Assembly (NCBI RefSeq): GCF_023101085.1 | Contig: NZ_CP064703.1 | Location: forward strand, 4,712,001 to 4,776,000 | Direction of reading: 5' to 3' | Source of the DNA: Bradyrhizobium sp. 170 | GTDB lineage: Bacteria > Pseudomonadota > Alphaproteobacteria > Rhizobiales > Xanthobacteraceae | Length of the DNA: 64,000 nucleotides | Shown here: piece after piece, positions 1 to 64,000 of the stretch | How the letters are laid out: each line of letters opens with the position of its first letter | Position numbering within the stretch: position 1 is the stretch's first letter | The notes under the pieces: model-generated | Database searches by the model: none | The model's input: the letters and a program-made list of their open reading frames with translations, nothing else | What the model was told of the DNA's origin: nothing | Translations under genes and position numbers: made by a program

Positions 1-37
1 CACGGGTCTGAACGCCTCTCACACGTTTGCGAGAAAA

Positions 38-151
38 ATGCGCGACTACACGCCAAAGGAGAAGGCGAAGATAACCGCCGGCGCGGTGGCGGCGCTCGTC
101 ATCGTGGCATGGCTTGCCGTCGTCGCATTGGCGCTGCTGTCCGGCGGATAA
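38..151 (+). CDS. Small single-pass membrane protein, function unknown
   Basis: A 37-residue reading frame starts at the ATG at 38 and ends with TAA. The first twelve residues are charged (MRDYTPKEKAK). The rest is one hydrophobic stretch long enough to span a membrane, ending LLSGG. The frame stays open upstream to the window edge, so a longer protein is possible. I do not recognise a family. The composition (basic N-terminus, then a single helix) fits a small inner-membrane protein with the N-terminus in the cytoplasm. Confidence 0.45.
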   Translation: MRDYTPKEKAKITAGAVAALVIVAWLAVVALALLSGG

Positions 152-174
152 TACAGGTGGCTGGTGATGTGCCG

Positions 175-249
175 GGAACTTTGTTCTACTGCAAGAACAC
201 ACTCAGGAACTTTGTTCTACTCCGGATGATATCAGGAACTTTGTTCTAC
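175..249. repeat. Three direct copies of a 15-bp dyad, GAAC-N3-GTTC
   Basis: The 15-mer GGAACTTTGTTCTAC occurs exactly at 175-189, 206-220 and 235-249, with starts 31 and 29 bp apart. Each copy contains the inverted repeat GAAC-TTT-GTTC. The array lies directly upstream of the amidohydrolase start at 285. Spacing near three helical turns suggests tandem operators on one DNA face, but a short duplicated repeat is also possible. Confidence 0.6.
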
Positions 250-284
250 CCCGGAGAACTACGGACCCGCAGGCATGTAAATCC

Positions 285-1517
285 ATGACTGACAATTCTT
301 CTCGCGTCGACGGCGCGCGTGTTCTCGCCGATCTTCACGCATTGCGTGCAATGGGCACGTACAAGACCGGTGTTCACAAGCCGACTTTCTCCGAGCCGCA
401 TCTGCGTTCCCTGCAGTGGCTGGTGCAGCGTCTTCCCGAGGCCGACCTCGCGGGCGAGATCGACGGCATCGGCAACGTCCTCGGCACCAGCACGAAGCCC
501 GGACCGAAACTGCTGGCGGGGTCGCATCTGGAAAGCCAGAACCACGCGGGCTGGCTCGATGGACCGCTCGGCGTGGTCTATGCGCTCGAAGCCGCCCGCG
601 TCATCAATCGCGATCCGAACATGAACGGCGCCGTCGAAGTTGCGTCCTGGTGCGACGAGGAAGGGCATTTCGGACACTTCCTCGGCAGCCGGTCCTATGT
701 CGGCGGCGTCACCGAAGCCGGTATCGACGAGGCGCGCGACCGCAACAACGACAGGAGCATGCGCGATGCGCTGCGCGAGGCCGGCCTCGCCGGCCGCGCC
801 CGCGCGCGGTGCGAGCACGGGCGGCATATCGGATATCTGGAAGCCCATATCGAACAGGGCGAGGCGCTCGAAAGCAGCGGTCTCAAGATTGGAGTCGTCA
901 CGTCCATCGTCGGGATCTGGCAATACCGCATCACGTTTGCGGGCGAACAAAACCACGCCGGCACCACGCGGATGGCCATTCGCAGGGACGCCGGCCTCGC
1001 ACTCGCCAGATTTTGCGTCGATATCGACGATCGCTTCCCCACGGCCTGCGGTCCGCGCACGGTGTGGACCACCGGCCGCATCACCCTCGATCCCGGCGCG
1101 CCCAGCATCATCCCTGGATCGGCGGAAATGCTGTTCCAGATCCGCGACGACGACCCGAGTGTGATCGCGCGGCTGGAGGCCCTCCTCCACAGCATGGCCG
1201 CAGAAGTCGATAATCAGAGCCGCTGCAGCGTCGCCGTGGAGCGCATTCGCACCGGTGCGCCCGCGCTGATGGATGTCTCCTTTCAGCAGGCCATCGAACA
1301 AGCCAGCGCAGCCCTTGCCGGCGGCAAGTCGCTGCGCATGCCGAGCGGCGCCGGTCACGACGCCCAGATTCTCGCGACCGTCATGCCGGCAGGCATGCTG
1401 TTCGTGCCCTCGATCGGCGGCATCTCGCACCACTGGACCGAGAACACCGCAGACGCTGACATCGTCACGGGGGCCGAGGTCTTTGCCGAAGCGTGCCGGA
1501 AACTGCTGGCGCGATGA
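285..1517 (+). CDS. M20-family Zn-dependent amidohydrolase (N-carbamoyl-L-amino-acid hydrolase / allantoate amidohydrolase type)
   Basis: A 410-residue protein of the hydantoinase/carbamoylase branch of peptidase family M20. Members hydrolyse N-carbamoyl amino acids, allantoate or ureidoglycine, releasing CO2 and ammonia. Metal-site motifs can be followed in order: GSHLESQ followed by GWLDGPLGV near residues 78-95, WCDEEGHFG near residue 123, and a C-terminal SGAGHDAQ followed by GGISHHWTEN. The length is typical of the family. The first motif has Glu where many relatives have Asp, so the exact substrate cannot be assigned. The ATG at 285 follows the three-copy dyad array. The gene stands alone; the next gene downstream is a transporter on the same strand, which could import a substrate, but no shared operon is evident. 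Confidence 0.85.
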   Translation: MTDNSSRVDGARVLADLHALRAMGTYKTGVHKPTFSEPHLRSLQWLVQRLPEADLAGEIDGIGNVLGTSTKPGPKLLAGSHLESQNHAGWLDGPLGVVYALEAARVINRDPNMNGAVEVASWCDEEGHFGHFLGSRSYVGGVTEAGIDEARDRNNDRSMRDALREAGLAGRARARCEHGRHIGYLEAHIEQGEALESSGLKIGVVTSIVGIWQYRITFAGEQNHAGTTRMAIRRDAGLALARFCVDIDDRFPTACGPRTVWTTGRITLDPGAPSIIPGSAEMLFQIRDDDPSVIARLEALLHSMAAEVDNQSRCSVAVERIRTGAPALMDVSFQQAIEQASAALAGGKSLRMPSGAGHDAQILATVMPAGMLFVPSIGGISHHWTENTADADIVTGAEVFAEACRKLLAR

Positions 1518-1532
1518 ACCACCAGGCAGCGA

Positions 1533-1613
1533 GCCGCCCATATTCTGCGCATGAGTGCCGGAGGTATGTTCCTCGTCCCCTTGATCGGCGACCTCAGCCA
1601 TGATTGGACCATG
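1533..1613 (+). pseudogene. Remnant of the C-terminal part of a second M20 amidohydrolase
   Basis: About 27 codons just after the amidohydrolase stop translate to a degraded copy of its own C-terminal metal-site region. The stretch GGMFLVPLIGDLSHDW parallels AGMLFVPSIGGISHHW of the intact gene, and the preceding AAHIL parallels DAQIL. Nothing else of the gene is recognisable. I infer an old tandem duplication or a partly deleted paralogue. Confidence 0.6.
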
Positions 1614-1702
1614 TTGGCACCTGCCGGCAGTTGGCCGAATGAGCCCCGGTTGACCGGTGCCGCCGCCGGTATGGTGCACGGCGGGAGCGCGTAAGGGACG
1701 AC

Positions 1703-2917
1703 ATGGCTGCTGGCACCAAGCCGACCTATTCGATCAGGGATATTCCACCGGGCGTATGGGTCCTCGGCTTCGTCTCGATGCTGATGGACATCTCGTCGGA
1801 GATGATCCACGCCCTGCTGCCGATCTACCTGGTTTCGGTGCTTGGCGCATCGATGGTGACGGTCGGAATCATCGAAGGCATCGCCGAGGCGACCGCCTCC
1901 ATCACAAAAATATTCTCCGGCGCGCTCTCGGACTGGCTCGGCAAGCGCAAATGGCTCGCGGCCTTCGGCTACGGACTCGCGGCCTTCACCAAGCCGGTCT
2001 TTCCGCTGGCGCCAACCGTCGCCTGGCTGGTGGCGGCGCGTTTCGTCGATCGGATCGGCAAGGGTATTCGCGGCGCCCCGCGTGACGCGCTGGTGGCAGA
2101 CCTCTCGCCGGCCGAGCTGCGCGGCGCGAGTTTTGGCCTGCGCCAATCGCTCGACACGATCGGCGCCTTCACAGGCCCTCTGCTCGCCATTGCCCTGATG
2201 TGGTGGACGGCAGACAACTTCACGGCCGTATTCTGGGTTGCCGTGATTCCCGCCTTCCTGGCGCTGGCCCTGATCGTCTTCGCCGTGCGCGAGCCGGACC
2301 GGCCGCAGGCGCTGCGCGCGGTGCGCAATCCGATCAGCCTGGTTGAGATCAAAAACCTCGGGCCGGCCTATTGGTGGGTGGTGGCGGTGGCCAGCGTGTT
2401 CACGCTGGCGCGCTTCAGCGAGGCGTTCCTGGTTCTGCGCGCCCAGAATGTCGGGCTGCCGATCATGCTGGTACCTGCCGTGCTGGTGTTAATGAATGTC
2501 GTCTATGCCGTCGCGGCCTATCCCGCCGGCGCCATCTCGGATCGCGTCAGCCGCACGGCCGTGCTGGCGGGCGGCATTCTGTTGCTGGTTGCCGCTGACA
2601 TCGCGCTGGCCCTGCTGCCGTCGATCGCCGGCGTTGCGCTGGGCGTCGTCCTCTGGGGCCTGCACATGGGACTGACGCAAGGGTTGCTGGCCGCCCTCGT
2701 GGCGGACACTGCGCCGGCCGAGTTGCGCGGCACGGCCTACGGATTCTTCAACCTGCTCGGCGGCCTGGCCATGCTCGCGGCCAGCATCATTGCAGGCAGC
2801 CTCTGGGACATCGCGGGGCCGCAGGGAACGTTCCTGGCCGGCGCCGGCTTCGCGCTGGCCGCGCTGGCGGGATTGCTGATGGTGCGGGGCAAGATCGGCG
2901 GCAAGGCCGGCGCATAG
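1703..2917 (+). CDS. Major facilitator superfamily transporter
   Basis: A 404-residue, very hydrophobic protein with about twelve predicted membrane helices. The loop between helices 2 and 3 reads GALSDWLGKRKW, close to the MFS signature. A second conserved patch, DRIGKGIRGAPRDALVAD, sits near residue 115. It is followed by a repeat of the fold in the C-terminal half (GAISDRVSR near residue 273). The start ATG follows an AAGGGA ribosome site. The substrate is not evident; this subgroup is usually annotated simply as MFS. It lies between the amidohydrolase and a PrsW-like protease, all on the plus strand but separated by more than 100 bp on each side. Confidence 0.85.
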   Translation: MAAGTKPTYSIRDIPPGVWVLGFVSMLMDISSEMIHALLPIYLVSVLGASMVTVGIIEGIAEATASITKIFSGALSDWLGKRKWLAAFGYGLAAFTKPVFPLAPTVAWLVAARFVDRIGKGIRGAPRDALVADLSPAELRGASFGLRQSLDTIGAFTGPLLAIALMWWTADNFTAVFWVAVIPAFLALALIVFAVREPDRPQALRAVRNPISLVEIKNLGPAYWWVVAVASVFTLARFSEAFLVLRAQNVGLPIMLVPAVLVLMNVVYAVAAYPAGAISDRVSRTAVLAGGILLLVAADIALALLPSIAGVALGVVLWGLHMGLTQGLLAALVADTAPAELRGTAYGFFNLLGGLAMLAASIIAGSLWDIAGPQGTFLAGAGFALAALAGLLMVRGKIGGKAGA

Positions 2918-3032
2918 CCCGCAAGGCCCGGATTTTCAAATAGCTGTTGGCGACAACGAGTCGCGTTCGGCTTTTCTTGCAAACAACTGAATTTGCGGCA
3001 ATTTGAGTATCTGACGAGGTGAAGTTCCCGAC

Positions 3033-4070
3033 ATGTTACTGCTGCAGGCCCTCCCCACATCGATCGGCGTTGCCGCCATTGCGCCGGCGTTGCTGGTGCT
3101 CTGGCTCGTCATTGCCGCCGACGAGCGCCCCGGCCCGCCTACGCGGGTATGGCTCGCCTTCATACTCGGGGCCGCCAGCATCTCTCTATTGGGAATTGCG
3201 CGCGCCCCGTTTGCGGCAATCCTCGCGGTGCCGGGAAACCCCTGGATGACGCAGGGCCTGCGTTCGATCTTCGGCGTCGCCGCGCCCGAAGAGATCGTGA
3301 AGGTCCTCGTGATCATCGCCGTGTCGGTGCGGCGGCGTACGTTTGCGGACCCGATGGATACCGTGGTCTATGGCGCGGCCGCCGGCCTCGGCTTCGCGGC
3401 TTATGAAAACCTCGCTTATCTCGTGCAGCACTCCGACATGTGGCGTTCGCTGGCTGCGTTGCGCAGCGTACTGACGGTGCCGTTTCACGGCGCGCTCGGC
3501 ATTATCGCAGGCGCCTATATCGCGATTGCGCGCGCAGGAACGGCGCTGGGCGCGCACCGGCATCATCGCGACTGGGCGCGGATTTCAAGTTGGTGTCTGG
3601 TGCTGTTCGCGCCGGTAGCATTGCATGCCGCATTCGATTTTCCGCTGCTGACATTGCAGAAACATCCCGACCTCGGCCCCACCACGCGAATGCTGCTCGG
3701 GGCGACCAGCCTGCTGATCGGATTTAGTTCAATCGGATTTGCCATCCGGCTGGTGCGGCGCGTCGGACGCCACCATGCGCCGCGTACCGAGATCGGCCGT
3801 GAGCGGCTGAGCCAGTTGCGGCGGATGTGGGCCCTGCTGCTCGTGGGCAGCGGGGCCGGCTTCGCCGGGGCTGCTTTCGTGCTGACCTCGCTCCATCACT
3901 GGTTCATCAATCCTGACCGCAACGCGTCGCTGCTTCTCGTTCCGCTTGGCATGACCTCCATTCTGATCGGCCTGGCGTTGTTGCTGGCGACGTCGGCGGT
4001 CTATGTGTTCGGCCGCAACCGCATCAGGACGTCCTCGGAGGGATTTTCGTCCGCCCCCGAACCGGGCTGA
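3033..4070 (+). CDS. PrsW-family intramembrane metalloprotease
   Basis: A 345-residue polytopic membrane protein. The four signature motifs of the PrsW family appear in order: EEIVK near residue 86, ENLAY near 125, PFHGALG near 150 and HAAFDFP near 195. In Bacillus PrsW cleaves an anti-sigma factor inside the membrane, and the Glu and His residues of these motifs form the active site. The extra C-terminal helices (residues about 225-335) are not part of the core. The start has an AGGTGA about ten bases upstream. No anti-sigma factor lies next to it, so its target is unknown. Confidence 0.85.
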   Translation: MLLLQALPTSIGVAAIAPALLVLWLVIAADERPGPPTRVWLAFILGAASISLLGIARAPFAAILAVPGNPWMTQGLRSIFGVAAPEEIVKVLVIIAVSVRRRTFADPMDTVVYGAAAGLGFAAYENLAYLVQHSDMWRSLAALRSVLTVPFHGALGIIAGAYIAIARAGTALGAHRHHRDWARISSWCLVLFAPVALHAAFDFPLLTLQKHPDLGPTTRMLLGATSLLIGFSSIGFAIRLVRRVGRHHAPRTEIGRERLSQLRRMWALLLVGSGAGFAGAAFVLTSLHHWFINPDRNASLLLVPLGMTSILIGLALLLATSAVYVFGRNRIRTSSEGFSSAPEPG

Positions 4071-4186
4071 ACATCATCCCTGCGTCGTTGATCTCGCTCA
4101 AAAAGGCCTGCGAACAAATTTACCCGCAGGCGGCGCACGAGCTATATTGGAAACTCAATCGGCGCGGCAGGCATCGGGAGTTTCCA

Positions 4187-4771
4187 ATGACCCTTCCCAA
4201 GGATATCCCGCCAGACATCGGCAAACTGCAGTCCGAAATGAACGCCAGGGTGAAGGCGCATTGGAAAGCGTTCCTGTTCGAGGGCATCGTGCTCGCCCTG
4301 CTCGGCCTAGCTGCGATGATCGTGCCGCCGCTGGCCAGTCTCGCCGTCACCATCTTCCTCGGCTGGATGTTCCTGATCAGCGGCATTGCCGGGCTGTTCG
4401 CTACGTACTGGGCGCGGCAGACGCCGGGCTTCTGGTGGTCGCTGTTTTCGGCGGCGCTGGCTGTTCTGGCCGGCGGTATCCTGCTCGCAAAACCCGTGCA
4501 GGGTGTCCTCACGCTCACCATCGTGATCGGCGCGTATTTTCTGGCCGAAGGCGTCGTCACCATCATGTACGCGCTGGAGCACCGCCGCGAATTGTCGGGG
4601 CGCTGGTCCTGGCTGCTGATCGCAGGCGTGATGGACCTGCTGATCGCGTTCATCATCGTCGCCGGCCTCCCGGGTTCGGCGGAATGGGCGATCGGTCTCC
4701 TGGTCGGGATCAACCTCGTGCTCGGCGGCGCATCGCTGGTCGGCATGGCGCTCGCCGCGCGCCAATCCTGA
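4187..4771 (+). CDS. HdeD-family membrane protein
   Basis: A 194-residue protein with a charged N-terminal stretch of about 25 residues, then six hydrophobic segments. The pattern (LFEGIVLALLGLAAMIVPPL, then a GWMFLISGIAGL helix) matches the HdeD / DUF308 family, which includes the acid-resistance membrane protein HdeD of E. coli. The ATG at 4187 follows GGGAG and begins MTLPKDIPPD. An in-frame ATG at 4088 would add 33 residues unlike the family, so the later start is preferred. Its stop is only 18 bp before the -35 element of the aromatic leader promoter. Confidence 0.85.
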   Translation: MTLPKDIPPDIGKLQSEMNARVKAHWKAFLFEGIVLALLGLAAMIVPPLASLAVTIFLGWMFLISGIAGLFATYWARQTPGFWWSLFSAALAVLAGGILLAKPVQGVLTLTIVIGAYFLAEGVVTIMYALEHRRELSGRWSWLLIAGVMDLLIAFIIVAGLPGSAEWAIGLLVGINLVLGGASLVGMALAARQS

Positions 4772-4788
4772 ACATCGCCGATTATGGG

Positions 4789-4817
4789 ATGACAAGGCCT
4801 GCCGGGTGCGCTATAGA
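4789..4817 (+). promoter_or_regulatory. Predicted sigma-70-type promoter of the aromatic leader transcript
   Basis: The -35 element ATGACA (4789-4794) and the -10 element TATAGA (4812-4817) are separated by exactly 17 bp. The leader-peptide ATG begins 8 bases after the -10. Transcription would therefore start at or next to the AUG, giving a leaderless mRNA. Sinorhizobium trpL is known to be leaderless in the same way. Confidence 0.65.
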
Positions 4818-4824
4818 GCCCGCC

Positions 4825-4905
4825 ATGATCAAGATCGCCGCCAACAGCTTTTGGTATTTTAGCTACGACAGCTCGCTGGCGGTGGGAGGATCGCGCTCAA
4901 TCTGA
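4825..4905 (+). CDS. Leader peptide rich in aromatic residues (attenuator control peptide)
   Basis: A 26-residue ORF runs from ATG 4825 to TGA 4905. Codons 9-14 (4849-4866) read Phe-Trp-Tyr-Phe-Ser-Tyr, so all three aromatic amino acids are represented in six codons. The codons lie between pairing segments 1 and 2 of the attenuator, where a stalled ribosome would matter. No Shine-Dalgarno is visible, consistent with leaderless translation. The peptide itself has no recognisable domain. Its position just before the first enzyme of the shikimate pathway makes a regulatory role the simplest reading. Confidence 0.8.
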   Translation: MIKIAANSFWYFSYDSSLAVGGSRSI

Positions 4906-4956
4906 CGAATTGAAGCCAAGATGTCCGAACAGCCGCCAAACCTGGCGGCTTTTTTA
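4837..4956 (+). promoter_or_regulatory. Ribosome-mediated transcription attenuator of DAHP synthase
   Basis: Four segments can pair in alternative ways. Segment 1 (CCGCCA at 4838-4843 plus AGCT at 4846-4849) pairs with segment 2 (AGCT at 4870-4873 plus TGGCGG at 4877-4882). Segment 2 can instead pair with segment 3 (CCGCCA at 4933-4938), with one extra G-U pair. Segment 3 is also the left arm of the terminator. A ribosome stalled on the Phe/Trp/Tyr codons would cover segment 1, free segment 2, and prevent the terminator. Read-through is therefore expected when charged aromatic tRNAs are scarce. Confidence 0.8.
4931..4956 (+). terminator. Intrinsic terminator of the aromatic attenuator
   Basis: A perfect 8-bp stem, AGCCGCCA / TGGCGGCT, with the loop AACC is followed at once by six T residues. 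It lies 38 bp before the DAHP synthase start and 25 bp after the leader-peptide stop. Confidence 0.85.
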
Positions 4957-4993
4957 TTGGCCGGCAGGTTCCCAACGAACAGGAGCCACAGCC

Positions 4994-6082
4994 GTGTTGA
5001 GCACCACCGACGATCTTCGAATTAGCGAACTGAAAGAGCTGAGTACGCCGCAGGAGGTGATGGGTGAGATCCCGCGCACCTTGACCGCGACGCGGGTGGT
5101 GATGGCGGCGCGCAACGCCATCCACGCCATCCTGAACGGGACCGACGACCGCCTGCTGGTCGTCGTTGGCCCCTGCTCCGTCCACGATCCCGTCGCCGCC
5201 GTGGAGTACGCCGAGCGCCTCGCCGCCTTGCGCGAAACGCTTGCCGACCGCCTCGAGATCGTGATGCGCGTCTATTTCGAGAAGCCGCGTACCACCGTCG
5301 GATGGAAGGGGCTGATCAACGATCCCGCCCTCGACGGCAGTTTCGACATCAACAAGGGGCTGCGGCTGGCGCGCAACGTGCTGTCGGCGGTGAACAATCT
5401 CGGCCTGCCGGCGGGAACGGAATTCCTCGACATGACGACGCCGCAATACATCGCCGACCTGATGGCATGGGCGGCGATTGGCGCGCGCACGACCGAGAGC
5501 CAGATCCATCGCGAGCTGGCTTCCGGGCTGTCGTGCCCGGTCGGCTTCAAGAACGGCACCGATGGCAATGTCCGCATCGCCGCAGACGCGGTGAAGTCGG
5601 CCTCGCATCCGCACCATTTCATGGCGGTGACCAAGGGCGGACGCTCGGCGATCGCGGCAACCACCGGCAACGAGGACTGTCACATCATCCTGCGCGGCGG
5701 CCACACGCCGAACTACGACCGGGACAGCGTCGATGCCGCGTGCGTCGAACTTGTCCGCGCCGGCGTGGCGCCGCGGATCATGATCGACACCAGCCACGCC
5801 AACAGCAACAAGAAGCCGGAGAACCAGCCGCTGGTCGTGGCCGACATCGCGCAGCAGATTTCGAACGGCGAGCAACGGATCACCGGCGTCATGATCGAGA
5901 GCAATCTGGTCGCCGGCCGCCAGGACGTGGTGCCGGGCAAGCCGTTGACCTATGGCCAGAGCATCACCGACGGCTGCATCGACTGGGATACGACGGTGTC
6001 CGCGCTGAACGTGCTGGCCGATGCGGTGGCGACGCGGAGGAACGCGCCATCGCGCGAGTTCGGGGAAGAGCGTTCGGCCTAG
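4994..6082 (+). CDS. aroG: 3-deoxy-7-phosphoheptulonate synthase (DAHP synthase, class I)
   Basis: A 362-residue enzyme of the AroF/AroG/AroH type. It condenses phosphoenolpyruvate with erythrose 4-phosphate, the first step of aromatic amino acid synthesis. Visible family motifs include VVGPCSVHDP near residue 57, GLINDPALDGSFDINKGL near 105, GTEFLDMTTPQYIADL near 140, and GFKNGTDGN near 183. The length matches class I enzymes. GTG at 4994 is chosen because AGGAG lies about ten bases upstream; frames extending further up would run into the terminator. The upstream attenuator indicates control by charged aromatic tRNAs, in addition to the usual feedback inhibition of the family, which the sequence alone cannot define. 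Confidence 0.93.
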   Translation: MLSTTDDLRISELKELSTPQEVMGEIPRTLTATRVVMAARNAIHAILNGTDDRLLVVVGPCSVHDPVAAVEYAERLAALRETLADRLEIVMRVYFEKPRTTVGWKGLINDPALDGSFDINKGLRLARNVLSAVNNLGLPAGTEFLDMTTPQYIADLMAWAAIGARTTESQIHRELASGLSCPVGFKNGTDGNVRIAADAVKSASHPHHFMAVTKGGRSAIAATTGNEDCHIILRGGHTPNYDRDSVDAACVELVRAGVAPRIMIDTSHANSNKKPENQPLVVADIAQQISNGEQRITGVMIESNLVAGRQDVVPGKPLTYGQSITDGCIDWDTTVSALNVLADAVATRRNAPSREFGEERSA

Positions 6083-6103
6083 CCACCCGGGTCGGATGAC
6101 GGC

Positions 6104-6141
6104 GGAGCAGGGCACGCGATCGGCGCGCCCTGCTCCCGTTT
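6104..6141 (+). terminator. Hairpin downstream of aroG
   Basis: A 10-bp perfect stem, GGAGCAGGGC / GCCCTGCTCC, encloses a 13-base loop and is followed by CGTTTG. It sits 22 bp after the aroG stop. The T-run is short, so efficiency is uncertain. Confidence 0.55.
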
Positions 6142-6239
6142 GATTTGAGGCTGCAACCTCGATCCGGAGCGTGGACGCATAAATCCGGATTACTTCTCAT
6201 GCAAATGGATGATTACCCTGGCAGGCACACGTCGTACAC

Positions 6240-6569
6240 ATGGCAAAAATCGACCCGCCTGTGGCGTACTTCACACTAGAAAACAGCACTTCGGAATATT
6301 GCCTTGTCGGGACTGCTGTCTCGAACGAGGTCCACATGAAACCACTTCCGAGCAACCTGAATGCAGACGACCTGCGTACCTACCGCCGGCAGACCGGCGG
6401 CTTATAGCTGTCCTATTTGGCCGCCATCATCGTCGCGGTTGGCCTTACCTTCACGAACAGGCCCCCAAGCGATCTCAGAGCGTCGAACGAAATCCAGATG
6501 GCGCGCTTGAAGGGCTCATCAGCATCTATCGACGGTCCGGCAGCAGCCAGGTCGGTCGCCAAGCCGTAA
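6240..6569 (+). pseudogene. Small single-TM protein gene interrupted by an in-frame TAG
   Basis: An open frame from ATG 6240 (or the later ATG 6336, MKPLPSNLNADDLRTYRR) is stopped by TAG at 6405-6407. It continues in the same frame through a good membrane helix (SYLAAIIVAVGLTF) and a polar tail, to TAA at 6567-6569. The interrupted product looks like a coherent cytoplasm-helix-periplasm protein. This suggests one nonsense change in a formerly intact gene of roughly 77 codons or more. Alternatively the two halves are unrelated, or the helix part restarts downstream. I do not recognise a family. Confidence 0.45.
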
Positions 6570-6620
6570 GCCGCCGCGGACCGACTACTCAAATAACATT
6601 CATTTTTTGGAAATAACGCG

Positions 6621-6953
6621 ATGATTAAACCGATCATTCGATTGCTCTTGATTGCAGCCTTGCTCGCTCCAGGCTCGGCATTTGCCGACACCGAGTACGC
6701 TCGCGTTCAATTTTGTTGGGCGATGGGAAAGTTCGACCATACCATCTACTTCGGCGAAGTTGAGAACCGCGAAGACCGGCAGGCAAGCTTCGATGATTTG
6801 CTTGAGATTTCAGGCATCGATCACCACGCCGTGAAATGCAACACTTCAGATTCGACATCGCATCGCTTGGCGCGTGCGAAATTATTGAAAGACTGGCGCG
6901 ATTCCGAGTTCGAAATCGTGAACACCACGTTCTTGTCGGATCTCGATTACTAG
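6621..6953 (+). CDS. Secreted protein of unknown function
   Basis: A 110-residue protein with a clear Sec signal peptide (MIKPIIRLLLIAALLAPGSA, cleavage expected after AFA near residue 22). The mature part has two Cys residues (QFCWAMGKF and VKCNTSD) that could form a disulphide. I recognise no domain. Codon choice is less G+C-biased than that of the flanking metabolic genes. The gene sits among other small exported proteins and gene fragments, which suggests an accessory region. Confidence 0.65.
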   Translation: MIKPIIRLLLIAALLAPGSAFADTEYARVQFCWAMGKFDHTIYFGEVENREDRQASFDDLLEISGIDHHAVKCNTSDSTSHRLARAKLLKDWRDSEFEIVNTTFLSDLDY

Positions 6954-6996
6954 CTGCGGTGACACGTCGAAAGCGACCGAAGAAAGGCCGCTCCCC

Positions 6997-7104
6997 TTAT
7001 CTTCCGACCGTCACGCCCGCGGTTGAACGCAAGGCGTCCCTGACGCTCGTGGCTTTCATGTCGTCGAGCACGTCCCGCGTCAGGACGGTGGTTTGACCGG
7101 GGAT
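6997..7104 (-). pseudogene. Fragment of a TonB-dependent receptor plug domain
   Basis: The minus strand encodes about 35 residues, from IPGQTTVLTRDVLDDMKAT to RDALRSTAGVTVGR, followed directly by a stop. This is the start of the plug domain of TonB-dependent (siderophore-type) receptors, where a GE-rich motif would normally follow. No barrel sequence is found downstream. No signal peptide or TonB box is recognisable upstream. It is a truncated relic. Confidence 0.65.
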
Positions 7105-7277
7105 GTTGCCAATGCCGCGGGTCGAACTGGAGCTCGGCTGCAGGGCCCGATCACGGCGATGTGTGGTTAACCGGTCCGAGTTTGTTCTCAAAGGCACCGA
7201 ACCTGTTTCCATCTGGCATCGTCGAACTCCTGTGCGAACCATTCCGGTTTCGCAGAACCGAAGAATGGAGTGTTCAG

Positions 7278-7583
7278 ATGTCGATGAAATCAAGATTAGC
7301 TGCAGCGGCTTCAGTCACGCTCGTCGCAATGAGCGCCATGGCAGCCACCAACGCCAACGCGTTTACACTGTTCGATCCGCCTTGCGTTCGGTCGGCACCG
7401 AATTGGGGTTGTGGAGACGCCTTCAACTATCAGGAGACCCATCGCACGAAGCAAACATTTCGCACGCACCGCGGCGACACGTCACCGAATTACATGAAGA
7501 ACACCGATCCTCGCTTTAACCAGTCTATGCAGGATGCGGGCGGTGGTGGTGGTGGCGGCGGTGGTGGTGGCGGTGGTCGCTAG
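7278..7583 (+). CDS. Small exported protein with a polyglycine tail
   Basis: A 101-residue protein. It begins with a signal peptide (SRLAAAASVTLVAMSAMAATNANA) and has a short mature part with two Cys (PPCVRSAPNWGCG). It ends in an uninterrupted run of thirteen Gly followed by Arg. The tail is encoded by a GGT/GGC trinucleotide tract (about 7540-7580), which can change length without shifting frame. ATG 7278 is preferred over upstream starts because it places the signal peptide at the N-terminus; ATG 7284 is an alternative. It is convergent with a second glycine-rich exported protein at 7741-8016. The function is unknown. Confidence 0.6.
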   Translation: MSMKSRLAAAASVTLVAMSAMAATNANAFTLFDPPCVRSAPNWGCGDAFNYQETHRTKQTFRTHRGDTSPNYMKNTDPRFNQSMQDAGGGGGGGGGGGGGR

Positions 7584-7740
7584 GTTCCACTGATTTCGCG
7601 GATTGCGCCTGACGCCGCCGAAGCAACCCGGCGGCGTCTCCGCGATACCCGGAGCGAGCGCTGCCTCGCCCGATCCTCAATCCTTGAAACAGCGACGCGG
7701 TCCTGGAACTGCTGCGTGGGCGGTGTAGCCGCTCACTCGT

Positions 7741-8016
7741 CTAGCAGCCGCGGCAGATGCTCTTGATCTTGCGGTCGAGCGCTGCGTTTTCCTTGCTCAG
7801 CGGGTCGTTCGGATCGCTCAGGTTCTTCTCGCTGGGCACGTCGCTGGCGCGTGGCTGGCGATGGCCGACCGGCGCCTGGATGACCCCTCCGCCTCCGCCT
7901 CCGCCTCCGCTTCCACCTCCGCCCGAATTCTTCGAAACGGACGAGGACCCTTGCGCGAACGCGTCCGCCCCGCCGATCAGAACCATCAGCGCTATCGAGA
8001 GGATTGTTTTTCGCAT
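7741..8016 (-). CDS. Small exported protein with a central glycine/serine tract
   Basis: A 91-residue protein. A signal peptide (MRKTILSIALMVLIGGADAF, cut after AFA) is followed by a Ser-rich stretch, then a Gly/Ser tract encoded by repeated GGAGGC hexamers. It ends with a charged segment closing in ALDRKIKSICRGC. The paired Cys at the C-terminus could be oxidised or lipid-modified, which is unknown. ATG at 8016 is chosen over a longer frame from 8133 because only it gives an N-terminal signal sequence. It faces the polyglycine protein at 7278-7583. Confidence 0.6.
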   Translation of the reverse strand: MRKTILSIALMVLIGGADAFAQGSSSVSKNSGGGGSGGGGGGGGVIQAPVGHRQPRASDVPSEKNLSDPNDPLSKENAALDRKIKSICRGC

Positions 8017-8044
8017 GTTGGTTCTCCCGTCTTTCTGTTTCTTC

Positions 8045-8251
8045 CTAACGCACCGGCGCGTCGATCGTTGCGCAATTGCGGCGTCCCTGGGCGGCGCAGT
8101 CCTGCGCCTTTCGTACATCGGCCATGGTGGCAAGCAACCAGATTCCGACGGCCACCAGCACCACGAAGAAGCCGAGCATCACGGCGTTTTCGATTCCGCG
8201 ATTGCCCTCATCGTCCGGCGGCTCCCGTTTGCCCTCGCCGTCCTCCGCCAT
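8045..8251 (-). CDS. Small membrane protein, function unknown
   Basis: A 68-residue protein with an acidic N-terminus (MAEDGEGKREPPDDEGN), one central membrane helix (NAVMLGFFVVLVAVGIWLLA) and a periplasmic tail with two Cys (DCAAQGRRNC). This layout fits an N-in single-pass membrane protein. It lies 6 bp downstream of epmB on the same strand and may be the last gene of the epmA-epmB transcript. No functional link to EF-P modification is known to me. Confidence 0.65.
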   Translation of the reverse strand: MAEDGEGKREPPDDEGNRGIENAVMLGFFVVLVAVGIWLLATMADVRKAQDCAAQGRRNCATIDAPVR

Positions 8252-8257
8252 CGCAGG

Positions 8258-9349
8258 TCACGGCTTTGGCGGATAGAGGTGAACGTCGCCGCAATAGTCG
8301 ACGATACGATACTGCGTTTCCGAGGATAGATCAGATTCCCTGGAACTTGCATGCGACAAATAATTCGGACCAATCGGCGCCTTTCCGTGGCCGCCGGGAA
8401 TATCGAGCACATATTCGGGCTGGCACAGGCCGGAGACGCGCCCCCGCAAACGGCGCATCAGTTCCTGGCCATCTGCAATCGTGGTGCGCAGATGCGCCGT
8501 TCCCGGTGCCAGATCGCCATGATGCAGGTAATACGGTTTGATCCGATTTTCGACAAAAGCCCGCATCAGCGCTTCCAGTGTCGCCGCATCGTCATTGACG
8601 CCGCGGAGCAGCACCGTCTGGCTCACCAGGGGAATGCCGGCATCAGCCAGCCGCGCGCAGGCGGCACGCGCCTCGCCCGACAGTTCGCGCGGATGATTGG
8701 CATGAACCGCGATCCAGGTCGTCGCGCCGTCAACGCGCAACGCTTTGGTCATGTCCCCATCGATGCGCGCAGGCGCCGCCACGGGCACGCGGGTATGGAT
8801 GCGGACGATCTTGACGTGATCGATGGCGGCGAGGTCGGTCATGATTTCGGCAAGCCGCCGTGGCGACAACATCAGCGGATCGCCGCCGGTCAGGATGACT
8901 TCCCAGATTTCCGTGTGACCGCGGATATAGTCCAGCGCCTCGCGATAGGCCGCCTCCGACAGCGCCGTGGCCTTGCCCGGCCCGACCATCTCCCGGCGAA
9001 AGCAGAACCGGCAATAGACCGCGCAGACATGCACCAGCTTGAACAGCACGCGATCGGGATAGCGGTGGACGATGCCGGGAACGGGCGAATGCGCGTCATC
9101 GCCGATCGGATCGGCGTTCTCGCCGGGAGCTTCCACCAGTTCCAGCGCGCTCGGAATGAATTGCCGCGCGATCGGATCATCTGGATTTTCAGTGTCGATC
9201 AGACCAGCGATCTCGGGCGTCACGGCGATGGCATAGCGCGCGGCGACCCGTTCAAGGTCGGCGAGATCGGTGGCCTTCGCCAACCCGCGCTCGATGAGCT
9301 CGGCGGGCTGCCGTAGCGTTGCTGCCCATTTCGGATCGATCCTGTTCAT
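8258..9349 (-). CDS. epmB: EF-P lysine 2,3-aminomutase (EpmB, KamA family radical SAM enzyme)
   Basis: A 363-residue radical SAM enzyme. The [4Fe-4S] motif CAVYCRFC is at C109, C113 and C116. Further KamA-family motifs are SPVPGIVHRYPDRVLFK just before it and ILTGGDPLMLS after it. EpmB converts (S)-alpha-lysine to (R)-beta-lysine, the preferred substrate of EpmA. Start ATG 9349 is preceded by AGGAGA and overlaps the epmA stop in an ATGA, indicating translational coupling. The presence of epmA next door and efp nearby supports EpmB rather than a catabolic lysine aminomutase. Confidence 0.9.
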   Translation of the reverse strand: MNRIDPKWAATLRQPAELIERGLAKATDLADLERVAARYAIAVTPEIAGLIDTENPDDPIARQFIPSALELVEAPGENADPIGDDAHSPVPGIVHRYPDRVLFKLVHVCAVYCRFCFRREMVGPGKATALSEAAYREALDYIRGHTEIWEVILTGGDPLMLSPRRLAEIMTDLAAIDHVKIVRIHTRVPVAAPARIDGDMTKALRVDGATTWIAVHANHPRELSGEARAACARLADAGIPLVSQTVLLRGVNDDAATLEALMRAFVENRIKPYYLHHGDLAPGTAHLRTTIADGQELMRRLRGRVSGLCQPEYVLDIPGGHGKAPIGPNYLSHASSRESDLSSETQYRIVDYCGDVHLYPPKP

Positions 9350-10422
9350 GTCTCTCCTGCCGGTGGCGTCCACACCACCTGATCCACCCGCAGCGCGCCG
9401 CTGGCCAGCATCACCAGCCGATCGAAACCGAGGGCTACGCCGCTCGATGGCGGCATCGCGGCAACCGCTGCGAGAAAATCCTCGTCGAGCGGATAGCGCT
9501 CGCCATAGCGCCGCGCCTTCTCGTCCATGGCTGCGGCGAAACGGCGGCGCTGCTCGGCCGCGTCGGTCAGTTCGCCAAAGCCGTTGGCAAGTTCGACGCC
9601 GCAGGCGTAGACCTCAAAACGTTCGGCGACCCGCGGATCGGCCGCCTTCGTCCGCGCCAGCGCCGCCTCCGGCGCCGGATATTCGAACAACACAGTCAAA
9701 CGCCCCTGCCCCAGACTAGGTTCGACATGCTCGACCAGCACCTTGCTGAAAATGTCCGACCAGGTGTCGTCATCGGTGATCCGCACCCGCGCGCTCGACG
9801 CGGCCGCAAGCGCCGCGCGGTCGCCCTCGCCATTGCTGATCGTGGCCAAAAGGTCGATCCCGGCAAAGCGTTCGAATGCCGCCGCCACCGTCAACAGTTC
9901 CGGCTCGGCGAATGGATCGGCTGCTCTGCCCCGGAACGAAAACCGGCCGATTCCGGTCGCCTGCGCCGCATGCGCGATCACGACGATGGTGTCGGCCATG
10001 ACCGCATCGTAGCTCGCTTCCGCGCGGTACCACTCCAGCATCGTGAATTCGGGCAGATGCAGATCGCCGCGCTCGCGGTCGCGGAACACGCGCGCGAACT
10101 CGAAGATTTTGGCCTCGCCGGCGGCGAGCAATTTCTTGGCGGCGAACTCCGGCGACGTTCGCAAATAGCGCGTCGCGCGGCTGCCATCGCTGCCGATGAT
10201 CTCAGTGCGCGGGGCATGCAGGTGCGTCTCGTTGCCCGGCGAGACCTGAAGGATGGCGGTCTCGACCTCGCTAAAACCCTGTTCGTCGAACCAGGCCCGC
10301 ACCGCTTTCGTGATCGCGCCTCGCGCCATCAGGAACGGCTTTCGGTCGCCGTGCCGCGCGGGCGACCACCATGCCGACGGCTGGTCGGTCCCAACCATCA
10401 GCAACGGTCCTTGCCGAGCCAC
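9346..10422 (-). CDS. epmA: EF-P lysine ligase EpmA (PoxA/GenX, class II lysyl-tRNA synthetase paralogue)
   Basis: A protein of about 358 residues resembling the catalytic domain of class II lysyl-tRNA synthetase without the anticodon-binding domain. Motif 2 (FEFARVFRDRERGDLHLPEFTMLEWYRA) and the motif 3 region (GVALGFDRLVML) are visible. EpmA activates beta-lysine and attaches it to the conserved lysine of EF-P. The start is uncertain: GTG 10422 has GGAGAG upstream, while ATG 10398 has AAGGA. It overlaps epmB by 4 bp. Confidence 0.92.
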   Translation of the reverse strand: MARQGPLLMVGTDQPSAWWSPARHGDRKPFLMARGAITKAVRAWFDEQGFSEVETAILQVSPGNETHLHAPRTEIIGSDGSRATRYLRTSPEFAAKKLLAAGEAKIFEFARVFRDRERGDLHLPEFTMLEWYRAEASYDAVMADTIVVIAHAAQATGIGRFSFRGRAADPFAEPELLTVAAAFERFAGIDLLATISNGEGDRAALAAASSARVRITDDDTWSDIFSKVLVEHVEPSLGQGRLTVLFEYPAPEAALARTKAADPRVAERFEVYACGVELANGFGELTDAAEQRRRFAAAMDEKARRYGERYPLDEDFLAAVAAMPPSSGVALGFDRLVMLASGALRVDQVVWTPPAGET

Positions 10423-10652
10423 GGAGCACTCTCCGCAGAGCCTGGATAGCCATTCAAGGAATCGGAAAACGCCATTGAAACTGTTCGACTTTCTCTGTGA
10501 TTCCGCCAGCAGGCGGCAAACTCCCGCTTAATCCATCTTTTCATGGCGAAACCCGCTCGCCTTGTCCATTCCGCTCGATAGCCGAGGCCGCGTGCTGAAC
10601 CTTGTGGCCCGTTCCCCAGTCCAATGGCCAGAATTTGCAACAGGATACGAGC

Positions 10653-11375
10653 ATGTCTGGCGGCTGGTTAAGAAGAACCGCAATTCTTTTGTTAATGGGC
10701 CTCGTCACCGCGCTGCCAGCCTACGCCGATGGACCGGGGCCCGAATTCAAGCATCTGACTGACGAGACGTTCACCTCCCCCGATGGCCAGGTGCGCGTCG
10801 AGCAGTATTGGATGGAACGCGACAATGACGTTCTCCACCAGTTCTGGATCTTCGACCCGAAGCATCACGGCTTCCTGCTGAATCGCGGCGAAGGCGCCGA
10901 TCTTGCAGGATATCGCGCCGGATTCCGCTTCAGCTCCGACAGCCGATGGCTGGTGCGCATGCAGAAGCTCGGCGCGGGGTATCAAACGCTGTTGCTCTAC
11001 CGGCGCGACGGATATCGATTCTCACCGGCAACCGCAAAGCCGCTCGGCGACATGGCCTGGGACTATTTCTTCAGCCAGCCGGTGTCCAGGAAGATCCATC
11101 GGAAATCCAGGGATCGCCGTTCGCTCAATCACAAGCAGGTAAATCTGCTCGAGGGGATGGACGATAATTACGCCTGGACGGGAAAGCGTTGGCCTGACAG
11201 CCGCTATATCGTGCTCAGCCTTTCGTTCGATTCACAGGGTGAGCGCAAGCCGTTACCCTGGATCGACGGTCGGCGCTGTGTCTTCGATACGAAAACCGGG
11301 CAATTCTCGATTCCCTCCGATTTCGCCGGCCACAACGCCAAGGCGGTCCAGTTCCCCGACCGGCGCCGCCGATAA
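10653..11375 (+). CDS. Exported protein of unknown function
   Basis: A 240-residue protein. It starts with a signal peptide (SGGWLRRTAILLLMGLVTA, cut after AYA). The mature part is rich in aromatic and basic residues and beta-strand-like segments (VRVEQYWMERDNDVLHQFWI, then YQTLLLYRRDGYRF). It resembles a secreted beta-sheet protein, but I recognise no family. ATG 10653 is chosen because it begins the signal peptide; the frame is open 17 codons further upstream. It lies between epmA (divergent) and efp (same strand). Confidence 0.6.
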   Translation: MSGGWLRRTAILLLMGLVTALPAYADGPGPEFKHLTDETFTSPDGQVRVEQYWMERDNDVLHQFWIFDPKHHGFLLNRGEGADLAGYRAGFRFSSDSRWLVRMQKLGAGYQTLLLYRRDGYRFSPATAKPLGDMAWDYFFSQPVSRKIHRKSRDRRSLNHKQVNLLEGMDDNYAWTGKRWPDSRYIVLSLSFDSQGERKPLPWIDGRRCVFDTKTGQFSIPSDFAGHNAKAVQFPDRRRR

Positions 11376-11543
11376 GCACAGCAAAATAGGGCCGTTACGG
11401 CCCTGAGGCATACCTCTGGGGATGGCGGCAAAACGCTGGCATCGGCGGGCAAAATCAGTATGTTGCAGCCGGAAACCGCCCGATTTGGCCCTTGGACACG
11501 ATGTCCGGATTTGGCCAGAGGCCAGAAATTCAGGAAAACAGCT

Positions 11544-12110
11544 TTGAAAGTCATCGCCAGTTCTATTCGCAAGGGCAACATCATCGAGCAGGACGGCCGG
11601 CTTTACGTCGTCCTCACCGCCGAAAACATCCATCCCGGCAAGGGAACTCCGGTCAGCCAGATCGAAATGCGCCGCATTGGCGATGGCGTGAAGATTTCGG
11701 AACGCTACAAGACCACCGATCAGGTCGAGAAGGCGACCGTCGAGGATCACAATTTCAATTATCTGTACGAAGATGCCGACGGCTTCCATTTCATGAATGC
11801 CGAGACTTACGACCAGGTCCAGGTCTCCAAGGAAATCGTCGGTTCGTCCGCGCCCTATCTGCAGGAGAACATGACCGTGAAGCTGTCGCTCCACGACATG
11901 AATCCGGTTGCAATCCAGCTACCGCAGCGCACGACGCTGGAAGTCGTGGATACCGAGCCGGTCACCAAGGGTCAGACCGCGTCTTCCTCCTACAAACCTG
12001 CTATCCTCTCCAACGGCGTTCGCACCGCAGTGCCGCCGCACGTCGGAACGGGAACGCGGATCGTGGTCATGACCGAGGACGGCTCCTACGTCGAGCGCGC
12101 AAAGGATTAA
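11544..12110 (+). CDS. efp: Translation elongation factor P
   Basis: A 188-residue protein, exactly the usual EF-P length when started at TTG 11544 ([12 protein letters not shown]). AGGA lies eight bases upstream. It has the KOW-like N-terminal domain with the loop HPGKG; Lys33 is the expected beta-lysylation site. An OB domain follows ([16 protein letters not shown]), and then the C-terminal OB domain. EF-P rescues ribosomes stalled at polyproline. With epmA and epmB 1-3 kb away, the modification set is genetically clustered. A start further upstream would add residues not found in EF-P. Confidence 0.95.
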
Positions 12111-12155
12111 GATCGCGCACTGGAATTAAGGGGCACGCGCCGGGGGGCGATTGCA

Positions 12156-13733
12156 TTGAATACCATGGCTGTCCGCTTGCTCAGGCGTTGGCTGGCAGCC
12201 CTATGTTTGCTCCCGGCCGGGCTCACCGCAGCAGCAGCCGGGTTCCGGACGCCGTCGATCACGGCCGTCCGCGTCGAATGGCGGGCGGTTGTCGATCAGC
12301 TCCGCACCGAGATCGGCACCCGCCCGGCGATCGCTTCCCGATTCACGTTCGCCGGCCAGCGGCGCGTGCCGGCTTGGGATCCGCGCGCAACGCCCGCGCT
12401 GGTGCAACTGAACGCCATCAACGCGAGCCTGTTCGCCGGGATCGGACGCAGTCCAGTGCCGGTGCTGCTGCCGTTCGATACCGCGGGCTACCTCGAAGGC
12501 GAGGCCAGCGGCACACAGTTGCCGCTGTCGCGCTACCAGGCTGACTTCCGCCCCGCAGACCTGTTTCACGCCGGTCCGGCCGGCTACGACGCGGTGTTTT
12601 CGCTGCATCCGGGCGCAGGCAGCTCACGGATCTTCGCCAAGCCGGTCGAAGTGCAGATCACCGGCTCGATCCTCGTCTACGACCTCGCCGATCCGCTTGG
12701 CGGCAAAGGCGAGCCGGTCAAGGCGCTGGCGGCGCAGTTCCCCGACATGCGCCGCTTCATCCGTGAAGGCTATGTGCGCTACGCCTTCACGCGCTTCGGC
12801 GTGCCCTATGTGGTGTCGATCCAGTGTCTCGATTCAGCGCCGCGGGCGCGGCGGCTGGCTTGCCGCGAGGCCTATCCCATTGCCGAGCGCTTTCTGAAAA
12901 CCTTGCGGATCTCGGGCGGACAACCGGCGCAGCCGCGCCACGACATTTCGTCCGAGATCGCTGAACGACCGACGGCGGTTTCGCCCGACTTCACTTATTA
13001 CCCGGGCGGCGACATCATCGCCCGCAGCAGCGTGCGTCGGCGCGGCGGACGCGCCGACTTCGCCGCTTATTCGCAAATCCGTTTTCCGCTCGAGAAAGCC
13101 CCAGCCGCCATCCGCTCGCAATCCTTCAGCAGGAAAAAGACTGAGCAAGGCCGCGGCGTCTATCCGTGGCGGGACAATTTTTGCGAAGCCCGCAGCTTCC
13201 AGGTCGGGCAATGCGCCGCCGGCTTCGGGCACCAGGGCCAAGACATCCGTCCCGCGCCCTGCCCGCCGAACAGCAACAGCGAAAGCAGTTGCCATCCCAG
13301 GAAGCAGGCTGTGGTCGCCGTCCGCGACGGCATCCTGATCCGTTCACTGAGGCAGCAGGCGGCAACGCTGCAGATCAATACCCGCAACGAGCACATCCGT
13401 TTTCGCTACATGCATATGAACCCGTCAGCCATGGATGCCGACGGCATTCTCAACGGGCGCAGGGTCGCCGAGGGCGAAAAGATCGGCGTGGTCTCCAACT
13501 ATCTCGATTTCCCGAACGGCACGTCCTACCACCTTCACTTCGACGTGCAGGTGTTCACGCGCGACGGCTGGATCTGGGTCAATCCCTACACCACCCTGAT
13601 CGCGTCCTATGAACGGCTGATCCGCGGCCGCGGCCGCGAGATCGGGACCGATCCGCCAGCTGTCGCCGCCGTGGTGCACGCTTTGCCGGAGGATATCCTT
13701 CGCCACAATGCCCGGGAAGGCCGGGAGAACTAA
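12156..13733 (+). CDS. M23-family metallopeptidase, exported (predicted peptidoglycan hydrolase)
   Basis: A protein of about 525 residues with an N-terminal signal peptide (RRWLAALCLLPAGLTAAAAG). The C-terminal third carries the M23 (LytM) zinc motifs: GHQGQDIRP supplies the first His and Asp, and HLHFDV supplies HxH. M23 enzymes cut peptide cross-links in peptidoglycan. The long N-terminal part (residues about 30-330) is not recognised. TTG 12156 with a GGGGGG upstream and ATG 12165 are both possible starts. It begins 45 bp after efp and could be cotranscribed. A family hairpin follows the stop. Confidence 0.82.
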   Translation: MNTMAVRLLRRWLAALCLLPAGLTAAAAGFRTPSITAVRVEWRAVVDQLRTEIGTRPAIASRFTFAGQRRVPAWDPRATPALVQLNAINASLFAGIGRSPVPVLLPFDTAGYLEGEASGTQLPLSRYQADFRPADLFHAGPAGYDAVFSLHPGAGSSRIFAKPVEVQITGSILVYDLADPLGGKGEPVKALAAQFPDMRRFIREGYVRYAFTRFGVPYVVSIQCLDSAPRARRLACREAYPIAERFLKTLRISGGQPAQPRHDISSEIAERPTAVSPDFTYYPGGDIIARSSVRRRGGRADFAAYSQIRFPLEKAPAAIRSQSFSRKKTEQGRGVYPWRDNFCEARSFQVGQCAAGFGHQGQDIRPAPCPPNSNSESSCHPRKQAVVAVRDGILIRSLRQQAATLQINTRNEHIRFRYMHMNPSAMDADGILNGRRVAEGEKIGVVSNYLDFPNGTSYHLHFDVQVFTRDGWIWVNPYTTLIASYERLIRGRGREIGTDPPAVAAVVHALPEDILRHNAREGREN

Positions 13734-13775
13734 AGCGTTTTCTAGCGACCGGTTCGCGTCAAGAAAACGCGTCAA
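13733..13775. repeat. Hairpin repeat with GCGTTTTCT / AGAAAACGC arms
   Basis: A 9-bp perfect inverted repeat (13735-13743 and 13762-13770) lies directly after the M23 peptidase stop and is followed by a run of A residues. I recall closely related hairpins with the internal GACCGGTTCGCGTC in many intergenic regions of Bradyrhizobium. It may also act as a terminator. Confidence 0.5.
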
Positions 13776-13841
13776 AAAAATAAACTACGGCGTCGCCCTG
13801 CACTCGACGTGACGTTCGAGTTTGCCGCGAGAAGAGCGGGC

Positions 13842-15344
13842 TCACCAGGTGAAGGGACTCCCGAAAGGCGAGTGCCAAAAAGGCTGGTTGCGTTGGCGGG
13901 TGTAGCGGAAGTCAGTTCCCGGACTGCGTCGCCGCCTCTTGATGCCACCTTGCGGCTCGCCGCTCAACAGCACTACGAATTCCGTTCCCTTACCGGTTTC
14001 CGAACTCAACGCCTCGTCGGTGACGATCAGCGAAGATCGCGGCACAATGCCGCCGATGTGATCCAATACGTCCTGCGGAATGGCGATGCGGTCGAGCGCG
14101 GCCTTTGCGGTCTCCGGGTCCGCCGACACCGGCTCAACATCGCGACCACCATTCCCGCGCGTCCGGTCGCGGGGCTCAACCGAGGCATTGGACGAACGTC
14201 CGTCCTCCAGTGAAACGACGCTCCATCTCACCTTGCCTTCGTCAATCGCGCGGTCGATGGCGGTAAAAACATGTGTACCGATTGGACGGTCGGGATCTGC
14301 GATCGTGACCGGACTTTCCAGGATGGCCTTGAAAGCTTGACGGACATAGAGCCGCTGGGTCTTGCGGCTGATCAACACCGATACCGGCTGAAGTTCGCGT
14401 GCGATCTCGCGGACCGCCTCCGCTGCCGCGACGCGCGCAGCCTCGGCCGCGTCGGCGGCTTCACGCGCAGACGTGACGGCATCGAGCCTCTGTTGCAGAA
14501 CCGCGTTGGCGACCTCCCATTGCAGCTGCAGCTCCGCGATTCTGGCGACGGCCTGCGCCTTGGCGTCCTCGGCCTGCTCCTTTGCCTCCGCCGAGATGTC
14601 GGAGCCAGGTTTGGTCTCGGCAGCCGCCAATTGCGCCTCGGCTCTGCGCTTCAGATTTTCCACCGCGCGAACCGGCGCCTTGGCCTGCGTGGCCTCCCGC
14701 AAGGCCGTCCCGGCGGCCAATCGCGCCTCGGCCGCTTTCCTCGCAGCCTCTTGCGCCTCTGCCGTGCGAGCAGCCGCCATGGCGCCGGCTCCCGGCTTGG
14801 GTTGAAACGGAACCGGATGGGCAAACTCAACGGGCGCCACATTGGTTGGCGCCACGATCACCCGCATGCCCATCGCGGTCGCGTCGAACAGGCGTTCGGC
14901 GAAGTCGAAGGGCAGCCGGATACAGCCATGGGACGCCGGACGCCCCGGCAGGACGCCGCCGTGGAGTGCGATACCGGACCACGTGATGCGCTGCATGTGC
15001 GGCATGAAGGCGTCGTCGTACAGGTTCGAGTAATGCTCCTCTACTTTCTGGATGACGCTGAAGATCCCGGCGGGCGTCTCGCGTCCCTTCGTACCGCTCG
15101 ACACCGGCGCCCGCAGGATCCATCCCTTGGCGTCGTAGACGGTGATCCGCTGGTTGCGGAGCGAAACGATGGCCATGAGCGGTTCGCCGGCGCTGCGCGT
15201 CTCGATGGACTCGATCGAGCGTTCGCCGCTTCTGGCGCCCGCATCGTCCCCCGCCGCGACCAGTACGGCCAGACTCGCAACGGCAAGATAAATGGGCCAG
15301 CGCAACGGGCTGCGAGTGACCTGCGGCGAGCCCTGATCAGTCAC
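13842..15344 (-). CDS. L,D-transpeptidase (YkuD) with coiled-coil and degenerate second domain
   Basis: A 500-residue protein with a membrane-anchoring N-terminus (residues 15-31). The YkuD catalytic domain spans residues about 56-165, with ALHGG (H128) and SHGCIRLP (catalytic C141). A long Ala/Glu-rich stretch (about 190-310) is predicted coiled coil. Residues about 315-400 look like a second YkuD fold (VSVLISRKTQRLYVRQ, IADPDRPIGTHVF) but lack the Ser-His-Gly-Cys motif. L,D-transpeptidases form 3-3 cross-links or attach proteins to peptidoglycan. It is followed on the same strand, 22 bp upstream in transcript order, by another L,D-transpeptidase gene, so the two likely form an operon. Confidence 0.85.
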   Translation of the reverse strand: MTDQGSPQVTRSPLRWPIYLAVASLAVLVAAGDDAGARSGERSIESIETRSAGEPLMAIVSLRNQRITVYDAKGWILRAPVSSGTKGRETPAGIFSVIQKVEEHYSNLYDDAFMPHMQRITWSGIALHGGVLPGRPASHGCIRLPFDFAERLFDATAMGMRVIVAPTNVAPVEFAHPVPFQPKPGAGAMAAARTAEAQEAARKAAEARLAAGTALREATQAKAPVRAVENLKRRAEAQLAAAETKPGSDISAEAKEQAEDAKAQAVARIAELQLQWEVANAVLQQRLDAVTSAREAADAAEAARVAAAEAVREIARELQPVSVLISRKTQRLYVRQAFKAILESPVTIADPDRPIGTHVFTAIDRAIDEGKVRWSVVSLEDGRSSNASVEPRDRTRGNGGRDVEPVSADPETAKAALDRIAIPQDVLDHIGGIVPRSSLIVTDEALSSETGKGTEFVVLLSGEPQGGIKRRRRSPGTDFRYTRQRNQPFWHSPFGSPFTW

Positions 15345-15366
15345 GGGAACCTGCGATAAGCGCCAT

Positions 15367-16020
15367 CTACGCGCTCCGACCTGGCGGGAGGACGACGACG
15401 ATCGCGCCTGGCTTCACCCGATTCACGAGATCGATGACGTCCTCGTTGGTCATTCGGATGCAGCCGGACGAGATGGCTTGGCCGATATATTCCGGCTGGT
15501 TGGTGCCGTGGATACGGTACAGGGTGTCCTTGTTGCCCTGGTAAAGGTAGATCGCCCGCGCGCCGAGCGGATTTTCCGGGCCTCCGGCGATGCGCTTCGG
15601 GTAAGGGCCGAGCCGAGCCTGGATCTCCGCCGTAGGAATCCAGTCGGGCCATTCAGCCATACGGCCAACGGTCGCGACACCGGACCAGGCCAGCGCTTCC
15701 TCTCCCACCGTCACGCCGTAGCGGACCGCCTTGCCTCCCGGCAGGACGTAATACAGATAGCGTGCATTGGTATCGACCAGGATCGTGCCCGGCTGCTCTT
15801 TGCGCATGTAGTCGACAATGTGCCGGCGATAGGTCTCGGGGATGTCCGCCCGCGCATAAGGCGGATGGGCCAGCAACTGCCGGTCCCTTGGGCTCAAACT
15901 GGCACTCGACGTCGGTGAGAGCGTCGATTGCATGCAACCGCCCAGCCCAAACCCGAGTAACCCCACAAGCAACAACGCCAGTCCGGACCTCGGCACCGCG
16001 AGTCCTCCAAAAAGCGTCAC
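15367..16020 (-). CDS. L,D-transpeptidase, predicted lipoprotein
   Basis: A 217-residue protein with a lipobox ending at C29 (LLGFGLGGC), so the mature protein should be lipid-anchored. The YkuD domain covers residues about 78-213, with IHGTNQP (H171) and SSGCIRM (catalytic C187). The architecture matches the ErfK/YbiS/YnhG group of cell-wall L,D-transpeptidases. It is the upstream gene of a two-gene unit with the larger L,D-transpeptidase at 13842-15344. Confidence 0.88.
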   Translation of the reverse strand: MTLFGGLAVPRSGLALLLVGLLGFGLGGCMQSTLSPTSSASLSPRDRQLLAHPPYARADIPETYRRHIVDYMRKEQPGTILVDTNARYLYYVLPGGKAVRYGVTVGEEALAWSGVATVGRMAEWPDWIPTAEIQARLGPYPKRIAGGPENPLGARAIYLYQGNKDTLYRIHGTNQPEYIGQAISSGCIRMTNEDVIDLVNRVKPGAIVVVLPPGRSA

Positions 16021-16164
16021 ATTGGGCCATCTGCTGCTTAAATAGTGCAGAAATCAAGGCGACATTGGAAAGCGCGCGATACGATCAACTGGCAGCCAAC
16101 AATCTGGCCTTCCAACGCACACCGATCGGTATTTGGTTCGGTGCCAATGAGCCGGCGCCTTGAT

Positions 16165-16644
16165 TTATGAAGCGGCCGCGCCGACGGCCTGCTTGCGTGC
16201 CGGCGGCGTCCAGCGAAACGCCGCGCCGAACCGGTTCCAGACGTTGATCGAAGCGACCGCCGACGTGAGATAGGCGAGTTCTTTCTCGGAGAATTCGCGG
16301 CTCGCCTCTGCATAGACCTCGTCGCTGACGCCCTCGCTGAGCAAGGTCAGCGCTTCCGTCCAGGCCAGCGCCGCCCGTTCGCGCTGCGAGAACTGCGGCG
16401 CCTCGCGCCAGACCACCACGAGGTTGAGCTTGTCGGTGGGTACGCCGAGCTTCTCGCTCTCCAGGATGTGATACTGCACGCAGAAGGCGCAGCCGTTGAT
16501 CTGCGAGGCGCGCAGCTTGATCAGTTCGAGCAGTTGCTTGTCCATGCCCGCCTTGCCCGCGATGTTGCTGAGCGCCAGCACGGCCTCGTAGGCGTCAGGC
16601 GTCAGCGACATGAAGTCTTTGTACTCTTTGCGGGCGTGTGACAT
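16165..16644 (-). CDS. AhpD-like carboxymuconolactone decarboxylase family protein
   Basis: A 159-residue protein with the AhpD core motif CAFCVQYH (C52, C55, H59). The CxxC pair and His form the peroxidase-type active site seen in AhpD-like alkylhydroperoxidases. The rest (LAWTEALTLLSEGV, AYLTSAVASINVWNRFG) fits the family. It is transcribed divergently from a MarR-type regulator, and a perfect 12-bp inverted repeat lies in the short gap. This arrangement suggests that MarR represses the gene and responds to peroxide, quinone or a similar signal. Confidence 0.88.
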   Translation of the reverse strand: MSHARKEYKDFMSLTPDAYEAVLALSNIAGKAGMDKQLLELIKLRASQINGCAFCVQYHILESEKLGVPTDKLNLVVVWREAPQFSQRERAALAWTEALTLLSEGVSDEVYAEASREFSEKELAYLTSAVASINVWNRFGAAFRWTPPARKQAVGAAAS

Positions 16645-16660
16645 CGTTTGTGCCTCGTGT

Positions 16661-16695
16661 TATCAGTGCTCTGATTTATTATAAGAGCACTGATA
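16661..16695. promoter_or_regulatory. Probable MarR operator: 12-bp perfect inverted repeat
   Basis: TATCAGTGCTCT (16661-16672) and AGAGCACTGATA (16684-16695) are exact reverse complements separated by 11 A/T-rich bases. The dyad fills most of the 50-bp gap between the AhpD-like gene and the MarR gene, and touches the regulator's ATG. It is well placed to control both directions. Confidence 0.75.
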
Positions 16696-17282
16696 TGCTG
16701 CGCAAGGCACGACGGAACACGACGGCACGATCGCGAAATGCACCGGTGAAAAAATCGCGAGGGTCGCGAAAACTGTCCACCGGAAGCGTCGGCCGGCAGT
16801 CGCGGCAAACATCCGCCGAAAATCCCGCACCGTTGCTGCGCCCGCCGCCGCCCGGCGAAGGCAAGCGCGGCGAGCAAGGCTACCTCGCCTATCTCTTGCG
16901 GCAGGCCCAGGCCGCGACGCGGCTGGCGATGGAGCGGTCGCTGGCCGGCCTCGGCGTCACCTCGCCGCAATTCGTGGTGCTGACGATGTTGAAGGCCTAT
17001 CCCGGCCTGTCCGGCGCCGACCTCGCACGGGTGGCAATGCTGGCGCCGCAGACGGTCGGCGTCATCATCCGTAACCTCGAGCGCGATGGCGCCATCCGGA
17101 AAACCCCGCACCCGATCCACGGCAGGGTGCTGCAATGGACGGTGACACGGCGGGGCGCGGCGCTGCTCGATAGATGCCGGCGGCACGCCCGGGCGGTCGA
17201 ACGGCGGCTGGCAGCCGGGCTCCCTGCCAACGCCCAGCGCATGATCCGCCGCTGGCTCGCCAGAATCGCCGCGGATTTGTGA
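16695..17282 (+). CDS. MarR-family transcriptional regulator
   Basis: About 195 residues. The winged-helix domain spans residues about 75-170: LTMLKAYPGLSGADLARVAM, QTVGVIIRNLERDGAIRKTP for the recognition helix and wing, then VLQWTVTRRGAALL. The N-terminal 55 residues are basic and low in complexity, unusual for MarR proteins. The true start may therefore lie later, or the tail may be a lineage-specific extension. ATG 16695 overlaps the right arm of the operator dyad, which would require a very short or absent 5' leader. It is divergent from the AhpD-like gene, its likely target. Confidence 0.82.
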   Translation: MLRKARRNTTARSRNAPVKKSRGSRKLSTGSVGRQSRQTSAENPAPLLRPPPPGEGKRGEQGYLAYLLRQAQAATRLAMERSLAGLGVTSPQFVVLTMLKAYPGLSGADLARVAMLAPQTVGVIIRNLERDGAIRKTPHPIHGRVLQWTVTRRGAALLDRCRRHARAVERRLAAGLPANAQRMIRRWLARIAADL

Positions 17283-17349
17283 GGGAATCGCCGGTTCCCG
17301 CGGCGTCATGGCTTTTGGCGCAGGCCCTCCACGCCGCTAGACTGCCGGC

Positions 17350-18582
17350 ATGAAACAGCCTGATTCCCCTGATGCCCCGACCCGCCGCGCCGTGCTGCAA
17401 GGCGGCATCAGCGCCGGCGCGCTGCTCGCGACAGGATTTTCCGCGCTTGCCGCGCCGCCCGGCTTCGACGCGTGGCGCGACAATTTTCACGCCCGCGCCC
17501 GCGCCAAGGGCATTTCGGATGCAACATGGACGCGCGTGATGGGGCGCATCGAGCCCGACATGAGCGTGTTCCGGCAGATGCAGAAGCAACCGGAATTCCA
17601 CGAGCAGATCTGGCAATACATCAATCGCCGCGCCTCGGACTGGCGCATCATCAACGGCCGCGAAGCGTTGAAGAAGCATGAGGCGCTGTTCGCGCGGATC
17701 GAGCAGGACTTTGGCGTCGAGCGCGGCACGCTGCTGGCGCTGTGGGGCGTTGAATCAGCCTATGGCGATCCCCTGGTGCAGCAGAACCATATGCGCCCGA
17801 TCTTTCCCGCGCTTGCAGCGCTGGCCTGGAACGAGCCGCGCCGCCGCGCCTATTGGGAAACCGAGCTGATCAACGCGCTCAAAATCGTCGACCGCGGCTG
17901 GGGAACGCCGGAGGAAATGCGCGGCTCCTGGGCCGGCGCGATGGGCCATACGCAATGGATGCCGGAAGTCTGGCTCAATGTCGGCATGGACTACGACAAG
18001 GACGGCCGCGTCTCGCCGTTCGGCAGGCCCGACGACGCGCTCGGCTCCAGCGCGCGCTATCTGCTCAACCGCGGCAAGTATCACCGCGGCGAGCACTGGG
18101 GCTATGAGGTCCGCAGCTCAGGAGGATCTTCAAGCGGCAGCCGGACCTACGCGGCATGGGCCAGCGCCGGCGTCACGCGCGCCGACGGCAAGCCGTTCCC
18201 GCAGCCGAACGCGTCGGCGCAGATGTGGGTGCCGGTCGCCGGCGGTCCGTCATTCCTGTTGGGTCCGAATTTCTATTCGGTGAAAAGCTACAATCCGTCG
18301 ATGAACTACGCGCTGGCGATCTGCCATCTCGGCGATCGAATTCTGGGTGCGCCACCCTTCATCCAGCCTTTCCCCGGCTCCGAACGCGCGCTGACGCTGC
18401 CCGAAGTGCAGGAGCTGCAGACGCGATTGACAAAAGCCGGCTTCGACACCGGCGGCACCGACGGCCGCGTCGGCAACGACACCATGAAGGCGGTGAAGGA
18501 CTATCAGACCAGGATGGGACTGCTGCCGGCCGACGGCTATGGCGGGCTGAAGGTGCTGGCGCGGTTGAGGCAGGGAAACTAG
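17350..18582 (+). CDS. Lytic murein transglycosylase, MltB type, with peptidoglycan-binding domain
   Basis: A 410-residue protein with a twin-arginine-like leader (TRRAVLQGGISAGALLATGF). The SLT_2 catalytic domain spans residues about 38-335, with catalytic Glu135 in LWGVESAYGDP and the conserved GSWAGAMGHTQWMP. A C-terminal PG_binding_1 repeat (about 345-408) contains TDGRVGNDTMKAVKDYQ. It cleaves glycan strands to 1,6-anhydro products. A ribosome site is weak. It starts 67 bp after the MarR gene but appears functionally separate. Confidence 0.9.
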   Translation: MKQPDSPDAPTRRAVLQGGISAGALLATGFSALAAPPGFDAWRDNFHARARAKGISDATWTRVMGRIEPDMSVFRQMQKQPEFHEQIWQYINRRASDWRIINGREALKKHEALFARIEQDFGVERGTLLALWGVESAYGDPLVQQNHMRPIFPALAALAWNEPRRRAYWETELINALKIVDRGWGTPEEMRGSWAGAMGHTQWMPEVWLNVGMDYDKDGRVSPFGRPDDALGSSARYLLNRGKYHRGEHWGYEVRSSGGSSSGSRTYAAWASAGVTRADGKPFPQPNASAQMWVPVAGGPSFLLGPNFYSVKSYNPSMNYALAICHLGDRILGAPPFIQPFPGSERALTLPEVQELQTRLTKAGFDTGGTDGRVGNDTMKAVKDYQTRMGLLPADGYGGLKVLARLRQGN

Positions 18583-18611
18583 GCGTGAACCCATAAAACC
18601 AGAGGCGTTGG

Positions 18612-19469
18612 CTAGCCTCGCACCGCGCTCCTGAAGGCGGCCGAAAGCGCCGCAAGCGCATCGCGCGGCCGGCCGTCCTTGACCCTTGTGTGAAGCAGAA
18701 CCGGCAAGCGCGGTAAGTCGGGAAGCCCGAGCTTGCGGCCGACATCAACCGCGCCGAATGGCAGCATGCGCGGCGCCAACGCAGCAACGCCGAGCCCGGC
18801 CATGACAGCCGCCGCGACCGCCGCAACGCCGCCGCCGACGAAAATTTCTGTCCAGGGCACGCCTGCCGCATCGAGAAGCCGCCCGGCCAGCGCGCGCACG
18901 CCGCAGGGCTCGGCCATCGTGGCAAGCGGCAGAGGCTCGCCCGCGCGATGCTGCCAGCCTGGGCTTGCGAACCAGCCGAATTGTTCTTCGGTAAGAATTT
19001 CCCCGTCGCTTCGTCCGGCGTGCAGGCGAACAATCACCGTGTCGAGCTCGCGCCGGTCGAAGCTTTGCAGCAGGTCGCCCGACGACCCGATCCGGATTTC
19101 GATCAACAGCTGCGGGTCTTGCGCGTTCATGCGCGCGATCAGCGCCGGGAGTTCCGGCCCCGCAACGTGGTCGCTGATGCCGATGGTGAGGCGCTGCCGG
19201 GCTCCGGCAAACAAGGCCAGCGCCCGATCGTGCACCTCCAGCAGTTCGCGGGCGTGTTCGAGGAAGGCTGCGCCCTGCGCCGAAAGCTGCACGTGCCGGG
19301 GCGTCCGTTCGATGAGCCGGCAGCCGAATCTCTCTTCGAGCCGCTTCAGCTTCAAGCTGACCGCGGCTTGCGTCGTCCGCATGGCATCAGCCGCGCGCGT
19401 AAAGCTGCCAAGCTCGGCGATGCGGATGAAAGCCTGGACAGAATCCAGGTCGAGGGGGCGCTCAATCAT
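18612..19469 (-). CDS. LysR-family transcriptional regulator
   Basis: A 285-residue protein. The N-terminal winged helix-turn-helix (LDSVQAFIRIAELGSFTRAA, then TTQAAVSLKLKRLEERFGCR) is followed by a LysR substrate-binding domain (residues about 88-280). It is divergent from a tautomerase gene. The 93-bp gap contains A/T-rich ATA...TAT elements of the kind bound by LysR proteins. It probably activates the tautomerase gene and represses itself; the effector is unknown. Confidence 0.9.
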   Translation of the reverse strand: MIERPLDLDSVQAFIRIAELGSFTRAADAMRTTQAAVSLKLKRLEERFGCRLIERTPRHVQLSAQGAAFLEHARELLEVHDRALALFAGARQRLTIGISDHVAGPELPALIARMNAQDPQLLIEIRIGSSGDLLQSFDRRELDTVIVRLHAGRSDGEILTEEQFGWFASPGWQHRAGEPLPLATMAEPCGVRALAGRLLDAAGVPWTEIFVGGGVAAVAAAVMAGLGVAALAPRMLPFGAVDVGRKLGLPDLPRLPVLLHTRVKDGRPRDALAALSAAFRSAVRG

Positions 19470-19562
19470 TTCCCAGTGTTATAGCTGATACCAATATCCA
19501 TAGCATACCAAAATAATCAGACGGCATTAGTGTCTGGGCAGAACGGAATGGAAGGAACCGCG

Positions 19563-19940
19563 ATGCCGCTGCTTCACATCTCACTGCGCGCCGGAAAGCC
19601 GGAAGCCTACCGGCAGGCGATCTTCGACAGCCTCTACCATGCGATGCGCGAAGCGCTCAGTGTGCCCGAAGACGACCAGTTCATGACCATCACGGAGCAT
19701 GACGCGGCGAACTTCCGATACGGTAATGCCTACGGCGTCGTCCGGAGTGCCGATGTCGTGTACATCCAGATTACCGTGTTCAACACCCGCACCGTCGAGC
19801 AAAAAAAGGGGCTGTTCCGGCGCGTCGCGGAGCTGCTCGGCGAAAATCCGGGCATCCGGCCGCAGGACGTTTTCGTGACCATTCTCGACGCCGCGAAAGA
19901 GAACTGGTCCGTCGGCCACGGCCTCGCGCAATTCGCCTGA
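19563..19940 (+). CDS. Tautomerase-family protein
   Basis: A 125-residue protein beginning MPLLHISLRAGKPEAYRQAI. The Pro after the initiator Met is the expected catalytic base once Met is removed. This fixes ATG 19563, with GGAA upstream, rather than the longer in-frame start at 19530. The size and sequence match the larger tautomerase/4-oxalocrotonate-tautomerase-like subgroup (QITVFNTRTVEQKKGLFRRV, RPQDVFVTILDAAKENWSVG). The natural substrate is unknown. It is divergent from the LysR gene. Confidence 0.85.
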   Translation: MPLLHISLRAGKPEAYRQAIFDSLYHAMREALSVPEDDQFMTITEHDAANFRYGNAYGVVRSADVVYIQITVFNTRTVEQKKGLFRRVAELLGENPGIRPQDVFVTILDAAKENWSVGHGLAQFA

Positions 19941-19999
19941 GGTGCAGATCCAAGAATGGCGCGCTCCTCGTCATGGCGCGCGTCTCCGGGTGATGCAGG

Positions 20000-20809
20000 T
20001 CAGACTCTCCGCGCGATACCGCCCGCATACATGCCGCCGTCGATGACGAGTTCGGTCCCCGTCACGTAGCGTGAGGCGTCGGATGCGAGATACAAGACGC
20101 CCTGCGCGATCTCTTCGGCGTGGCCGGCACGCCCCAGCGGCGTTACCATTTTCGCGCGCTCCTCCGGATCGATCGGCGCGTTCTGGCCATTGCCCGCCGC
20201 CTCCGTCGGAATCTTGCCCCAGATTGGCGTGTCGATGATGCCGGGATGCACCGAGTTGACGCGGATGCCGTCGCCGAACGTGGCGCACTCCATCGCGATC
20301 GACTTGGCGAACAGCCGGACACCGCCCTTGGTCGCGGAGTAACCGGAGAGACCGGCCGCGCCGCGCAGGCCCGCCAGCGACGACATCATGATGATGGAGC
20401 CACCGCCGGTCTTGCGCATCAGTGGCAGGCAATGCTTCACCGACAGGAACACGCCGTCGAGATTGATCGCGGTCTGCCGCCGCCAATCCGAAAGCGACAT
20501 CTCGGTGATCGACGGCACGGATATGCCGATGCCGGCGTTCGAGACCAGCACGTCCAGCCGGCCATAGCGCTTCATGACCTCGGCCACGACCTCGATCCAG
20601 CGCGCCTCGCTGGTCACGTCGTGATGCAGGAAGCTCGCTTCGCCACCAGCCTTCTTGATCCGCGCCACCACCTCGGGCCCTTTCAAATCGTCGACATCGG
20701 TGACCGCGACCGACGCGCCCTCGCCCGCCAGCAATTCGGAAACCGCTTCGCCGATGCCGGATGCACCGCCCGTCACCAGCGCGACCTTGCCCTGAACCTG
20801 CCCTGTCAT
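20000..20809 (-). CDS. Short-chain dehydrogenase/reductase (classical SDR)
   Basis: A 269-residue Rossmann-fold oxidoreductase. The cofactor motif TGGASGIGEA is at residues about 14-23. An Asp at the end of strand 2 (VTDVDD) suggests NAD preference. NAGIG, the catalytic Ser region (MMSSLAGLRG), and YSATKGG with catalytic Tyr and Lys follow in order. The start is preceded by GGGAGAAG. The substrate is not evident. It lies 33 bp downstream of recJ on the same strand and may be cotranscribed. Confidence 0.88.
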   Translation of the reverse strand: MTGQVQGKVALVTGGASGIGEAVSELLAGEGASVAVTDVDDLKGPEVVARIKKAGGEASFLHHDVTSEARWIEVVAEVMKRYGRLDVLVSNAGIGISVPSITEMSLSDWRRQTAINLDGVFLSVKHCLPLMRKTGGGSIIMMSSLAGLRGAAGLSGYSATKGGVRLFAKSIAMECATFGDGIRVNSVHPGIIDTPIWGKIPTEAAGNGQNAPIDPEERAKMVTPLGRAGHAEEIAQGVLYLASDASRYVTGTELVIDGGMYAGGIARRV

Positions 20810-20842
20810 GTCTTCTCCCGTTTGTTGTTCTTGGTTGTTGAA

Positions 20843-22684
20843 CTACCTGATCACGGCCGGTCCCGGGTCCGGCACCGCGACGTCGGTCACGCGCAACTGC
20901 ACGCGTTCCGAACCCTGAAAGCGATCGACCGCCAGCGATCCCGCCACATGCAGGGGCTGGCCGCGGTTTTGCGACAGGGCGTGGCCGAGCTTTTGCCCGA
21001 CCGATCGAAACGCAATGCCGTTGACGATGGCGCCGTCGCCGGACTTGAACCGCAACCGCAGATGCGCTTGGCCGACTTCATCGGCATAGACGAGCTGATG
21101 CGCCGGCAGCGCGATCACCGGCTCCGGATTGGCCGCCCCGAACGGCCCGGCGCGGTTCAGCATCGTCGCGAACTCTACCGTCACGCTGCGCGCGCTGACA
21201 GCGCCATCGATGAACAGCTCATTTTCGTGACGGGAATTGGCGACGTCCTCGGCCAGTGCGCTTTCCATGAAGGCGCGAAACTCCGCGAGCTTCTCCTTGC
21301 GCAGCGTCACGCCCGCGGCCATCGCGTGACCGCCGCCCTTCATCAGCAATTTTTCTTTCACCGCCCGCCGTACCGCCTTGCCGAGATCGACGCCCGAGAT
21401 CGAGCGGCCCGAGCCGGTGCCGATGCCGCCCGGCTCCAGCGCGATGGCAAAGGCGGGACGTGCAAATTTCTCCTTCAGCCGCGAGGCGACCAGGCCGACG
21501 ATGCCGGGATGCCAGCCCTCGGCGGCGGTCACGATCACCGCGCCCTTGTCCTCGAGCCCGAGCGAAGCCAGCGCTTCGGCCTCGGCTTGCGCCTCCGCCG
21601 CCTGCTCGATGATGCGGCGCTCGCTGTTGAGCCGGTCGAGTTCGGCCGCGATCCGCGCGGCCTCCGAGACGTCGCCCTCCAGCAAAAGCCGCACCCCGAG
21701 ATCGGCGCGCCCGATCCGGCCGCCCGCATTGATGCGCGGCCCCAGCATGAAGCCGAGATGCCAGGCCTCGGGCGGGCCGTTCAGCCGCGCCACGTCCATC
21801 AGCGCGGTATGGCCGACATGGTCGCGGCGGCGCATCGCAATCAGGCCCTTGGCGACGAAGGCGCGGTTGAGCCCGGTCAGGGGCGCGACGTCGGCGACGG
21901 TGCCGAGCGCCACATGGTGCAGCATGCCGAGCAGATCCGGCTCCGGCCGCTCTGCATTCCAGAAGCCGCGGCTACGCAATTCCCGGTTCACCGCCACCAG
22001 CGTGATCAGCACGAGGCCGACGGCTGCGAGATGGCCGAGGCCGGACAGATCATCAGCCCGGTTCGGGTTCACCAGCGCATCGACCTCGGGCAATTCGTCG
22101 CCGGTCTGGTGGTGATCGATAACGACGACCGACATGCCGAGCTTCCGTGCTTCCGCCAGCGGCTCGAGGCTGGTGGTGCCGCAATCGACGGTGACGAGCA
22201 GCGTGGCGCCTTTGGCTGCGAGACCGCGCACCGCCTCGACATTGGGCCCGTAGCCTTCGAAGATGCGGTCGGGGATATGAATCAGCGGATCGAGCCCGCA
22301 ATGGCGCAAATGCCAGGCCAGCAGCGCCGCCGAGGTCGCACCATCCACGTCGTAATCGCCGAAGATCGCGACCTTCTCGGCGCGCGCGGCCGCGTCGGCA
22401 ATGCGCCTCGCCGCCGTCTCCATCGCCGTCACGGTGTGGGGATCAGGCATCAGTTTACGGATAGTCGGATCGAGAAAGTCCTCGACCTCGTCGATCCCGA
22501 CGTCGCGGCCCGCCAGCACGCGCGCCAGCATCTCCGGCAACTGGTAGCGCTGCGTGATCGCCAGCGCCCGCGCCGCCCCCCTGGCGTCGAGCCGGTCGCG
22601 CCACAATTTGCCGGTCGCCGAACGCAATACGCCGAGAAACGCCGGCGGCAGTTCAACGGGAAGTGCGGATGCGGGAAGCGTCAT
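20843..22684 (-). CDS. recJ: Single-stranded-DNA-specific exonuclease RecJ
   Basis: A 613-residue DHH-family nuclease. The phosphoesterase motifs DYDVDGATSAALL, VDCGTTS and DHHQTGDELP are present, followed by the DHHA1 domain (GGGHAMAAGVTL) and the C-terminal OB domain. RecJ degrades ssDNA 5' to 3' in recombination and mismatch repair. ATG 22684 (MTLPASALPV) is chosen; the frame continues upstream, but those residues are unlike RecJ. In related genomes recJ sits near glpX and hom, as here, with several genes inserted between. Confidence 0.94.
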   Translation of the reverse strand: MTLPASALPVELPPAFLGVLRSATGKLWRDRLDARGAARALAITQRYQLPEMLARVLAGRDVGIDEVEDFLDPTIRKLMPDPHTVTAMETAARRIADAAARAEKVAIFGDYDVDGATSAALLAWHLRHCGLDPLIHIPDRIFEGYGPNVEAVRGLAAKGATLLVTVDCGTTSLEPLAEARKLGMSVVVIDHHQTGDELPEVDALVNPNRADDLSGLGHLAAVGLVLITLVAVNRELRSRGFWNAERPEPDLLGMLHHVALGTVADVAPLTGLNRAFVAKGLIAMRRRDHVGHTALMDVARLNGPPEAWHLGFMLGPRINAGGRIGRADLGVRLLLEGDVSEAARIAAELDRLNSERRIIEQAAEAQAEAEALASLGLEDKGAVIVTAAEGWHPGIVGLVASRLKEKFARPAFAIALEPGGIGTGSGRSISGVDLGKAVRRAVKEKLLMKGGGHAMAAGVTLRKEKLAEFRAFMESALAEDVANSRHENELFIDGAVSARSVTVEFATMLNRAGPFGAANPEPVIALPAHQLVYADEVGQAHLRLRFKSGDGAIVNGIAFRSVGQKLGHALSQNRGQPLHVAGSLAVDRFQGSERVQLRVTDVAVPDPGPAVIR

Positions 22685-22992
22685 GATGCCTTCGAGACAT
22701 AGGGGCAAAGCCGCCGCTCGGCAAACGCCAACCGGGGCGACGGTGCGGCTGCGCGCGAATCGCTGCGGCCAGGTTGACACAACCTCGGCCACGTCAGCTT
22801 TGAGCCTATGCCGACAAAAACGACTTGCACAAAGAAGATGCAACTTGTCCCCGTAATACTATCCGCGGGACGGCGGAACATAAACCAATCGTTAGCCATG
22901 ATCCCCGACAAAGGAGTCGAACACGCTCCCGTTGAGTCTCCGCCGATCCGCAGAAGACCGGCAGCCGCACAAAGACTGAGGAATTCCCGCCA
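22685..22992. other. 308-bp divergent intergenic region, recJ / chemoreceptor-like gene
   Basis: No credible ORF or RNA gene is seen. A TTGACA hexamer occurs near 22772, pointing towards the chemoreceptor-like gene, but no convincing -10 follows at 17 bp. The start at 22993 has GAGGAATT upstream. Confidence 0.4.
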
Positions 22993-24087
22993 ATGTCCGT
23001 CGCGCTTCGCTCCCAAACCGCAAACGTAACAAAACAGTCAGCCAATACAGCGGGCGCCGAGAACGAGGCCGACGTTTCCGCGCTGATCGCCAGATTGACC
23101 GCCGAGGTCAACCAGGTCGCCTGCGAGAAGACCAAGTCGATCCAGAAGATCACCAACCAGATGAAGATGCTGGCGCTGAACGCGCTGATCGAGAGCTCGC
23201 GCGCCGGCGCCCAGGGCGCGGGCTTTGCCGTGGTGGCGCAGGAAGTCCGCAACGTCGGCCAGCAGGTCGAGACCATCGCCCGCGAGCTCGAAAGCCAGCT
23301 CACCAACCGGACCGGCAATCTGATGAACTCGATCGCGCAGATGGCCGACCGCTCGCGCGGCGAGCGCATGGTCGATCTGTCACTGAATGCCATCGAGCTG
23401 ATCGACCGCAATCTCTATGAGCGCACCTGCGACGTGCGCTGGTGGGCGACCGACTCCGCCGTCGTCGATTGCGCGGCGGCGCCCGAGGCCGCAGCGGTCG
23501 CACATGCGTCGGAACGGATGGCCGTGATCCTTGGCGCCTATACCGTCTATCTCGATCTCTGGCTGTGCGATCTCGATGGCCATGTGCGCGCCAACGGCCG
23601 CGCCGATCGCTTTGGCGTCGTCGGCCAGAACGTGGCGCACACCAAGTGGTTTCGCGCGGCACGGGACCTGCGCTCCGGCGACGAATACGCAATCGGCGAC
23701 GTCGAATGCCAGCCCTTGCTCGGCAATGCCCAGGTCGTGACCTATTGCGCCAGCGTTCGCGCCGGCGGCAAAGCCCATGGCAAGCCGACCGGCGTGCTGG
23801 CGGTTCATTTCGACTGGGAGCCGCAGGCCCGCGCCATCGTCCAGGGCGTGCGTGTCGGCGCCGCCGACAAGGCACGCGTGCTGCTGGTCGATTCGAATTT
23901 CCGGGTGATCGCGGCGTCCGACGGTCAGGGCCTGCTCACCGAGCGCGTCTCGCTTCCGCTGGAGGGACGGCGCTCCGGCTTCCATCAGGACCGCTCCGGC
24001 GCACTGGTCGCGTTCCACGCCACGCCCGGCTACGAGACCTACAAGGGCCTCGGCTGGTTCGGCGTGATCCAGGGCGGCGCGGGATAG
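22993..24087 (+). CDS. Soluble chemoreceptor-like protein: MCP hairpin tip followed by a Cache-type sensor domain
   Basis: A 364-residue protein with no membrane segment. Residues about 25-105 match the cytoplasmic hairpin tip of methyl-accepting chemotaxis proteins (KMLALNALIESSRAGAQGAG, then FAVVAQEVRNVGQQ), the part that contacts CheA and CheW. Residues about 130-360 look like a Cache/PAS-like sensor (YLDLWLCDLDGHVRANGRAD, then RVLLVDSNFRVIAASDGQGL). In ordinary chemoreceptors the sensor precedes the signalling part and is periplasmic. Here the order is reversed and the whole protein appears cytoplasmic. It may sense an internal ligand and feed a chemotaxis-like array. No che genes are nearby. 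Confidence 0.75.
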   Translation: MSVALRSQTANVTKQSANTAGAENEADVSALIARLTAEVNQVACEKTKSIQKITNQMKMLALNALIESSRAGAQGAGFAVVAQEVRNVGQQVETIARELESQLTNRTGNLMNSIAQMADRSRGERMVDLSLNAIELIDRNLYERTCDVRWWATDSAVVDCAAAPEAAAVAHASERMAVILGAYTVYLDLWLCDLDGHVRANGRADRFGVVGQNVAHTKWFRAARDLRSGDEYAIGDVECQPLLGNAQVVTYCASVRAGGKAHGKPTGVLAVHFDWEPQARAIVQGVRVGAADKARVLLVDSNFRVIAASDGQGLLTERVSLPLEGRRSGFHQDRSGALVAFHATPGYETYKGLGWFGVIQGGAG

Positions 24088-24107
24088 GCTGCGCAAGGGC
24101 ACCAGCG

Positions 24108-24188
24108 CGTAGGATGGGTGGAGCGAAGCGATACCCATCAGCTGCGGTGCGAAGGTGATGGGTTTCGCGAGGCTCAACCCATCCTACG
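24108..24188. repeat. Palindromic repeat, GTAGGATGGGTGGAGCG family (copy 1)
   Basis: An 81-bp imperfect inverted repeat with CGTAGGATGGGT and ACCCATCCTACG ends starts 21 bp after the chemoreceptor-like gene. It shares long identical blocks with copies at 24479-24562 and 49527-49607. I recall this as an abundant REP-like element of Bradyrhizobium and Rhodopseudomonas. Confidence 0.75.
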
Positions 24189-24209
24189 TCCTTCCGTACG
24201 GCTGCGGAA

Positions 24210-24455
24210 ATGCCTACCTTTCAACCCATGACCAAACTGCTCGAACATGCGGTCGACAGGGTACGCGCCCTACCCAGCGAGGTGCAGGACGAACTTGCGC
24301 GCCTGCTTTTGCAGGTGGCCGGCGAAGAGCAAACCGTTATTCGATTAACGTCAGAGGAACGCGCCGACCTCGCCGAAGCAGATGCGGAAATCGCCCGAGG
24401 GGAGTTCACCACGGACGAACAGATGCGCTCGATCCTGGCAAAGCGTCCTGTGTGA
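24210..24455 (+). CDS. Orphan antitoxin-like protein
   Basis: An 81-residue acidic protein, or 75 residues from ATG 24228 (MTKLLEHAVDRVRALPSEVQ). The N-terminal helix, the LLLQVAGEE segment, and the C-terminal LTSEERADLAEADAEIARGE resemble antitoxins encoded upstream of RelE/ParE-type toxins. In those, the C-terminal part wraps the toxin. No toxin ORF follows: the next 130 bp are a palindromic repeat and then an opposing gene. It is flanked on both sides by the same repeat family. It may be a solitary survivor of a toxin-antitoxin pair or a free-standing regulator. Confidence 0.6.
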   Translation: MPTFQPMTKLLEHAVDRVRALPSEVQDELARLLLQVAGEEQTVIRLTSEERADLAEADAEIARGEFTTDEQMRSILAKRPV

Positions 24456-24478
24456 GGTTAGCGCGCGGCTCTGCAGCG

Positions 24479-24562
24479 CGTAGGATGGGTGGAGCGGAGC
24501 GATACCCATCAGCTGCGGTACACGAAGGCGATGGGTTTCGCGAAGGCTCAACCCATCCTACG
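24479..24562. repeat. Palindromic repeat, GTAGGATGGGTGGAGCG family (copy 2)
   Basis: An 84-bp element nearly identical to copy 1 and in the same orientation, so the antitoxin-like gene is bracketed by direct copies. It lies between that gene and the 3' end of the opposing hydrolase gene. Confidence 0.75.
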
Positions 24563-24588
24563 CGCTACGTGCTGCGCAGCATCCGGGG

Positions 24589-25512
24589 CTAGATCGATTG
24601 CCGAAAAGCGAGATAGTCGGCCGCGCAACGGTCGATCGCCTCCATCTGCGGCACGTGCCCGACGCCGCTCAGCAGGATCGGCCGAGCGTTCGGAATCAGC
24701 CGCTTGAACGTTTGAAGCGCGGATGGAGGCACAAGGCGATCGGAATCTCCCCAGACAAGCAATGTCGGGGCCTTGATCCCGGAAAGCCGCTTTTCGAGAT
24801 CGTAGCCGGCGACGTCGGCCATGATCCGGTCGAATATCTTCTTGTGCAATTCATAATTGGCCGCGGCCCGCCGGCCCAACGTCTGCCAGACGCAGTACGG
24901 AAGCGTCGGGAGCTTCACCATGGCAAGCCCCATCACGCCGCGGAGATCCTGCGGCGTGCGGCAGCAAAGCAGATATTCGCCGCGCCTGTACGCCTCCATC
25001 GCCACCGAACCTTCCAGATCGGCCGTTCCGGCCGCCGCAATCAGCCAAAGGCTGGCGATCATTTCGGGATGGGAGGATGCAAGACCGGCGCTGATCCATC
25101 CTCCCATCGAGTGACCGCCCAGATGCACCTGGCGCAGTCCAACGGCTTCAATGAACTGACGCAGATGATCGACCTGCGCCTGAATGCCGTAGTCGGCCGC
25201 CTCGGGCTTGTCGCTGTCGCCAAACCCGGGAAGATCGGGAAGGATGACGCGGAATTGCTGCTTCAGTTTTCCAGCGACGTCCAGCATCGTGCCTCGATCC
25301 ACCCCCATGCCGTGAACCAGAACCAGCGGCTCTCCTGTGCCCGCTTCCCAATACGCGATGTTGAAGCCTGGTATGCGAACCCTGTTGTCGGAAAAGCCCA
25401 TGACCTTCAGGCGAAGCGCGAGGAGTTGCCGCGCGGTGAATTCAGGGAAAAGGTAATTGAGGCAGATCATGCAAATCAGAACGAGTGCAACAACGAGTGC
25501 TGCGTAAACCAT
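24589..25512 (-). CDS. Membrane-anchored alpha/beta hydrolase
   Basis: A 307-residue protein with an N-terminal membrane anchor (YAALVVALVLICMICLNYLF). The alpha/beta-hydrolase fold follows. It shows an oxyanion-hole motif (LVHGMG), the nucleophile elbow GHSMGG (Ser), an acid in WGDSDRLVPP and the catalytic His in GVGHVPQ. It is probably a lipase or esterase acting at the membrane surface; the substrate is unknown. ATG 25512 is preferred because GGGGGA sits just upstream; ATG 25524 lacks a ribosome site. Confidence 0.85.
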   Translation of the reverse strand: MVYAALVVALVLICMICLNYLFPEFTARQLLALRLKVMGFSDNRVRIPGFNIAYWEAGTGEPLVLVHGMGVDRGTMLDVAGKLKQQFRVILPDLPGFGDSDKPEAADYGIQAQVDHLRQFIEAVGLRQVHLGGHSMGGWISAGLASSHPEMIASLWLIAAAGTADLEGSVAMEAYRRGEYLLCCRTPQDLRGVMGLAMVKLPTLPYCVWQTLGRRAAANYELHKKIFDRIMADVAGYDLEKRLSGIKAPTLLVWGDSDRLVPPSALQTFKRLIPNARPILLSGVGHVPQMEAIDRCAADYLAFRQSI

Positions 25513-25628
25513 GTTTCCCCCCATCGACACAAAGTCAGAGAAATTCGACTCGCTTGGAGCGCCGTCAGCCTTCGATGCGCGCAAAGCGCGCACGCCTCAG
25601 GATAACGACGGGGTGCGCGGCAGCCGTG

Positions 25629-26348
25629 CTAGCACCCCAACCTATCGGCGATCCCGCCGAAATCCTTGGCGACGATGTCCCAGTCGCCCCTGGCCTCGAA
25701 ATCATACTTCTGGTGCGGGCCGTATTCGGTCGGACGCGCGACGAAGGCGGTCTTCAGCCCGTTCTGCTGCGCCGCTTTCAGATCGCCGTTGTGGGCGGCG
25801 ACCATCATCACCTGCTCCGGCGGCAGGCAGAGCAACTTTGCCGCGCCGAGATAGGTTTCGGGATCCGGCTTGTAGTGCTCGAACAGTTCTGCCGACATCA
25901 CGAGGTCCCACGGCAGGCTGGCGAACTTCGCCATGTTGGTCAGCAGCGCGACGTTGCCGTTGGAGAGCGGCGAGATGATGTACTTCTGCTTCAGCCGCGT
26001 CAGGCCGGGCACGCTGTCGGGCCAGGGGTGCAGACGATGCCAGCCCATCGTCAGGTAATGCAGATCGGCGTCGCTCAGTCCCTTGATCGACATATCGGCG
26101 ACCAGTTTTTCCAGCGACCGCCGGTGCAGCGTGTCCAGTATCTGATAGCCACGCTCGGGATGCTTTCGGACCTCGTCCATCGAGGCCATGTAGACGCCGC
26201 GCCAGCCGTCGACCAAAGCGGTCCAGTCGGCCTTGATGCCGGAGGTTTCCGACCATTTGGTGAAATCGTTGATGAGGCTGGTGCGCCAGTCGACGACGGT
26301 GCCGAACACGTCGAACACCAGCGCCTTCACCGCGGACACGTCGGACAT
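25629..26348 (-). CDS. Haloacid dehalogenase, type II (HAD superfamily)
   Basis: A 239-residue HAD-superfamily hydrolase. The nucleophile Asp13 is in ALVFDVFGTVVDWR; later motifs are SPLSNGN, KPDPETYLGAAKLL and VAAHNGDLKAAQ. The DVFGT pattern and ETYLGA are typical of (S)-2-haloacid dehalogenases, which release halide from 2-haloalkanoates, although many such proteins have other physiological substrates. Start ATG 26348 has GGGGAGG upstream. It lies between glpX and a hydrolase on the same strand; a repeat separates it from glpX. Confidence 0.85.
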   Translation of the reverse strand: MSDVSAVKALVFDVFGTVVDWRTSLINDFTKWSETSGIKADWTALVDGWRGVYMASMDEVRKHPERGYQILDTLHRRSLEKLVADMSIKGLSDADLHYLTMGWHRLHPWPDSVPGLTRLKQKYIISPLSNGNVALLTNMAKFASLPWDLVMSAELFEHYKPDPETYLGAAKLLCLPPEQVMMVAAHNGDLKAAQQNGLKTAFVARPTEYGPHQKYDFEARGDWDIVAKDFGGIADRLGC

Positions 26349-26370
26349 GCGAGCCTCCCCTTTTCTTCTT

Positions 26371-26492
26371 GTCATTCCGGGGCGATGCGCAGCATCGAGC
26401 CCGGAATCCATTTTGCTCTCACTCCGCGGATGAATGGATTCTCTGATGTGCAATTGCACATCAAAGCTCGTGCTTCGCGCGCCCCGAATGAC
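26371..26492. repeat. Inverted-repeat element with an internal 20-bp perfect palindrome
   Basis: The ends GTCATTCCGGGGC and GCCCCGAATGAC form an inverted repeat across 122 bp between the glpX 3' end and the haloacid dehalogenase start. The centre contains the exact palindrome TGATGTGCAATTGCACATCA (26444-26463). The outer arms resemble a repeat family I recall from Bradyrhizobium intergenic regions. Degenerate partial relatives occur near 33313 and 30360. Confidence 0.65.
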
Positions 26493-26495
26493 AAC

Positions 26496-27494
26496 TCAAT
26501 CCAGGTGGAATTTATCCAACTGCCGGTGTTCGGCCTTGATGTAGCGCACCGTGCCGGTGACCGAGCGCATCACCACCGTTTCGGTCTCGATGACGTCCTT
26601 GCGGAACTTGACGCCCGAGAGCAGCGAGCCTGTCGTGACGCCGGTTGCCGCAAACAGGCAGTCGCCCCGCACCATGTCCTCGATCCCGTAGATCATCCTC
26701 GGATCGGTCACGCCCATCTTGTGCGCGCGCTCACGCTTCTCGTCGCTGTCGAGGATCAGCCGGCACTGCATCTGGCCGCCGATGCAGCGCAGCGCTGCCG
26801 CCGCCAGCACGCCCTCGGGCGCGCCGCCGGTGCCGATATACATGTCGACGCCGGTGTTATCGGGATCGGCGCAATGGATCACGCCCGCCACGTCGCCGTC
26901 GGTGATCAGCCGCACCGCAGCGCCGGTCGAGCGGACGCCTGCGATGATATCGGCGTGGCGCGGGCGATCGAGCACCAGCACCGTGATCGCCGCGGGCTCG
27001 ACGCCCTTGGCTTTCGCAAGGCGGCGGACATTGTCGGCAGGCGACGCGTCGAGTTCGACCACGCCCTTGGCGTAGCCCGGGCCGACCGCGAGCTTCTGCA
27101 TGTAGACGTCGGGCGCATGCAACAGCGTGCCGCCATCGGCCATCGCCATGGTCGCGATCGCGCCCGGCATGTTCTTGGCGCACAACGTAGTGCCTTCCAG
27201 CGGGTCGACGGCAATGTCGACCTGGGGACCGGCGTTCAGCCCGACCTTCTCGCCGATGAACAGCATCGGCGCCTCGTCGCGCTCGCCCTCGCCGATCACG
27301 ATGGTGCCTTCGATCGGCAGCTTGTTGAGTTCGCGGCGCATCGCATCGACCGCGGCCTGGTCCGCCGGCTTCTCCTGGCCGTGGCCGCGCAGCCGCGCGG
27401 CCGAAACCGCCGCGCGTTCCGTCACCCGCACGATCTCGAGCGTCAGGATGCGCTCGAGCAGTAACTGCGGCGGAACGGAAATATGGGTCGACAT
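26496..27494 (-). CDS. glpX: Class II fructose-1,6-bisphosphatase
   Basis: A 332-residue GlpX protein, the usual length. Family motifs include GEGERDEAPML, the metal- and substrate-binding AVDPLEGTTLCAKN, and GTGGAPEGVLAAAAL. It hydrolyses fructose 1,6-bisphosphate in gluconeogenesis and, in autotrophs, the Calvin cycle. Start ATG 27494 has AAAGGAG upstream. It lies 76 bp downstream of hom on the same strand, an arrangement common in related genomes. Confidence 0.94.
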   Translation of the reverse strand: MSTHISVPPQLLLERILTLEIVRVTERAAVSAARLRGHGQEKPADQAAVDAMRRELNKLPIEGTIVIGEGERDEAPMLFIGEKVGLNAGPQVDIAVDPLEGTTLCAKNMPGAIATMAMADGGTLLHAPDVYMQKLAVGPGYAKGVVELDASPADNVRRLAKAKGVEPAAITVLVLDRPRHADIIAGVRSTGAAVRLITDGDVAGVIHCADPDNTGVDMYIGTGGAPEGVLAAAALRCIGGQMQCRLILDSDEKRERAHKMGVTDPRMIYGIEDMVRGDCLFAATGVTTGSLLSGVKFRKDVIETETVVMRSVTGTVRYIKAEHRQLDKFHLD

Positions 27495-27570
27495 CGGCTC
27501 ACTCCTTTGAAACCTGCACGGGCCCCCGGCCCGATCAATCGTTCAACGCGCAGCTTATGCAATTCGCGCG

Positions 27571-28890
27571 CTAGTTTTTCTCGATTCGTATCACCTGCGG
27601 TCGGCCGCTGATCACCTTGTCGCGTTGTACCGCCTCTAGCGCACGATACACCGCATCCTCTGATGTTGCGTAGGTAATCAGGATGACCGGAACCGGTGAC
27701 GCTTTTTTCGTGGCACCATTCAGGTCGACACCTTCGGGATGCCGCTGCACGATCGACTCCAGTGAAATCTTCTGTTCGGCCAGGCGCGTGGCGATGGTAG
27801 CGGCGGTACCGGCGAGGTCACGCGCCATCAGGCGGATGTAGTAACCGCCCTCGTGGCGCTCCATCGGCGCCTTGCTGGTTTCGCGCAGCCGCTCCACCGG
27901 GCGCCCGAACGGTTTTGCGCGAATACCACGCGCCACGTCGGCGATGTCGGCCACCACGGCAGACGCCGTTGCAGCCCCGCCGGCGCCCGGTCCCACCAGC
28001 GTGATCGGTGGAATGCCTTCGCCGTCGATGGTGACGGCGTTGGTGACGCCCATCACCTGCGCAATCGAGGATGATTTCGGCACCATGGTCGGATGCACGC
28101 GCTGCTCAATGCCCTTCGCCGTGCGTACCGCCACGCCAAGCAGTTTTACGCGATAGCCCAGTTCCTCCGCCGCGCGAAGATCTTCCGGCGTGATCGAGGA
28201 GATGCCTTCGACATAGACCGCGCTCTGCGCCACCCTGGTGCCGAAGGCGAGGCTGGCCAGGATTGCAAGCTTCTGCGCGGTGTCGTGGCCGTCGACGTCG
28301 AACGACGGATTGGCTTCGGCATAGCCGAGCCGCTGCGCATCCTTCAGGCATTCGGCAAACGACAGGCCCTCCTGCTCCATCCGGGTCAGGATGTAATTGC
28401 AGGTGCCATTGAGGATGCCGTAGACGCGATTGACGCCGGTGCCGCAAAGCCCCTCGCGAAGGGTCTTGATGACGGGAATGGCCGCGCCGACCGCCGCCTC
28501 GTAGTTCAGGGCGCCGCCATGCTTCTCGGCGGCCTTCGCCAGCCGGATGCCGTGCTTGGCGATCAGCGCCTTGTTGGCTGTGACCACCGACTTGCCGGCC
28601 TTCAGCGCGGCCTCGATCGCCGACAGCGCCGGCTCACCGGAGCCGCCCATCAGTTCGACGAAGCAATCGATGTTGGGGTCAGTGGCCAACGCCAGCGGGC
28701 TTTTGGCCCAGTCGATGCCGCGCAGGTCGAGCGAACGCTTCTTTGCCTTCGAGCGTGCAGTGACGGCAACGACGCGCACGCCGCGCCCGCTGCGCTCGGA
28801 CAGCGTCCGCGACTGCTCTTCGATGAGGCGGACGACTTCGGCGCCAACAGTGCCGAGCCCCGCGATACCCACTTTCAGGGGTGCGACCAT
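27571..28890 (-). CDS. hom: Homoserine dehydrogenase
   Basis: A 439-residue enzyme reducing aspartate semialdehyde to homoserine. The N-terminal Rossmann motif GIAGLGTVGAEV is followed by the catalytic domain (GILNGTCNYILTRMEQEG, then YAEANPSFDVDGHDTAQKLA). A C-terminal ACT domain (about 350-435: YYIRLMARDLAGTAATIATR) probably confers threonine feedback. ATG 28890 (MVAPLKVGI) is likely; TTG 28908 would add six residues. It follows the aminotransferase on the same strand by 27 bp, so the two probably share an operon with glpX. Confidence 0.94.
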   Translation of the reverse strand: MVAPLKVGIAGLGTVGAEVVRLIEEQSRTLSERSGRGVRVVAVTARSKAKKRSLDLRGIDWAKSPLALATDPNIDCFVELMGGSGEPALSAIEAALKAGKSVVTANKALIAKHGIRLAKAAEKHGGALNYEAAVGAAIPVIKTLREGLCGTGVNRVYGILNGTCNYILTRMEQEGLSFAECLKDAQRLGYAEANPSFDVDGHDTAQKLAILASLAFGTRVAQSAVYVEGISSITPEDLRAAEELGYRVKLLGVAVRTAKGIEQRVHPTMVPKSSSIAQVMGVTNAVTIDGEGIPPITLVGPGAGGAATASAVVADIADVARGIRAKPFGRPVERLRETSKAPMERHEGGYYIRLMARDLAGTAATIATRLAEQKISLESIVQRHPEGVDLNGATKKASPVPVILITYATSEDAVYRALEAVQRDKVISGRPQVIRIEKN

Positions 28891-28917
28891 GAATGAGAGA
28901 ACCTGCAATAAAAGGAA

Positions 28918-30138
28918 TTAGCGCCGGTTGGCGAGAGGAACCACGTTGTGCAACGTTTCAATGCCGCTTTCAAGGAAGCGCCGCACCCCGCGGGCGGCCT
29001 GACGGATACGTTGCTCGTTTTCCACCATGGCGATGCGGACATAGCCCTCGCCATGCTCGCCGAAGGCGACGCCCGGCGAAACCACCACGCCGGACTTCTC
29101 CACCATCAGGGTCGCGAACTGCATGCTGCCGACGCCCTCGAAGGTCTTGGGCAGCGGCGCCCAGGCGAACATCGAGGCCTGCGGCGGCGGAATCTCCCAG
29201 CCGGCCCGGCCAAACGATTCGACCAGCGCGTCGCGGCGCTTGCGGTAGGTGTCGCGCATTTCCTTGATGCAATCGTCCGGTCCGTTCAGCGCGGCGGTGG
29301 CGGCGACCTGAATGGGCGTGAACGCGCCGTAGTCGAGGTAGGATTTCACCCGCGCCAGCGCGGCGATGATGCGCTCGTTGCCGACGGCAAAGCCCATGCG
29401 CCAGCCCGCCATCGAGAACGTCTTCGACATCGAGGTGAACTCGACGGCGACGTCCATCGCGCCGGGAACCTGCAGCACCGAGGGCGGCGGATTGTTGTCG
29501 TCGAAATAGACTTCGGCGTAGGCCAGATCCGACAGGATGAAGATCTCGTGCTTCTTCGCGAACGCCACCAGATCCCGGTAGAAATCGAGGTCGGCGACAT
29601 AGGCGGTCGGATTGGAGGGATAGCAGACGATCAGCGCGATCGGCTTCGGGATCGAGTGGATGATCGCGCGTTCCACCGCCTCGAAAAACTGCGGCGTCGG
29701 TTCCGAGGGCACCGAGCGGATCACGCCGCCCGCCATCAGAAAGCCGAAGGCGTGAATCGGATAGCTTGGATTGGGGCACAGCACGACGTCGCCGGGCGCG
29801 GTAATCGCTTGCGCCACGTTGGCAAAACCTTCCTTCGAGCCGAGGGTGGCCACGATCTGGGTGTCCGGATTGAGTTTCACGCCGAACCGCCGCCCGTAAT
29901 AGGCGGCTTGCGCCTTGCGCAGGCCGTTGATGCCGCGCGAGGCCGAGTAGCGATCGGTCCGCGGCTTGCCCAGCGTCTCCTTCAGCTTCTCCAGCACATG
30001 GGGCGGCGTCGGCAGGTCCGGATTGCCCATGCCCATGTCGATGATGTCGGCCCCGGCATTGCGCGCGGCCGCCTTGGCCTGGTTGACCTTCTCGAACACG
30101 TAAGGCGGCAGACGGCGGATGCGGTAAAAATCTTCCAT
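28918..30138 (-). CDS. Class I/II PLP-dependent aminotransferase (LL-diaminopimelate aminotransferase-like)
   Basis: A 406-residue fold-type I aminotransferase. The PLP lysine is in TSMSKTFSMAGWRMG; other conserved elements are GMGNPDLPTPP, YSASRGINGLRKA, NPSYPIHAFGF and VCYPSNPTAYV. It resembles the AlaC/DapL-like group, commonly annotated as LL-diaminopimelate aminotransferase; the exact amino acid pair cannot be read from sequence. Start ATG 30138 has AAGGG upstream. It leads the unit with hom and glpX, which fits aspartate-family amino acid metabolism. Confidence 0.88.
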   Translation of the reverse strand: MEDFYRIRRLPPYVFEKVNQAKAAARNAGADIIDMGMGNPDLPTPPHVLEKLKETLGKPRTDRYSASRGINGLRKAQAAYYGRRFGVKLNPDTQIVATLGSKEGFANVAQAITAPGDVVLCPNPSYPIHAFGFLMAGGVIRSVPSEPTPQFFEAVERAIIHSIPKPIALIVCYPSNPTAYVADLDFYRDLVAFAKKHEIFILSDLAYAEVYFDDNNPPPSVLQVPGAMDVAVEFTSMSKTFSMAGWRMGFAVGNERIIAALARVKSYLDYGAFTPIQVAATAALNGPDDCIKEMRDTYRKRRDALVESFGRAGWEIPPPQASMFAWAPLPKTFEGVGSMQFATLMVEKSGVVVSPGVAFGEHGEGYVRIAMVENEQRIRQAARGVRRFLESGIETLHNVVPLANRR

Positions 30139-30419
30139 GGGACCCTTGCTCCGACAACCGGCAGGACAGAATCGGGGGAACCTTCGCGGCTATCGAAACC
30201 GGATTGGGTTTCGGTCAGAAGTCGCGCTCAATCAAGGATTTAGAGCGAATTCGGGCGCGAGGTCCCCGGAGCTCTGGACCCGCAATGCGGTTGAATTGGG
30301 TTCTTTTACCACGGGAGCCCGGCAGCGCCAGTTCTTATGGCGCTTTCAAGCCCCCGCTCCGGACCTGATCCGGGGGCGGCCGATAGCGGCCGGGACAGCG
30401 CGTCAAAACGGCGGCCTTT

Positions 30420-30713
30420 TCATTTCTTGGCCGGCTTTGCCGGGGTGGAAGCCGTCGCCTGACGGTCCCGGGCGGCCGTCAAATCTGACTGAATTTTAGC
30501 CAGTTCGGCCGGCTTGATCGCCTCCTCGTTGCGGTCCGGCGGCAGGTCATGCACCGGTAGATAGCCACCGGCTTCCTTCGGACGCTCGGGCGCGCCAGCC
30601 GGCACGCCAAGGCCCGGCATATCCGCGATCTGCGTCGAGCAGCCGCCGAGCGCAAATGCCGTCGCGACCAGCGCGGCAATCGACCACAGCCTTATCGTTC
30701 GATCTGCCGGCAT
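30420..30713 (-). CDS. Small lipoprotein, function unknown
   Basis: About 97 residues with a lipobox (TAFALGGC), after which the mature N-terminal Cys would be acylated. The remainder is Pro-, Glu- and Lys-rich (PERPKEAGGYLPVHDLPPDR) with a predicted helix near the C-terminus. ATG 30713 is favoured; TTG 30731 is an alternative. It lies between the aminotransferase and phaC genes. I recognise no family beyond conserved short lipoproteins of this lineage. Confidence 0.65.
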   Translation of the reverse strand: MPADRTIRLWSIAALVATAFALGGCSTQIADMPGLGVPAGAPERPKEAGGYLPVHDLPPDRNEEAIKPAELAKIQSDLTAARDRQATASTPAKPAKK

Positions 30714-31003
30714 CCGTCCGGAAATCCCCAACTACCTCTGCACCGCATCGCGATCGCATCTATGCGGTGGTACGAGCTTTGCAACGCCAAACTGTCCCGC
30801 GGCGTTGATTTCGCTCTAACCGTTCAAACCATTGTCGCCCGAAACGATTAAAGCCCGAAGAGCAAATGTGATCGGTGCGGCTGCAATGTGTACAATGTGT
30901 CCGAACACGCAAACTTTATCGCACTGCAACAGGGTTAACCCCAACCCTCTTGCCATCAATCCACGCGGTGACGAACGCGAAACGAAGCTATAGTGTCCTT
31001 GAT

Positions 31004-32809
31004 ATGAGCGACGTCAACACCGAAACGCAGTCTGCGAAAACCTTCAACGCCGAAGCCTTCGCCATGAACATCGCCAAGGCGATGGAGACGAGCGGTCAGG
31101 CGCTCGCGGCCTATCTCAAGCCGCGCGAGGGAGGGGAACCGAAGGACAAGCCGCCCAGCGAAATCGGTGAGGTCATCAAGACCTTCACCAAGGTGGCTGA
31201 ATACTGGCTGACGGACACGCAACGCGCCGAAGAGCTGCAGACCAGGATGGCCAAGGCCTATCTCGATCTCTGGGGCCAGGCCGCACGTCGCATGGCCGGC
31301 GAAGCGGCCAAGCCCGCGATCGAACCGTCGCCGCGCGACAAGCGTTTCAAGGATCCGGAGTGGAAATCGAACCAGTTCTTCGATTTCGTGCTGCAGCTCT
31401 ATCTGCTCACCGCGCAATGGGCGCAAGAACTGGTGAAGAACGCCGAGGGCGTCGATCCGCACACGCGCAAGAAGGCCGAGTTCTACGTTCAGCAGATCAC
31501 CAACGCGATCGCGCCGTCGAATTTCATCCTCACCAATCCGGAAGTGTTGCGCGAGACGCTGGCCTCGAACGGCGACAATCTCGTGCGCGGCATGAGGATG
31601 CTGGCCGAGGACATCGAAGCCGGCCGCGGCACCCTGCGCATCCGCCAGTCCGACCCGTCGAACCTCGTCGTCGGCGTCAACATGGCGACGACGCCGGGCA
31701 AGGTGATCTTCCAGAACGAGCTGATGCAGCTCATCCAGTACACGCCGGCCACGGAGACCGTGCTGCGCACGCCGCTCCTGATCGTGCCACCCTGGATCAA
31801 CAAGTTCTACATTCTCGATCTCAAGCCGGAAAAATCCTACGTCAAATGGTGCGTCGACCAGGGCATCACCGTGTTCGTGATCTCCTGGGTCAATCCGGAC
31901 AAGGAGCTCGGCAAGAAGACCTTCGACGACTACATGAAGCAAGGTCCGCTCACCGCGATGGACGTCATCGAAAAGGTGACGGGTGAGATGAAGGTCCATA
32001 CCGCCGGCTACTGCGTCGGCGGCACCCTGCTCGCCTCGACACTGGCCTGGCTCGCCGAGAAACGGCGCCAGCGCGTCACCTCGGCGACGTTCTTTGCGGC
32101 GCAGGTCGACTTCACCCATGCCGGCGATCTGCTGGTGTTCGTCGACGAGGACCAGATATCGACGCTGGAACGCGAGATGGAAGAAAGGGGCGTGCTCGAA
32201 GGCAGCAAGATGGCGATGGCCTTCAACATGCTGCGCTCCAACGACCTGATCTGGTCCTATGTCGTCAGCAACTATCTGAAGGGACAGGCGCCCTCCTCGT
32301 TCGACCTGCTGCACTGGAATTCCGACGCCACGCGGATGCCGGCGGCCAACCATTCCTATTACTTGCGCAACTGCTATCTGGAAAACCGGCTCTCCTCCGG
32401 CAGCATGGTGCTCGACAACACGCTGCTCGACCTGTCGAAGGTCAAGGTGCCCGTCTACAATCTGGCGACCAAAGAGGATCACATCGCGCCCGCGGACTCC
32501 GTGCTCTACGGCTCGCAGTTCTTCGGCGGCCCGGTAAAGTATGTGCTGTCCGGTTCCGGCCACATCGCCGGCGTGGTCAACCCGCCGGCCGGCGGCAAGT
32601 ACCAGTACTGGACCAACGACAACATCAGGGATGTCACGCTCGCCGACTGGATGAAGAACGCGACCGAACACAAGGGCTCGTGGTGGCCCGACTGGCGGCA
32701 ATGGCTGGAGAGCCTGGACGCCGAGCAGGTGCCCGCGCGCGCCGTCGGCTCCGAGGAGATGCCGCCGATCGAGGACGCGCCCGGCAGCTACGTCAAGGTC
32801 CGCGCATAG
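31004..32809 (+). CDS. phaC: Class I poly(3-hydroxyalkanoate) synthase
   Basis: A 601-residue enzyme polymerising hydroxyacyl-CoA into polyhydroxyalkanoate granules. The lipase-like box GYCVGG carries the catalytic Cys337. The conserved Asp (ATKEDHIAP) and His (SGSGHIAGV) complete the triad. The N-terminal domain has the class I signature ([20 protein letters not shown]). ATG 31004 gives the typical class I length; the open frame further upstream is unlike the family. The direct repeat AATGTGT occurs twice in the upstream region, significance unknown. Confidence 0.95.
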
Positions 32810-32879
32810 CGCCGCCGTATGCGGTTCGCTATAATCAGCCGTCCCGCGCCGGGATTCGAAATCGTTTGAGGGGAAACCA

Positions 32880-33278
32880 ATGACGCGTGAATTGTTCTGG
32901 CTCACTCTGACCGTGATTTTGACCGGGCTGTTGTGGATCCCCTACATCATCAATCGCTGTCAGGTGCGCGGCCTTTCCGGCGCCATGGCCAACCCCTCGC
33001 GCAACGACAAGCCGCATGCGGACTGGGCCAACCGGCTGATGTTCGCGCACGACAACGCGGTTGAGAACCTCGTCATCTTCGCGCCGCTGGTTTTGATCCT
33101 CAACGCCATCGACTATTCCGACAAGTGGACCGTAATGGCCTGCGCCGTGTACTTCTGGTCCCGCGTCGCCCATTTGATCGTCTACACGCTGGGCTTGCCG
33201 ATCTTCCGCACGCTGGCCTTCACCGTCGGCTTCCTCGCGCAGGCCGTGCTGGCGCTGGCGATCTTCAAGCTGGTTTGA
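32880..33278 (+). CDS. MAPEG-family membrane protein
   Basis: A 132-residue protein with four membrane helices. The loop between helices 1 and 2 carries basic and Asn-rich residues (ANPSRNDKPHADWANRLMFA), then HDNAVENLVIFAPL. This matches the MAPEG (eicosanoid/glutathione metabolism) fold, found in bacteria with unclear substrates. Start ATG 32880 has GAGGGGA upstream. It follows phaC by 70 bp on the same strand. Confidence 0.85.
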   Translation: MTRELFWLTLTVILTGLLWIPYIINRCQVRGLSGAMANPSRNDKPHADWANRLMFAHDNAVENLVIFAPLVLILNAIDYSDKWTVMACAVYFWSRVAHLIVYTLGLPIFRTLAFTVGFLAQAVLALAIFKLV

Positions 33279-33678
33279 GGCGACTAGCCCTCGGGCATCC
33301 ATCTCCTTGCATCGTCATCCGGGGCGCTGAGGGGCCACTCCGGAATCCTGAGATTCCGGTTGGGTTATGGTGAACCCACTCCGGGGAGGGGTTCGGCCTT
33401 ATAGACAGGCCGCGGCGGCGCTGCACCGAGCGGCCCCATTGAGGCTGGCTCAGGCCGGTCAGGAGACAAATTTCACGTTGTCGACTGCACGGCGGTAGAA
33501 CATACTATCCAGGCTATTGGAAGAATTGGGCTGACGGCATTCCGACAAAATTCATTTAGCCCAGTTTGGGGCGATACGTCTTGTAACCACCCGCTGCATA
33601 AATTGTTCATGGCAGAAAAGAGCCCCTGCTCTGACGACAGCTTTTATCGGAATTGAACGGCATAGCCCATCATTATCC
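33279..33678. other. 400-bp gene-free region before the SARP-type regulator
   Basis: No credible gene is present. Bases about 33313-33400 resemble a decayed copy of the GTCATTCCGGGGC repeat family (TCGTCATCCGGGGCG, then CCACTCCGGAATCC). From about 33460 the sequence becomes noticeably richer in A and T, marking the boundary of the following lower-G+C block. Confidence 0.45.
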
Positions 33679-35847
33679 ATGACGACACAAGGCGAAATGA
33701 AAACATCGACCGCACGATTTCAATTGAGGGTGTTAGGGTCGATAGAGCTTGCTGTAAAGGAAACCGGCGAGCCCATTCCACTTCAGTCCGCCAAGATGCG
33801 CGCCCTGCTCGTCTATCTTTCCGCGGCGCCCAACTTCAGCGAAAGCCGCCGAAAACTGGCGTCGCTATTATGGAGCAGAAGCGGCGAGGAGCAAGCGCGT
33901 CAAAGCCTGCGACAACTCCTGAGCAACTTCCGGCGAGGCGCTGCTTCGCGGGCTGCCGACATGATTGCGTTCGACGATTCGACCGTAGGGCTCGACACGT
34001 CCCTGTTGGCCATCGATCGGTCGGCGCTGGCGGACTGGCGTTCGGCGTCTGAAGCTTCGGACATCCGGCAAATTGCCGATTCGTATCGGGGTGATTTTGG
34101 CAGCGAGGCAGAAATCGGCGAGGCCGAGTTTGATGATTGGCTGGCCAATGAGCGTTTGCGAACCAGGGAGATTGCAATCGCAGTTTTCGACCGCTTGGTC
34201 CGCATGTTGGCCGAACGTGGGGAACGCGCCGAAGCTTTGTCGGTCGCCAATCGTTTGGTGGAAATCGACCCGTTGAGAGAGGAAACTCAGCGCCTTGTCA
34301 TCGCGCAGGAAGCTGCAGCCTCAGGACGAGCGTCTGCCATGCAGCGGTTTGAGACATTCCGGATTCTTCTTCGGGAAGAACTGGGCGTTCGCCCTGAGGC
34401 GGCGACGCAAGAGTTGATCGAGCAGCTTCGGCGAAAAAAGGGATCGGCACCTGAGAGCATCAACGAGCCGTCCGGGGAGATTCCGGATCCGGCCCCGCTT
34501 CCCGTGCTGCCGGGGCCTGGCGCTTCGGTAGCCCGCCGAACATACAAATATGCCGTTGCTGCCCTTATCCTCGCAGCCTTGGCTGTGGGTATATCGATCG
34601 GCTATCGGGTATGGAACAGCTCCGCGGATTCGATCTCTTATGTTGGTGAAGACTCCGGCCGGGTCTCGGTCGTTGTCCTGCCGTTTGAAACCGCAGGAGG
34701 CCGCAACTTGCCAGAGGTCCAAACCGCCGGTCTTGAGGCGGAGACCGTTCTTGCCTTTGCACGCAATAATCGCCTTTCGATCGTTGCCGCGCAGGGCGGT
34801 ACCTTGCCTCGCGATCCCGTCAACCTCGGGCGCTCCCACCGTGCGCGCTATGTGGTGCAGACTAGGCTCAAGGAATCTCAGCTCGAGATCCACGCAGATA
34901 TCAACTTGTTTGACGCGACAACCGGTGTCAGCGTCTGGGCCGGGCCACTGTCCGTAACCGCAACGGAGTCCGCATCGGTCAGATTTGCACGCCAGTTCTA
35001 TCGGTATGTCTACACCGAAATTGCGCTACACCGCGCCAAGACATTATCCGATGCCGCAACCGACTCGATCCCGGCGCTGCTATGGCGGGCCGCAGCTGCC
35101 CGAATTCGGACGCGGGTGGGTAACGCAGATACATCTGAAGTCGAGTTGTTTGAGGAAGTCCTCAAGCAGGATTCAAACCAGCTCTATGGCCTCCTCGGAG
35201 TATCGGAGCACTACATCCTGAAGGTCGCGCGCGAACAGAGCCAGGCGCGCGCACAGGATATCGAGCGTGCTAAAAGTCTTTTGCTTCGTGCGCGAGAGCA
35301 GGCCCCCAACTTGGCCGAAGTAGCCTTCGGCATGGGCATGATCGACAAGCTGCAAGGCAAGTTCGAGCAGGCCGGCCTCGAATTCGAACGCGCCTTTCTG
35401 CTGGATCGGACCCACTGGAATGCCGCCGCCCAGGCCGCACATATCAAGCTGTTTCTGGGCCGGTTTGAGGATGCCTACGCGCAAATGGAAGGGGTAACGA
35501 ACTATCTGCTGCCGGACATAGCCTCGGCTGAGACTGCCTATATCGCCGGCGAAACAGCGCTCATGGCCGGATATCCGGAGCGGGCGATCACATATCTCGA
35601 CCTCGCCATCAGCGGCAACCCCACCGTCTCCCGTATTCACGGAATGCGGGCGGCCGCTCTTCACCGCGCCGGCCGAAAGTCCGAGGCGGCCATCGCCGCC
35701 GCGACATCCAGGAGCCTGTCGCCGACCTATACGCCCGAAATGATGGCCCGCCGGGGTGGAATCAACGCCAGTGCCCGGTACAAATCGGCTCGCGACGAAT
35801 ATGTCGCGGCCTTCAAAATGGCCCTGGCGGCAGAGCCGACCAACTAA
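33679..35847 (+). CDS. Membrane-anchored SARP-type regulator (OmpR-like wHTH, BTAD, TM helix, TPR-like C-terminus)
   Basis: A 722-residue protein. Residues about 13-88 form an OmpR-like winged helix (FQLRVLGSIELAVKETGEPI, then RRKLASLLWSRSGEEQARQS). Residues about 105-255 match the bacterial transcriptional activation domain (YRGDFGSEAEIGEAEFDDWL, RLVEIDPLREETQRLVI, FRILLREELGVRPE), the SARP/AfsR arrangement. A membrane helix follows at about 287-309 (YAVAALILAALAVGISIGY). Next come a FlgO/TolB-like segment (VSVVVLPFETAG) and TPR-like helices (about 500-720) that should lie in the periplasm. It thus resembles CadC/ToxR one-component sensors. ATG 33697, with AAGGCG upstream, is an alternative start. 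It lies directly upstream of two PEP-CTERM genes and 11-bp-phased heptamers, its likely targets. Codon use is less G+C-rich than in neighbouring housekeeping genes. Confidence 0.82.
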   Translation: MTTQGEMKTSTARFQLRVLGSIELAVKETGEPIPLQSAKMRALLVYLSAAPNFSESRRKLASLLWSRSGEEQARQSLRQLLSNFRRGAASRAADMIAFDDSTVGLDTSLLAIDRSALADWRSASEASDIRQIADSYRGDFGSEAEIGEAEFDDWLANERLRTREIAIAVFDRLVRMLAERGERAEALSVANRLVEIDPLREETQRLVIAQEAAASGRASAMQRFETFRILLREELGVRPEAATQELIEQLRRKKGSAPESINEPSGEIPDPAPLPVLPGPGASVARRTYKYAVAALILAALAVGISIGYRVWNSSADSISYVGEDSGRVSVVVLPFETAGGRNLPEVQTAGLEAETVLAFARNNRLSIVAAQGGTLPRDPVNLGRSHRARYVVQTRLKESQLEIHADINLFDATTGVSVWAGPLSVTATESASVRFARQFYRYVYTEIALHRAKTLSDAATDSIPALLWRAAAARIRTRVGNADTSEVELFEEVLKQDSNQLYGLLGVSEHYILKVAREQSQARAQDIERAKSLLLRAREQAPNLAEVAFGMGMIDKLQGKFEQAGLEFERAFLLDRTHWNAAAQAAHIKLFLGRFEDAYAQMEGVTNYLLPDIASAETAYIAGETALMAGYPERAITYLDLAISGNPTVSRIHGMRAAALHRAGRKSEAAIAAATSRSLSPTYTPEMMARRGGINASARYKSARDEYVAAFKMALAAEPTN

Positions 35848-35876
35848 ACCGCGGCTTGCGCGAGAAATTTCCCCGA

Positions 35877-35905
35877 TTGACGGCACTTTGACGGCCACTT
35901 GACGG
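35877..35905 (+). promoter_or_regulatory. Three TTGACGG heptamers at exact 11-bp period (candidate SARP operator)
   Basis: TTGACGG occurs at 35877-35883, 35888-35894 and 35899-35905, each separated by 4 bp. SARP regulators are known to bind heptameric direct repeats with 11-bp periodicity overlapping the -35 region. The array lies 41 bp upstream of the PEP-CTERM start, and the third copy could itself act as a -35 element. The gene just upstream encodes a SARP-type regulator. Confidence 0.75.
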
Positions 35906-35946
35906 TGCCTGTGCTGGCCTCTGTTGCATGACAACAGGAGGCTTAA

Positions 35947-36678
35947 ATGAAATCTCGTCTATTGGGCGCGCTTGCGGGCGCGGCGCTATGTTCGATTGCC
36001 TCGCAGGCATCCGCCACCATCGTCAATGTCACCTACCAGGGGATCGTGACCTATGATCGTGACCTGACTGGCGTTTTCGGAACTGTCGGCGGAAGCAATG
36101 ATCTGGTCGGGCAGTCCTACACTGCGAAATTCACGTTCGATACCTCGCTTGGGACTTCCACTAGCAATCCGGGCCCCTACGCCGATCAGCGAGTTTACGG
36201 TGGCACAGGCTACGGCACCACGTCACCCGTGATCAGCTCGACCGTTACCATCGGTAGCGTGACGGTCTCCGTCCCCGCGACGTATATCGGTACGGCTGCT
36301 ACCCAATATAATACCGATGGTTCTGGGTTTGGCCAACAAACTCACCTTGCGCGATACAATAATTCAGCAAACAACATTTACGCGGATTTGTCTTCGCAAG
36401 CCTACGTTTACGCCTACGACGGCAGCGTCCCTTTCTCGCTCACCGGCCCGTTTACCTACACTCCGACCTACGTCGGCTATCTGAGCTTTAACGACTACGT
36501 CTACGATCGCAATCTCGGCCAAGTTATTCAAGACACCTATGTCCAAGCCAATGTGACCAGTCTTACCGTCACCACGGGCGTGCCCGAACCCTCCACATGG
36601 GCCATGATAATTCTCGGCTTCGCAGGCGTCGGCTTCGCTGCCTACCGGCGCGGGAGCAATTCCGTTCGTTGGGTGTAA
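35947..36678 (+). CDS. PEP-CTERM sorted surface protein
   Basis: A 243-residue protein. The N-terminal signal peptide is [20 protein letters not shown]. The mature part is rich in Thr, Ser, Tyr and beta-strand-like repeats. The C-terminus carries [18 protein letters not shown] followed by AAYRR: a PEP motif, membrane helix and basic tail that make up a PEP-CTERM sorting signal, normally recognised by an exosortase. No exosortase is in this window. AGGAGG stands six bases before the ATG. A UUCG-loop terminator follows. The mature part resembles no enzyme I know. Confidence 0.85.
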
Positions 36679-36681
36679 TCG

Positions 36682-36707
36682 AGCCGCCTTCGGGCGGCTT
36701 TCGTTTG
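36682..36707 (+). terminator. Terminator after the first PEP-CTERM gene
   Basis: Stem AGCCGCC / GGCGGCT with a TTCG tetraloop is followed by a broken T-tract (TTTCGTTT). It separates the first PEP-CTERM gene from the second, which suggests they have separate promoters or partial read-through. Confidence 0.7.
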
Positions 36708-36766
36708 CCCGGACATCTTTATCTTTGGGTTGAACATTGCGGATTCGAAAATATGGAGTCTTGGAA

Positions 36767-37876
36767 ATGATTGGACGCTTATTGATCGCAAGTTTGGGGG
36801 CTGTGCTTGCCTACGCTCCGGCTTCTGCAACACCGGTCTACAGCCAATTTATTGCGTTCGGTGACAGTACGCTCGACAGCGGCTGGTGGAAGGGGGCTCT
36901 CGCAACGCCTGGCCAGTGCGATGGTGCAGCCTCGCCTTGCGGGACCGGCAATCCCACCCGAGACACACTTATACGCAATGCTATCGCCAACGGGGGTACA
37001 GGTGCCCCGGTGGGTGTCGGCCTGATGCACTCTGAAGTGCTTGCCGGGAAGTTTGGACTGACGGCTATTCCCGCAAACCAGCCCGGAGGCACGAATTATG
37101 CAATCAGCGGATCAAAGAACGATGTATTTGCCGGGACCGGGAACCTTTATCCCAACCCCAATCTTCCATCCACCGTCGGCCAAATAAACAACTATTTGAC
37201 GAGCACCGGCGGGACTGCAAATTCCAGCGCGCTCTACGTCTTCAGTTCAGGAGGTAATGACCTTTCCTACGCGAATGACACATACGGTGCGAACTTTGCT
37301 GCCAAGCAGGCGTATCTGACGACCCAAATCAATGCGTATGTAAGCAAGATCGATTTCCTCCAGGGCGTAGGAGCCAGGAATATTCTTGTTGAAGGTGTGC
37401 AAGCCAGCGGACCGCTGGGCATCTATTACAACGATACGCTTCGTGCCGCGCTCAACAGCGCTGAAGTTGACTACATATACGCCGATGTCGCGGGGCTCAT
37501 AGCGACCGTAAAAGCGAATCCGACGGCGTATGGATTTACCCCATTTACGGTCGCGCCGGGAATCAATGGTCCGACGACCGGCTCCGCGTGTGTTGCTGGC
37601 GCAGGATCGGGATGGGGTCAATGGTGTGCCAACAAGACCACCAGTGACGGTACTTACGCGCGGCTGAGATCAGTCGATTCCGAGGAAACGAGCTTCTATT
37701 CTGACGATCAGCATCTTTCCGCAGCAGGGCAACGAATCCTGGCCGAGTACGAATATGGTTTGTTGCAAACCGCCATCCCCGAGCCCTCGACATGGGCGAT
37801 GATGATCCTCGGCTTTGCTGGCGTCGGATACATGGCGTATCGACGCAAGTCAAAGCCAGCATTGATGGCCGTCTGA
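36767..37876 (+). CDS. PEP-CTERM SGNH/GDSL-family hydrolase (secreted esterase)
   Basis: A 369-residue protein. After a signal peptide ([20 protein letters not shown]), block I reads [11 protein letters not shown] with catalytic Ser34. Block III is present as SSGGND, and block V as DDQH (Asp and His of the triad) near residue 320. The C-terminus has [18 protein letters not shown] then MAYRRK, a PEP-CTERM sorting signal. It should be an esterase or lipase displayed at the cell surface. ATG 36767 has GGAGTCTTGGA upstream. It shares the sorting signal and codon bias with the preceding gene. Confidence 0.87.
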
Positions 37877-37896
37877 TCCATCATCAGGGTTGAATT

Positions 37897-37927
37897 GAGA
37901 AGCCGCCTGCGGGCGGCTTCTCGTTTG
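37897..37927. terminator. Terminator between the SGNH hydrolase and the double-barrel OMP genes
   Basis: An 11-bp perfect stem, GAGAAGCCGCC / GGCGGCTTCTC, with loop TGCG is followed by GTTTG on the plus strand. The genes on both sides are convergent, so it can serve both. Confidence 0.7.
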
Positions 37928-37957
37928 CGACGAATCTTCTTGCCTCTGAAACAGCGC

Positions 37958-39373
37958 TCAGTACTTCGCAACGACCGGCGAATTGAAGTGGTAGTTGATG
38001 CCGGTGCGGAAGACGTGCTCGGTCACCGAACGGGTCGCGGTCGCCGTGGTAGCGCCGATGATGAAGTTGTCCGACGTCGAGCCGAGGTCGACATAGAGAT
38101 ATTCGGTCTTGGTCGTCCAGTTCGGGCCCAGCAATCCCAGCAGCGTAAACGGTGTTTCGATGCCCGCGCCTGCGGTCCAGCCAGTATTGGTGTGCGAGAA
38201 CGATTGCGTGACCGGGCCGACGAAGGAGTTCGTGTTGATCTTGGTCTTGATGCTGCCGTAGGCGAGACCGCCGGTCGCGTAGAACAAGGTCGATCCGACC
38301 GAATAACCCAGCCGCCCGCGCACAGTGCCGAACCACGGCAACGTGGCATCGTAAGCCGCCATGACCCCGGGTGTGCAGGTGAGAACGCACGTCTTGTTGT
38401 CTTTCTGGGTGCTGCCCTGAATATCGGCCTCCAGACCGAATACCCAGTTGGCCGCCTGCCAGTTGTAGCCGGCCTGGACGCCGCCATTGATGCCATCAGG
38501 CGCGAGGTTGAAGGTTTCGAGAATCGCCGCGGCCGGTACGCTCAGCGAGCTGCGATCGCGCCCGGTGCCGGATCCGAAATTGCCGCCGAGATAGAAGCCG
38601 GCCCAGTTGGCCGCGGCGACCGGCGCATAGGCCGAATTGCCGCCGATGCGGTAGTTCAAACCTACCCGAAAGATGTTTTCACGAATCTCGGTGTTGATCG
38701 GGGTCGCAGCAAACAGTGTCGAAGCGTCGGTCTTGTTGCCGAGATTGAGGTAGAGATACTCGATCTTTCCGGTCCAGTTGCCGCCCAGCGCGGCTTCGAC
38801 ACCGCTGCCGACAACCCATCCACTCTGTGTACGGTCGGTCGAAAACGTCGAGTTGACGCCGAGTGCCGACTGGGTCGCATCGGTCTTGACGTTTCCGAAC
38901 GCGTAGCCGGCGGTCACATAGCTCAGCACCGGACCATTGGCGATGCCGATGCGCCCGCGCGCGGTCCCGAACCAGTCGAGCTTCTGGCGATAGGCGGTGT
39001 TGACCCCGAGAATCGCAAAATTGGTGCGATCATCGCTCAGGCCGGCACCCTGAATATCGGCTTCGACACCGAAAACGATGGGTCCAAGCACCGAACCCGT
39101 TTGCCAGTTGTAACCGATCTGGCCGCCGCCGAAGCCCCCTTGCGGCGAGACGTAGAACGAATAGGGCGATCCTGCGCCGATCCAGTCGTGCTGAAAGCGA
39201 TCACGGCCGATACCGACGCCGGCGTTGACGCCGATGTAGAAGCCGGTCCAGTCGTAGACGGCGGCCAATGCGGGAGCTTTGGTGTAAGGGCGGGCGGCGA
39301 GGTCTGCGGCGATCGTCGGGGCGGATCCCAGGCCAACGAGAGCGGTGGCCAACAGGTACTTCTTCAATTTCAT
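37958..39373 (-). CDS. Outer-membrane protein with two tandem Omp25/Omp31-like beta-barrel domains
   Basis: A 471-residue protein. The signal peptide (KLKKYLLATALVGLGSAPTI) ends before AADLAARPYTKAP. The mature part consists of two homologous halves. WTGFYIGVNAGVGIGRDRF opens half 1 (about 41-247), and WAGFYLGGNFGSGTGRDRSS opens half 2 (about 256-471). The halves end NIFRVGLNYRIGG and HVFRTGINYHFN. The terminal VVAKY fits the C-terminal signal of outer-membrane proteins. Single-barrel relatives in this window are about 255-271 residues, so this is an internal duplication. Its role is presumably structural or as a porin. Confidence 0.85.
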   Translation of the reverse strand: MKLKKYLLATALVGLGSAPTIAADLAARPYTKAPALAAVYDWTGFYIGVNAGVGIGRDRFQHDWIGAGSPYSFYVSPQGGFGGGQIGYNWQTGSVLGPIVFGVEADIQGAGLSDDRTNFAILGVNTAYRQKLDWFGTARGRIGIANGPVLSYVTAGYAFGNVKTDATQSALGVNSTFSTDRTQSGWVVGSGVEAALGGNWTGKIEYLYLNLGNKTDASTLFAATPINTEIRENIFRVGLNYRIGGNSAYAPVAAANWAGFYLGGNFGSGTGRDRSSLSVPAAAILETFNLAPDGINGGVQAGYNWQAANWVFGLEADIQGSTQKDNKTCVLTCTPGVMAAYDATLPWFGTVRGRLGYSVGSTLFYATGGLAYGSIKTKINTNSFVGPVTQSFSHTNTGWTAGAGIETPFTLLGLLGPNWTTKTEYLYVDLGSTSDNFIIGATTATATRSVTEHVFRTGINYHFNSPVVAKY

Positions 39374-39554
39374 TTACGGCATTCCCAGTCCGGCATTCCA
39401 AAACTTTCCAACACACGCGCTGTTGGCACTCGGAATGTGCTTACTGGATTCGTATCTTAAAGCTGTAGCCTGCCAGCCACATCCTCCGGGGATTTCTCTC
39501 ACGTGACGAACTGCGGCAATATCCGGGCAATATCACGGGCTTGGAAGCCGTTCT

Positions 39555-40166
39555 TCAGCCGCCTTTTCGAGCCACGACGAACAACATCGACGCTATCTTG
39601 TCGTCGAACCCTCTGACTTCGCCGCTCTCGATCGACAGCGAGTTCCACCGGCCCGCTTTGGCATAGGTCGCGTGCAGCCAGTCCGGCGACGGGTAATTGT
39701 AATAGCGATTGAGCGTATCACGGCCGCCGCCGTCGCCGGCCTTGTAGCTGGCGTAGAAGACGCCCGCAGGCCTCAGCGCGCGCCAGATCCGCGCAAGAAC
39801 ATCCGCGAGCTCCGGCCTCGGCACATGAAGCAGACAGGCATTGGCCCAGACGGCGTCATAGGCATCGACCTCGTCGAGTTCATGAAACAGCAGCGTCTCG
39901 ACCGTGCGGCCGAGATGCTTTGACGCGACATCAGCCATTTCCGGCGATCCGTCGGTCGCGCGCACCTCGAATCCACGCGCCAGCATTTCCGCGGTGTCGC
40001 CACCAGCGCCGCAGCCGAGTTCGAGGATGGAAGCGCCCGGCGGAAGCGGCGCCAGAAACGCCGTCAACCGCGCCTGGCGCGAGGTGAACGTGCGCCTGGC
40101 ATAGGCCTCGGCGTTGCCGCGATAGAACTGCAGCGTCTCCTCGTCCACCGCAGCACCTCGTGTCAT
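39555..40166 (-). CDS. Class I SAM-dependent methyltransferase
   Basis: A 203-residue protein with the SAM-binding motif ILELGCGAGGDTAEML near residue 47, an acidic end of strand 2 (VRATDGSPEM), and AVWANACLLHVPRPEL. The target is unknown. Its ATG overlaps the argC stop by 4 bp (ATGA), indicating translational coupling in the argC operon. The extreme N-terminus (VDEETLQFYRGNAEAYA) recurs as a stub between the two argC genes. Confidence 0.85.
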   Translation of the reverse strand: MTRGAAVDEETLQFYRGNAEAYARRTFTSRQARLTAFLAPLPPGASILELGCGAGGDTAEMLARGFEVRATDGSPEMADVASKHLGRTVETLLFHELDEVDAYDAVWANACLLHVPRPELADVLARIWRALRPAGVFYASYKAGDGGGRDTLNRYYNYPSPDWLHATYAKAGRWNSLSIESGEVRGFDDKIASMLFVVARKGG

Positions 40167-41212
40167 GGGAACAGCGCGATCTGTTCCAGCCCCGCCGTCT
40201 CGGGGAGCCCGAACATCAGGTTCATGTTCTGGATCGCCTGCCCGGCCGAACCCTTCACCAGATTATCGAGCGTGGAAATCACGATCGCCCGGTTCTTGAT
40301 GCGGTCGGCGACGACGCCGATCTGCACATAGTTGGAGCCGCGCACGTTCTGGGTTTGCGGCAGCACGCCCTTCTTCGCGACATGCACGAACGGTTCGTCA
40401 GCGTAAGCCTTCTCCAGCGCGGTGCGCAGATCGTCCGGCGTTGCGCCGTTGAGCTTGACGTAGGACGTGCAGAGTTCGCCGCGCGCCATTGGGATAAGAT
40501 GCGGCGTGAAGTTGATCGTCACCGCGGAGCCCGCGGCGACGCCGATCTCCTGCTCGATCTCGGGCGCGTGACGGTGGGTGCCGACCGAATAGGGCGACAG
40601 CCCCTCGCCCGCCTCGCTGAACAGCGTGTTCTGCTTCAATCCGCGCCCGGCGCCGGTGACACCCGATTTCGCGTCGATGACGATATCGTCGACGTCGATC
40701 AATTTGGCTTTCGCAAGCGGCACCAGCGCGAGCAGCGCCGCGGTCGGATAGCAGCCGGGACAAGCGACCAGCCGCGCGGAGGTGATCTTCTCCCGGTAGA
40801 ACTCGGTGAGGCCATACACGGCTTCGCCCTGCAGCTCGAGCGCCCGGTGCTCGTGGCCGTACCATTGCGCATAGGTGTCCTTGTCGCGCAGCCGGAAGTC
40901 GGCCGACATGTCGAGAACCTTGATCTTCGGGTTGGCCTTGAGGACGGCGGCGATGATCTCCTGCGTGGTGCCGTGCGGCAGCCCGCAGAACACCGCGTCG
41001 AGGCTGGTCCAGTCGACCTTTTCCCATTCGACCAGCTTCGGCAGATCCAGCATGAAGAAGTGCGGAAACACCTCGCCCATCGACTTGCCGGCGTGGGTAT
41101 TGGCTGTCAGAGCCGTGATCTCGGCATTCGGATGCCGCGCCAACAGGCGCACCGCGTCGGCTCCGGTGTAGCCGGAGGCGCCGAGAATGCCGATCTTCTT
41201 CGAGCTCATCAC
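40163..41212 (-). CDS. argC: N-acetyl-gamma-glutamyl-phosphate reductase (longer type)
   Basis: A 349-residue enzyme of arginine biosynthesis that reduces N-acetylglutamyl phosphate to the semialdehyde with NADPH. GILGASGYTGADAVRLL is the NADP-binding motif. The catalytic Cys lies in ACPGCYPTAALLAL, and GTHRHAPEIEQE is the substrate region with the conserved His. It belongs to the longer ArgC subfamily. It is the third gene of the operon and overlaps the methyltransferase start by 4 bp. A second, divergent argC lies directly upstream. Confidence 0.93.
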   Translation of the reverse strand: MMSSKKIGILGASGYTGADAVRLLARHPNAEITALTANTHAGKSMGEVFPHFFMLDLPKLVEWEKVDWTSLDAVFCGLPHGTTQEIIAAVLKANPKIKVLDMSADFRLRDKDTYAQWYGHEHRALELQGEAVYGLTEFYREKITSARLVACPGCYPTAALLALVPLAKAKLIDVDDIVIDAKSGVTGAGRGLKQNTLFSEAGEGLSPYSVGTHRHAPEIEQEIGVAAGSAVTINFTPHLIPMARGELCTSYVKLNGATPDDLRTALEKAYADEPFVHVAKKGVLPQTQNVRGSNYVQIGVVADRIKNRAIVISTLDNLVKGSAGQAIQNMNLMFGLPETAGLEQIALFP

Positions 41213-41228
41213 GCGTTCCTTTCAGGCG

Positions 41229-41309
41229 TCATTTGCAGGCGCATTTGATTGTCTTGCCGCGGTAGAATTGCAGCGTCGCTTCGTCCACCGGGCTCGCCTC
41301 GCGAGCCAC
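41229..41309 (-). pseudogene. 5' stub of a second methyltransferase gene
   Basis: A 26-codon frame between the two argC genes includes PVDEATLQFYRGK, almost identical to VDEETLQFYRGN at the N-terminus of the intact methyltransferase (39555-40166). The homology stops there, and the frame ends in TGA after TIKCACK. This indicates that the methyltransferase region was duplicated with argC or inserted between the two genes, then lost. Confidence 0.65.
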
Positions 41310-41319
41310 GCCCGATCAG

Positions 41320-42312
41320 CTATTTCTCGGCAAGGCCCAGCATCAGCCGCATGTTCTGCACGGCGGCACCCGAGGCACCCTTGCCCAGATTGTCGAGCCG
41401 CGCGACCAGAACCGCCTGACGATGTTTCTCGCTGGCAAAGACATAAAGCTCCAGCTTGTTGGTCTCGTTGAGCGCCTCGGGCTCGAGCCGGCCGCCCTTG
41501 GTCGCCGCGTTCTCGAGCGGCATCACCAAGACGTAGCTGCTGCCGGCGTAGCGCTTTGCCAGCGCGGCGTGCAGGTCAGCTCCATCAGGCTTGCCCGTCA
41601 GCGTGTCGAGATGCAGCGGCACCGAGACCAGCATGCCCTGCCGATAATTGCCGACCGACGGCACGAAGATCGGCCGCCGCGTCAGTTTTGAGTAGAGCTG
41701 CGTCTCCGGCAGATGCTTGTGCTCGAAGCCGAGACCATACAATTCGAAGGACGGCGCGCTGCCATCCTCGAAACTTGCGATCATCGACTTGCCGCCGCCC
41801 GAATAGCCGCTCACCGCGTTGATGGTGACGGGATAGTCCGCAGGCACGAGCCCCGCATCGACCAGCGGCCGCAGCAGCGCAATGCCGCCGGTCGGATAGC
41901 AGCCGGGATTGGAGACCTTTTGGGCTGCCCGTATCTTGTCGGCCTGGTCAGGCGTAAGCTCCGGAAAGCCGTAAGCCCAGTCGCTGGCGACCCGGAATGC
42001 GGTCGACGCGTCGAGCACCTTGGGGGCCGAAGCGCCCATGCTGTCGATCAAGGTTACGGTTTCCTTCGCCGCATCGTCAGGCAGGCAGAGGATGACGAGG
42101 TCCACCTCCTCCATCAGCGCGCGCTTGGCGCCCGCATCCTTGCGCTTCTCCTCGGCGATGTTTTTCACCACGACGTCGTTCTGCAGCCGAAGGCGCTCCG
42201 CAATGCCGAGCCCCGTCGTTCCGGATGCGCCGTCAACGAACACGGCGGGCTTGGTCGCGGCGCCGGCGGTCTTGTCGGTGATCTTGGGCTGGTGACCGTC
42301 GGTGAGGGTCAT
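41320..42312 (-). CDS. argC: N-acetyl-gamma-glutamyl-phosphate reductase (shorter type)
   Basis: A 330-residue ArgC of the shorter subfamily. VFVDGASGTTGLGIAERL is the nucleotide-binding motif, and SNPGCYPTGGIALLRPL carries the catalytic Cys. GLGFEHKHLPE and VPLHLDTL are characteristic of this subfamily. It catalyses the same step as the downstream argC but the two are clearly different in sequence, so they are not recent duplicates. Its ATG overlaps the stop of the PaiB-like gene by 4 bp. The upstream leader has four Arg codons. Confidence 0.92.
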   Translation of the reverse strand: MTLTDGHQPKITDKTAGAATKPAVFVDGASGTTGLGIAERLRLQNDVVVKNIAEEKRKDAGAKRALMEEVDLVILCLPDDAAKETVTLIDSMGASAPKVLDASTAFRVASDWAYGFPELTPDQADKIRAAQKVSNPGCYPTGGIALLRPLVDAGLVPADYPVTINAVSGYSGGGKSMIASFEDGSAPSFELYGLGFEHKHLPETQLYSKLTRRPIFVPSVGNYRQGMLVSVPLHLDTLTGKPDGADLHAALAKRYAGSSYVLVMPLENAATKGGRLEPEALNETNKLELYVFASEKHRQAVLVARLDNLGKGASGAAVQNMRLMLGLAEK

Positions 42313-42995
42313 GGCACGGTCCTTTCGAGCTGGTTCGTTTCGTCGGCAAAGGCCTCTTGGTTTGCAAACGCGTTGGGCCGCGCCTCTCTCATCAAATGCG
42401 CGATCTGCTGCGCGTAGGCGTCGGCTTGCGAGGCCAGCGACCCCGCAACCGCCGCATAGTCGGTCTCGGACTTGTGCTGGTTCAGCTTGAAGCTGCCCTC
42501 CACCTCTTCAACCGTCATCTCAAGGCCCACAATCGCTTTCTTCATCGCTTCCAGCCGCCCGGCCGTCATCTTCGACGACAGCCACGGCTTTTTCGGCAAG
42601 AGCCGCTCCTCGAACTTGGCGCTGAGCGTCTCGATCTGCTCGGCGAGTTCGCCCTCGGACATCGCTCGCACCGGGCCGGTCAGGTGCACCGCCTGATAGA
42701 GCCAGGTCGGCACTTGATCGGGCGAGACGTACCAGTCAGGCGACACATAGGCATCCGCGCCGTTGACGGCCAGCAGCCAGGACGTCGTCCCGTCCGCGAG
42801 CTTTATCAGCGGATTGTGACGCGCGACGTGAAAGGCTGCGCGCGGCGTGCCGTCATTGGCCGAGGTCAGATAGAACGGCAGCGACGAGGCGATCGGCTTG
42901 TTGCCGTCCCACGCGCAGAAAAGCCCAAAGCCGCGCGCTTCCGCGAACGCGAGGCTCGCGGCGCGGTCGGACTTGAACGGTGGAGGCGTATACAT
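42309..42995 (-). CDS. PaiB-like FMN-binding protein
   Basis: A 228-residue protein of the PaiB / FMN-binding split-barrel family. It opens MYTPPPFKSDRAASLAFAEA and contains IASSLPFYLTSANDGTPRA, AFHVARHNPLIKL and PTWLYQAVHLTGPVRAM. In Bacillus PaiB is linked with the polyamine acetyltransferase PaiA and negative regulation. Being the first gene of an arginine-biosynthesis operon hints at arginine or polyamine metabolism here. That link is inferred from context only. It overlaps argC by 4 bp. Confidence 0.85.
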   Translation of the reverse strand: MYTPPPFKSDRAASLAFAEARGFGLFCAWDGNKPIASSLPFYLTSANDGTPRAAFHVARHNPLIKLADGTTSWLLAVNGADAYVSPDWYVSPDQVPTWLYQAVHLTGPVRAMSEGELAEQIETLSAKFEERLLPKKPWLSSKMTAGRLEAMKKAIVGLEMTVEEVEGSFKLNQHKSETDYAAVAGSLASQADAYAQQIAHLMREARPNAFANQEAFADETNQLERTVP

Positions 42996-43043
42996 CTCAA
43001 ACTCCTGCTTGACGTAGGAGCCGCCAGTTCAGACCGCGTTTTC

Positions 43044-43120
43044 TGGAAAAGGAAGAAGCCGCGGGACCCGATCCGGCGGCAGGGGCGACGATCTCAAACG
43101 CAGACGTCCGCCCATACCGC
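43044..43120 (-). promoter_or_regulatory. Predicted arginine attenuator with terminator, upstream of paiB-like/argC operon
   Basis: Segment 1 is the CGC run itself (minus strand). Segment 2, GCGG-TAT-GGGCGG, covers 43108-43120. Segment 3, CGCCC-CTG-CCGC, covers 43076-43087. Segment 2 pairs with either. Segment 3 overlaps the left arm of a hairpin (43058-43080) with 5 + 3 bp, one mismatch and loop TCGGG, followed by TTCTTCCTTTTCC. A ribosome stalled at the Arg codons would free segment 2 and block the terminator. The T-tract is interrupted and the region is very G+C-rich, so this is less certain than the aromatic attenuator. Confidence 0.6.
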
Positions 43121-43168
43121 GATGATGCGGCGGCGGCGAGCGATGGTCATGGTCGAAGCGATAGTCAT
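43094..43168 (-). CDS. Leader peptide with four consecutive Arg codons
   Basis: A 24-residue ORF (ATG 43168 to TGA 43094) begins MTIASTMTIARRRRIIAV. The four Arg codons are all CGC and coincide with pairing segment 1. The ATG lies at the predicted transcription start, as in the aromatic leader. The ORF ends about 100 bp before the start of an operon with two argC genes. Confidence 0.6.
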   Translation of the reverse strand: MTIASTMTIARRRRIIAVWADVCV

Positions 43169-43204
43169 GGGCGCGGCTATAAGGCCGCGCCCGCCGGACG
43201 TCAA
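43169..43204 (-). promoter_or_regulatory. Predicted promoter and overlapping dyad for the arginine leader
   Basis: On the minus strand TTGACG (43199-43204) and TATAGC (43176-43181) are separated by exactly 17 bp, with 7 bp to the leader ATG. A perfect 9-bp inverted repeat, GGGCGCGGC / GCCGCGCCC (43169-43177 and 43184-43192), covers the -10 region and could be an operator. Confidence 0.7.
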
Positions 43205-43235
43205 GTTATGACTGCCATTCCGGCAGGGTCTGGCG

Positions 43236-44225
43236 TCAGATCACCGGATTCCACGGAGCCGGGATCAGCCGGTAACCGTTGCCGTCCTTCTCGACGAAGC
43301 CATTGGCCGGGAACGGATAGTGGAAGCCCTGGACCCGCATCTTGTCGGCGACCAGCATGTCGTAGACCCGTCGGCGGGTCTTTTCCGCCAGCGCCGGATC
43401 CTGGTCGAACATCAGGTGCCAGCCCGGATTGGAGACGAACAGCGCCGGCAGGTTGGTGACGTCGGACTGGATGAACACCTTGTCGGAGCCCGACGACAGG
43501 GCGTAGGAGGTGTGGCCCGGCGTGTGGCCGATGGTTTCGACCGCCGTCAGCCCCGGTGCGACTTCCTTGCCCCACTCATAGGGCGTCGCCTTCTTGTTCA
43601 GTCCCGCCTCGAACACGCGGCGGGCGTTCTTGAACACGGTCTGCATCCGCCCCTCGGGCGCACGGCTCATCTCGCCGTCATCCATGAAGTACTTCCACTC
43701 CGCCGCCGGCACGAGCACTTCGGCATTGGGGAACGCCAGCGTGTTCTCGGCGGTCAACAGGCCGTTGATGTGGTCGCCGTGGAAGTGCGAGATCACCACC
43801 ATGTCGACCGCCTTGGGGTCGAAACCCGCAGCGACCATGTTGGCGGCGAACTGTCCGACATTGCCCTTGCTCGACGCAAAGGCGGCCGCGCCGTTACCAG
43901 TGTCGACCACGACCAGCTTGCCGCCGGTGTTGATGACCAGCGGCGCGAACTGGATCGACATCTTGTCCTTCGGCATGAAGTTCTTTTCGAGCGCCGCGTT
44001 AACTTCGTCTTTCTTGACGTTGAGCACGAACGTGTCGGGCAGCGCGAAATTGTTGACGCCGTCGGAGATGGCCGTCACCTGGGCATCGCCCACCTTGTAG
44101 CGATAGAAGCTCGGCGCCTGCTTTTCCGCCACCGGCGCAGCGGCGCTGGCAGGCGCTTGCGGCAACAGCGGCGTGGCGGCGAGCGCAGCGGCTCCGGCGA
44201 GTGCGTGACGACGTGTCAATTCCAT
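43236..44225 (-). CDS. MBL-fold metallo-hydrolase with Tat signal
   Basis: A 329-residue protein. The N-terminus LTRRHALAGAAALAATPLLP is a twin-arginine signal, so it is exported folded to the periplasm. The metallo-beta-lactamase fold has HFHGDH at 147-152, with later metal ligands in GHTPGHTSY and IQSDVTNLPAL. Relatives include lactonases and other hydrolases; the substrate is unknown. It ends about 30 bp before the -35 element of the arginine leader promoter on the same strand. Confidence 0.88.
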   Translation of the reverse strand: MELTRRHALAGAAALAATPLLPQAPASAAAPVAEKQAPSFYRYKVGDAQVTAISDGVNNFALPDTFVLNVKKDEVNAALEKNFMPKDKMSIQFAPLVINTGGKLVVVDTGNGAAAFASSKGNVGQFAANMVAAGFDPKAVDMVVISHFHGDHINGLLTAENTLAFPNAEVLVPAAEWKYFMDDGEMSRAPEGRMQTVFKNARRVFEAGLNKKATPYEWGKEVAPGLTAVETIGHTPGHTSYALSSGSDKVFIQSDVTNLPALFVSNPGWHLMFDQDPALAEKTRRRVYDMLVADKMRVQGFHYPFPANGFVEKDGNGYRLIPAPWNPVI

Positions 44226-44419
44226 AGCGATGTTCTCCCAGTGAGACGATGATTTCGATTGCGCCGCTGTTTGGTGTGCCCTTGGTTCGATTGAAGCTGA
44301 TTCCAGCGGCGCTCTTGCTCTATCGCGATGACAGTCACCCGATCCTTAAAGACAGCGCCGCACGTCGGCCGCAGCTTCGGATGCTAACACCCTCATCATC
44401 AGCTTATTCCAGCCTGCCC

Positions 44420-44950
44420 CTACGCCGCCCGCCACAGCCATTCGGCGAGCTTGCCCATCACGTCGCCGACCAGCAGCAGGGCGGCCGACCAGACCAGCGC
44501 CGAGACGAAATTGGCGATCTGGAACGGCCAGTAGGACATCTCGAATATGCCGGCGGCGAGCGGCACCGAGGCCCGCAGCGGCCCGAAGAATCGGCCGATG
44601 AAAATCGAGGGCACGCCCCATTTCTTAACGAAGTCCTCGCCACGCAGCAGGATTCCGGGATAGCGCGACAGCGGCCACATCTCTGCGACGTGTTCCTTGT
44701 ACTTGAAGCCAATCCAGTAAGAGACCCAATCACCGAGCGCCGCGCCGACGCCGCCGGCCAGCCAGACCGGCCAGAAGCTGATGCCGCTGACGCCGATCAG
44801 CGCGCCGATCGCAACCAGCGCGCCCCAGGCCGGCACCAGCAGCGAGACGAACGCAAGCGATTCGCCGAATGCCAGCACCAGGACGATCGGGGCAGCCCAA
44901 ACCTGATTGTCGCGCACGAAATCAGCCAGAGCGCGCGCAAAGTCTTGCAT
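44420..44950 (-). CDS. DedA-family membrane protein
   Basis: A 176-residue protein with about five hydrophobic segments. The DedA signature is seen as GALVAIGALIGVSGISFW, then GAALGDWVSYWIGFKYKEHV and FIGRFFGPLRASVPLAAGIF. DedA proteins act in membrane lipid homeostasis, some as undecaprenyl-phosphate or phospholipid flippases. Start ATG 44950 has AGGA upstream. A nested palindrome lies about 70 bp upstream. Confidence 0.9.
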   Translation of the reverse strand: MQDFARALADFVRDNQVWAAPIVLVLAFGESLAFVSLLVPAWGALVAIGALIGVSGISFWPVWLAGGVGAALGDWVSYWIGFKYKEHVAEMWPLSRYPGILLRGEDFVKKWGVPSIFIGRFFGPLRASVPLAAGIFEMSYWPFQIANFVSALVWSAALLLVGDVMGKLAEWLWRAA

Positions 44951-45317
44951 ATCCTGAGTGCCTTCCCCGCCCCGTTTGCGCCGTTGAATTTTTCACTGAT
45001 TCAAGGCTCACGACAGCTAAGCCAGCCGCTTGCGTGACTTCAAGTCACAAAGGCTGGCAAAGCTTGTGATTGCCCTCAATCCCGCCGCCGCGACGGCCTT
45101 CCGCGCCAGCCAAAATCCGTGGTCTCTCCAGCCTTTAGCCGATGACGTTACGGTCGTCTGTTCAGCGCCGCGCTGGCCTGATAGAGGCTCACCAGCAGGT
45201 GCAACACGGCAAGAAGGCGCAATCACGCTTGCCCCACCGTCACCTTTTGAGCCCATCCGTGGCATAGTCAGAGTGACCGATTCGCTGCGCGACATCGCGC
45301 GCAACACCTAAAGAGCC
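44951..45317. other. 367-bp divergent intergenic region, dedA-like / parE, with nested palindrome
   Basis: No gene is credible here. Bases 45021-45058 hold a nested inverted repeat: outer arms GCCAGCC / GGCTGGC (45021-45027, 45052-45058) and inner arms GTGACTT / AAGTCAC (45034-45040, 45042-45048) around a single C. It could be a regulator site for the DedA-family gene or parE. The rest shows nothing recognisable. Confidence 0.5.
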
Positions 45318-47372
45318 ATGTCCAAACCATTGAAATCAGCTGCAAAAACCAAATCTGCCAACGACCTGTTTGGGGCGGAACCGAAGGGCCGCACCCCAGC
45401 CCGTGCCGCCTCGCGGGCGACCAGCGCCGAGGCCGGCTATACCGCGGCCGACATCGAAGTGCTGGAAGGGTTGGAGCCGGTGCGCCGCCGCCCCGGCATG
45501 TATATCGGCGGCACCGACGAAAAGGCGCTGCATCATCTGTTCGCCGAAGTCATCGACAACGCCATGGACGAGGCGCTGGCCGGACATGCCTCCTTCATCG
45601 AGGTCGAACTGACCACCGACGGATTTCTGACCGTCACCGACAACGGCCGCGGCATCCCGGTCGATCCGCATCCGAAATTTCCGAAGAAGTCCGCGCTCGA
45701 AGTCATCATGTGCACGCTGCATTCCGGCGGCAAGTTCGACTCCAAGGTCTACGAGACCTCGGGCGGCCTGCACGGCGTCGGCGTCTCCGTGGTCAACGCG
45801 CTGTCCTCACGTCTCGAGGTCGAAGTCGCGCGCAGCCAGAAGCTCTACCGGATGAGCTTTGAGCGCGGCCATCCCAAGGGCAAGCTCGAAGACCTCGGCA
45901 AGATCAACAACCGCCGCGGCACCCGCATCCGCTTCAAGCCGGACACCGATATTTTCGGCGCCAAGGCGGCCTTCAAGCCGCAGCGCCTGTTCAAGATGAC
46001 GCGCTCGAAAGCGTATTTGTTTGGCGGCGTCGAGATCCGCTGGCGCTGCGATCCCGCGCTGTTGAAGGGCATCGAGGATGTGCCGGCCGAGGATAGTTTC
46101 CACTTCCCGGGCGGCCTGAAGGATTATCTCGGCGCCGCCATCCACGCCGACACGCTGGTGCATCCGGATATCTTCTCCGGCAAATCGGGACGCAACGGCG
46201 CCCATGGTGCCTGCGAATGGGCGGTCGCCTGGACCGCGGATGCCGACGGCTTCCTCTCCTCCTATTGCAACACGGTGCCGACGCCCGACGGCGGCACCCA
46301 TGAATCCGGCATGCGCAGCGCGATGCTGCGCGGCCTGAAAGACCACGCCGAGCGTATCGGCCAGGGCAAGCGCGCCGCGCCCGTCACGTCGGAAGACGTC
46401 ATGGTGGGCGCTGCCGTGATGCTCTCGGTGTTCGTGCGCGAGCCGGAATTCCAGGGCCAGACCAAGGATCGCCTCGCCACCGCGGAAGCCCAGAAGATCG
46501 TCGAGCAGGCGATCAAGGATCCGTTCGATCACTGGCTCTCGGGCAATCCGCTGCAGGCCAACAAGCTGCTGGATTTCGTCGTCGAGCGCGCCGACGAGCG
46601 GCTGCGCCGCCGCGCCGAGAAGGAAACTTCACGCAAGACCGCGGTGAAGAAGCTGCGCCTGCCCGGCAAGCTCGCCGATTGCACAAATACGGCGACCGAA
46701 GGCTCCGAACTGTTCATTGTTGAGGGCGACTCGGCCGGCGGCAGTGCGAAACAGGCGCGCGACCGCAAGACCCAGGCCGTGCTTCCCTTGCGCGGAAAGA
46801 TTCTCAACGTCGCCTCCGCCGGCAAGGACAAGCTCACCGCCAACGCGCAGCTCGCCGATCTGATGCAGGCGATCGGCTGCGGGACGCTCGCGCATTATCG
46901 CGAAGAAGATCTGCGCTATTCCCGCATCATCATCATGACCGACGCCGACGTCGACGGCGCGCATATCGCCTCGCTCCTGATCACGTTCTTCTACCGGCAG
47001 ACGCCGCGGCTGATCGACGAGGGGCATCTCTATCTGGCGGTGCCGCCGCTCTATCGCCTTACCCATGGCGCCAAGACGGTTTACGCCCGCAACGACGCCC
47101 ACAAGGACACGCTCTTGAAGAGCGAGTTCAACGCCAACGCCAAGGTCGATGTCGGCCGCTTCAAAGGCCTCGGCGAGATGATGCCGGCGCAGCTCAAGGA
47201 AACCACCATGGACCCGGCCAGGCGCACGCTGCTCCGCGTGGTGCTGCTGGCCGACGACCGCGAAGGCACCGCCGATTCCGTCGAGCGGCTGATGGGAACC
47301 AAGGCCGAGGCGCGGTTCGCCTTCATCTCCGACAAGGCCGAATTCGCCAGCGACGACCTGCTCGACGTGTGA
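45318..47372 (+). CDS. parE: DNA topoisomerase IV subunit B
   Basis: A 684-residue type IIA topoisomerase ATPase subunit. The GHKL motifs EVIDNAMDEA, DNGRGIPVD and GGLHGVGVSVVNAL are present, followed by the transducer domain. The Toprim domain has IVEGDSAGGSAKQARDRKTQ and IIMTDADVDGAHI, and the C-terminus ends RFKGLGEMMPAQLKETTMDP. It decatenates daughter chromosomes with ParC. The size and lack of the GyrB-specific insert favour ParE over GyrB. A terminator follows. Confidence 0.94.
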   Translation: MSKPLKSAAKTKSANDLFGAEPKGRTPARAASRATSAEAGYTAADIEVLEGLEPVRRRPGMYIGGTDEKALHHLFAEVIDNAMDEALAGHASFIEVELTTDGFLTVTDNGRGIPVDPHPKFPKKSALEVIMCTLHSGGKFDSKVYETSGGLHGVGVSVVNALSSRLEVEVARSQKLYRMSFERGHPKGKLEDLGKINNRRGTRIRFKPDTDIFGAKAAFKPQRLFKMTRSKAYLFGGVEIRWRCDPALLKGIEDVPAEDSFHFPGGLKDYLGAAIHADTLVHPDIFSGKSGRNGAHGACEWAVAWTADADGFLSSYCNTVPTPDGGTHESGMRSAMLRGLKDHAERIGQGKRAAPVTSEDVMVGAAVMLSVFVREPEFQGQTKDRLATAEAQKIVEQAIKDPFDHWLSGNPLQANKLLDFVVERADERLRRRAEKETSRKTAVKKLRLPGKLADCTNTATEGSELFIVEGDSAGGSAKQARDRKTQAVLPLRGKILNVASAGKDKLTANAQLADLMQAIGCGTLAHYREEDLRYSRIIIMTDADVDGAHIASLLITFFYRQTPRLIDEGHLYLAVPPLYRLTHGAKTVYARNDAHKDTLLKSEFNANAKVDVGRFKGLGEMMPAQLKETTMDPARRTLLRVVLLADDREGTADSVERLMGTKAEARFAFISDKAEFASDDLLDV

Positions 47373-47435
47373 TTTTACCGGTAGCGGCGACTTTCGGGCG
47401 ATTTCCGGCATTTTTGGCCGGTTAGCGCCCGAATG

Positions 47436-47457
47436 TGCCCGTTTTCCGGGCATTTTT
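47436..47457 (+). terminator. Terminator after parE
   Basis: Stem TGCCCG / CGGGCA with a TTTTC loop is followed by five T residues, 64 bp after the parE stop. Confidence 0.7.
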
Positions 47458-47606
47458 CGGTCCTTCGTTTTCCAGTAGCTGTGTTTCCCCCGCAACAGCT
47501 TTTTGGGAGGAACTGCGTATAGTCACGGTACTGGGTTTTGGGAATCGGGTGCTCGCGCATCGTCAGAGCGGTCAGATTAGACGCTTCTAGACTGAGGGAT
47601 TGGAAT

Positions 47607-48422
47607 ATGAAGAAATTAGTGATCGCTCTCGCCGCCGTGGCGGCTTTGGCCTCCCCGGCCCTCGCGGCCGATATGGCAGCCAAGGCGCCCCTGCGGGCAG
47701 CCCCGGTTGCATATACGCCGTCCTGGACCGGCTGCTGGGTCAGCGGCGGCGGCGGCTACGGCATCTCCCGCACCAACCGTGACTCACGGGATGTGGTGAC
47801 CGGCGCAACCACCGTACTGAACAGCACGTCCGGTTCGGATGGATGGCTGGTCACGGCCGGCGTTGGCTGTGACTACCAGTTTAGCGGCCGTTGGGTTGTC
47901 GGCGCCTTCGCTGATGGCACCTACTCCGATATCAACGGTGACCACGCCTGGCGTGTGTTCGGCCCGGGCGAAACCTTTGTCGGCCGCTCAAAGCTGGATT
48001 GGTCCTGGGCAGCTGGCGCTCGCATCGGTTATCTGGTGAGCCCGTCGTTCCTGACCTACTTCAACGCCGGCTACACCCAAGCTCATACCGAGGCCTATAA
48101 TCTGCGGACGATCGTTGCTCCGTTCGGAGCTTCCGGCCTTCAGGTTCCGGGCCAGACGTTTGACGGCTTCTTCATCGGCAGCGGTTTCGAATATCAGCTC
48201 GACTTCCTCCCGGGCCTGTTCGTGAAGACCGAAGGCCGGGCCGCCTGGTACGATCGCAAGGACTCGCGTCTTTCCTGCGTCGGTGCAGGCACCCAGTGCG
48301 TCGGCGCTGGCCCCGACCCGTTCGGCAACGTCGACTCGCGCAAGTTGATCACCTACACCGCGAAGACCGAGCTGGTCTACCGCTTCAACTGGGGTGGCGC
48401 TCCGATCGCTGCCAAGTACTGA
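47607..48422 (+). CDS. Outer-membrane beta-barrel protein (Omp31-like)
   Basis: A 271-residue protein with signal peptide KKLVIALAAVAALASPALA and mature start DMAAKAP. It has repeated amphipathic strands with glycine-rich turns (WTGCWVSGGGGYGISRTNRD, GVGCDYQFSGRWVVGAFADG). The terminal VYRFNWGGAPIAAKY is an outer-membrane C-terminal signal. One or two Cys pairs are visible. It is of the same broad class as the barrels at 37958-39373 and 50490-51254. A strong terminator follows. Confidence 0.85.
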   Translation: MKKLVIALAAVAALASPALAADMAAKAPLRAAPVAYTPSWTGCWVSGGGGYGISRTNRDSRDVVTGATTVLNSTSGSDGWLVTAGVGCDYQFSGRWVVGAFADGTYSDINGDHAWRVFGPGETFVGRSKLDWSWAAGARIGYLVSPSFLTYFNAGYTQAHTEAYNLRTIVAPFGASGLQVPGQTFDGFFIGSGFEYQLDFLPGLFVKTEGRAAWYDRKDSRLSCVGAGTQCVGAGPDPFGNVDSRKLITYTAKTELVYRFNWGGAPIAAKY

Positions 48423-48447
48423 TCTCTGCTAAATCAGCAGCTCAAAG

Positions 48448-48473
48448 GCCCCGGCATCGTCCGGGGCTTTTTT
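48448..48473 (+). terminator. Terminator after the barrel gene
   Basis: Stem GCCCCGG / CCGGGGC with loop CATCGT is followed by six T residues, 25 bp after the stop codon. Confidence 0.88.
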
Positions 48474-48515
48474 GCGTCTGCAGGCCGCCGCGCGAACTTA
48501 TCGCCGCCTGTGCCT

Positions 48516-49160
48516 TCACGGGCCCTCTGCCACCGCCGCCTTCAGCGACCGGTAGGCACGTCGCAGCCGGCACTCGATCTCGGACCAGTCCGGATCCGTC
48601 ATCGTCTGCCCGCGCGCGTCGCGATAGGCCATCGCCTCGGCGCGGCCGATGCCTGATATCACGAGCGACGGGTCGTCCGCCCGCTTGCCATAGGTGATGG
48701 CGGCGACGCGGGCGACGGTCACGCCGTACTGCCCCGGGCCCACGGCTTCGCGCCTCGCCTGCCACCAATCGAGCTCAAGCCGCGCCGCCTCCTCGACATC
48801 AAAGCCTCCGGGCGTGGCGGATGCAAGCAGGCGGTAGTAGGTGACGAGCGGCGGCAGCGCGGCTTCGGCCGCTTCGCGGGAGCGCGTCGGCTGGAACGCT
48901 TTGGTGGCCTGCGCCGCCGCCAATGCGATCCGCAAACTGTCCAGCGGCGAGAAGCCGAACTGCGTCCGCGACAGCTGGTAGAGATGAAAGAGCAGCGCGG
49001 GGTAGCGCTTGTCGTAATAGTCGCGCCACATCGCCGTCTCCAGCCGTGCGATGTCGGCCGGCTCGAAGCCGCGCAAATCCGCATGCCGCGGCCACGCCGC
49101 GTAGGCGCCAATGGCGACCGACACAAGCGCGAGCGCGAGAATAGCCGTCCGGCGGTTCAT
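48516..49160 (-). CDS. Membrane-anchored or exported protein of unknown function
   Basis: A 214-residue protein with an N-terminal hydrophobic segment (RRTAILALALVSVAIGAYAA) that may be a signal anchor. An alpha-helical, Trp/Tyr-rich domain follows (ETAMWRDYYDKRYPALLFHL, AARLELDWWQARREAVGPGQ). I recognise no catalytic motif. ATG 49160 is chosen to place the hydrophobic segment at the N-terminus. It is convergent with the upstream barrel gene and divergent from the small membrane protein at 49337. Confidence 0.65.
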   Translation of the reverse strand: MNRRTAILALALVSVAIGAYAAWPRHADLRGFEPADIARLETAMWRDYYDKRYPALLFHLYQLSRTQFGFSPLDSLRIALAAAQATKAFQPTRSREAAEAALPPLVTYYRLLASATPGGFDVEEAARLELDWWQARREAVGPGQYGVTVARVAAITYGKRADDPSLVISGIGRAEAMAYRDARGQTMTDPDWSEIECRLRRAYRSLKAAVAEGP

Positions 49161-49336
49161 GATGGCCCCTGGGAAGCGCGGTGCAAACGACTTCCGGCCT
49201 TGCGAAGCCGGCCGGCTTTCTATTCGATCGGAAGCTACGGCCGCCGCGGGCAACGGTTTCCTTAAGCGGCCCCACGACAAGCCGCGGCCGCGCCTGGAGC
49301 ATGATTCGGGTCTGAGACGGCAACAGGGGGAAATCC

Positions 49337-49522
49337 ATGGCCAGATCGCTTTCGATCATCGGGTTTCTGGCGCTCGCCATCGGCTTGCTGTGGATCGGGC
49401 AAGGCACCGGCGCGATTCCCTGGCCGCCATCGAGTTTCATGATCAATCAACTGCAATGGGCCGGATATGGCGCGCTGCTCGGCGCCGTCGGCCTGATCCT
49501 GATCTGGCAGGGCAACCGCTAG
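49337..49522 (+). CDS. Small two-helix membrane protein
   Basis: A 61-residue protein with two membrane segments (LSIIGFLALAIGLLWIGQGT and YGALLGAVGLILIWQGN) joined by IPWPPSSFMINQLQW. A GGGGGAAA ribosome site precedes the ATG. Short proteins of this kind are conserved in the lineage, as I recall, but their function is unknown. A repeat hairpin begins 4 bp after its stop. Confidence 0.7.
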   Translation: MARSLSIIGFLALAIGLLWIGQGTGAIPWPPSSFMINQLQWAGYGALLGAVGLILIWQGNR

Positions 49523-49526
49523 ATTC

Positions 49527-49607
49527 GTAGGATGGGTGGAGCGCAGCGATACCCATCAACTTTAGGCGTTGTGATTGATGGGTATCGCTGCGCTCCACCC
49601 ATCCTAC
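49527..49607. repeat. Palindromic repeat, GTAGGATGGGTGGAGCG family (copy 3), perfect 33-bp arms
   Basis: The arms at 49527-49559 and 49575-49607 are exact reverse complements over 33 bases, with a 15-base loop. It belongs to the same family as the elements around the antitoxin-like gene, but here the palindrome is perfect. It occupies the gap between the small membrane protein and the SDR gene, so it would form a very stable hairpin in the SDR mRNA leader, or act as a transcript end for the upstream gene. Confidence 0.85.
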
Positions 49608-49625
49608 AGAAACTGGACAACAGCT

Positions 49626-50396
49626 ATGGCAGCAAAACCCTTCGATCTCTCCGGCAAGGTAGCCATCGTCACCGGCGGCAACGGCGGCATCGGGCTCGGC
49701 ATGGCCAGGGGATTGGCGGAAGCCGGCGCGGCGATCGCGGTGGTGGGCCGCAACGAGGCCAAGTCGGCTGCCGCGGTCGCTGAGCTTAAGCAAGGCGGCG
49801 CCAAGGCGATTGCGGTCGTGACCGACGTCACCGACAAGGAAGCGGTCGCCGCCATGGTCAGCCGCGTCGCCGGCGAACTCGGCCGGATCGACATCCTCGT
49901 CAACAATGCCGGCATCAATATTCGCAAGCCGCCGCACGCGCTCGATATCGCCGAGTGGAACAGCGTGATCCAGACCAACCTCACCAGCGCCTTCCTGTGC
50001 TCGCAGGCGGTCTATCCCGCCATGAAGTCGGCCGGCGGCGGCAAGATCATCAATATCGGCTCGATGATGTCGATCTTCGGCGCCAGCTTCACGCCGGCCT
50101 ACGCCGCCAGCAAGGGCGGCATCGTGCAGTTCACCCGTTCCTGCGCCTGCGCCTGGGCGGCCGACAACATCCAGGCCAACGCCGTGCTGCCGGGCTGGAT
50201 CGATACCGATTTGACCAAGCGCGCCCGCAAAGAGATCGACGGCCTGCACGACCGGGTGCTGGCGCGGACGCCTGCGGCGCGCTGGGGCGGGATTGACGAC
50301 TTTGCAGGTATCGCCGTGTTTCTCGCCTCGCCCGCGTCCGACTTCGTCACGGGGTCAGCGATTCCCGTCGACGGCGGGTACTCGATCATGGGCTAA
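49626..50396 (+). CDS. Short-chain dehydrogenase/reductase
   Basis: A 256-residue SDR. The cofactor motif is TGGNGGIGLGMA, with NNAGINIRKPP, the catalytic Ser in NIGSMMSIFG, and YAASKGG with catalytic Tyr/Lys. The C-terminus ends TGSAIPVDGGYSIMG, typical of the 2-deoxy-D-gluconate/3-oxoacyl reductase-like group. The preceding strand end (VVGRNEAK) suggests NADP preference. ATG 49626 begins MAAKPFDLSGK; upstream in-frame starts fall in the repeat. The substrate is unknown. Confidence 0.88.
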   Translation: MAAKPFDLSGKVAIVTGGNGGIGLGMARGLAEAGAAIAVVGRNEAKSAAAVAELKQGGAKAIAVVTDVTDKEAVAAMVSRVAGELGRIDILVNNAGINIRKPPHALDIAEWNSVIQTNLTSAFLCSQAVYPAMKSAGGGKIINIGSMMSIFGASFTPAYAASKGGIVQFTRSCACAWAADNIQANAVLPGWIDTDLTKRARKEIDGLHDRVLARTPAARWGGIDDFAGIAVFLASPASDFVTGSAIPVDGGYSIMG

Positions 50397-50437
50397 GGCG
50401 TAAACCGGAGATCAGAGTTCGCCTGATTTCCGCAACG

Positions 50438-50464
50438 AAAAAGCCCCGGCTTTCGCCGGGGCTT
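50438..50464 (-). terminator. Bidirectional terminator between the SDR and barrel genes
   Basis: Stem GCCCCGGC / GCCGGGGC with loop TTTC. On the minus strand five T residues follow, so it mainly ends the barrel transcript, 26 bp after that stop codon. Confidence 0.82.
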
Positions 50465-50489
50465 GCTCGCCTGGATATTTGTCTGTCGA

Positions 50490-51254
50490 TCAGTACTTCG
50501 CGACGACCGGGGCGCCGAACTTGTAGCTCAGACGGACCACAGCCGACTGAATGTCGCGGGGCTTGGCATCGAAGGCGTAGGATCCCACAGCCGCGCCAGC
50601 GAGCTGGTAGCTCTTCCGCTCGAAGGCCGAATAATCGTACTCAAGTCCGACGATCCAGTTCGCGGTGATGCCGTATTCCCAGCCGGCGCCGACGGTCCAG
50701 CCGTGGTGCCAATGCGTCTGCGATCCCGAACCCGTCACCGGTACCGCGTCAACCACCGACAAGCGGTTGTTGACGCCGGCGTAGCCACCCTTGACGTAGA
50801 ACAGGTTGTTATTCACCGCGATACCGGCACGGCCGGTAACCGTCGCCATCCAGTCGGCGCGCCAGCTAAATTGGTCATCAAGTCCGGCGCCGAAGACGGT
50901 GTTGAGCACGGTGCCGCGGTTATCGAGGCCCGAAATGGTGCCCTCGATACCGAACACGAAGTTGCTGGCCTGCCAGTTGTAGCCGGCGTGGCCACCACCG
51001 AAGATGCCCGATCCGCGCTGGCGGAAGCCGTCGCCGGGCGAGAGATCACCGAACAGGGTGGTGTTAGCGGTATTGATCCACTCCTGGTTGGTCCAGGCGC
51101 CACCGACGTGGCCGCCGATATAGAAACCACCCCAGTTATAAACCGGTGCGACCGCAATCGGCGCCTTGGTATAGGGCCGCGCCGCCAGATCGGCGGCCGA
51201 AGCAGACATGGAGCCCATCGCAAGGGCGGCAACGGCGATAGCGAACTTTTTCAT
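50490..51254 (-). CDS. Outer-membrane beta-barrel protein (Omp25/Omp31-like)
   Basis: A 254-residue protein with signal peptide KKFAIAVAALAMGSMSASA, then ADLAARPYTKAP, the same mature start as the double-barrel protein. The barrel opens NWGGFYIGGHVGGAW and ends VVRLSYKFGAPVVAKY. This is the single-domain version of the family and probably an abundant outer-membrane protein. A strong terminator follows, and the A/T-rich upstream region is consistent with a strong promoter. Confidence 0.9.
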   Translation of the reverse strand: MKKFAIAVAALAMGSMSASAADLAARPYTKAPIAVAPVYNWGGFYIGGHVGGAWTNQEWINTANTTLFGDLSPGDGFRQRGSGIFGGGHAGYNWQASNFVFGIEGTISGLDNRGTVLNTVFGAGLDDQFSWRADWMATVTGRAGIAVNNNLFYVKGGYAGVNNRLSVVDAVPVTGSGSQTHWHHGWTVGAGWEYGITANWIVGLEYDYSAFERKSYQLAGAAVGSYAFDAKPRDIQSAVVRLSYKFGAPVVAKY

Positions 51255-51480
51255 AGTTATTTCCCAGAGTGACAAATTCGAAATTCTGCCGTGAAATTAT
51301 CCAGAACTACTCGGAATGGCTGTAACCACGCCGCAACAGCGACGCAAATTCGGCCTTCGCACGTCCTGATTGCGGCCTTGCAATACAGGTTGGTTGATCA
51401 TTTGGTTAATCATTCCTGTTCAGCATCATCCGGGGCTCACTCACCCGCCAGCAGCGTCCCGCCGCCGCGCACGAATCAGC

Positions 51481-52695
51481 CTAATGGCCGCGAATCGGCG
51501 ACTGCACGTGCTCGGGCCGCACCCCGAGGCCGATAAACCGCGCCGTGATGCCCTGCAGCCAGGGCACGGCGGTGACCAGCCGCATCACGAGCGGGACCTT
51601 CAGCGGCTGATTGCCCGGCTTGAGCGCGGCGCTGACGATGTTGTTTTGCGCCACCACCTGCATCCGTTGCGTCATCCTGACCGGAAACTCCCGGCGGCGG
51701 CGGACGGCGTCGAGTTCGTCCTCCGACGGGCAGCCGCCCGCCAGTCTCAAAGCCAGCAGGTTGGCGGCCGCCACCGCGTCCTGCACCGCGAGATTGACGC
51801 CGACGCCGCCGATCGGCGACATCGCATGCGCGGCGTCGCCGATGCACAACAGCCCTGGCCGGGTCCAGCGCTTCAGCCGGTTGATCGCAACCGTCAACAG
51901 CTTCACGTCGTCCCAGCTCTTCAGCTCTGATAGCCCCGATTTCAGGATCGGCGCCATCCGCGCGATAGCGTCGAGCAACGCCGGCAGCCCCCTCGCCTTC
52001 ACGGCGTCATACTGCCCCTTGGGAATGACGAAGGCGCATTGCCAGTAGTCGCCGCGGTCGAAGGTCACCATCATCTTGCCGGGATCGACCCGCGCAAACA
52101 GGTTTTCGCTTTCGCCCGCGCGTTTGCCGGCGCGAAACCACAGCACATCCATCGGCGCGCCGATTTCCTCGACCTCGAGGCGAGCGCGTTCGCGCACCAG
52201 CGAATGGCGGCCGTCGCAGGCAATGGTCAGGTCCGCCTCGATATCGATCACGCCATCCGGCGTCTTCGCCTTCACGCCCGTGATGCGCTCGCCGTCACGC
52301 AGCAGGTCGACCGCTTCGGTCGACATCATCACCTTGAGCGAAGCAAACCGCTTGCCGCTCTCGCGCAGGAAGTTGAGAAAGTCCCACTGCGGCATGAAGG
52401 CGATGAAAGGGTATTTGATCTTGAGCCGGCTCAGATCCGCGATCCGCACCGTCTCGCCGCCGAACATCCCCTCCATCTTCTGCAGGCGCTGGTGCGGCAA
52501 TTTCAGGAAGCCGTCGATCAGTCCTAGTTCGTCCATCACCTGCAGCGTGGAGGGATGCACGGTGTCGCCGCGAAAATCGCGGAAAAAATCCGCGTGCTTC
52601 TCCAGCACCACGACATCGATGCCGGCGCGCCCGAGCAGATAACCGAGCATCATGCCCGCGGGCCCGCCGCCGACGATGCAGCAACGTGTTTTCAT
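51481..52695 (-). CDS. FAD-dependent monooxygenase (PheA/TfdB/UbiH-like)
   Basis: A 404-residue flavoprotein. The dinucleotide motif CCIVGGGPAGMMLGYLLGRA is at the N-terminus, the DG motif reads TIACDGRHSLVRE near residue 164, and the GD motif reads LLCIGDAAHAMSPIGGVGVN near residue 285. This is the class A flavin hydroxylase architecture. Substrates in the family range from phenols to ubiquinone precursors and polyketides, so no specific reaction is assigned. Start ATG 52695 has AAGGAGCG upstream. Confidence 0.88.
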   Translation of the reverse strand: MKTRCCIVGGGPAGMMLGYLLGRAGIDVVVLEKHADFFRDFRGDTVHPSTLQVMDELGLIDGFLKLPHQRLQKMEGMFGGETVRIADLSRLKIKYPFIAFMPQWDFLNFLRESGKRFASLKVMMSTEAVDLLRDGERITGVKAKTPDGVIDIEADLTIACDGRHSLVRERARLEVEEIGAPMDVLWFRAGKRAGESENLFARVDPGKMMVTFDRGDYWQCAFVIPKGQYDAVKARGLPALLDAIARMAPILKSGLSELKSWDDVKLLTVAINRLKRWTRPGLLCIGDAAHAMSPIGGVGVNLAVQDAVAAANLLALRLAGGCPSEDELDAVRRRREFPVRMTQRMQVVAQNNIVSAALKPGNQPLKVPLVMRLVTAVPWLQGITARFIGLGVRPEHVQSPIRGH

Positions 52696-52887
52696 CGCTC
52701 GCGCTCCTTAATATTCAAAACCAGTTCGGCGGGAGATTAAAATGCCCGACGCCGGCGGCGAAGCGCCATCTGCCAACTAATTCGTCATCAACGAAGGACA
52801 AGTCTACCTTATCTCCTTAGGTTGTCGCTTCACCACAGCCACAACTACCATATGCACGATAATTTTGCCTCGGAAAGGGTGTGAGCC

Positions 52888-53133
52888 ATGGGTTCGATCT
52901 CCGCGACTGGCGCTTCGACGTATAACGCCCTGGCCTCACTGCTCACCCCGGCGTCGTCCACCAGCGACTCCCCGCCACAAACGGCCGCGGCGCGGACCTG
53001 TTCGCCTGGTGCTGTCCGGGTTCCAGAATTAACCTGCGCGACGAACATCAAGCTTAACATGCGAGTTTCGTTGCGGCCGATCCAAACAAGTCTAGCGTGG
53101 CTGCAGTCGCGCAGATTGGCCCCCCTAGTTTAG
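52888..53133 (+). CDS. Possible small protein, uncertain
   Basis: An 81-codon frame beginning MGSISATGASTYNALASLLT, with AAAGGGTGTGAG before the ATG. The first 25 residues (Ser/Thr-rich, then LLTPASSTSDSP) recall short proteins in this lineage that begin with a similar Ser-rich motif. The second half looks like random translation, so a frameshift or decay after about codon 30 is likely. It lies in a debris region between the monooxygenase and the glycan block. Confidence 0.3.
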   Translation: MGSISATGASTYNALASLLTPASSTSDSPPQTAAARTCSPGAVRVPELTCATNIKLNMRVSLRPIQTSLAWLQSRRLAPLV

Positions 53134-53152
53134 CCTGCGTACTGCGCGATCA

Positions 53153-53182
53153 GGGGCCGCCTCGTGCCCTCGAGGCGGCCCC
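53153..53182. other. Strong isolated hairpin (12-bp perfect stem)
   Basis: GGGGCCGCCTCG (53153-53164) and CGAGGCGGCCCC (53171-53182) enclose the loop TGCCCT. No T-tract follows on either strand. It lies just before the caspase-gene fragment and may mark a former transcript end or a rearrangement point. Confidence 0.55.
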
Positions 53183-53211
53183 GCCCCCAAGACAAAGGCC
53201 ACGCGGGCGTT

Positions 53212-53329
53212 ACGGCGGCATCTTCAAAACCTTGTCGGGCACCGTGCTGTCGATGCCGACGCGCATTTCGCGGATCGCGCAGCGATACGACATCAGGTGC
53301 GTGTAATAGACCAGAAGACCGTTGAATTC
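53212..53329 (-). pseudogene. 118-bp fragment of a caspase-like gene
   Basis: The sequence from ACGGCGGCATCTTCAA to GACCGTTGAATTC matches 60945-61062, inside the intact caspase-like gene, with about ten differences in 118 bases. Orientation is the same. The fragment encodes codons corresponding to EFNGLLVYYTHLMSYRC and onwards. It lacks both flanks of the gene. Confidence 0.85.
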
Positions 53330-53355
53330 CGCTCACCTCCAGCTACCTTACTCGC

Positions 53356-55050
53356 ATGATCCTGACCCTGATATTGCTCGCAGCTATCGGTGTCATTGTG
53401 CTGGCAGAACGCAGCGCCGAGCACCTGCCATTCGCGATCTCGATGCTCTCCCTTAGCGTGGCCGGATTCTCATTCGTCGTTGGCGATTTCGACAGAGCGA
53501 TCCTGCTGGCTGGTGTGCTGGCCGCAGCAATCACCGCCGCATCGACTATCAAACATAATTACAGCGCGCTTAAGCTGACTGTAACCGACTTGCCACTGAT
53601 GTTCGCAGGCACAGTTCCCTTTTTTGTATCGCAGTACCCGCGCGCCGTATTAGCCGTTCTGACTGGAGCTGGCGCACTCATCCTGGCTGTAATTGCTACT
53701 CTGATCCACGGAACCGGGCCATCAATTCCCCTGGATGTCAGGGTTTCTCTATTCAGCGTTACGCTTGTTTGCGTTGTAGCGGCCTTCAGGATGAGCGGCG
53801 GCGGCATTTCCTTCCAGCGGATCATGGCCCAGCGGCGGTGCTTTTACTCGACCTTCATGGCTTCGCTAATCGATCCACATTCCTGGCGGCAAGTCGGCGG
53901 ATTGGCTCTGAGCGATATTGCAAACGACCCGTTGCCGCTAATGGCGGCCGTACCAGCGCGCACCATCGAATATCCCGACATTATCGTCATCCAGCATGAA
54001 TCGATTTTCGATCCTCGCATTTTTGGACTTCCGATTGAGCCGACTGTCGAAGCGTTCCTGTCCCCAAAGAATGGCCTCCATGGAATCCTCAACGTCGACA
54101 TTTTCGGCGGAGGTTCGTGGCAATCCGAATTTAGCTTGTTGACCGGTCTTTCAAGTGCAAGCTTCGGTTCAAATGCCTATTACCTTTTCAAGCAGGGCGC
54201 GGGCCGATTTCACAACAGTCTTCCCCACGCGTTGGCTGCGCTTGGGTACAGGACCATGCTCGCGTCGAGCTGTCGTCGCAGCTTTCTCAACTACGATGAA
54301 TTTTATCGTTCGATTGGCATTAGCGAACGCATCTTTGCGGACGACTTCCCTCCACCGTTCGACATCAGCCAGTTCGAGACGACAAATTCCGATGCATTTT
54401 TTCTGGAAGCCGCGTTCGCGGCCCATACGAAGGGTATTGCTGACGACCCGGCGCCCCGCTTTCTATATGCACTGACCAACTTCAATCACGGCCCCCACAA
54501 CCGAAGGCTGGCAGCGCCCGGACGGTTTGAGAGGGAACGTGCCTTTGCCGCATCAAGCCTTCCCGATGCTCAATATGCCGAATACTACGCAAGGCTTGCG
54601 GAGACAGCCTCAACCTGGAAACGGCTCAAGTTTGAGCTGGCAACGAATTTTCCCAAACGTCCTGTTCTCATCGTGCATTACGGGGATCATCAGCCCGTCG
54701 TGGCGAAGCGGATCGATCGGCAGCTCAAACTCCCCAACGATGCACGGCGCGCGTTCCGCACATTCTATGCGATGGAGGCGCTAAACATCGCATCCGATCG
54801 CCTTGCTTCCGGACCGGGTGCGGACCTGGATATTGCTTTTCTTGGGACCGTCGCCCTGCAGCAAGCAGGTCTGCCGCTTGATCCGATATTTGCCACCCGC
54901 GCCAGCTTGCTTGACCATTGCCGGGAAACCTACTTTGCGTCGCCTTCCGAACAGAAGCGCCGATTCCATCGCACGCTTGTGGATCTGGGCATGATAGACA
55001 CGGGGCCGAGCGTTCCAAACGGCCGCTACTCGCCCACGCCGACGAAGTAA
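53356..55050 (+). CDS. LTA-synthase-like membrane sulfatase-fold transferase
   Basis: A 564-residue protein. About four to five membrane helices occupy residues 1-165. A soluble sulfatase-fold domain follows: YPDIIVIQHESIFDPRIF near residue 210, FGGGSWQSEFSLLTGLSSAS near 255 with the candidate nucleophile, FNHGPHN near 376, and HYGDHQPV near 440. This is the plan of LtaS, OpgB/MdoB and phosphoethanolamine transferases, which move phosphoglycerol or similar groups from lipids to glycans. The nearby acyltransferase and O-antigen ligase support surface or periplasmic glycan modification. Codon use is clearly less G+C-biased than in flanking genes. Confidence 0.82.
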   Translation: MILTLILLAAIGVIVLAERSAEHLPFAISMLSLSVAGFSFVVGDFDRAILLAGVLAAAITAASTIKHNYSALKLTVTDLPLMFAGTVPFFVSQYPRAVLAVLTGAGALILAVIATLIHGTGPSIPLDVRVSLFSVTLVCVVAAFRMSGGGISFQRIMAQRRCFYSTFMASLIDPHSWRQVGGLALSDIANDPLPLMAAVPARTIEYPDIIVIQHESIFDPRIFGLPIEPTVEAFLSPKNGLHGILNVDIFGGGSWQSEFSLLTGLSSASFGSNAYYLFKQGAGRFHNSLPHALAALGYRTMLASSCRRSFLNYDEFYRSIGISERIFADDFPPPFDISQFETTNSDAFFLEAAFAAHTKGIADDPAPRFLYALTNFNHGPHNRRLAAPGRFERERAFAASSLPDAQYAEYYARLAETASTWKRLKFELATNFPKRPVLIVHYGDHQPVVAKRIDRQLKLPNDARRAFRTFYAMEALNIASDRLASGPGADLDIAFLGTVALQQAGLPLDPIFATRASLLDHCRETYFASPSEQKRRFHRTLVDLGMIDTGPSVPNGRYSPTPTK

Positions 55051-55306
55051 TCGAATGAGCCCGCTATGTCTGTTGTTGGCACTTTTTGGAAGTGACGCGT
55101 GAGGCTGACGAATTCGGCTCATCGGCGAAGAGCGGACATCGCGATTGCGTGCGCCGAGGTCTGAAAAGACCCTGGCGACATTACGGACTTCATATATCCA
55201 GCGCTTAACGATGTATGAATCGTGATAATTCGTCGATGCTTCTTAGCCGAATTTTATTGGATTCACCCTTAGGTGGCAGGCGAATGGAGCGTAAGGAGTG
55301 ATCACA

Positions 55307-55855
55307 ATGGCGTTCGGCAAGCGTCAATCCGGAGTGGGAGCCGCTTCACAAGCTTTCAATGTCGACATGACTGTCGCACAAAGCCAAGCCGCCAACGACA
55401 CCACCCAACCGGTAGGCCACCCGTTTCGTTGGCTCGTCGTGCTCCTTGCTTGCGGCGCCATGCTTTACGGACTTTTTGTGAGCTATGGTCCGGACATCCT
55501 GCGGGACCATCGCCTGGCCGGAACCTGGCAACCGGCGTATGATTTGCAAGCCACGGATGGGAAGTGCGAGCGAACAAACTTCGTGATCACCCGCTGCAGC
55601 GTCAAAATCAAATCGGTCGCCAGGCCTGATCAAGCGCCGATCGCTCATAATTTCTTGATGCTATTTGCGGGCGGTGGCGGGGAGGCTCTAGTGCCGGTGC
55701 GCTCAACGGCTGACCGCAGTGCAGTCTCGATCTTCTACGCAGCGGAAACAAAGCTTTGGAACCGTACGCTGTCGTTTGTGTCCGTGGCAGGCATTCTCGC
55801 ACTATTTAGTGTCTGCGCGCTGTTCATTTTTTGGAAAGCGGCCAATTCCTTCTGA
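55307..55855 (+). CDS. Two-helix membrane protein of unknown function
   Basis: A 182-residue protein. A helix at about residues 42-62 (WLVVLLACGAMLYGLFVSYG) and another near the C-terminus (VAGILALFSVCALFIFW) flank a periplasmic domain with two Cys (GKCERTNFVITRCSVKIKS). The ATG at 55307 has TAAGGAG eight bases upstream. I recognise no family. The position between the LTA-synthase-like and ClpP-like genes suggests a partner in the same surface process. Confidence 0.6.
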   Translation: MAFGKRQSGVGAASQAFNVDMTVAQSQAANDTTQPVGHPFRWLVVLLACGAMLYGLFVSYGPDILRDHRLAGTWQPAYDLQATDGKCERTNFVITRCSVKIKSVARPDQAPIAHNFLMLFAGGGGEALVPVRSTADRSAVSIFYAAETKLWNRTLSFVSVAGILALFSVCALFIFWKAANSF

Positions 55856-55982
55856 CCGAGAACGTAATCCTTCGAAAACATCCGTCGTTCAGGCTGTGAC
55901 GTTGATGAAGAACACCTCAGGACATATTAGTCTTGCTCCGCCGCAGGTGTACTCCCTGTCGTCGAGCTCGGGTGAGTAGGCC

Positions 55983-56669
55983 ATGTCCTGGCTCAAAATT
56001 CTTGGTGCCGGCTGCTGCATCTTGCTGTTTTGGGCCATTTTCCAACTGCCTTCCGGCTCTGGAGATGTGGCATCTCGACAGATCTTGTCCATCAGCGAAG
56101 AGCCGGACCGCATCGTGCTCGGCTGGAGCGGGCCCGTGCAGGAGCCGATGAGCGAGCGCGTCGCCGCTGCCTTCGATCGTTACAAGGCTGATCGGCGCAG
56201 GCTCGTCCTCATCCTCAACTCGCCGGGCGGCTCGATCGAACACGGACGCAAAGTCGTCGCCGCGATCCGCGCGCGTGATCGCGCTATTGACACGTTTGTC
56301 CAAAAGGCCGGCGTTTGCGCCTCAATGTGCGTTCCGATTTTTCTCGCTGGCTCCAAGCGCATCGCCGATCCCGAAGCTTACTTCATGTTTCACCAAGCCA
56401 GCTTGAACAGTAGCGCCAGGGAAAACATGAAGCGACAGGAGTTCAGCGAGTCCGAGAAAGCCCTCTTCTCGCAAACCGTCAAGACAATCGAGACGCAAGC
56501 CACCAACGAGTTTTTCCGTAACGACATCGGCATCCGCGGGGTTAGCGTGGCCTGGCTTGCCAGGATGCGTGAGAAAATCTCGGGCCGCGATATCTGGATG
56601 AGCGGTCAACAGCTCGTAGATGAGGGCTCTGGCATCGTCGATAGTCTCATTCGCACACCTGCTCGTTAA
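55983..56669 (+). CDS. Membrane-anchored ClpP-like serine protease domain protein
   Basis: A 228-residue protein with an N-terminal membrane segment (LKILGAGCCILLFWAIFQL) followed by a ClpP/crotonase-fold domain. LILNSPGGSIEHGRKV is the oxyanion loop. The nucleophile Ser lies in VCASMCVPIFLAGSKRIADP, and FHQAS supplies the His. The placement of Ser and His follows ClpP, SppA and NfeD-type proteases. Facing the periplasm, it may process an envelope protein. It lies downstream of the unknown membrane protein on the same strand, with low-G+C codon use. Confidence 0.78.
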   Translation: MSWLKILGAGCCILLFWAIFQLPSGSGDVASRQILSISEEPDRIVLGWSGPVQEPMSERVAAAFDRYKADRRRLVLILNSPGGSIEHGRKVVAAIRARDRAIDTFVQKAGVCASMCVPIFLAGSKRIADPEAYFMFHQASLNSSARENMKRQEFSESEKALFSQTVKTIETQATNEFFRNDIGIRGVSVAWLARMREKISGRDIWMSGQQLVDEGSGIVDSLIRTPAR

Positions 56670-56992
56670 CGGGACTGGTTCTCCCATCCAGATGAGATGC
56701 GGATCTCCAAGAGCACGAAGAGAGTTGGCGTACTATTTGAAGGAATGGAGCCTAAGCCGCGCGCAGGAAGGTATCGAGGGCCTGCTATAGCGGCTGCCGG
56801 CACCTTGGAGACATGCTCGCCTGTCCTGAGAATGTCCGTTAACCGGGGTAGACCCGAAGTCCCTGGTCCGGCCAAACCGACGCGAATGACCCAAAGCCGA
56901 CTTTGGGAGCTGCTGTGTGACCTTCGTCAAAGAGCGGTTTGAACGTACCCAATATTTGCAACGGGATTGCTCCATGAATTTGGTGAATTCCC
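56670..56992. other. 323-bp region between the ClpP-like and acyltransferase genes
   Basis: An 81-codon frame at 56697 lacks a ribosome site and any recognisable feature, so I do not call it. Bases about 56885-56925 contain the short dyad CAAAGCCGACTTTG. Otherwise nothing is seen. Confidence 0.4.
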
Positions 56993-58234
56993 GTGAAGAA
57001 CTACTTCTCATTGCTGGATCCGCTGCGCTTCGGGGCTGCCCTCGGCGTCGCGGTTTTTCACCTGATGTTCTACTCTTGGGCCGGGTCTTCAATCAACGCC
57101 CCTCAAGGTTTTGAGCAATACTTCGCCGCCGACGTTCAAGTTCCGAACGCCGCACCTTTCACGTGGTTCGGTTGGGTGGGCGTTGAAATATTCTTTGTCA
57201 TTTCCGGCTTCGTCATTGCGAACTCCGCGAGCAAGTCTTCGCCCAAGGAATTTCTTTTCGGCCGTGCACTTCGGCTTTATCCGGCGGTCTGGGTTGGCTC
57301 CACCTTGAGCTTCCTCGTTCTGCTTTTCTTTGCGCGTGAGAAGGCATCCGAATTCATCCTTCCATACTTCCAGGCGATGCTGCTCATTCCCAAGGGGATC
57401 AAGGGTCAATGGCTTGACGCCGTCTATTGGACGTTGGCGGCAGAAATGGCCTTTTACGGGCTGGTGTTTTGCACGCTGCTCACGAAGAAAGTCACGCTGC
57501 GGCATCTGGCTTGGGGTCTCACCATCTATAGCGCCGTGTTCAATGCCTTCTCCATGCTGTTGCTATCGGGTGCGATACAGTCCGACATGCTCTATTGGGT
57601 TGTCCTGATGTTCCGGGTGCCGGGTGCAACATGGCTGTTGTGTCACGGCTGCTTTTTTGCGCTCGGGATTTGGCTGTTCATTTCGGCAAACAGAAAATTG
57701 TCGGCCCTCGAACAGTTCGCCGTGGTCGTGACATGCCTCTCCGGGTGTGCCGAGATCTACTATTTTTCCCATTTCCTTTTGACGGCTATACCCGCCATCT
57801 CGGATCAATCGGCCTTTGTGCCAATCCTCGTTTGGGCTGCGGCGGTGTTGCTCATTGCCTTTGCCGCGAACAAAAGCAGGCATTCTGCCGGCACCGCTTC
57901 CCCTGAAGCACCAGCTTATTTGAGAACGCTCGGGCTAATCACCTATCCGCTCTATCTGACCCACAACGTCACCGGCACTGCGATCATCCGTGTCCTGACC
58001 GATGCCGGTCTGGATGCCTCCCTGGCGGTATGGGCCAGTGTAGCCATGCTTGTTCCGGTCTGCTGGTTCATCTGCGCGAAGATAGAGCCCGCCATTCGAC
58101 GGCTACTGACGGAGTTCTTTTCAAACTTCAGAGTGCGTCCGAAGGCGGCGGCGGCATCGGGCCTTCCAGCTCCGCTTCCCGAGCTGCGCCTTTCGCTGCC
58201 CATCCGAGTAAAGGTGAACTTCACGGGACGGTAG
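56993..58234 (+). CDS. Acyltransferase family 3 membrane protein
   Basis: A 413-residue protein with about ten membrane helices. The N-terminal acyltransferase-3 motif is LDPLRFGAALGVAVFHLMFY, with the conserved Arg and His. Further family elements are WVGVEIFFVISGFVIANSA and RALRLYPAVWVGS. These enzymes O-acetylate or acylate surface polysaccharides, lipopolysaccharide or Nod factors. The start GTG 56993 is preceded by a poor ribosome site, so the start is moderately sure. Genes on either side belong to surface-glycan metabolism. Confidence 0.87.
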   Translation: MKNYFSLLDPLRFGAALGVAVFHLMFYSWAGSSINAPQGFEQYFAADVQVPNAAPFTWFGWVGVEIFFVISGFVIANSASKSSPKEFLFGRALRLYPAVWVGSTLSFLVLLFFAREKASEFILPYFQAMLLIPKGIKGQWLDAVYWTLAAEMAFYGLVFCTLLTKKVTLRHLAWGLTIYSAVFNAFSMLLLSGAIQSDMLYWVVLMFRVPGATWLLCHGCFFALGIWLFISANRKLSALEQFAVVVTCLSGCAEIYYFSHFLLTAIPAISDQSAFVPILVWAAAVLLIAFAANKSRHSAGTASPEAPAYLRTLGLITYPLYLTHNVTGTAIIRVLTDAGLDASLAVWASVAMLVPVCWFICAKIEPAIRRLLTEFFSNFRVRPKAAAASGLPAPLPELRLSLPIRVKVNFTGR

Positions 58235-58283
58235 CGCAGTTCGCAAGGTGCGCTAGCGATTTGTCCGGTGAAGCTCGAAGCGC

Positions 58284-58457
58284 TCAGGCGGAAACGTAAT
58301 CCACCACTTCTGTTTCCGCGGGCGGCGGAAGAAGGACAGCCCCCTGGCTGTTTGTCAGGTCAGCTATAGCCGTCAGGATATCGCGCCAAAGTTCGTTTTC
58401 GGCTGCAGCGACGTAGAGTTGACCGTCGATAGCATCATTAAAATCTAACTCGTCCTG
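58284..58457 (-). pseudogene. Possible N-terminal fragment of a LuxR-type regulator
   Basis: The minus strand is open for about 57 codons reading QLYVAAAENELWRDILTAIA, then DLTNSQGAVLLPPPAETEVV, to a stop. This resembles the first helices of LuxR-family regulators of this lineage, in which a helix ending in W-x-x-L is followed by a sensor domain. There is no start codon in frame, and no helix-turn-helix follows. It overlaps the 3' end of the O-antigen ligase gene. The assignment is tentative. Confidence 0.3.
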
Positions 58458-59785
58458 CTATTGGTGCCCAGCGGATATGAGCCTGGGCGTTGGGCGCCGG
58501 ACAGGCGTTGCGCGCGAGCGGCCATGCCGCCCGCGACGCCAACGCCCAACACGTATATCCACCCTGCGTGGAAGTCGAACAGGTGGGAATTGAGCAGCGA
58601 ACTGATGAAGTTCTGAACCACGATCACCAGGCCGATCCACGATGCAAAAAGCGATCCGCGAAAAAGCTGCAGATGGAAGTACCACATCGCATAGAGCACG
58701 AGGCAACCGAGCACGCCCCACTGGATTGCGACGTAAAGTGTCTGGTTATGAGGGTTGCGGATGATGTTGCCCCATTCACCGCTCTTGCCTTCGGCTTCGC
58801 GGCTAAAGAGCTGCAGGGTTGATCCGGTGCCGTGCCCGAAAACCGGCGCCTCGGAAATCGACCTGATGGAAACGCGCCAATACGCCAGTCGCAGGCCATT
58901 CGACGTCGCGGTGCTGGTCGGGCCATTCGATGTCGCGGCAGTGGTATCGCGGTCCACCTTGTAGTCCTGCACCGTGCGCCCGACCCGGTCACGCATATAG
59001 GGCGATGTGAACAGGACCGCGAACTCGACGACTGCCGCAAACATCAGAAGATAAATCGCGCGTCTCCGGTTCAAATATTTGACGGCAAAAAGGATCAGCA
59101 GAATCGGGAAGTAGACGAATGCCGTACGCGAGGTCGCGACATACCGCATGTCGAAATAGAAGCCCAACATGACGGCTGCGCAGGCGAAGGTCCACGCGCG
59201 ATGACCGTTCGCCGCGAACCACAGGATCAGCGGCGCCATGACAAACAGGCACAATGCGAATTCGTGGCTTTGATCGATGTAGTTTCTGACCGGGACACCA
59301 GCCATCGCTCCCGGCGAGGAGGCCTTCCAGTCGGCGAAGTATGTCACCCATGACAATCCCATCAGGAGGACACAGGAAGCCAGGAACGCGAACAACACCC
59401 AATGCCCGCGCTGGGAGCGTTCGTAGTGATAGAGCAGAAGCGGAACGGCCAGCAGCTTTGATACGGGCACGAGGCCTTGAATTCCAACCGGCCAGGTGTC
59501 CTCGGTCCAGAACAGGCCCGCCATCGCCAGTGCGAGGAAGGCCAGCGGCAGGAAGCTGGCCGGTGCGCGCAACGACTCGAGAAACGCCTGCCAGCGGATC
59601 GTGGGAAGAACCACGAGCACCCACAGCGCCATGGAAACGGAAACCGCCGTTGTGGACCATGGAAGCGAAGCGGCGGCCAGTGCCGGGTAAAGATCGACAC
59701 ACAGAAGCCAGAACCGGGATTGCGGCCACGAGCCGATGAGTTCAGGAATTCCCGGCCGTACGACGGGAGCGGTCAGCTCTGACAT
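58445..59785 (-). CDS. O-antigen ligase / polymerase family protein (Wzy_C)
   Basis: A 446-residue membrane protein with about twelve helices. A large periplasmic loop near residues 280-350 contains AYWRVSIRSISEAPVFGHGT then RNPHNQTLYVAIQWGVLG, characteristic of the O-antigen ligase family. The loop includes an internal near-repeat, ATSNGPTSTATSNG. It joins polysaccharide to lipid A core or polymerises repeat units. The ATG has TAGGAG eight bases upstream. It is on the opposite strand to the acyltransferase and forms the right edge of the glycan block. Confidence 0.87.
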   Translation of the reverse strand: MSELTAPVVRPGIPELIGSWPQSRFWLLCVDLYPALAAASLPWSTTAVSVSMALWVLVVLPTIRWQAFLESLRAPASFLPLAFLALAMAGLFWTEDTWPVGIQGLVPVSKLLAVPLLLYHYERSQRGHWVLFAFLASCVLLMGLSWVTYFADWKASSPGAMAGVPVRNYIDQSHEFALCLFVMAPLILWFAANGHRAWTFACAAVMLGFYFDMRYVATSRTAFVYFPILLILFAVKYLNRRRAIYLLMFAAVVEFAVLFTSPYMRDRVGRTVQDYKVDRDTTAATSNGPTSTATSNGLRLAYWRVSIRSISEAPVFGHGTGSTLQLFSREAEGKSGEWGNIIRNPHNQTLYVAIQWGVLGCLVLYAMWYFHLQLFRGSLFASWIGLVIVVQNFISSLLNSHLFDFHAGWIYVLGVGVAGGMAARAQRLSGAQRPGSYPLGTNSRTS

Positions 59786-60094
59786 CGCACTCCTACAACT
59801 CGATCACGATTTGCGAAGAAGGACTGCAGCGATGCTGGCAGACACGGCCCCGGAGCGATCGGCCCGGCTTTTGAAAGATCATCTGAAATACGCACATACA
59901 TACACCTTGCTTGACTAGGTACTATCTGGCCGCATGCCTTCGTCTTCCGGCAGTCCCCGCCCTTGAAAGGCCGTTAGTATCGTTGCGCGTACACGGCGAT
60001 TTGTTGAACAATTTCAGGCTGATTTGGGTCATCCAGTCTCCCGCTCAAAAATATTCCGCTTTCCCTCACCCCCAAATCAGTGGCTTTTTCCGCG
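59786..60094. other. 309-bp gene-free stretch before the structured repeat
   Basis: No ORF here has a ribosome site or family resemblance. The region is moderately A/T-rich and contains the upstream region of the O-antigen ligase gene (minus strand). Confidence 0.4.
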
Positions 60095-60530
60095 CTGTCC
60101 CGTCTCGACAAGAGGGGCGGATCGCGCGTCGTCACGAACGCGGGACGGGATGCGGTGGACGCGAGAGCGCCGGCGCGCAAATGGGAATCGCAGGGTGAGT
60201 TGAACCTCATGAGCGGTTCACGGCGCGCACAACGAACGGCGCTATACGCGTACGGCAAAACCGTGTGGTCCCGACACCCGTGGCTGGTGCCAAGCTGCTG
60301 GTGGCGAAGTCGATCCAACCGGATCGATTGAGCCATCAAGCCGGCAGTGATGGAGGCAAGACGAATTCGTCTCCAGGGAGAGCGCGGCATAAGCCGTCAA
60401 ACCATTGCGCAGGGAATGCCGGAGTGCTCCGGCTGTACCTGTATGCTCGTGTGCGCCTCTATCTCCATCTTGCACACGAGACCGCGGGTGCAGCAAGCAC
60501 CCGGCATTCCCTGCTCCCTCTCGTTTGAGG
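60095..60530. repeat. Long structured intergenic repeat with nested hairpins
   Basis: About 440 bp without a credible gene. Near its right end the arms GCAGGGAATGCCGG (60409-60422) and CCGGCATTCCCTGC (60501-60514) pair perfectly. Inside them CTCGTGTGC / GCACACGAG (60446-60454, 60472-60480) and CGGGTGC / GCACCCG (60485-60491, 60497-60503) form further hairpins, the last competing with the outer stem. Blocks such as GGCAAAACCGTGTGGTCC and GAATTCGTCTCCAGGGAGAG match, from memory, a long repeat scattered in Bradyrhizobium and Rhodopseudomonas genomes whose function I do not know. Confidence 0.65.
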
Positions 60531-60590
60531 GAAAAGGTTCATGCAAACCTCGGGCATATCCTGCCGCGAGAACGCGAAACTATATCCAGC

Positions 60591-60669
60591 CGTCATTGCG
60601 AGCGCAGCGAAGCAATCCATGGTGCCGCAAAAAGGAAGAATGGATTGCTTCGCTTCGCTCGCAATGACG
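60591..60669. repeat. Inverted repeat of the CGTCATTGCGAGCG family
   Basis: Arms 60591-60620 and 60640-60669 pair over 30 bases with a single mismatch, enclosing a 19-base loop. The CGTCATTGCGAGCG end and the GAAGCAATCC interior are those of a palindromic element I recall as common in this lineage. Confidence 0.75.
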
Positions 60670-60678
60670 ACGCAAACT

Positions 60679-60779
60679 GTCATCGTCCGCGAAGGCGGAC
60701 GATCCAGTATTCCAGAGACATCAGTGATGGAATCGATAGGCTGCAGCGTACTGGATACCCCGCCTTCGCGGAGTGTGAC
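60679..60779. repeat. Second inverted repeat, CCGCCTTCGCGG family
   Basis: TCCGCGAAGGCGG near the left end and CCGCCTTCGCGGA near the right end are exact reverse complements. They are flanked by ATCCAGTA / TACTGGAT and by GTCA / TGAC. It lies directly between the preceding repeat and the 3' end of the caspase-like gene. Confidence 0.65.
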
Positions 60780-60807
60780 AGCGTGGTGTGCGGCGCCGCT
60801 GCTCCTG

Positions 60808-62313
60808 CTACCGCCGGAAACTCTTGATCTCGGACACGCTGCCGTCGCGATACGTCAGCTCCACCGAGACCGACTTGGTCTGCGGGGCGAGCTTCAGGTA
60901 CGGCGTCGCTTCGTGCGGAATGACGCTGGGGTCCCGGGGATCGCACGGCGGCATCTTCAGCACCTTGTCGGGCACCGTAGAGTCGATGCCGACGCGCACT
61001 TCGCGGATCGCGCAGCGATACGACATCAGATGCGTGTAGTAGACCAAGAGACCGTTGAATTCGCGGAACGACAGCCAGCTCGTGGCGGTCATGTCGAGGA
61101 TCTTGCGCTGGTCGCGGATCAGGGCGGCCTCGGGGTCGAAGCGGATCGGGAACGGACCCTGCAACTCGCCATTGGTGTCGACATAGCGCACCTGGATCAC
61201 GGCCGCCGGCGCATCGGCCGGCAGTTCGACCGACGGGTTGGGCATCCGCTTGCGGGTCCGCGGGTCGAGCGTATCCATGAAGCCGGTTTCGCGGAAATTG
61301 CCGCTGTCCCCCAGCCGCCAGGAAATGCCGAGCGTCGGGTCGGCGATCGAGAACACCACGGTCCAGCCGCCATTGTGGCGCGAGAACATCGCGATCGGCG
61401 CGTTGACGGAATCGCTCTGCGGCTTGAGTTGCTGCACCGGTGGCAACGCCGCCAGCTGCTGCAGCGACTCGACAGGCTTCGCCGCCGCTTCCGGCTGCGC
61501 CTTGCTCGCTAGACCGTTCAGGAACACGTCGTCGACCATCTGGTCGAAATAAACCGGGATCTGCTTGTGACGGACGGTCTCCGCCAGTTCGCTGACCGCC
61601 CGCCGCGTCCGCTGCGCGACCTGGACGAGGTTCGCGCCGGGCTGCGTCAGCTCCTTGGCGAAGGTGCGCGTGAACACCGAATTGGGATTGGCGTCGTCAT
61701 TGGAGAGCCGGTCCAGCGCCGTCTGCCGCGGCCCCGCCGAGAAGATCGAGAACACGCCTTCCGGCAATTGCGTCATTGGCGCAAGGCCGCCGCGGCCGGC
61801 AACCGCACGCGTGCCGGCGCGCTCGAACGGATTGTTGCGGCACGCATCGAACACCAGGATGGCGGTGCGCACCTTGCGGTTCTGCATCCGCTCGATGATG
61901 CGGTCGGCGAGGACCGAGGCGTCGCGCACTAGCTCTTCCTGGCCTTCGGTTGCCGCCGGCACGTCGGTCGGCAGCAGGAAATTCTGGCCGGCGATTTCAA
62001 AGCCATGGCCGGCAAAAAAGAAGAACGCGGTGTCGCCGGCGTCGACCGCCTTGTCGAACGCCAGCAGCGTCTGGCTGAACGCCTGCCGGTTCTGGTTCTC
62101 CGCCACCATCACCGTGAAGCCGAGCTGCTTCAGCGTATCGCCCATGGTGCGGGCGTCGTTGACCGCCTTCTGCAGCTTGGGCACGTTCCGGTAGTCGTTG
62201 TTGCCGACGACAAGCGCGACGCGCTTTTCGGCGAGCGCGGGCGCGGCACATACCGCGAAGGCAGCAACCATTCCGACTGCCGCCAAAAATCTGGAAATCC
62301 AAGGCCTCATCAA
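60808..62313 (-). CDS. Exported caspase-like (peptidase C14) protein
   Basis: A 501-residue protein with signal peptide SRFLAAVGMVAAFAVCAAPA. The C14 domain spans residues about 30-265: RVALVVGNNDYRNVPKLQ, FFFFAGHGFEIAG with catalytic His103, and LVFDACRNNPF with catalytic Cys158. A linker rich in Ala/Gln follows. The C-terminal half (about 310-500) has beta-rich segments (VVFSIADPTLGISWRLG, VSVELTYRDGSVSEIKSF). Bacterial caspase homologues cleave after basic or acidic residues, but targets are mostly unknown. Start is ATG 62313 or 62310. A fragment of this gene lies 7.6 kb away at 53212-53329. Confidence 0.88.
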   Translation of the reverse strand: MMRPWISRFLAAVGMVAAFAVCAAPALAEKRVALVVGNNDYRNVPKLQKAVNDARTMGDTLKQLGFTVMVAENQNRQAFSQTLLAFDKAVDAGDTAFFFFAGHGFEIAGQNFLLPTDVPAATEGQEELVRDASVLADRIIERMQNRKVRTAILVFDACRNNPFERAGTRAVAGRGGLAPMTQLPEGVFSIFSAGPRQTALDRLSNDDANPNSVFTRTFAKELTQPGANLVQVAQRTRRAVSELAETVRHKQIPVYFDQMVDDVFLNGLASKAQPEAAAKPVESLQQLAALPPVQQLKPQSDSVNAPIAMFSRHNGGWTVVFSIADPTLGISWRLGDSGNFRETGFMDTLDPRTRKRMPNPSVELPADAPAAVIQVRYVDTNGELQGPFPIRFDPEAALIRDQRKILDMTATSWLSFREFNGLLVYYTHLMSYRCAIREVRVGIDSTVPDKVLKMPPCDPRDPSVIPHEATPYLKLAPQTKSVSVELTYRDGSVSEIKSFRR

Positions 62314-62627
62314 AGTTCCCCCGGCACTACGAATCCCGGCTCCTGCGGCCGTTTCATGACGTAGTCGGCATGCCCACTGCAGCGGTTCAATCCTTCGGCT
62401 GCCGTCATCGCACCGTATCGGTCAGGCGCGCCGGACCACGATCTCCTTACCATGGGTCAACATCCGCCGGAAAAGCCTGGAAACTCCTCTTGTGGCGGCC
62501 GAATACGCCTAATTTCAGAAAAACTTCAGAACTTCTGCTCTCCGTTTCAGGACAGGCTGAGCCGCATCTGGGAAAAGCGAGGTCGCCAACGTCACCCGCT
62601 CTTGCGCAGGCAAAGGTGTCATCCGCC

Positions 62628-63326
62628 ATGCATGGTAAGCACGCGCTCAATTGTGATCCGGGACCGGCGGCCGGCGGCTCGCCTCCTGCCGCTGACGGCT
62701 TTGACCTGCGGATCCAAAAGATGCCGGCGCCCGGTCTGGTCGGCCATGACATCATCGGGAAGACATCAGGCGATCGCGGATTGGCATCCCTGGTGGAAGC
62801 CAGCTTCGCCGACTTCAAGGAGGCAATGGAGGATGGTGACACGGCAAGATCCGCGCCGCTGGTTAAGGCGCTGGAGGAGCTAGCGCTGATCGAGCGCGGC
62901 ATGATCGCGGCGGGAAGCCGACGCGGACAACGGGCCTTGCGCTTGGCCCGGCTGTCGCTGGCGCGCCGATTGATCACGCGCCACTTGTCGCAAGCGAGCC
63001 TCTCACCCGCGATGGTAGCTGACCTGCTTGGGGTTTCGGTCCGCCACATGCACATGCTGTTCGAGGGCACAGGCAGGAGCTTTTCCCAGACCGTGACCGT
63101 GCAGCGCATCCGCCTGAGCGGCCGGTTGCTCCGTGAGGCACCGGAGCGGGCGGTCGCCGAGGTCGCGCGCGCCTGCGGCTTCGAGAGTCTGGCGACGTTC
63201 TATCGGGTCTTTCATGCAACCGAGGGGATGACCCCGGGCGAGTTCAGGGCGCGAGGCGCTCGCTCAGGGACCGTCAGCCCCTTCCATCCGACCACGGAGC
63301 AACCGACTCATTTGACCGATAAATGA
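62628..63326 (+). CDS. AraC-family transcriptional regulator, short N-terminal domain
   Basis: About 232 residues. The C-terminal AraC helix-turn-helix pair is clear: SPAMVADLLGVSVRHMHMLF, then ERAVAEVARACGFESLATFY and EGMTPGEFRARG. The preceding part (LPAPGLVGHD-like, then LVEASFADFKEAMEDGDTAR) resembles the last third of the AraC-binding-like domain of relatives about 320 residues long. The cupin portion expected before it is missing. ATG 62628 has AAAGGTG nine bases upstream; the open frame further up to 62370 does not look like the missing domain. It may be truncated or a naturally short form. Confidence 0.78.
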   Translation: MHGKHALNCDPGPAAGGSPPAADGFDLRIQKMPAPGLVGHDIIGKTSGDRGLASLVEASFADFKEAMEDGDTARSAPLVKALEELALIERGMIAAGSRRGQRALRLARLSLARRLITRHLSQASLSPAMVADLLGVSVRHMHMLFEGTGRSFSQTVTVQRIRLSGRLLREAPERAVAEVARACGFESLATFYRVFHATEGMTPGEFRARGARSGTVSPFHPTTEQPTHLTDK

Positions 63327-63357
63327 CGGGTTCACCGCTTATTTGTTCGAAAACATT

Positions 63358-63375
63358 AAGGCTTTTCGGCCTTTT
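63358..63375 (+). terminator. Weak terminator after the AraC-family gene
   Basis: Stem AAGGC / GCCTT with a TTTTCG loop is followed by two more T residues. It is short but well placed, 31 bp after the stop. Confidence 0.4.
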
Positions 63376-63575
63376 GGCCCGTTCCCAGATTGACTTTGGC
63401 CATTTCGACCCTATGTTCGCGCTCAACGCGGCCTTGGATCGAAACGCGATTCCCTAGGTTAGCCGCTCGTCTGCGTAAGTCAGAGCCCCCAGCTTTTCAA
63501 AGCGCGCCGTTTCGGGGCAAAACGCGACAGCCTTTTTACCCTCGATTCCGAACGGCGGTGTCGACTAGAGGCTCA

Positions 63576-64000
63576 ATGTCTTTTTCCCATCTTGGCCTTT
63601 CTGATAAGGTCCTCGCCGCGGTTGCGGCTACCGGTTACACCACCCCTACCCCCATCCAGGAACAGGCGATTCCCCACGTTCTGGCCCGCCGAGACGTCCT
63701 CGGCATCGCCCAGACCGGCACCGGCAAGACCGCTGCCTTCGTCCTGCCCATGCTCACCCTGCTGGAAAAGGGCCGCGCCCGGGCACGAATGCCCCGCACC
63801 CTGATCCTCGAACCGACCCGCGAACTCGCGGCACAAGTAAAAGAGAATTTCGACAAATACGGCATCGGCCAGAAACTCAACGTCGCGCTCCTGATCGGCG
63901 GCGTCTCGTTCGGCGACCAGGACAGTAAACTGACCCGCGGCGTCGACGTCCTGATCGCAACCCCCGGACGCCTGCTCGACCACACCGAACGCGGCGGTCT
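63576..64000 (+). CDS. DEAD-box RNA helicase (RhlE-like), truncated by the window end
   Basis: The first 141 codons are present. SFSHLGLSDKVLAAVAATGY contains the Q-motif Phe, followed by TPTPIQEQAIP. Motif I is AQTGTGKTAAFVLP, motif Ia is LEPTRELAAQ, motif Ib is IGG, and ATPGRLLDH follows. The DEAD motif itself lies beyond the window. Such helicases unwind structured RNA in cold adaptation and ribosome assembly. The 249-bp upstream region is gene-free and could hold a long 5' leader, as is common for cold-induced helicases; nothing specific is seen there. Confidence 0.92.
   Translation, partial: MSFSHLGLSDKVLAAVAATGYTTPTPIQEQAIPHVLARRDVLGIAQTGTGKTAAFVLPMLTLLEKGRARARMPRTLILEPTRELAAQVKENFDKYGIGQKLNVALLIGGVSFGDQDSKLTRGVDVLIATPGRLLDHTERGG

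Follow-up and report, generated by a model that had tools for sequence, protein, structure and literature searches.

The 64-kb window analysed here (the whole stretch of 64,000 nt from Bradyrhizobium sp. 170) carries on its minus strand a short leaderless ORF with four consecutive Arg codons ahead of a paiB-argC gene cluster. Judged from the sequence and its relatives, this leader very probably controls argC by ribosome-mediated transcription attenuation in response to the level of charged tRNA-Arg. The conservation of the promoter, the ORF, the Arg run and the hairpins is seen in the sequences, as is the link of the leader to argC, and both support this reading. An arginine attenuator had been proposed in the initial annotation; comparative data support that proposal and refine it, with argC as the target and paiB as a dispensable passenger.

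The promoter includes a -35 box TTGACG (43199..43204) and a -10 box TATAGC (43176..43181), separated by a 17-bp spacer and followed after 7 nt by the ATG at 43168; from this spacing, transcription is predicted to start at 43168 or the adjoining base. The leader-peptide ORF (MTIASTMTIARRRRIIAVWADVCV and a TGA stop, 43094..43168) has 24 codons, including CGC CGC CGC CGC (43127..43138), the candidate arginine-sensing codons, which contain pairing segment 1. Segment 2 (GCGGTATGGGCG, 43109..43120) is a partner of either segment 1 or segment 3 (CGCCCCTGCCGC, 43076..43087); the latter is the 3' arm of the putative antiterminator and has GCCGC in common with the 5' arm of a terminator-like hairpin (GCCGCCGGATCGGGTCCCGCGGC, 43058..43080), the outer pairs of which covary across the window's family. 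An interrupted, pyrimidine-rich U-tract (TTCTTCCTTTT, 43047..43057) follows directly after the hairpin, and in the window copy the stop codon of the ORF lies 16 nt upstream of the terminator arm. On the same strand follow a paiB-like gene (PF04299 FMN_bind_2, 42309..42995, start at 42995), argC_other for N-acetyl-gamma-glutamyl-phosphate reductase (TIGR01851, 41320..42312), with a start that overlaps the last 4 nt of paiB, and a second reductase gene, argC (TIGR01850, 40163..41212). The promoter and its spacing, the 24-codon ORF with four CGC codons forming segment 1, the pairing of segment 2 with segment 3 ahead of a terminator-like hairpin and the two argC genes had all been described in the initial annotation, and each was recovered at these positions.

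The spacing of the leader elements fits the textbook attenuation model, in terms of which we infer the transcription start, the stalling, the termination and the response to arginine. RNA polymerase would start at the ATG, and a ribosome would load on the 5'-terminal AUG and translate behind the polymerase. When charged tRNA-Arg is scarce, the ribosome would stall at the first CGC codons and cover segment 1, leaving segment 2 free to pair with segment 3, which would block the 3:4 terminator and allow paiB-argC to be transcribed. When arginine is plentiful, the ribosome would reach the stop codon and mask segment 2, so that the terminator would form, transcription would stop near 43047 and a leader RNA of about 120 nt would be set free; if the leader was not translated, pairings 1:2 and 3:4 would form and transcription would also end. 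Leaderless mRNAs have been described in B. japonicum, with 192 start sites mapped exactly to an annotated start codon (PMC4842269).

First-order Markov simulation of the window (60 copies) gives a chance expectation of 0.05 per 64 kb for a TTGAC promoter with a short (8-40 codons) leaderless ORF, and no simulated copy contained such an ORF with RRR. Rfam gave no match at gathering in the 64-kb window and none at E <= 1 in 42980-43260, and the leader peptide lacks any Pfam match. As the initial annotation had pointed out, the promoter geometry repeats that of another leader in the window, with identical spacing by eye and a different -35 hexamer (ATGACA/17/TATAGA/7/ATG at 4825 of the plus strand). 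This second leaderless ORF (MIKIAANSFWYFSYDSSLAVGGSRSI, 4825-4905, plus strand) lies just upstream of ORF 4910-6082, which resembles a DAHP synthase gene, and from its sequence it is a probable aromatic attenuator. The mini-ORF MALRRRRRAF (52737-52769, minus strand), with five Arg codons, was rejected as a second arginine leader; its promoter is poor, it is probably due to chance, and the gene shortly 3' of it presumably encodes an FAD-dependent oxidoreductase.

The PaiB search covered 60 relatives, including 36 of the same genus, all of which have a close PaiB orthologue (>=73% identity). The leader was found in the 36 same-genus genomes with a fixed geometry, having an invariant TTGAC (36/36), a 17-bp spacer and 7 or 8 nt to the ATG, and in every one of them the ORF has 24 or 25 codons with four or five consecutive Arg codons. 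The promoter spacer sequence varies within the genus by eye, and the DNA 5' of the -35 box differs by eye between lineages, so the shared sequence begins at about the promoter. Since the helices are nearly invariant in the genus, where changes in the antiterminator are mainly G-C to G-U on one side, the genus leaders say little about covariation. Other features were also observed in these leaders. Between the terminator and the ribosome-binding site (43020-43039), the block CGCGG..TGA..C.GGCGGC has many invariant columns in the 36 genus leaders. In many genus leaders, among them L008, L012 and L021, base pairing is possible between the first 11 nt (ATGATCAACGC) and the stop-codon region (GCGTTTGAGATCAT; alignment A1, columns 39-49 with 109-122). 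In untranslated RNA this would mask the start codon; some of the pairs are broken in the window's own leader. The palindrome GGGCGCGGC-CTTATA-GCCGCGCCC over the -10 box (43169-43192) was rejected as a functional element, its perfect copy being present by eye in only part of the genus.

For the window's family, a covariance model built from same-genus sequences alone (R1) matches 159 of 296 genomes and 31 of 47 genera (E <= 0.001). A second model (R2), made from 78 sequences, extends this to 190 of the 296 genomes and 34 of the 47 genera (E <= 0.01); the 60 fetched family loci are among its source sequences and so match by construction. Seven of the 190 matches have E values above 1e-5, and two genera are represented only by such a match. 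Among the 60 divergent family loci, which were picked from the R1 hits, the Arg run has a length of four codons in 38, three in 17, five in two, two in two and one in one, with three consecutive Arg codons missing in three loci (L089, L108 and L122). Because the CGC run is part of the model used to find these loci, its presence is to some degree a product of the selection; its reading frame was not imposed, and in all 57 loci with a CGN triplet run the run begins at one of six distances from the ATG, each a multiple of 3. The initial annotation had proposed conservation of the ORF and its Arg codons in relatives as a check and named their loss as evidence against it. With four or five Arg codons throughout the genus and at least three, in frame, in 57 of the 60 family loci, the sequences do not refute the reading.

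The 218 codons of the Arg runs in the 60 loci are CGC (173), CGT (44) and CGA (1). A single tRNA-Arg (anticodon ICG) reads these three codons, and the third-position changes between CGC and CGT keep Arg. The codons CGG, AGG and AGA, which make up one third of the Arg codons in seven genes of the window, account for none of the 218 vs ~73 expected from this usage. Pairing of segment 1 may contribute to the codon bias, and some of the Arg-codon conservation could stem from RNA structure, because segment 1 is GC-rich and paired.

Additionally, a pattern scan of named genomes gave at least 119 loci, in records titled Bradyrhizobium, Rhodopseudomonas, Afipia, Pseudolabrys and Rhodoplanes among the matches listed; the Arg runs of these loci are not independent evidence, because the pattern itself required CGC repeats. 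No promoter-linked leader ORF was found by script in two of the 119 listed loci (L265 and L305). The same leader pattern is present in one record titled Frankia sp. RB7 and two MAGs titled Rhizobium sp. Q54 (L250, L238 and L285), which are perhaps mislabelled.

Downstream of the leader, argC is present in 59 of the 60 divergent loci, and the remaining contig ends after paiB. The first arginine gene is a TIGR01850 argC with no paiB in 32 of the loci, while 14 have paiB with argC_other and 13 have paiB with argC; in 31 of the 32 loci lacking paiB, argC starts within 140 nt of the model match, and in L132 at about 0.5 kb. Three argC types thus occur behind the leader (60 loci), and because it precedes all three, with or without paiB, the leader is tied to the enzyme function, with paiB optional. 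PaiB as the regulated function was therefore rejected, argC coming next in the 32 loci without paiB, and no such leader was seen by eye at the fetched paiB paralogues and out-of-genus homologues (L038-L043). Among the pattern loci listed (at least 119), argC is downstream in 102 (86 of them with paiB), 11 have paiB only and six have <600 nt left. Regarding the tandem argC genes of different type in the window, the TIGR01850 copy (40163-41212) is 83-86% identical to several copies of family f20 and 56% identical to two others, and its identity is 82-89% with two of the 60 family loci and about 56-61% with 43 others. These uneven identities suggest horizontal transfer or an old paralogue.

Outside the window's family, an order-level model search gave matches in 60 of 397 genomes (E <= 0.05), from which 13 outside-family loci were examined, the weaker matches being left out. 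In five f20 loci, argC is immediately preceded by a leader such as MNMIATSTRRRRLILR or MNTISTSTRRRSLILR, and a sixth f20 leader (L150) was also found upstream of argC; each of the six combines RRR or RRRR with a hairpin of 7-8 bp and 6-8 consecutive T. Eight other outside-family matches (L141 and L143-L149, of which L145 is also from f20) had no argC match and were dropped. A further 80 argC upstream regions were collected from 80 of the 160 other genomes that gave a match; 79 of them lie outside the family, and one (L199) belongs to it. Some RRR ORF occurs in 17 of the 79 usable regions, vs 12 in antisense and 8.5 expected from shuffles, and none of these ORFs has the promoter pattern, which is a weak control because the script pattern also missed L150. 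Of the candidates in these regions, L150 alone looks real by eye; the RRR ORFs of L157, L194 and L202 were rejected as leaders since they lie within the end of an upstream coding gene, and the remaining RRR candidates were judged from the list alone or by eye. Within the surveyed genomes, the leader was found only in the window's family and in f20.

The alternative folds were predicted for 96 leaders (36 from the genus and 60 from the family) as minimum-energy structures with the ribosome placed either at the stop codon or at the first Arg codon. The former placement gives the terminator stem in 94 leaders; the distance from the stop codon to the terminator arm is 14-16 nt in 66 of the 96. With the ribosome stalled at the first Arg codon, at least six segment 2-3 pairs form in 83 leaders and fewer in 13, and the terminator core is still present in 27, as it is in three of the six f20 leaders; the energy of the stalled fold is on average only 1.4 SD lower than that of shuffled sequence. 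The alignment model contained the terminator core, without the antiterminator or the outer pairs. In the antiterminator, 83.4% of cells are paired (reached by 7 of 500 shuffles) vs 28-68% when it is slid, and 23 double changes were found (reached by 8 of 500). Covariation of the antiterminator is modest: of 500 shuffles, 156 reach its score and 422 its number of pairs with double changes. When its two outer pairs are included, the terminator is 90.2% paired and has 28 double-change cells, neither of which is reached by any of 500 shuffles; its main covarying pair does not form in 36 of the 74 sequences. The terminator stem is the most conserved structure, and the conservation of the hairpins, another check proposed in the initial annotation, is found ahead of argC with or without paiB.

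Other explanations were weighed against these data. The Arg-codon leader could act after transcription, a stalled ribosome altering the folding and thereby access of Rho, cleavage by RNase or the ribosome-binding site of paiB or argC, like Salmonella speF, for which two Arg codons in orf34 upstream of the gene give a precedent (PMC6386406). In the window's family the T-tract is interrupted in most leaders (mean 4.6 T per 10 nt; only 2 T in 8 of 96), and a CTCCT...AGGAG hairpin covers the paiB ribosome-binding site (43002..43020, minus strand) by eye in part of the genus, both in favor of such control; it nevertheless seems unlikely, given that the terminator stem is the structure best conserved, that the six f20 leaders have T-run terminators and that the other leaders of the genus lack, by eye, the hairpin over the ribosome-binding site. 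A role of the terminated leader mainly as a trans-acting small RNA or peptide, with cis attenuation secondary, has its model in rnTrpL of Sinorhizobium, a leaderless attenuator RNA with a peptide and trans functions (PMC10117765; PMC7298713). The position of the leader in cis before argC or paiB-argC and the unconserved peptide outside the Arg block speak against this as its main role, making it very unlikely here.

Two further explanations concern what the Arg codons do. Slightly less credence is given to arrest by the nascent peptide or a small molecule, in which the peptide, and not the charging of tRNA-Arg, would stall the ribosome on arginine or a related metabolite. The leaders partly have in common a T/A/I-rich N-terminal half and an A-A/V-W/R tail, as such arrest might predict, but the peptide diverges strongly outside the Arg block among the 60 loci, unlike arrest peptides, which have constrained residues. 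The least probable explanation is a conserved GC-rich hairpin in which the CGC repeats encode Arg by accident, the element being a constitutive terminator or spacer without arginine sensing. The genome is GC-rich and the pairing of segments 1 and 2 constrains CCGCC/CCGC; against an accident stand the run kept in frame in 57 of 57 loci at six spacings, the CGC/CGT changes that keep Arg, and the presence of argC or paiB wherever the downstream sequence is long enough.

Some of the features of the proposed tRNA-Arg attenuator have counterparts in known systems. The fungal arginine attenuator peptide (AAP, CPA1/arg-2) is likewise an arginine-responsive upstream ORF for arginine synthesis; however, it is a eukaryotic nascent-peptide arrest that acts on translation and involves neither tRNA charging nor transcription. 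In the alphaproteobacterium Sinorhizobium meliloti, rnTrpL/peTrpL similarly combines a leaderless leader ORF and an attenuator RNA before an amino-acid biosynthetic gene (PMC10117765), with tryptophan codons and trpE in place of the Arg codons and argC of the window. Consecutive Arg codons in the short upstream ORF orf34/speFL of Salmonella sense low arginine, as proposed here, whereas speFL controls ornithine decarboxylase via Rho, unfolding of the ribosome-binding site and RNase G, in gammaproteobacteria (PMC6386406). Also, speFL (DUF2618, PF10940) has a conserved HIRRT peptide core before speF, while the window peptide has no Pfam match and is followed by paiB and argC. The uORFC-8-2 cysS attenuator of Rhodobacterales is also predicted to be ribosome-mediated, with tandem codons and a terminator in alphaproteobacteria, but has Cys codons before cysS (PMC8632094). 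The betaproteobacterial carA motif (SRC-12-1) is a leader RNA candidate before a gene for arginine and pyrimidines, described as an extended hairpin in an account that does not mention an Arg-codon ORF (PMC8632094).

No arginine attenuator before argC was recognised in the open-licence PMC papers searched; a 2004 proteobacterial survey (Vitreschak et al.) could hold a prior mention. In a keyword look-up, the word argC did not occur in the main texts of PMC4842269, PMC5082802, PMC2965389, PMC1262725 and PMC4833913. The mechanism is thus known, and the arginine specificity and the argC target are apparently new within the searched papers, where no attenuator of arginine synthesis was recognised.

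Many groups of gammaproteobacteria reportedly show high conservation of the repressor ArgR, which other proteobacterial classes lack (PMC5343134). ArgR (PF01316) was above the cut-off in none of the 60 relatives, with one weaker match (G010), while eight of 14 control genomes exceed the cut-off. With no ArgR match above the cut-off, the relatives of Bradyrhizobium appear to have had no obvious candidate so far for the control of arginine synthesis, and the arginine leader is a precise one. By analogy, it could be speculated that sensing of tRNA-Arg by RRRR leaders replaces repressor control in alphaproteobacteria lacking ArgR and that, in addition, the leader of ~120 nt acts in trans as a dual-function RNA and peptide, like rnTrpL; this combination is doubtful. 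The covariance model can be converted into an annotation family. Given that many relatives retain such a leader before argC, these soil bacteria probably use ribosome stalling to detect a shortage of arginine, and if this is true, arginine would join the amino acids that are sensed by classical attenuators for their own biosynthesis.
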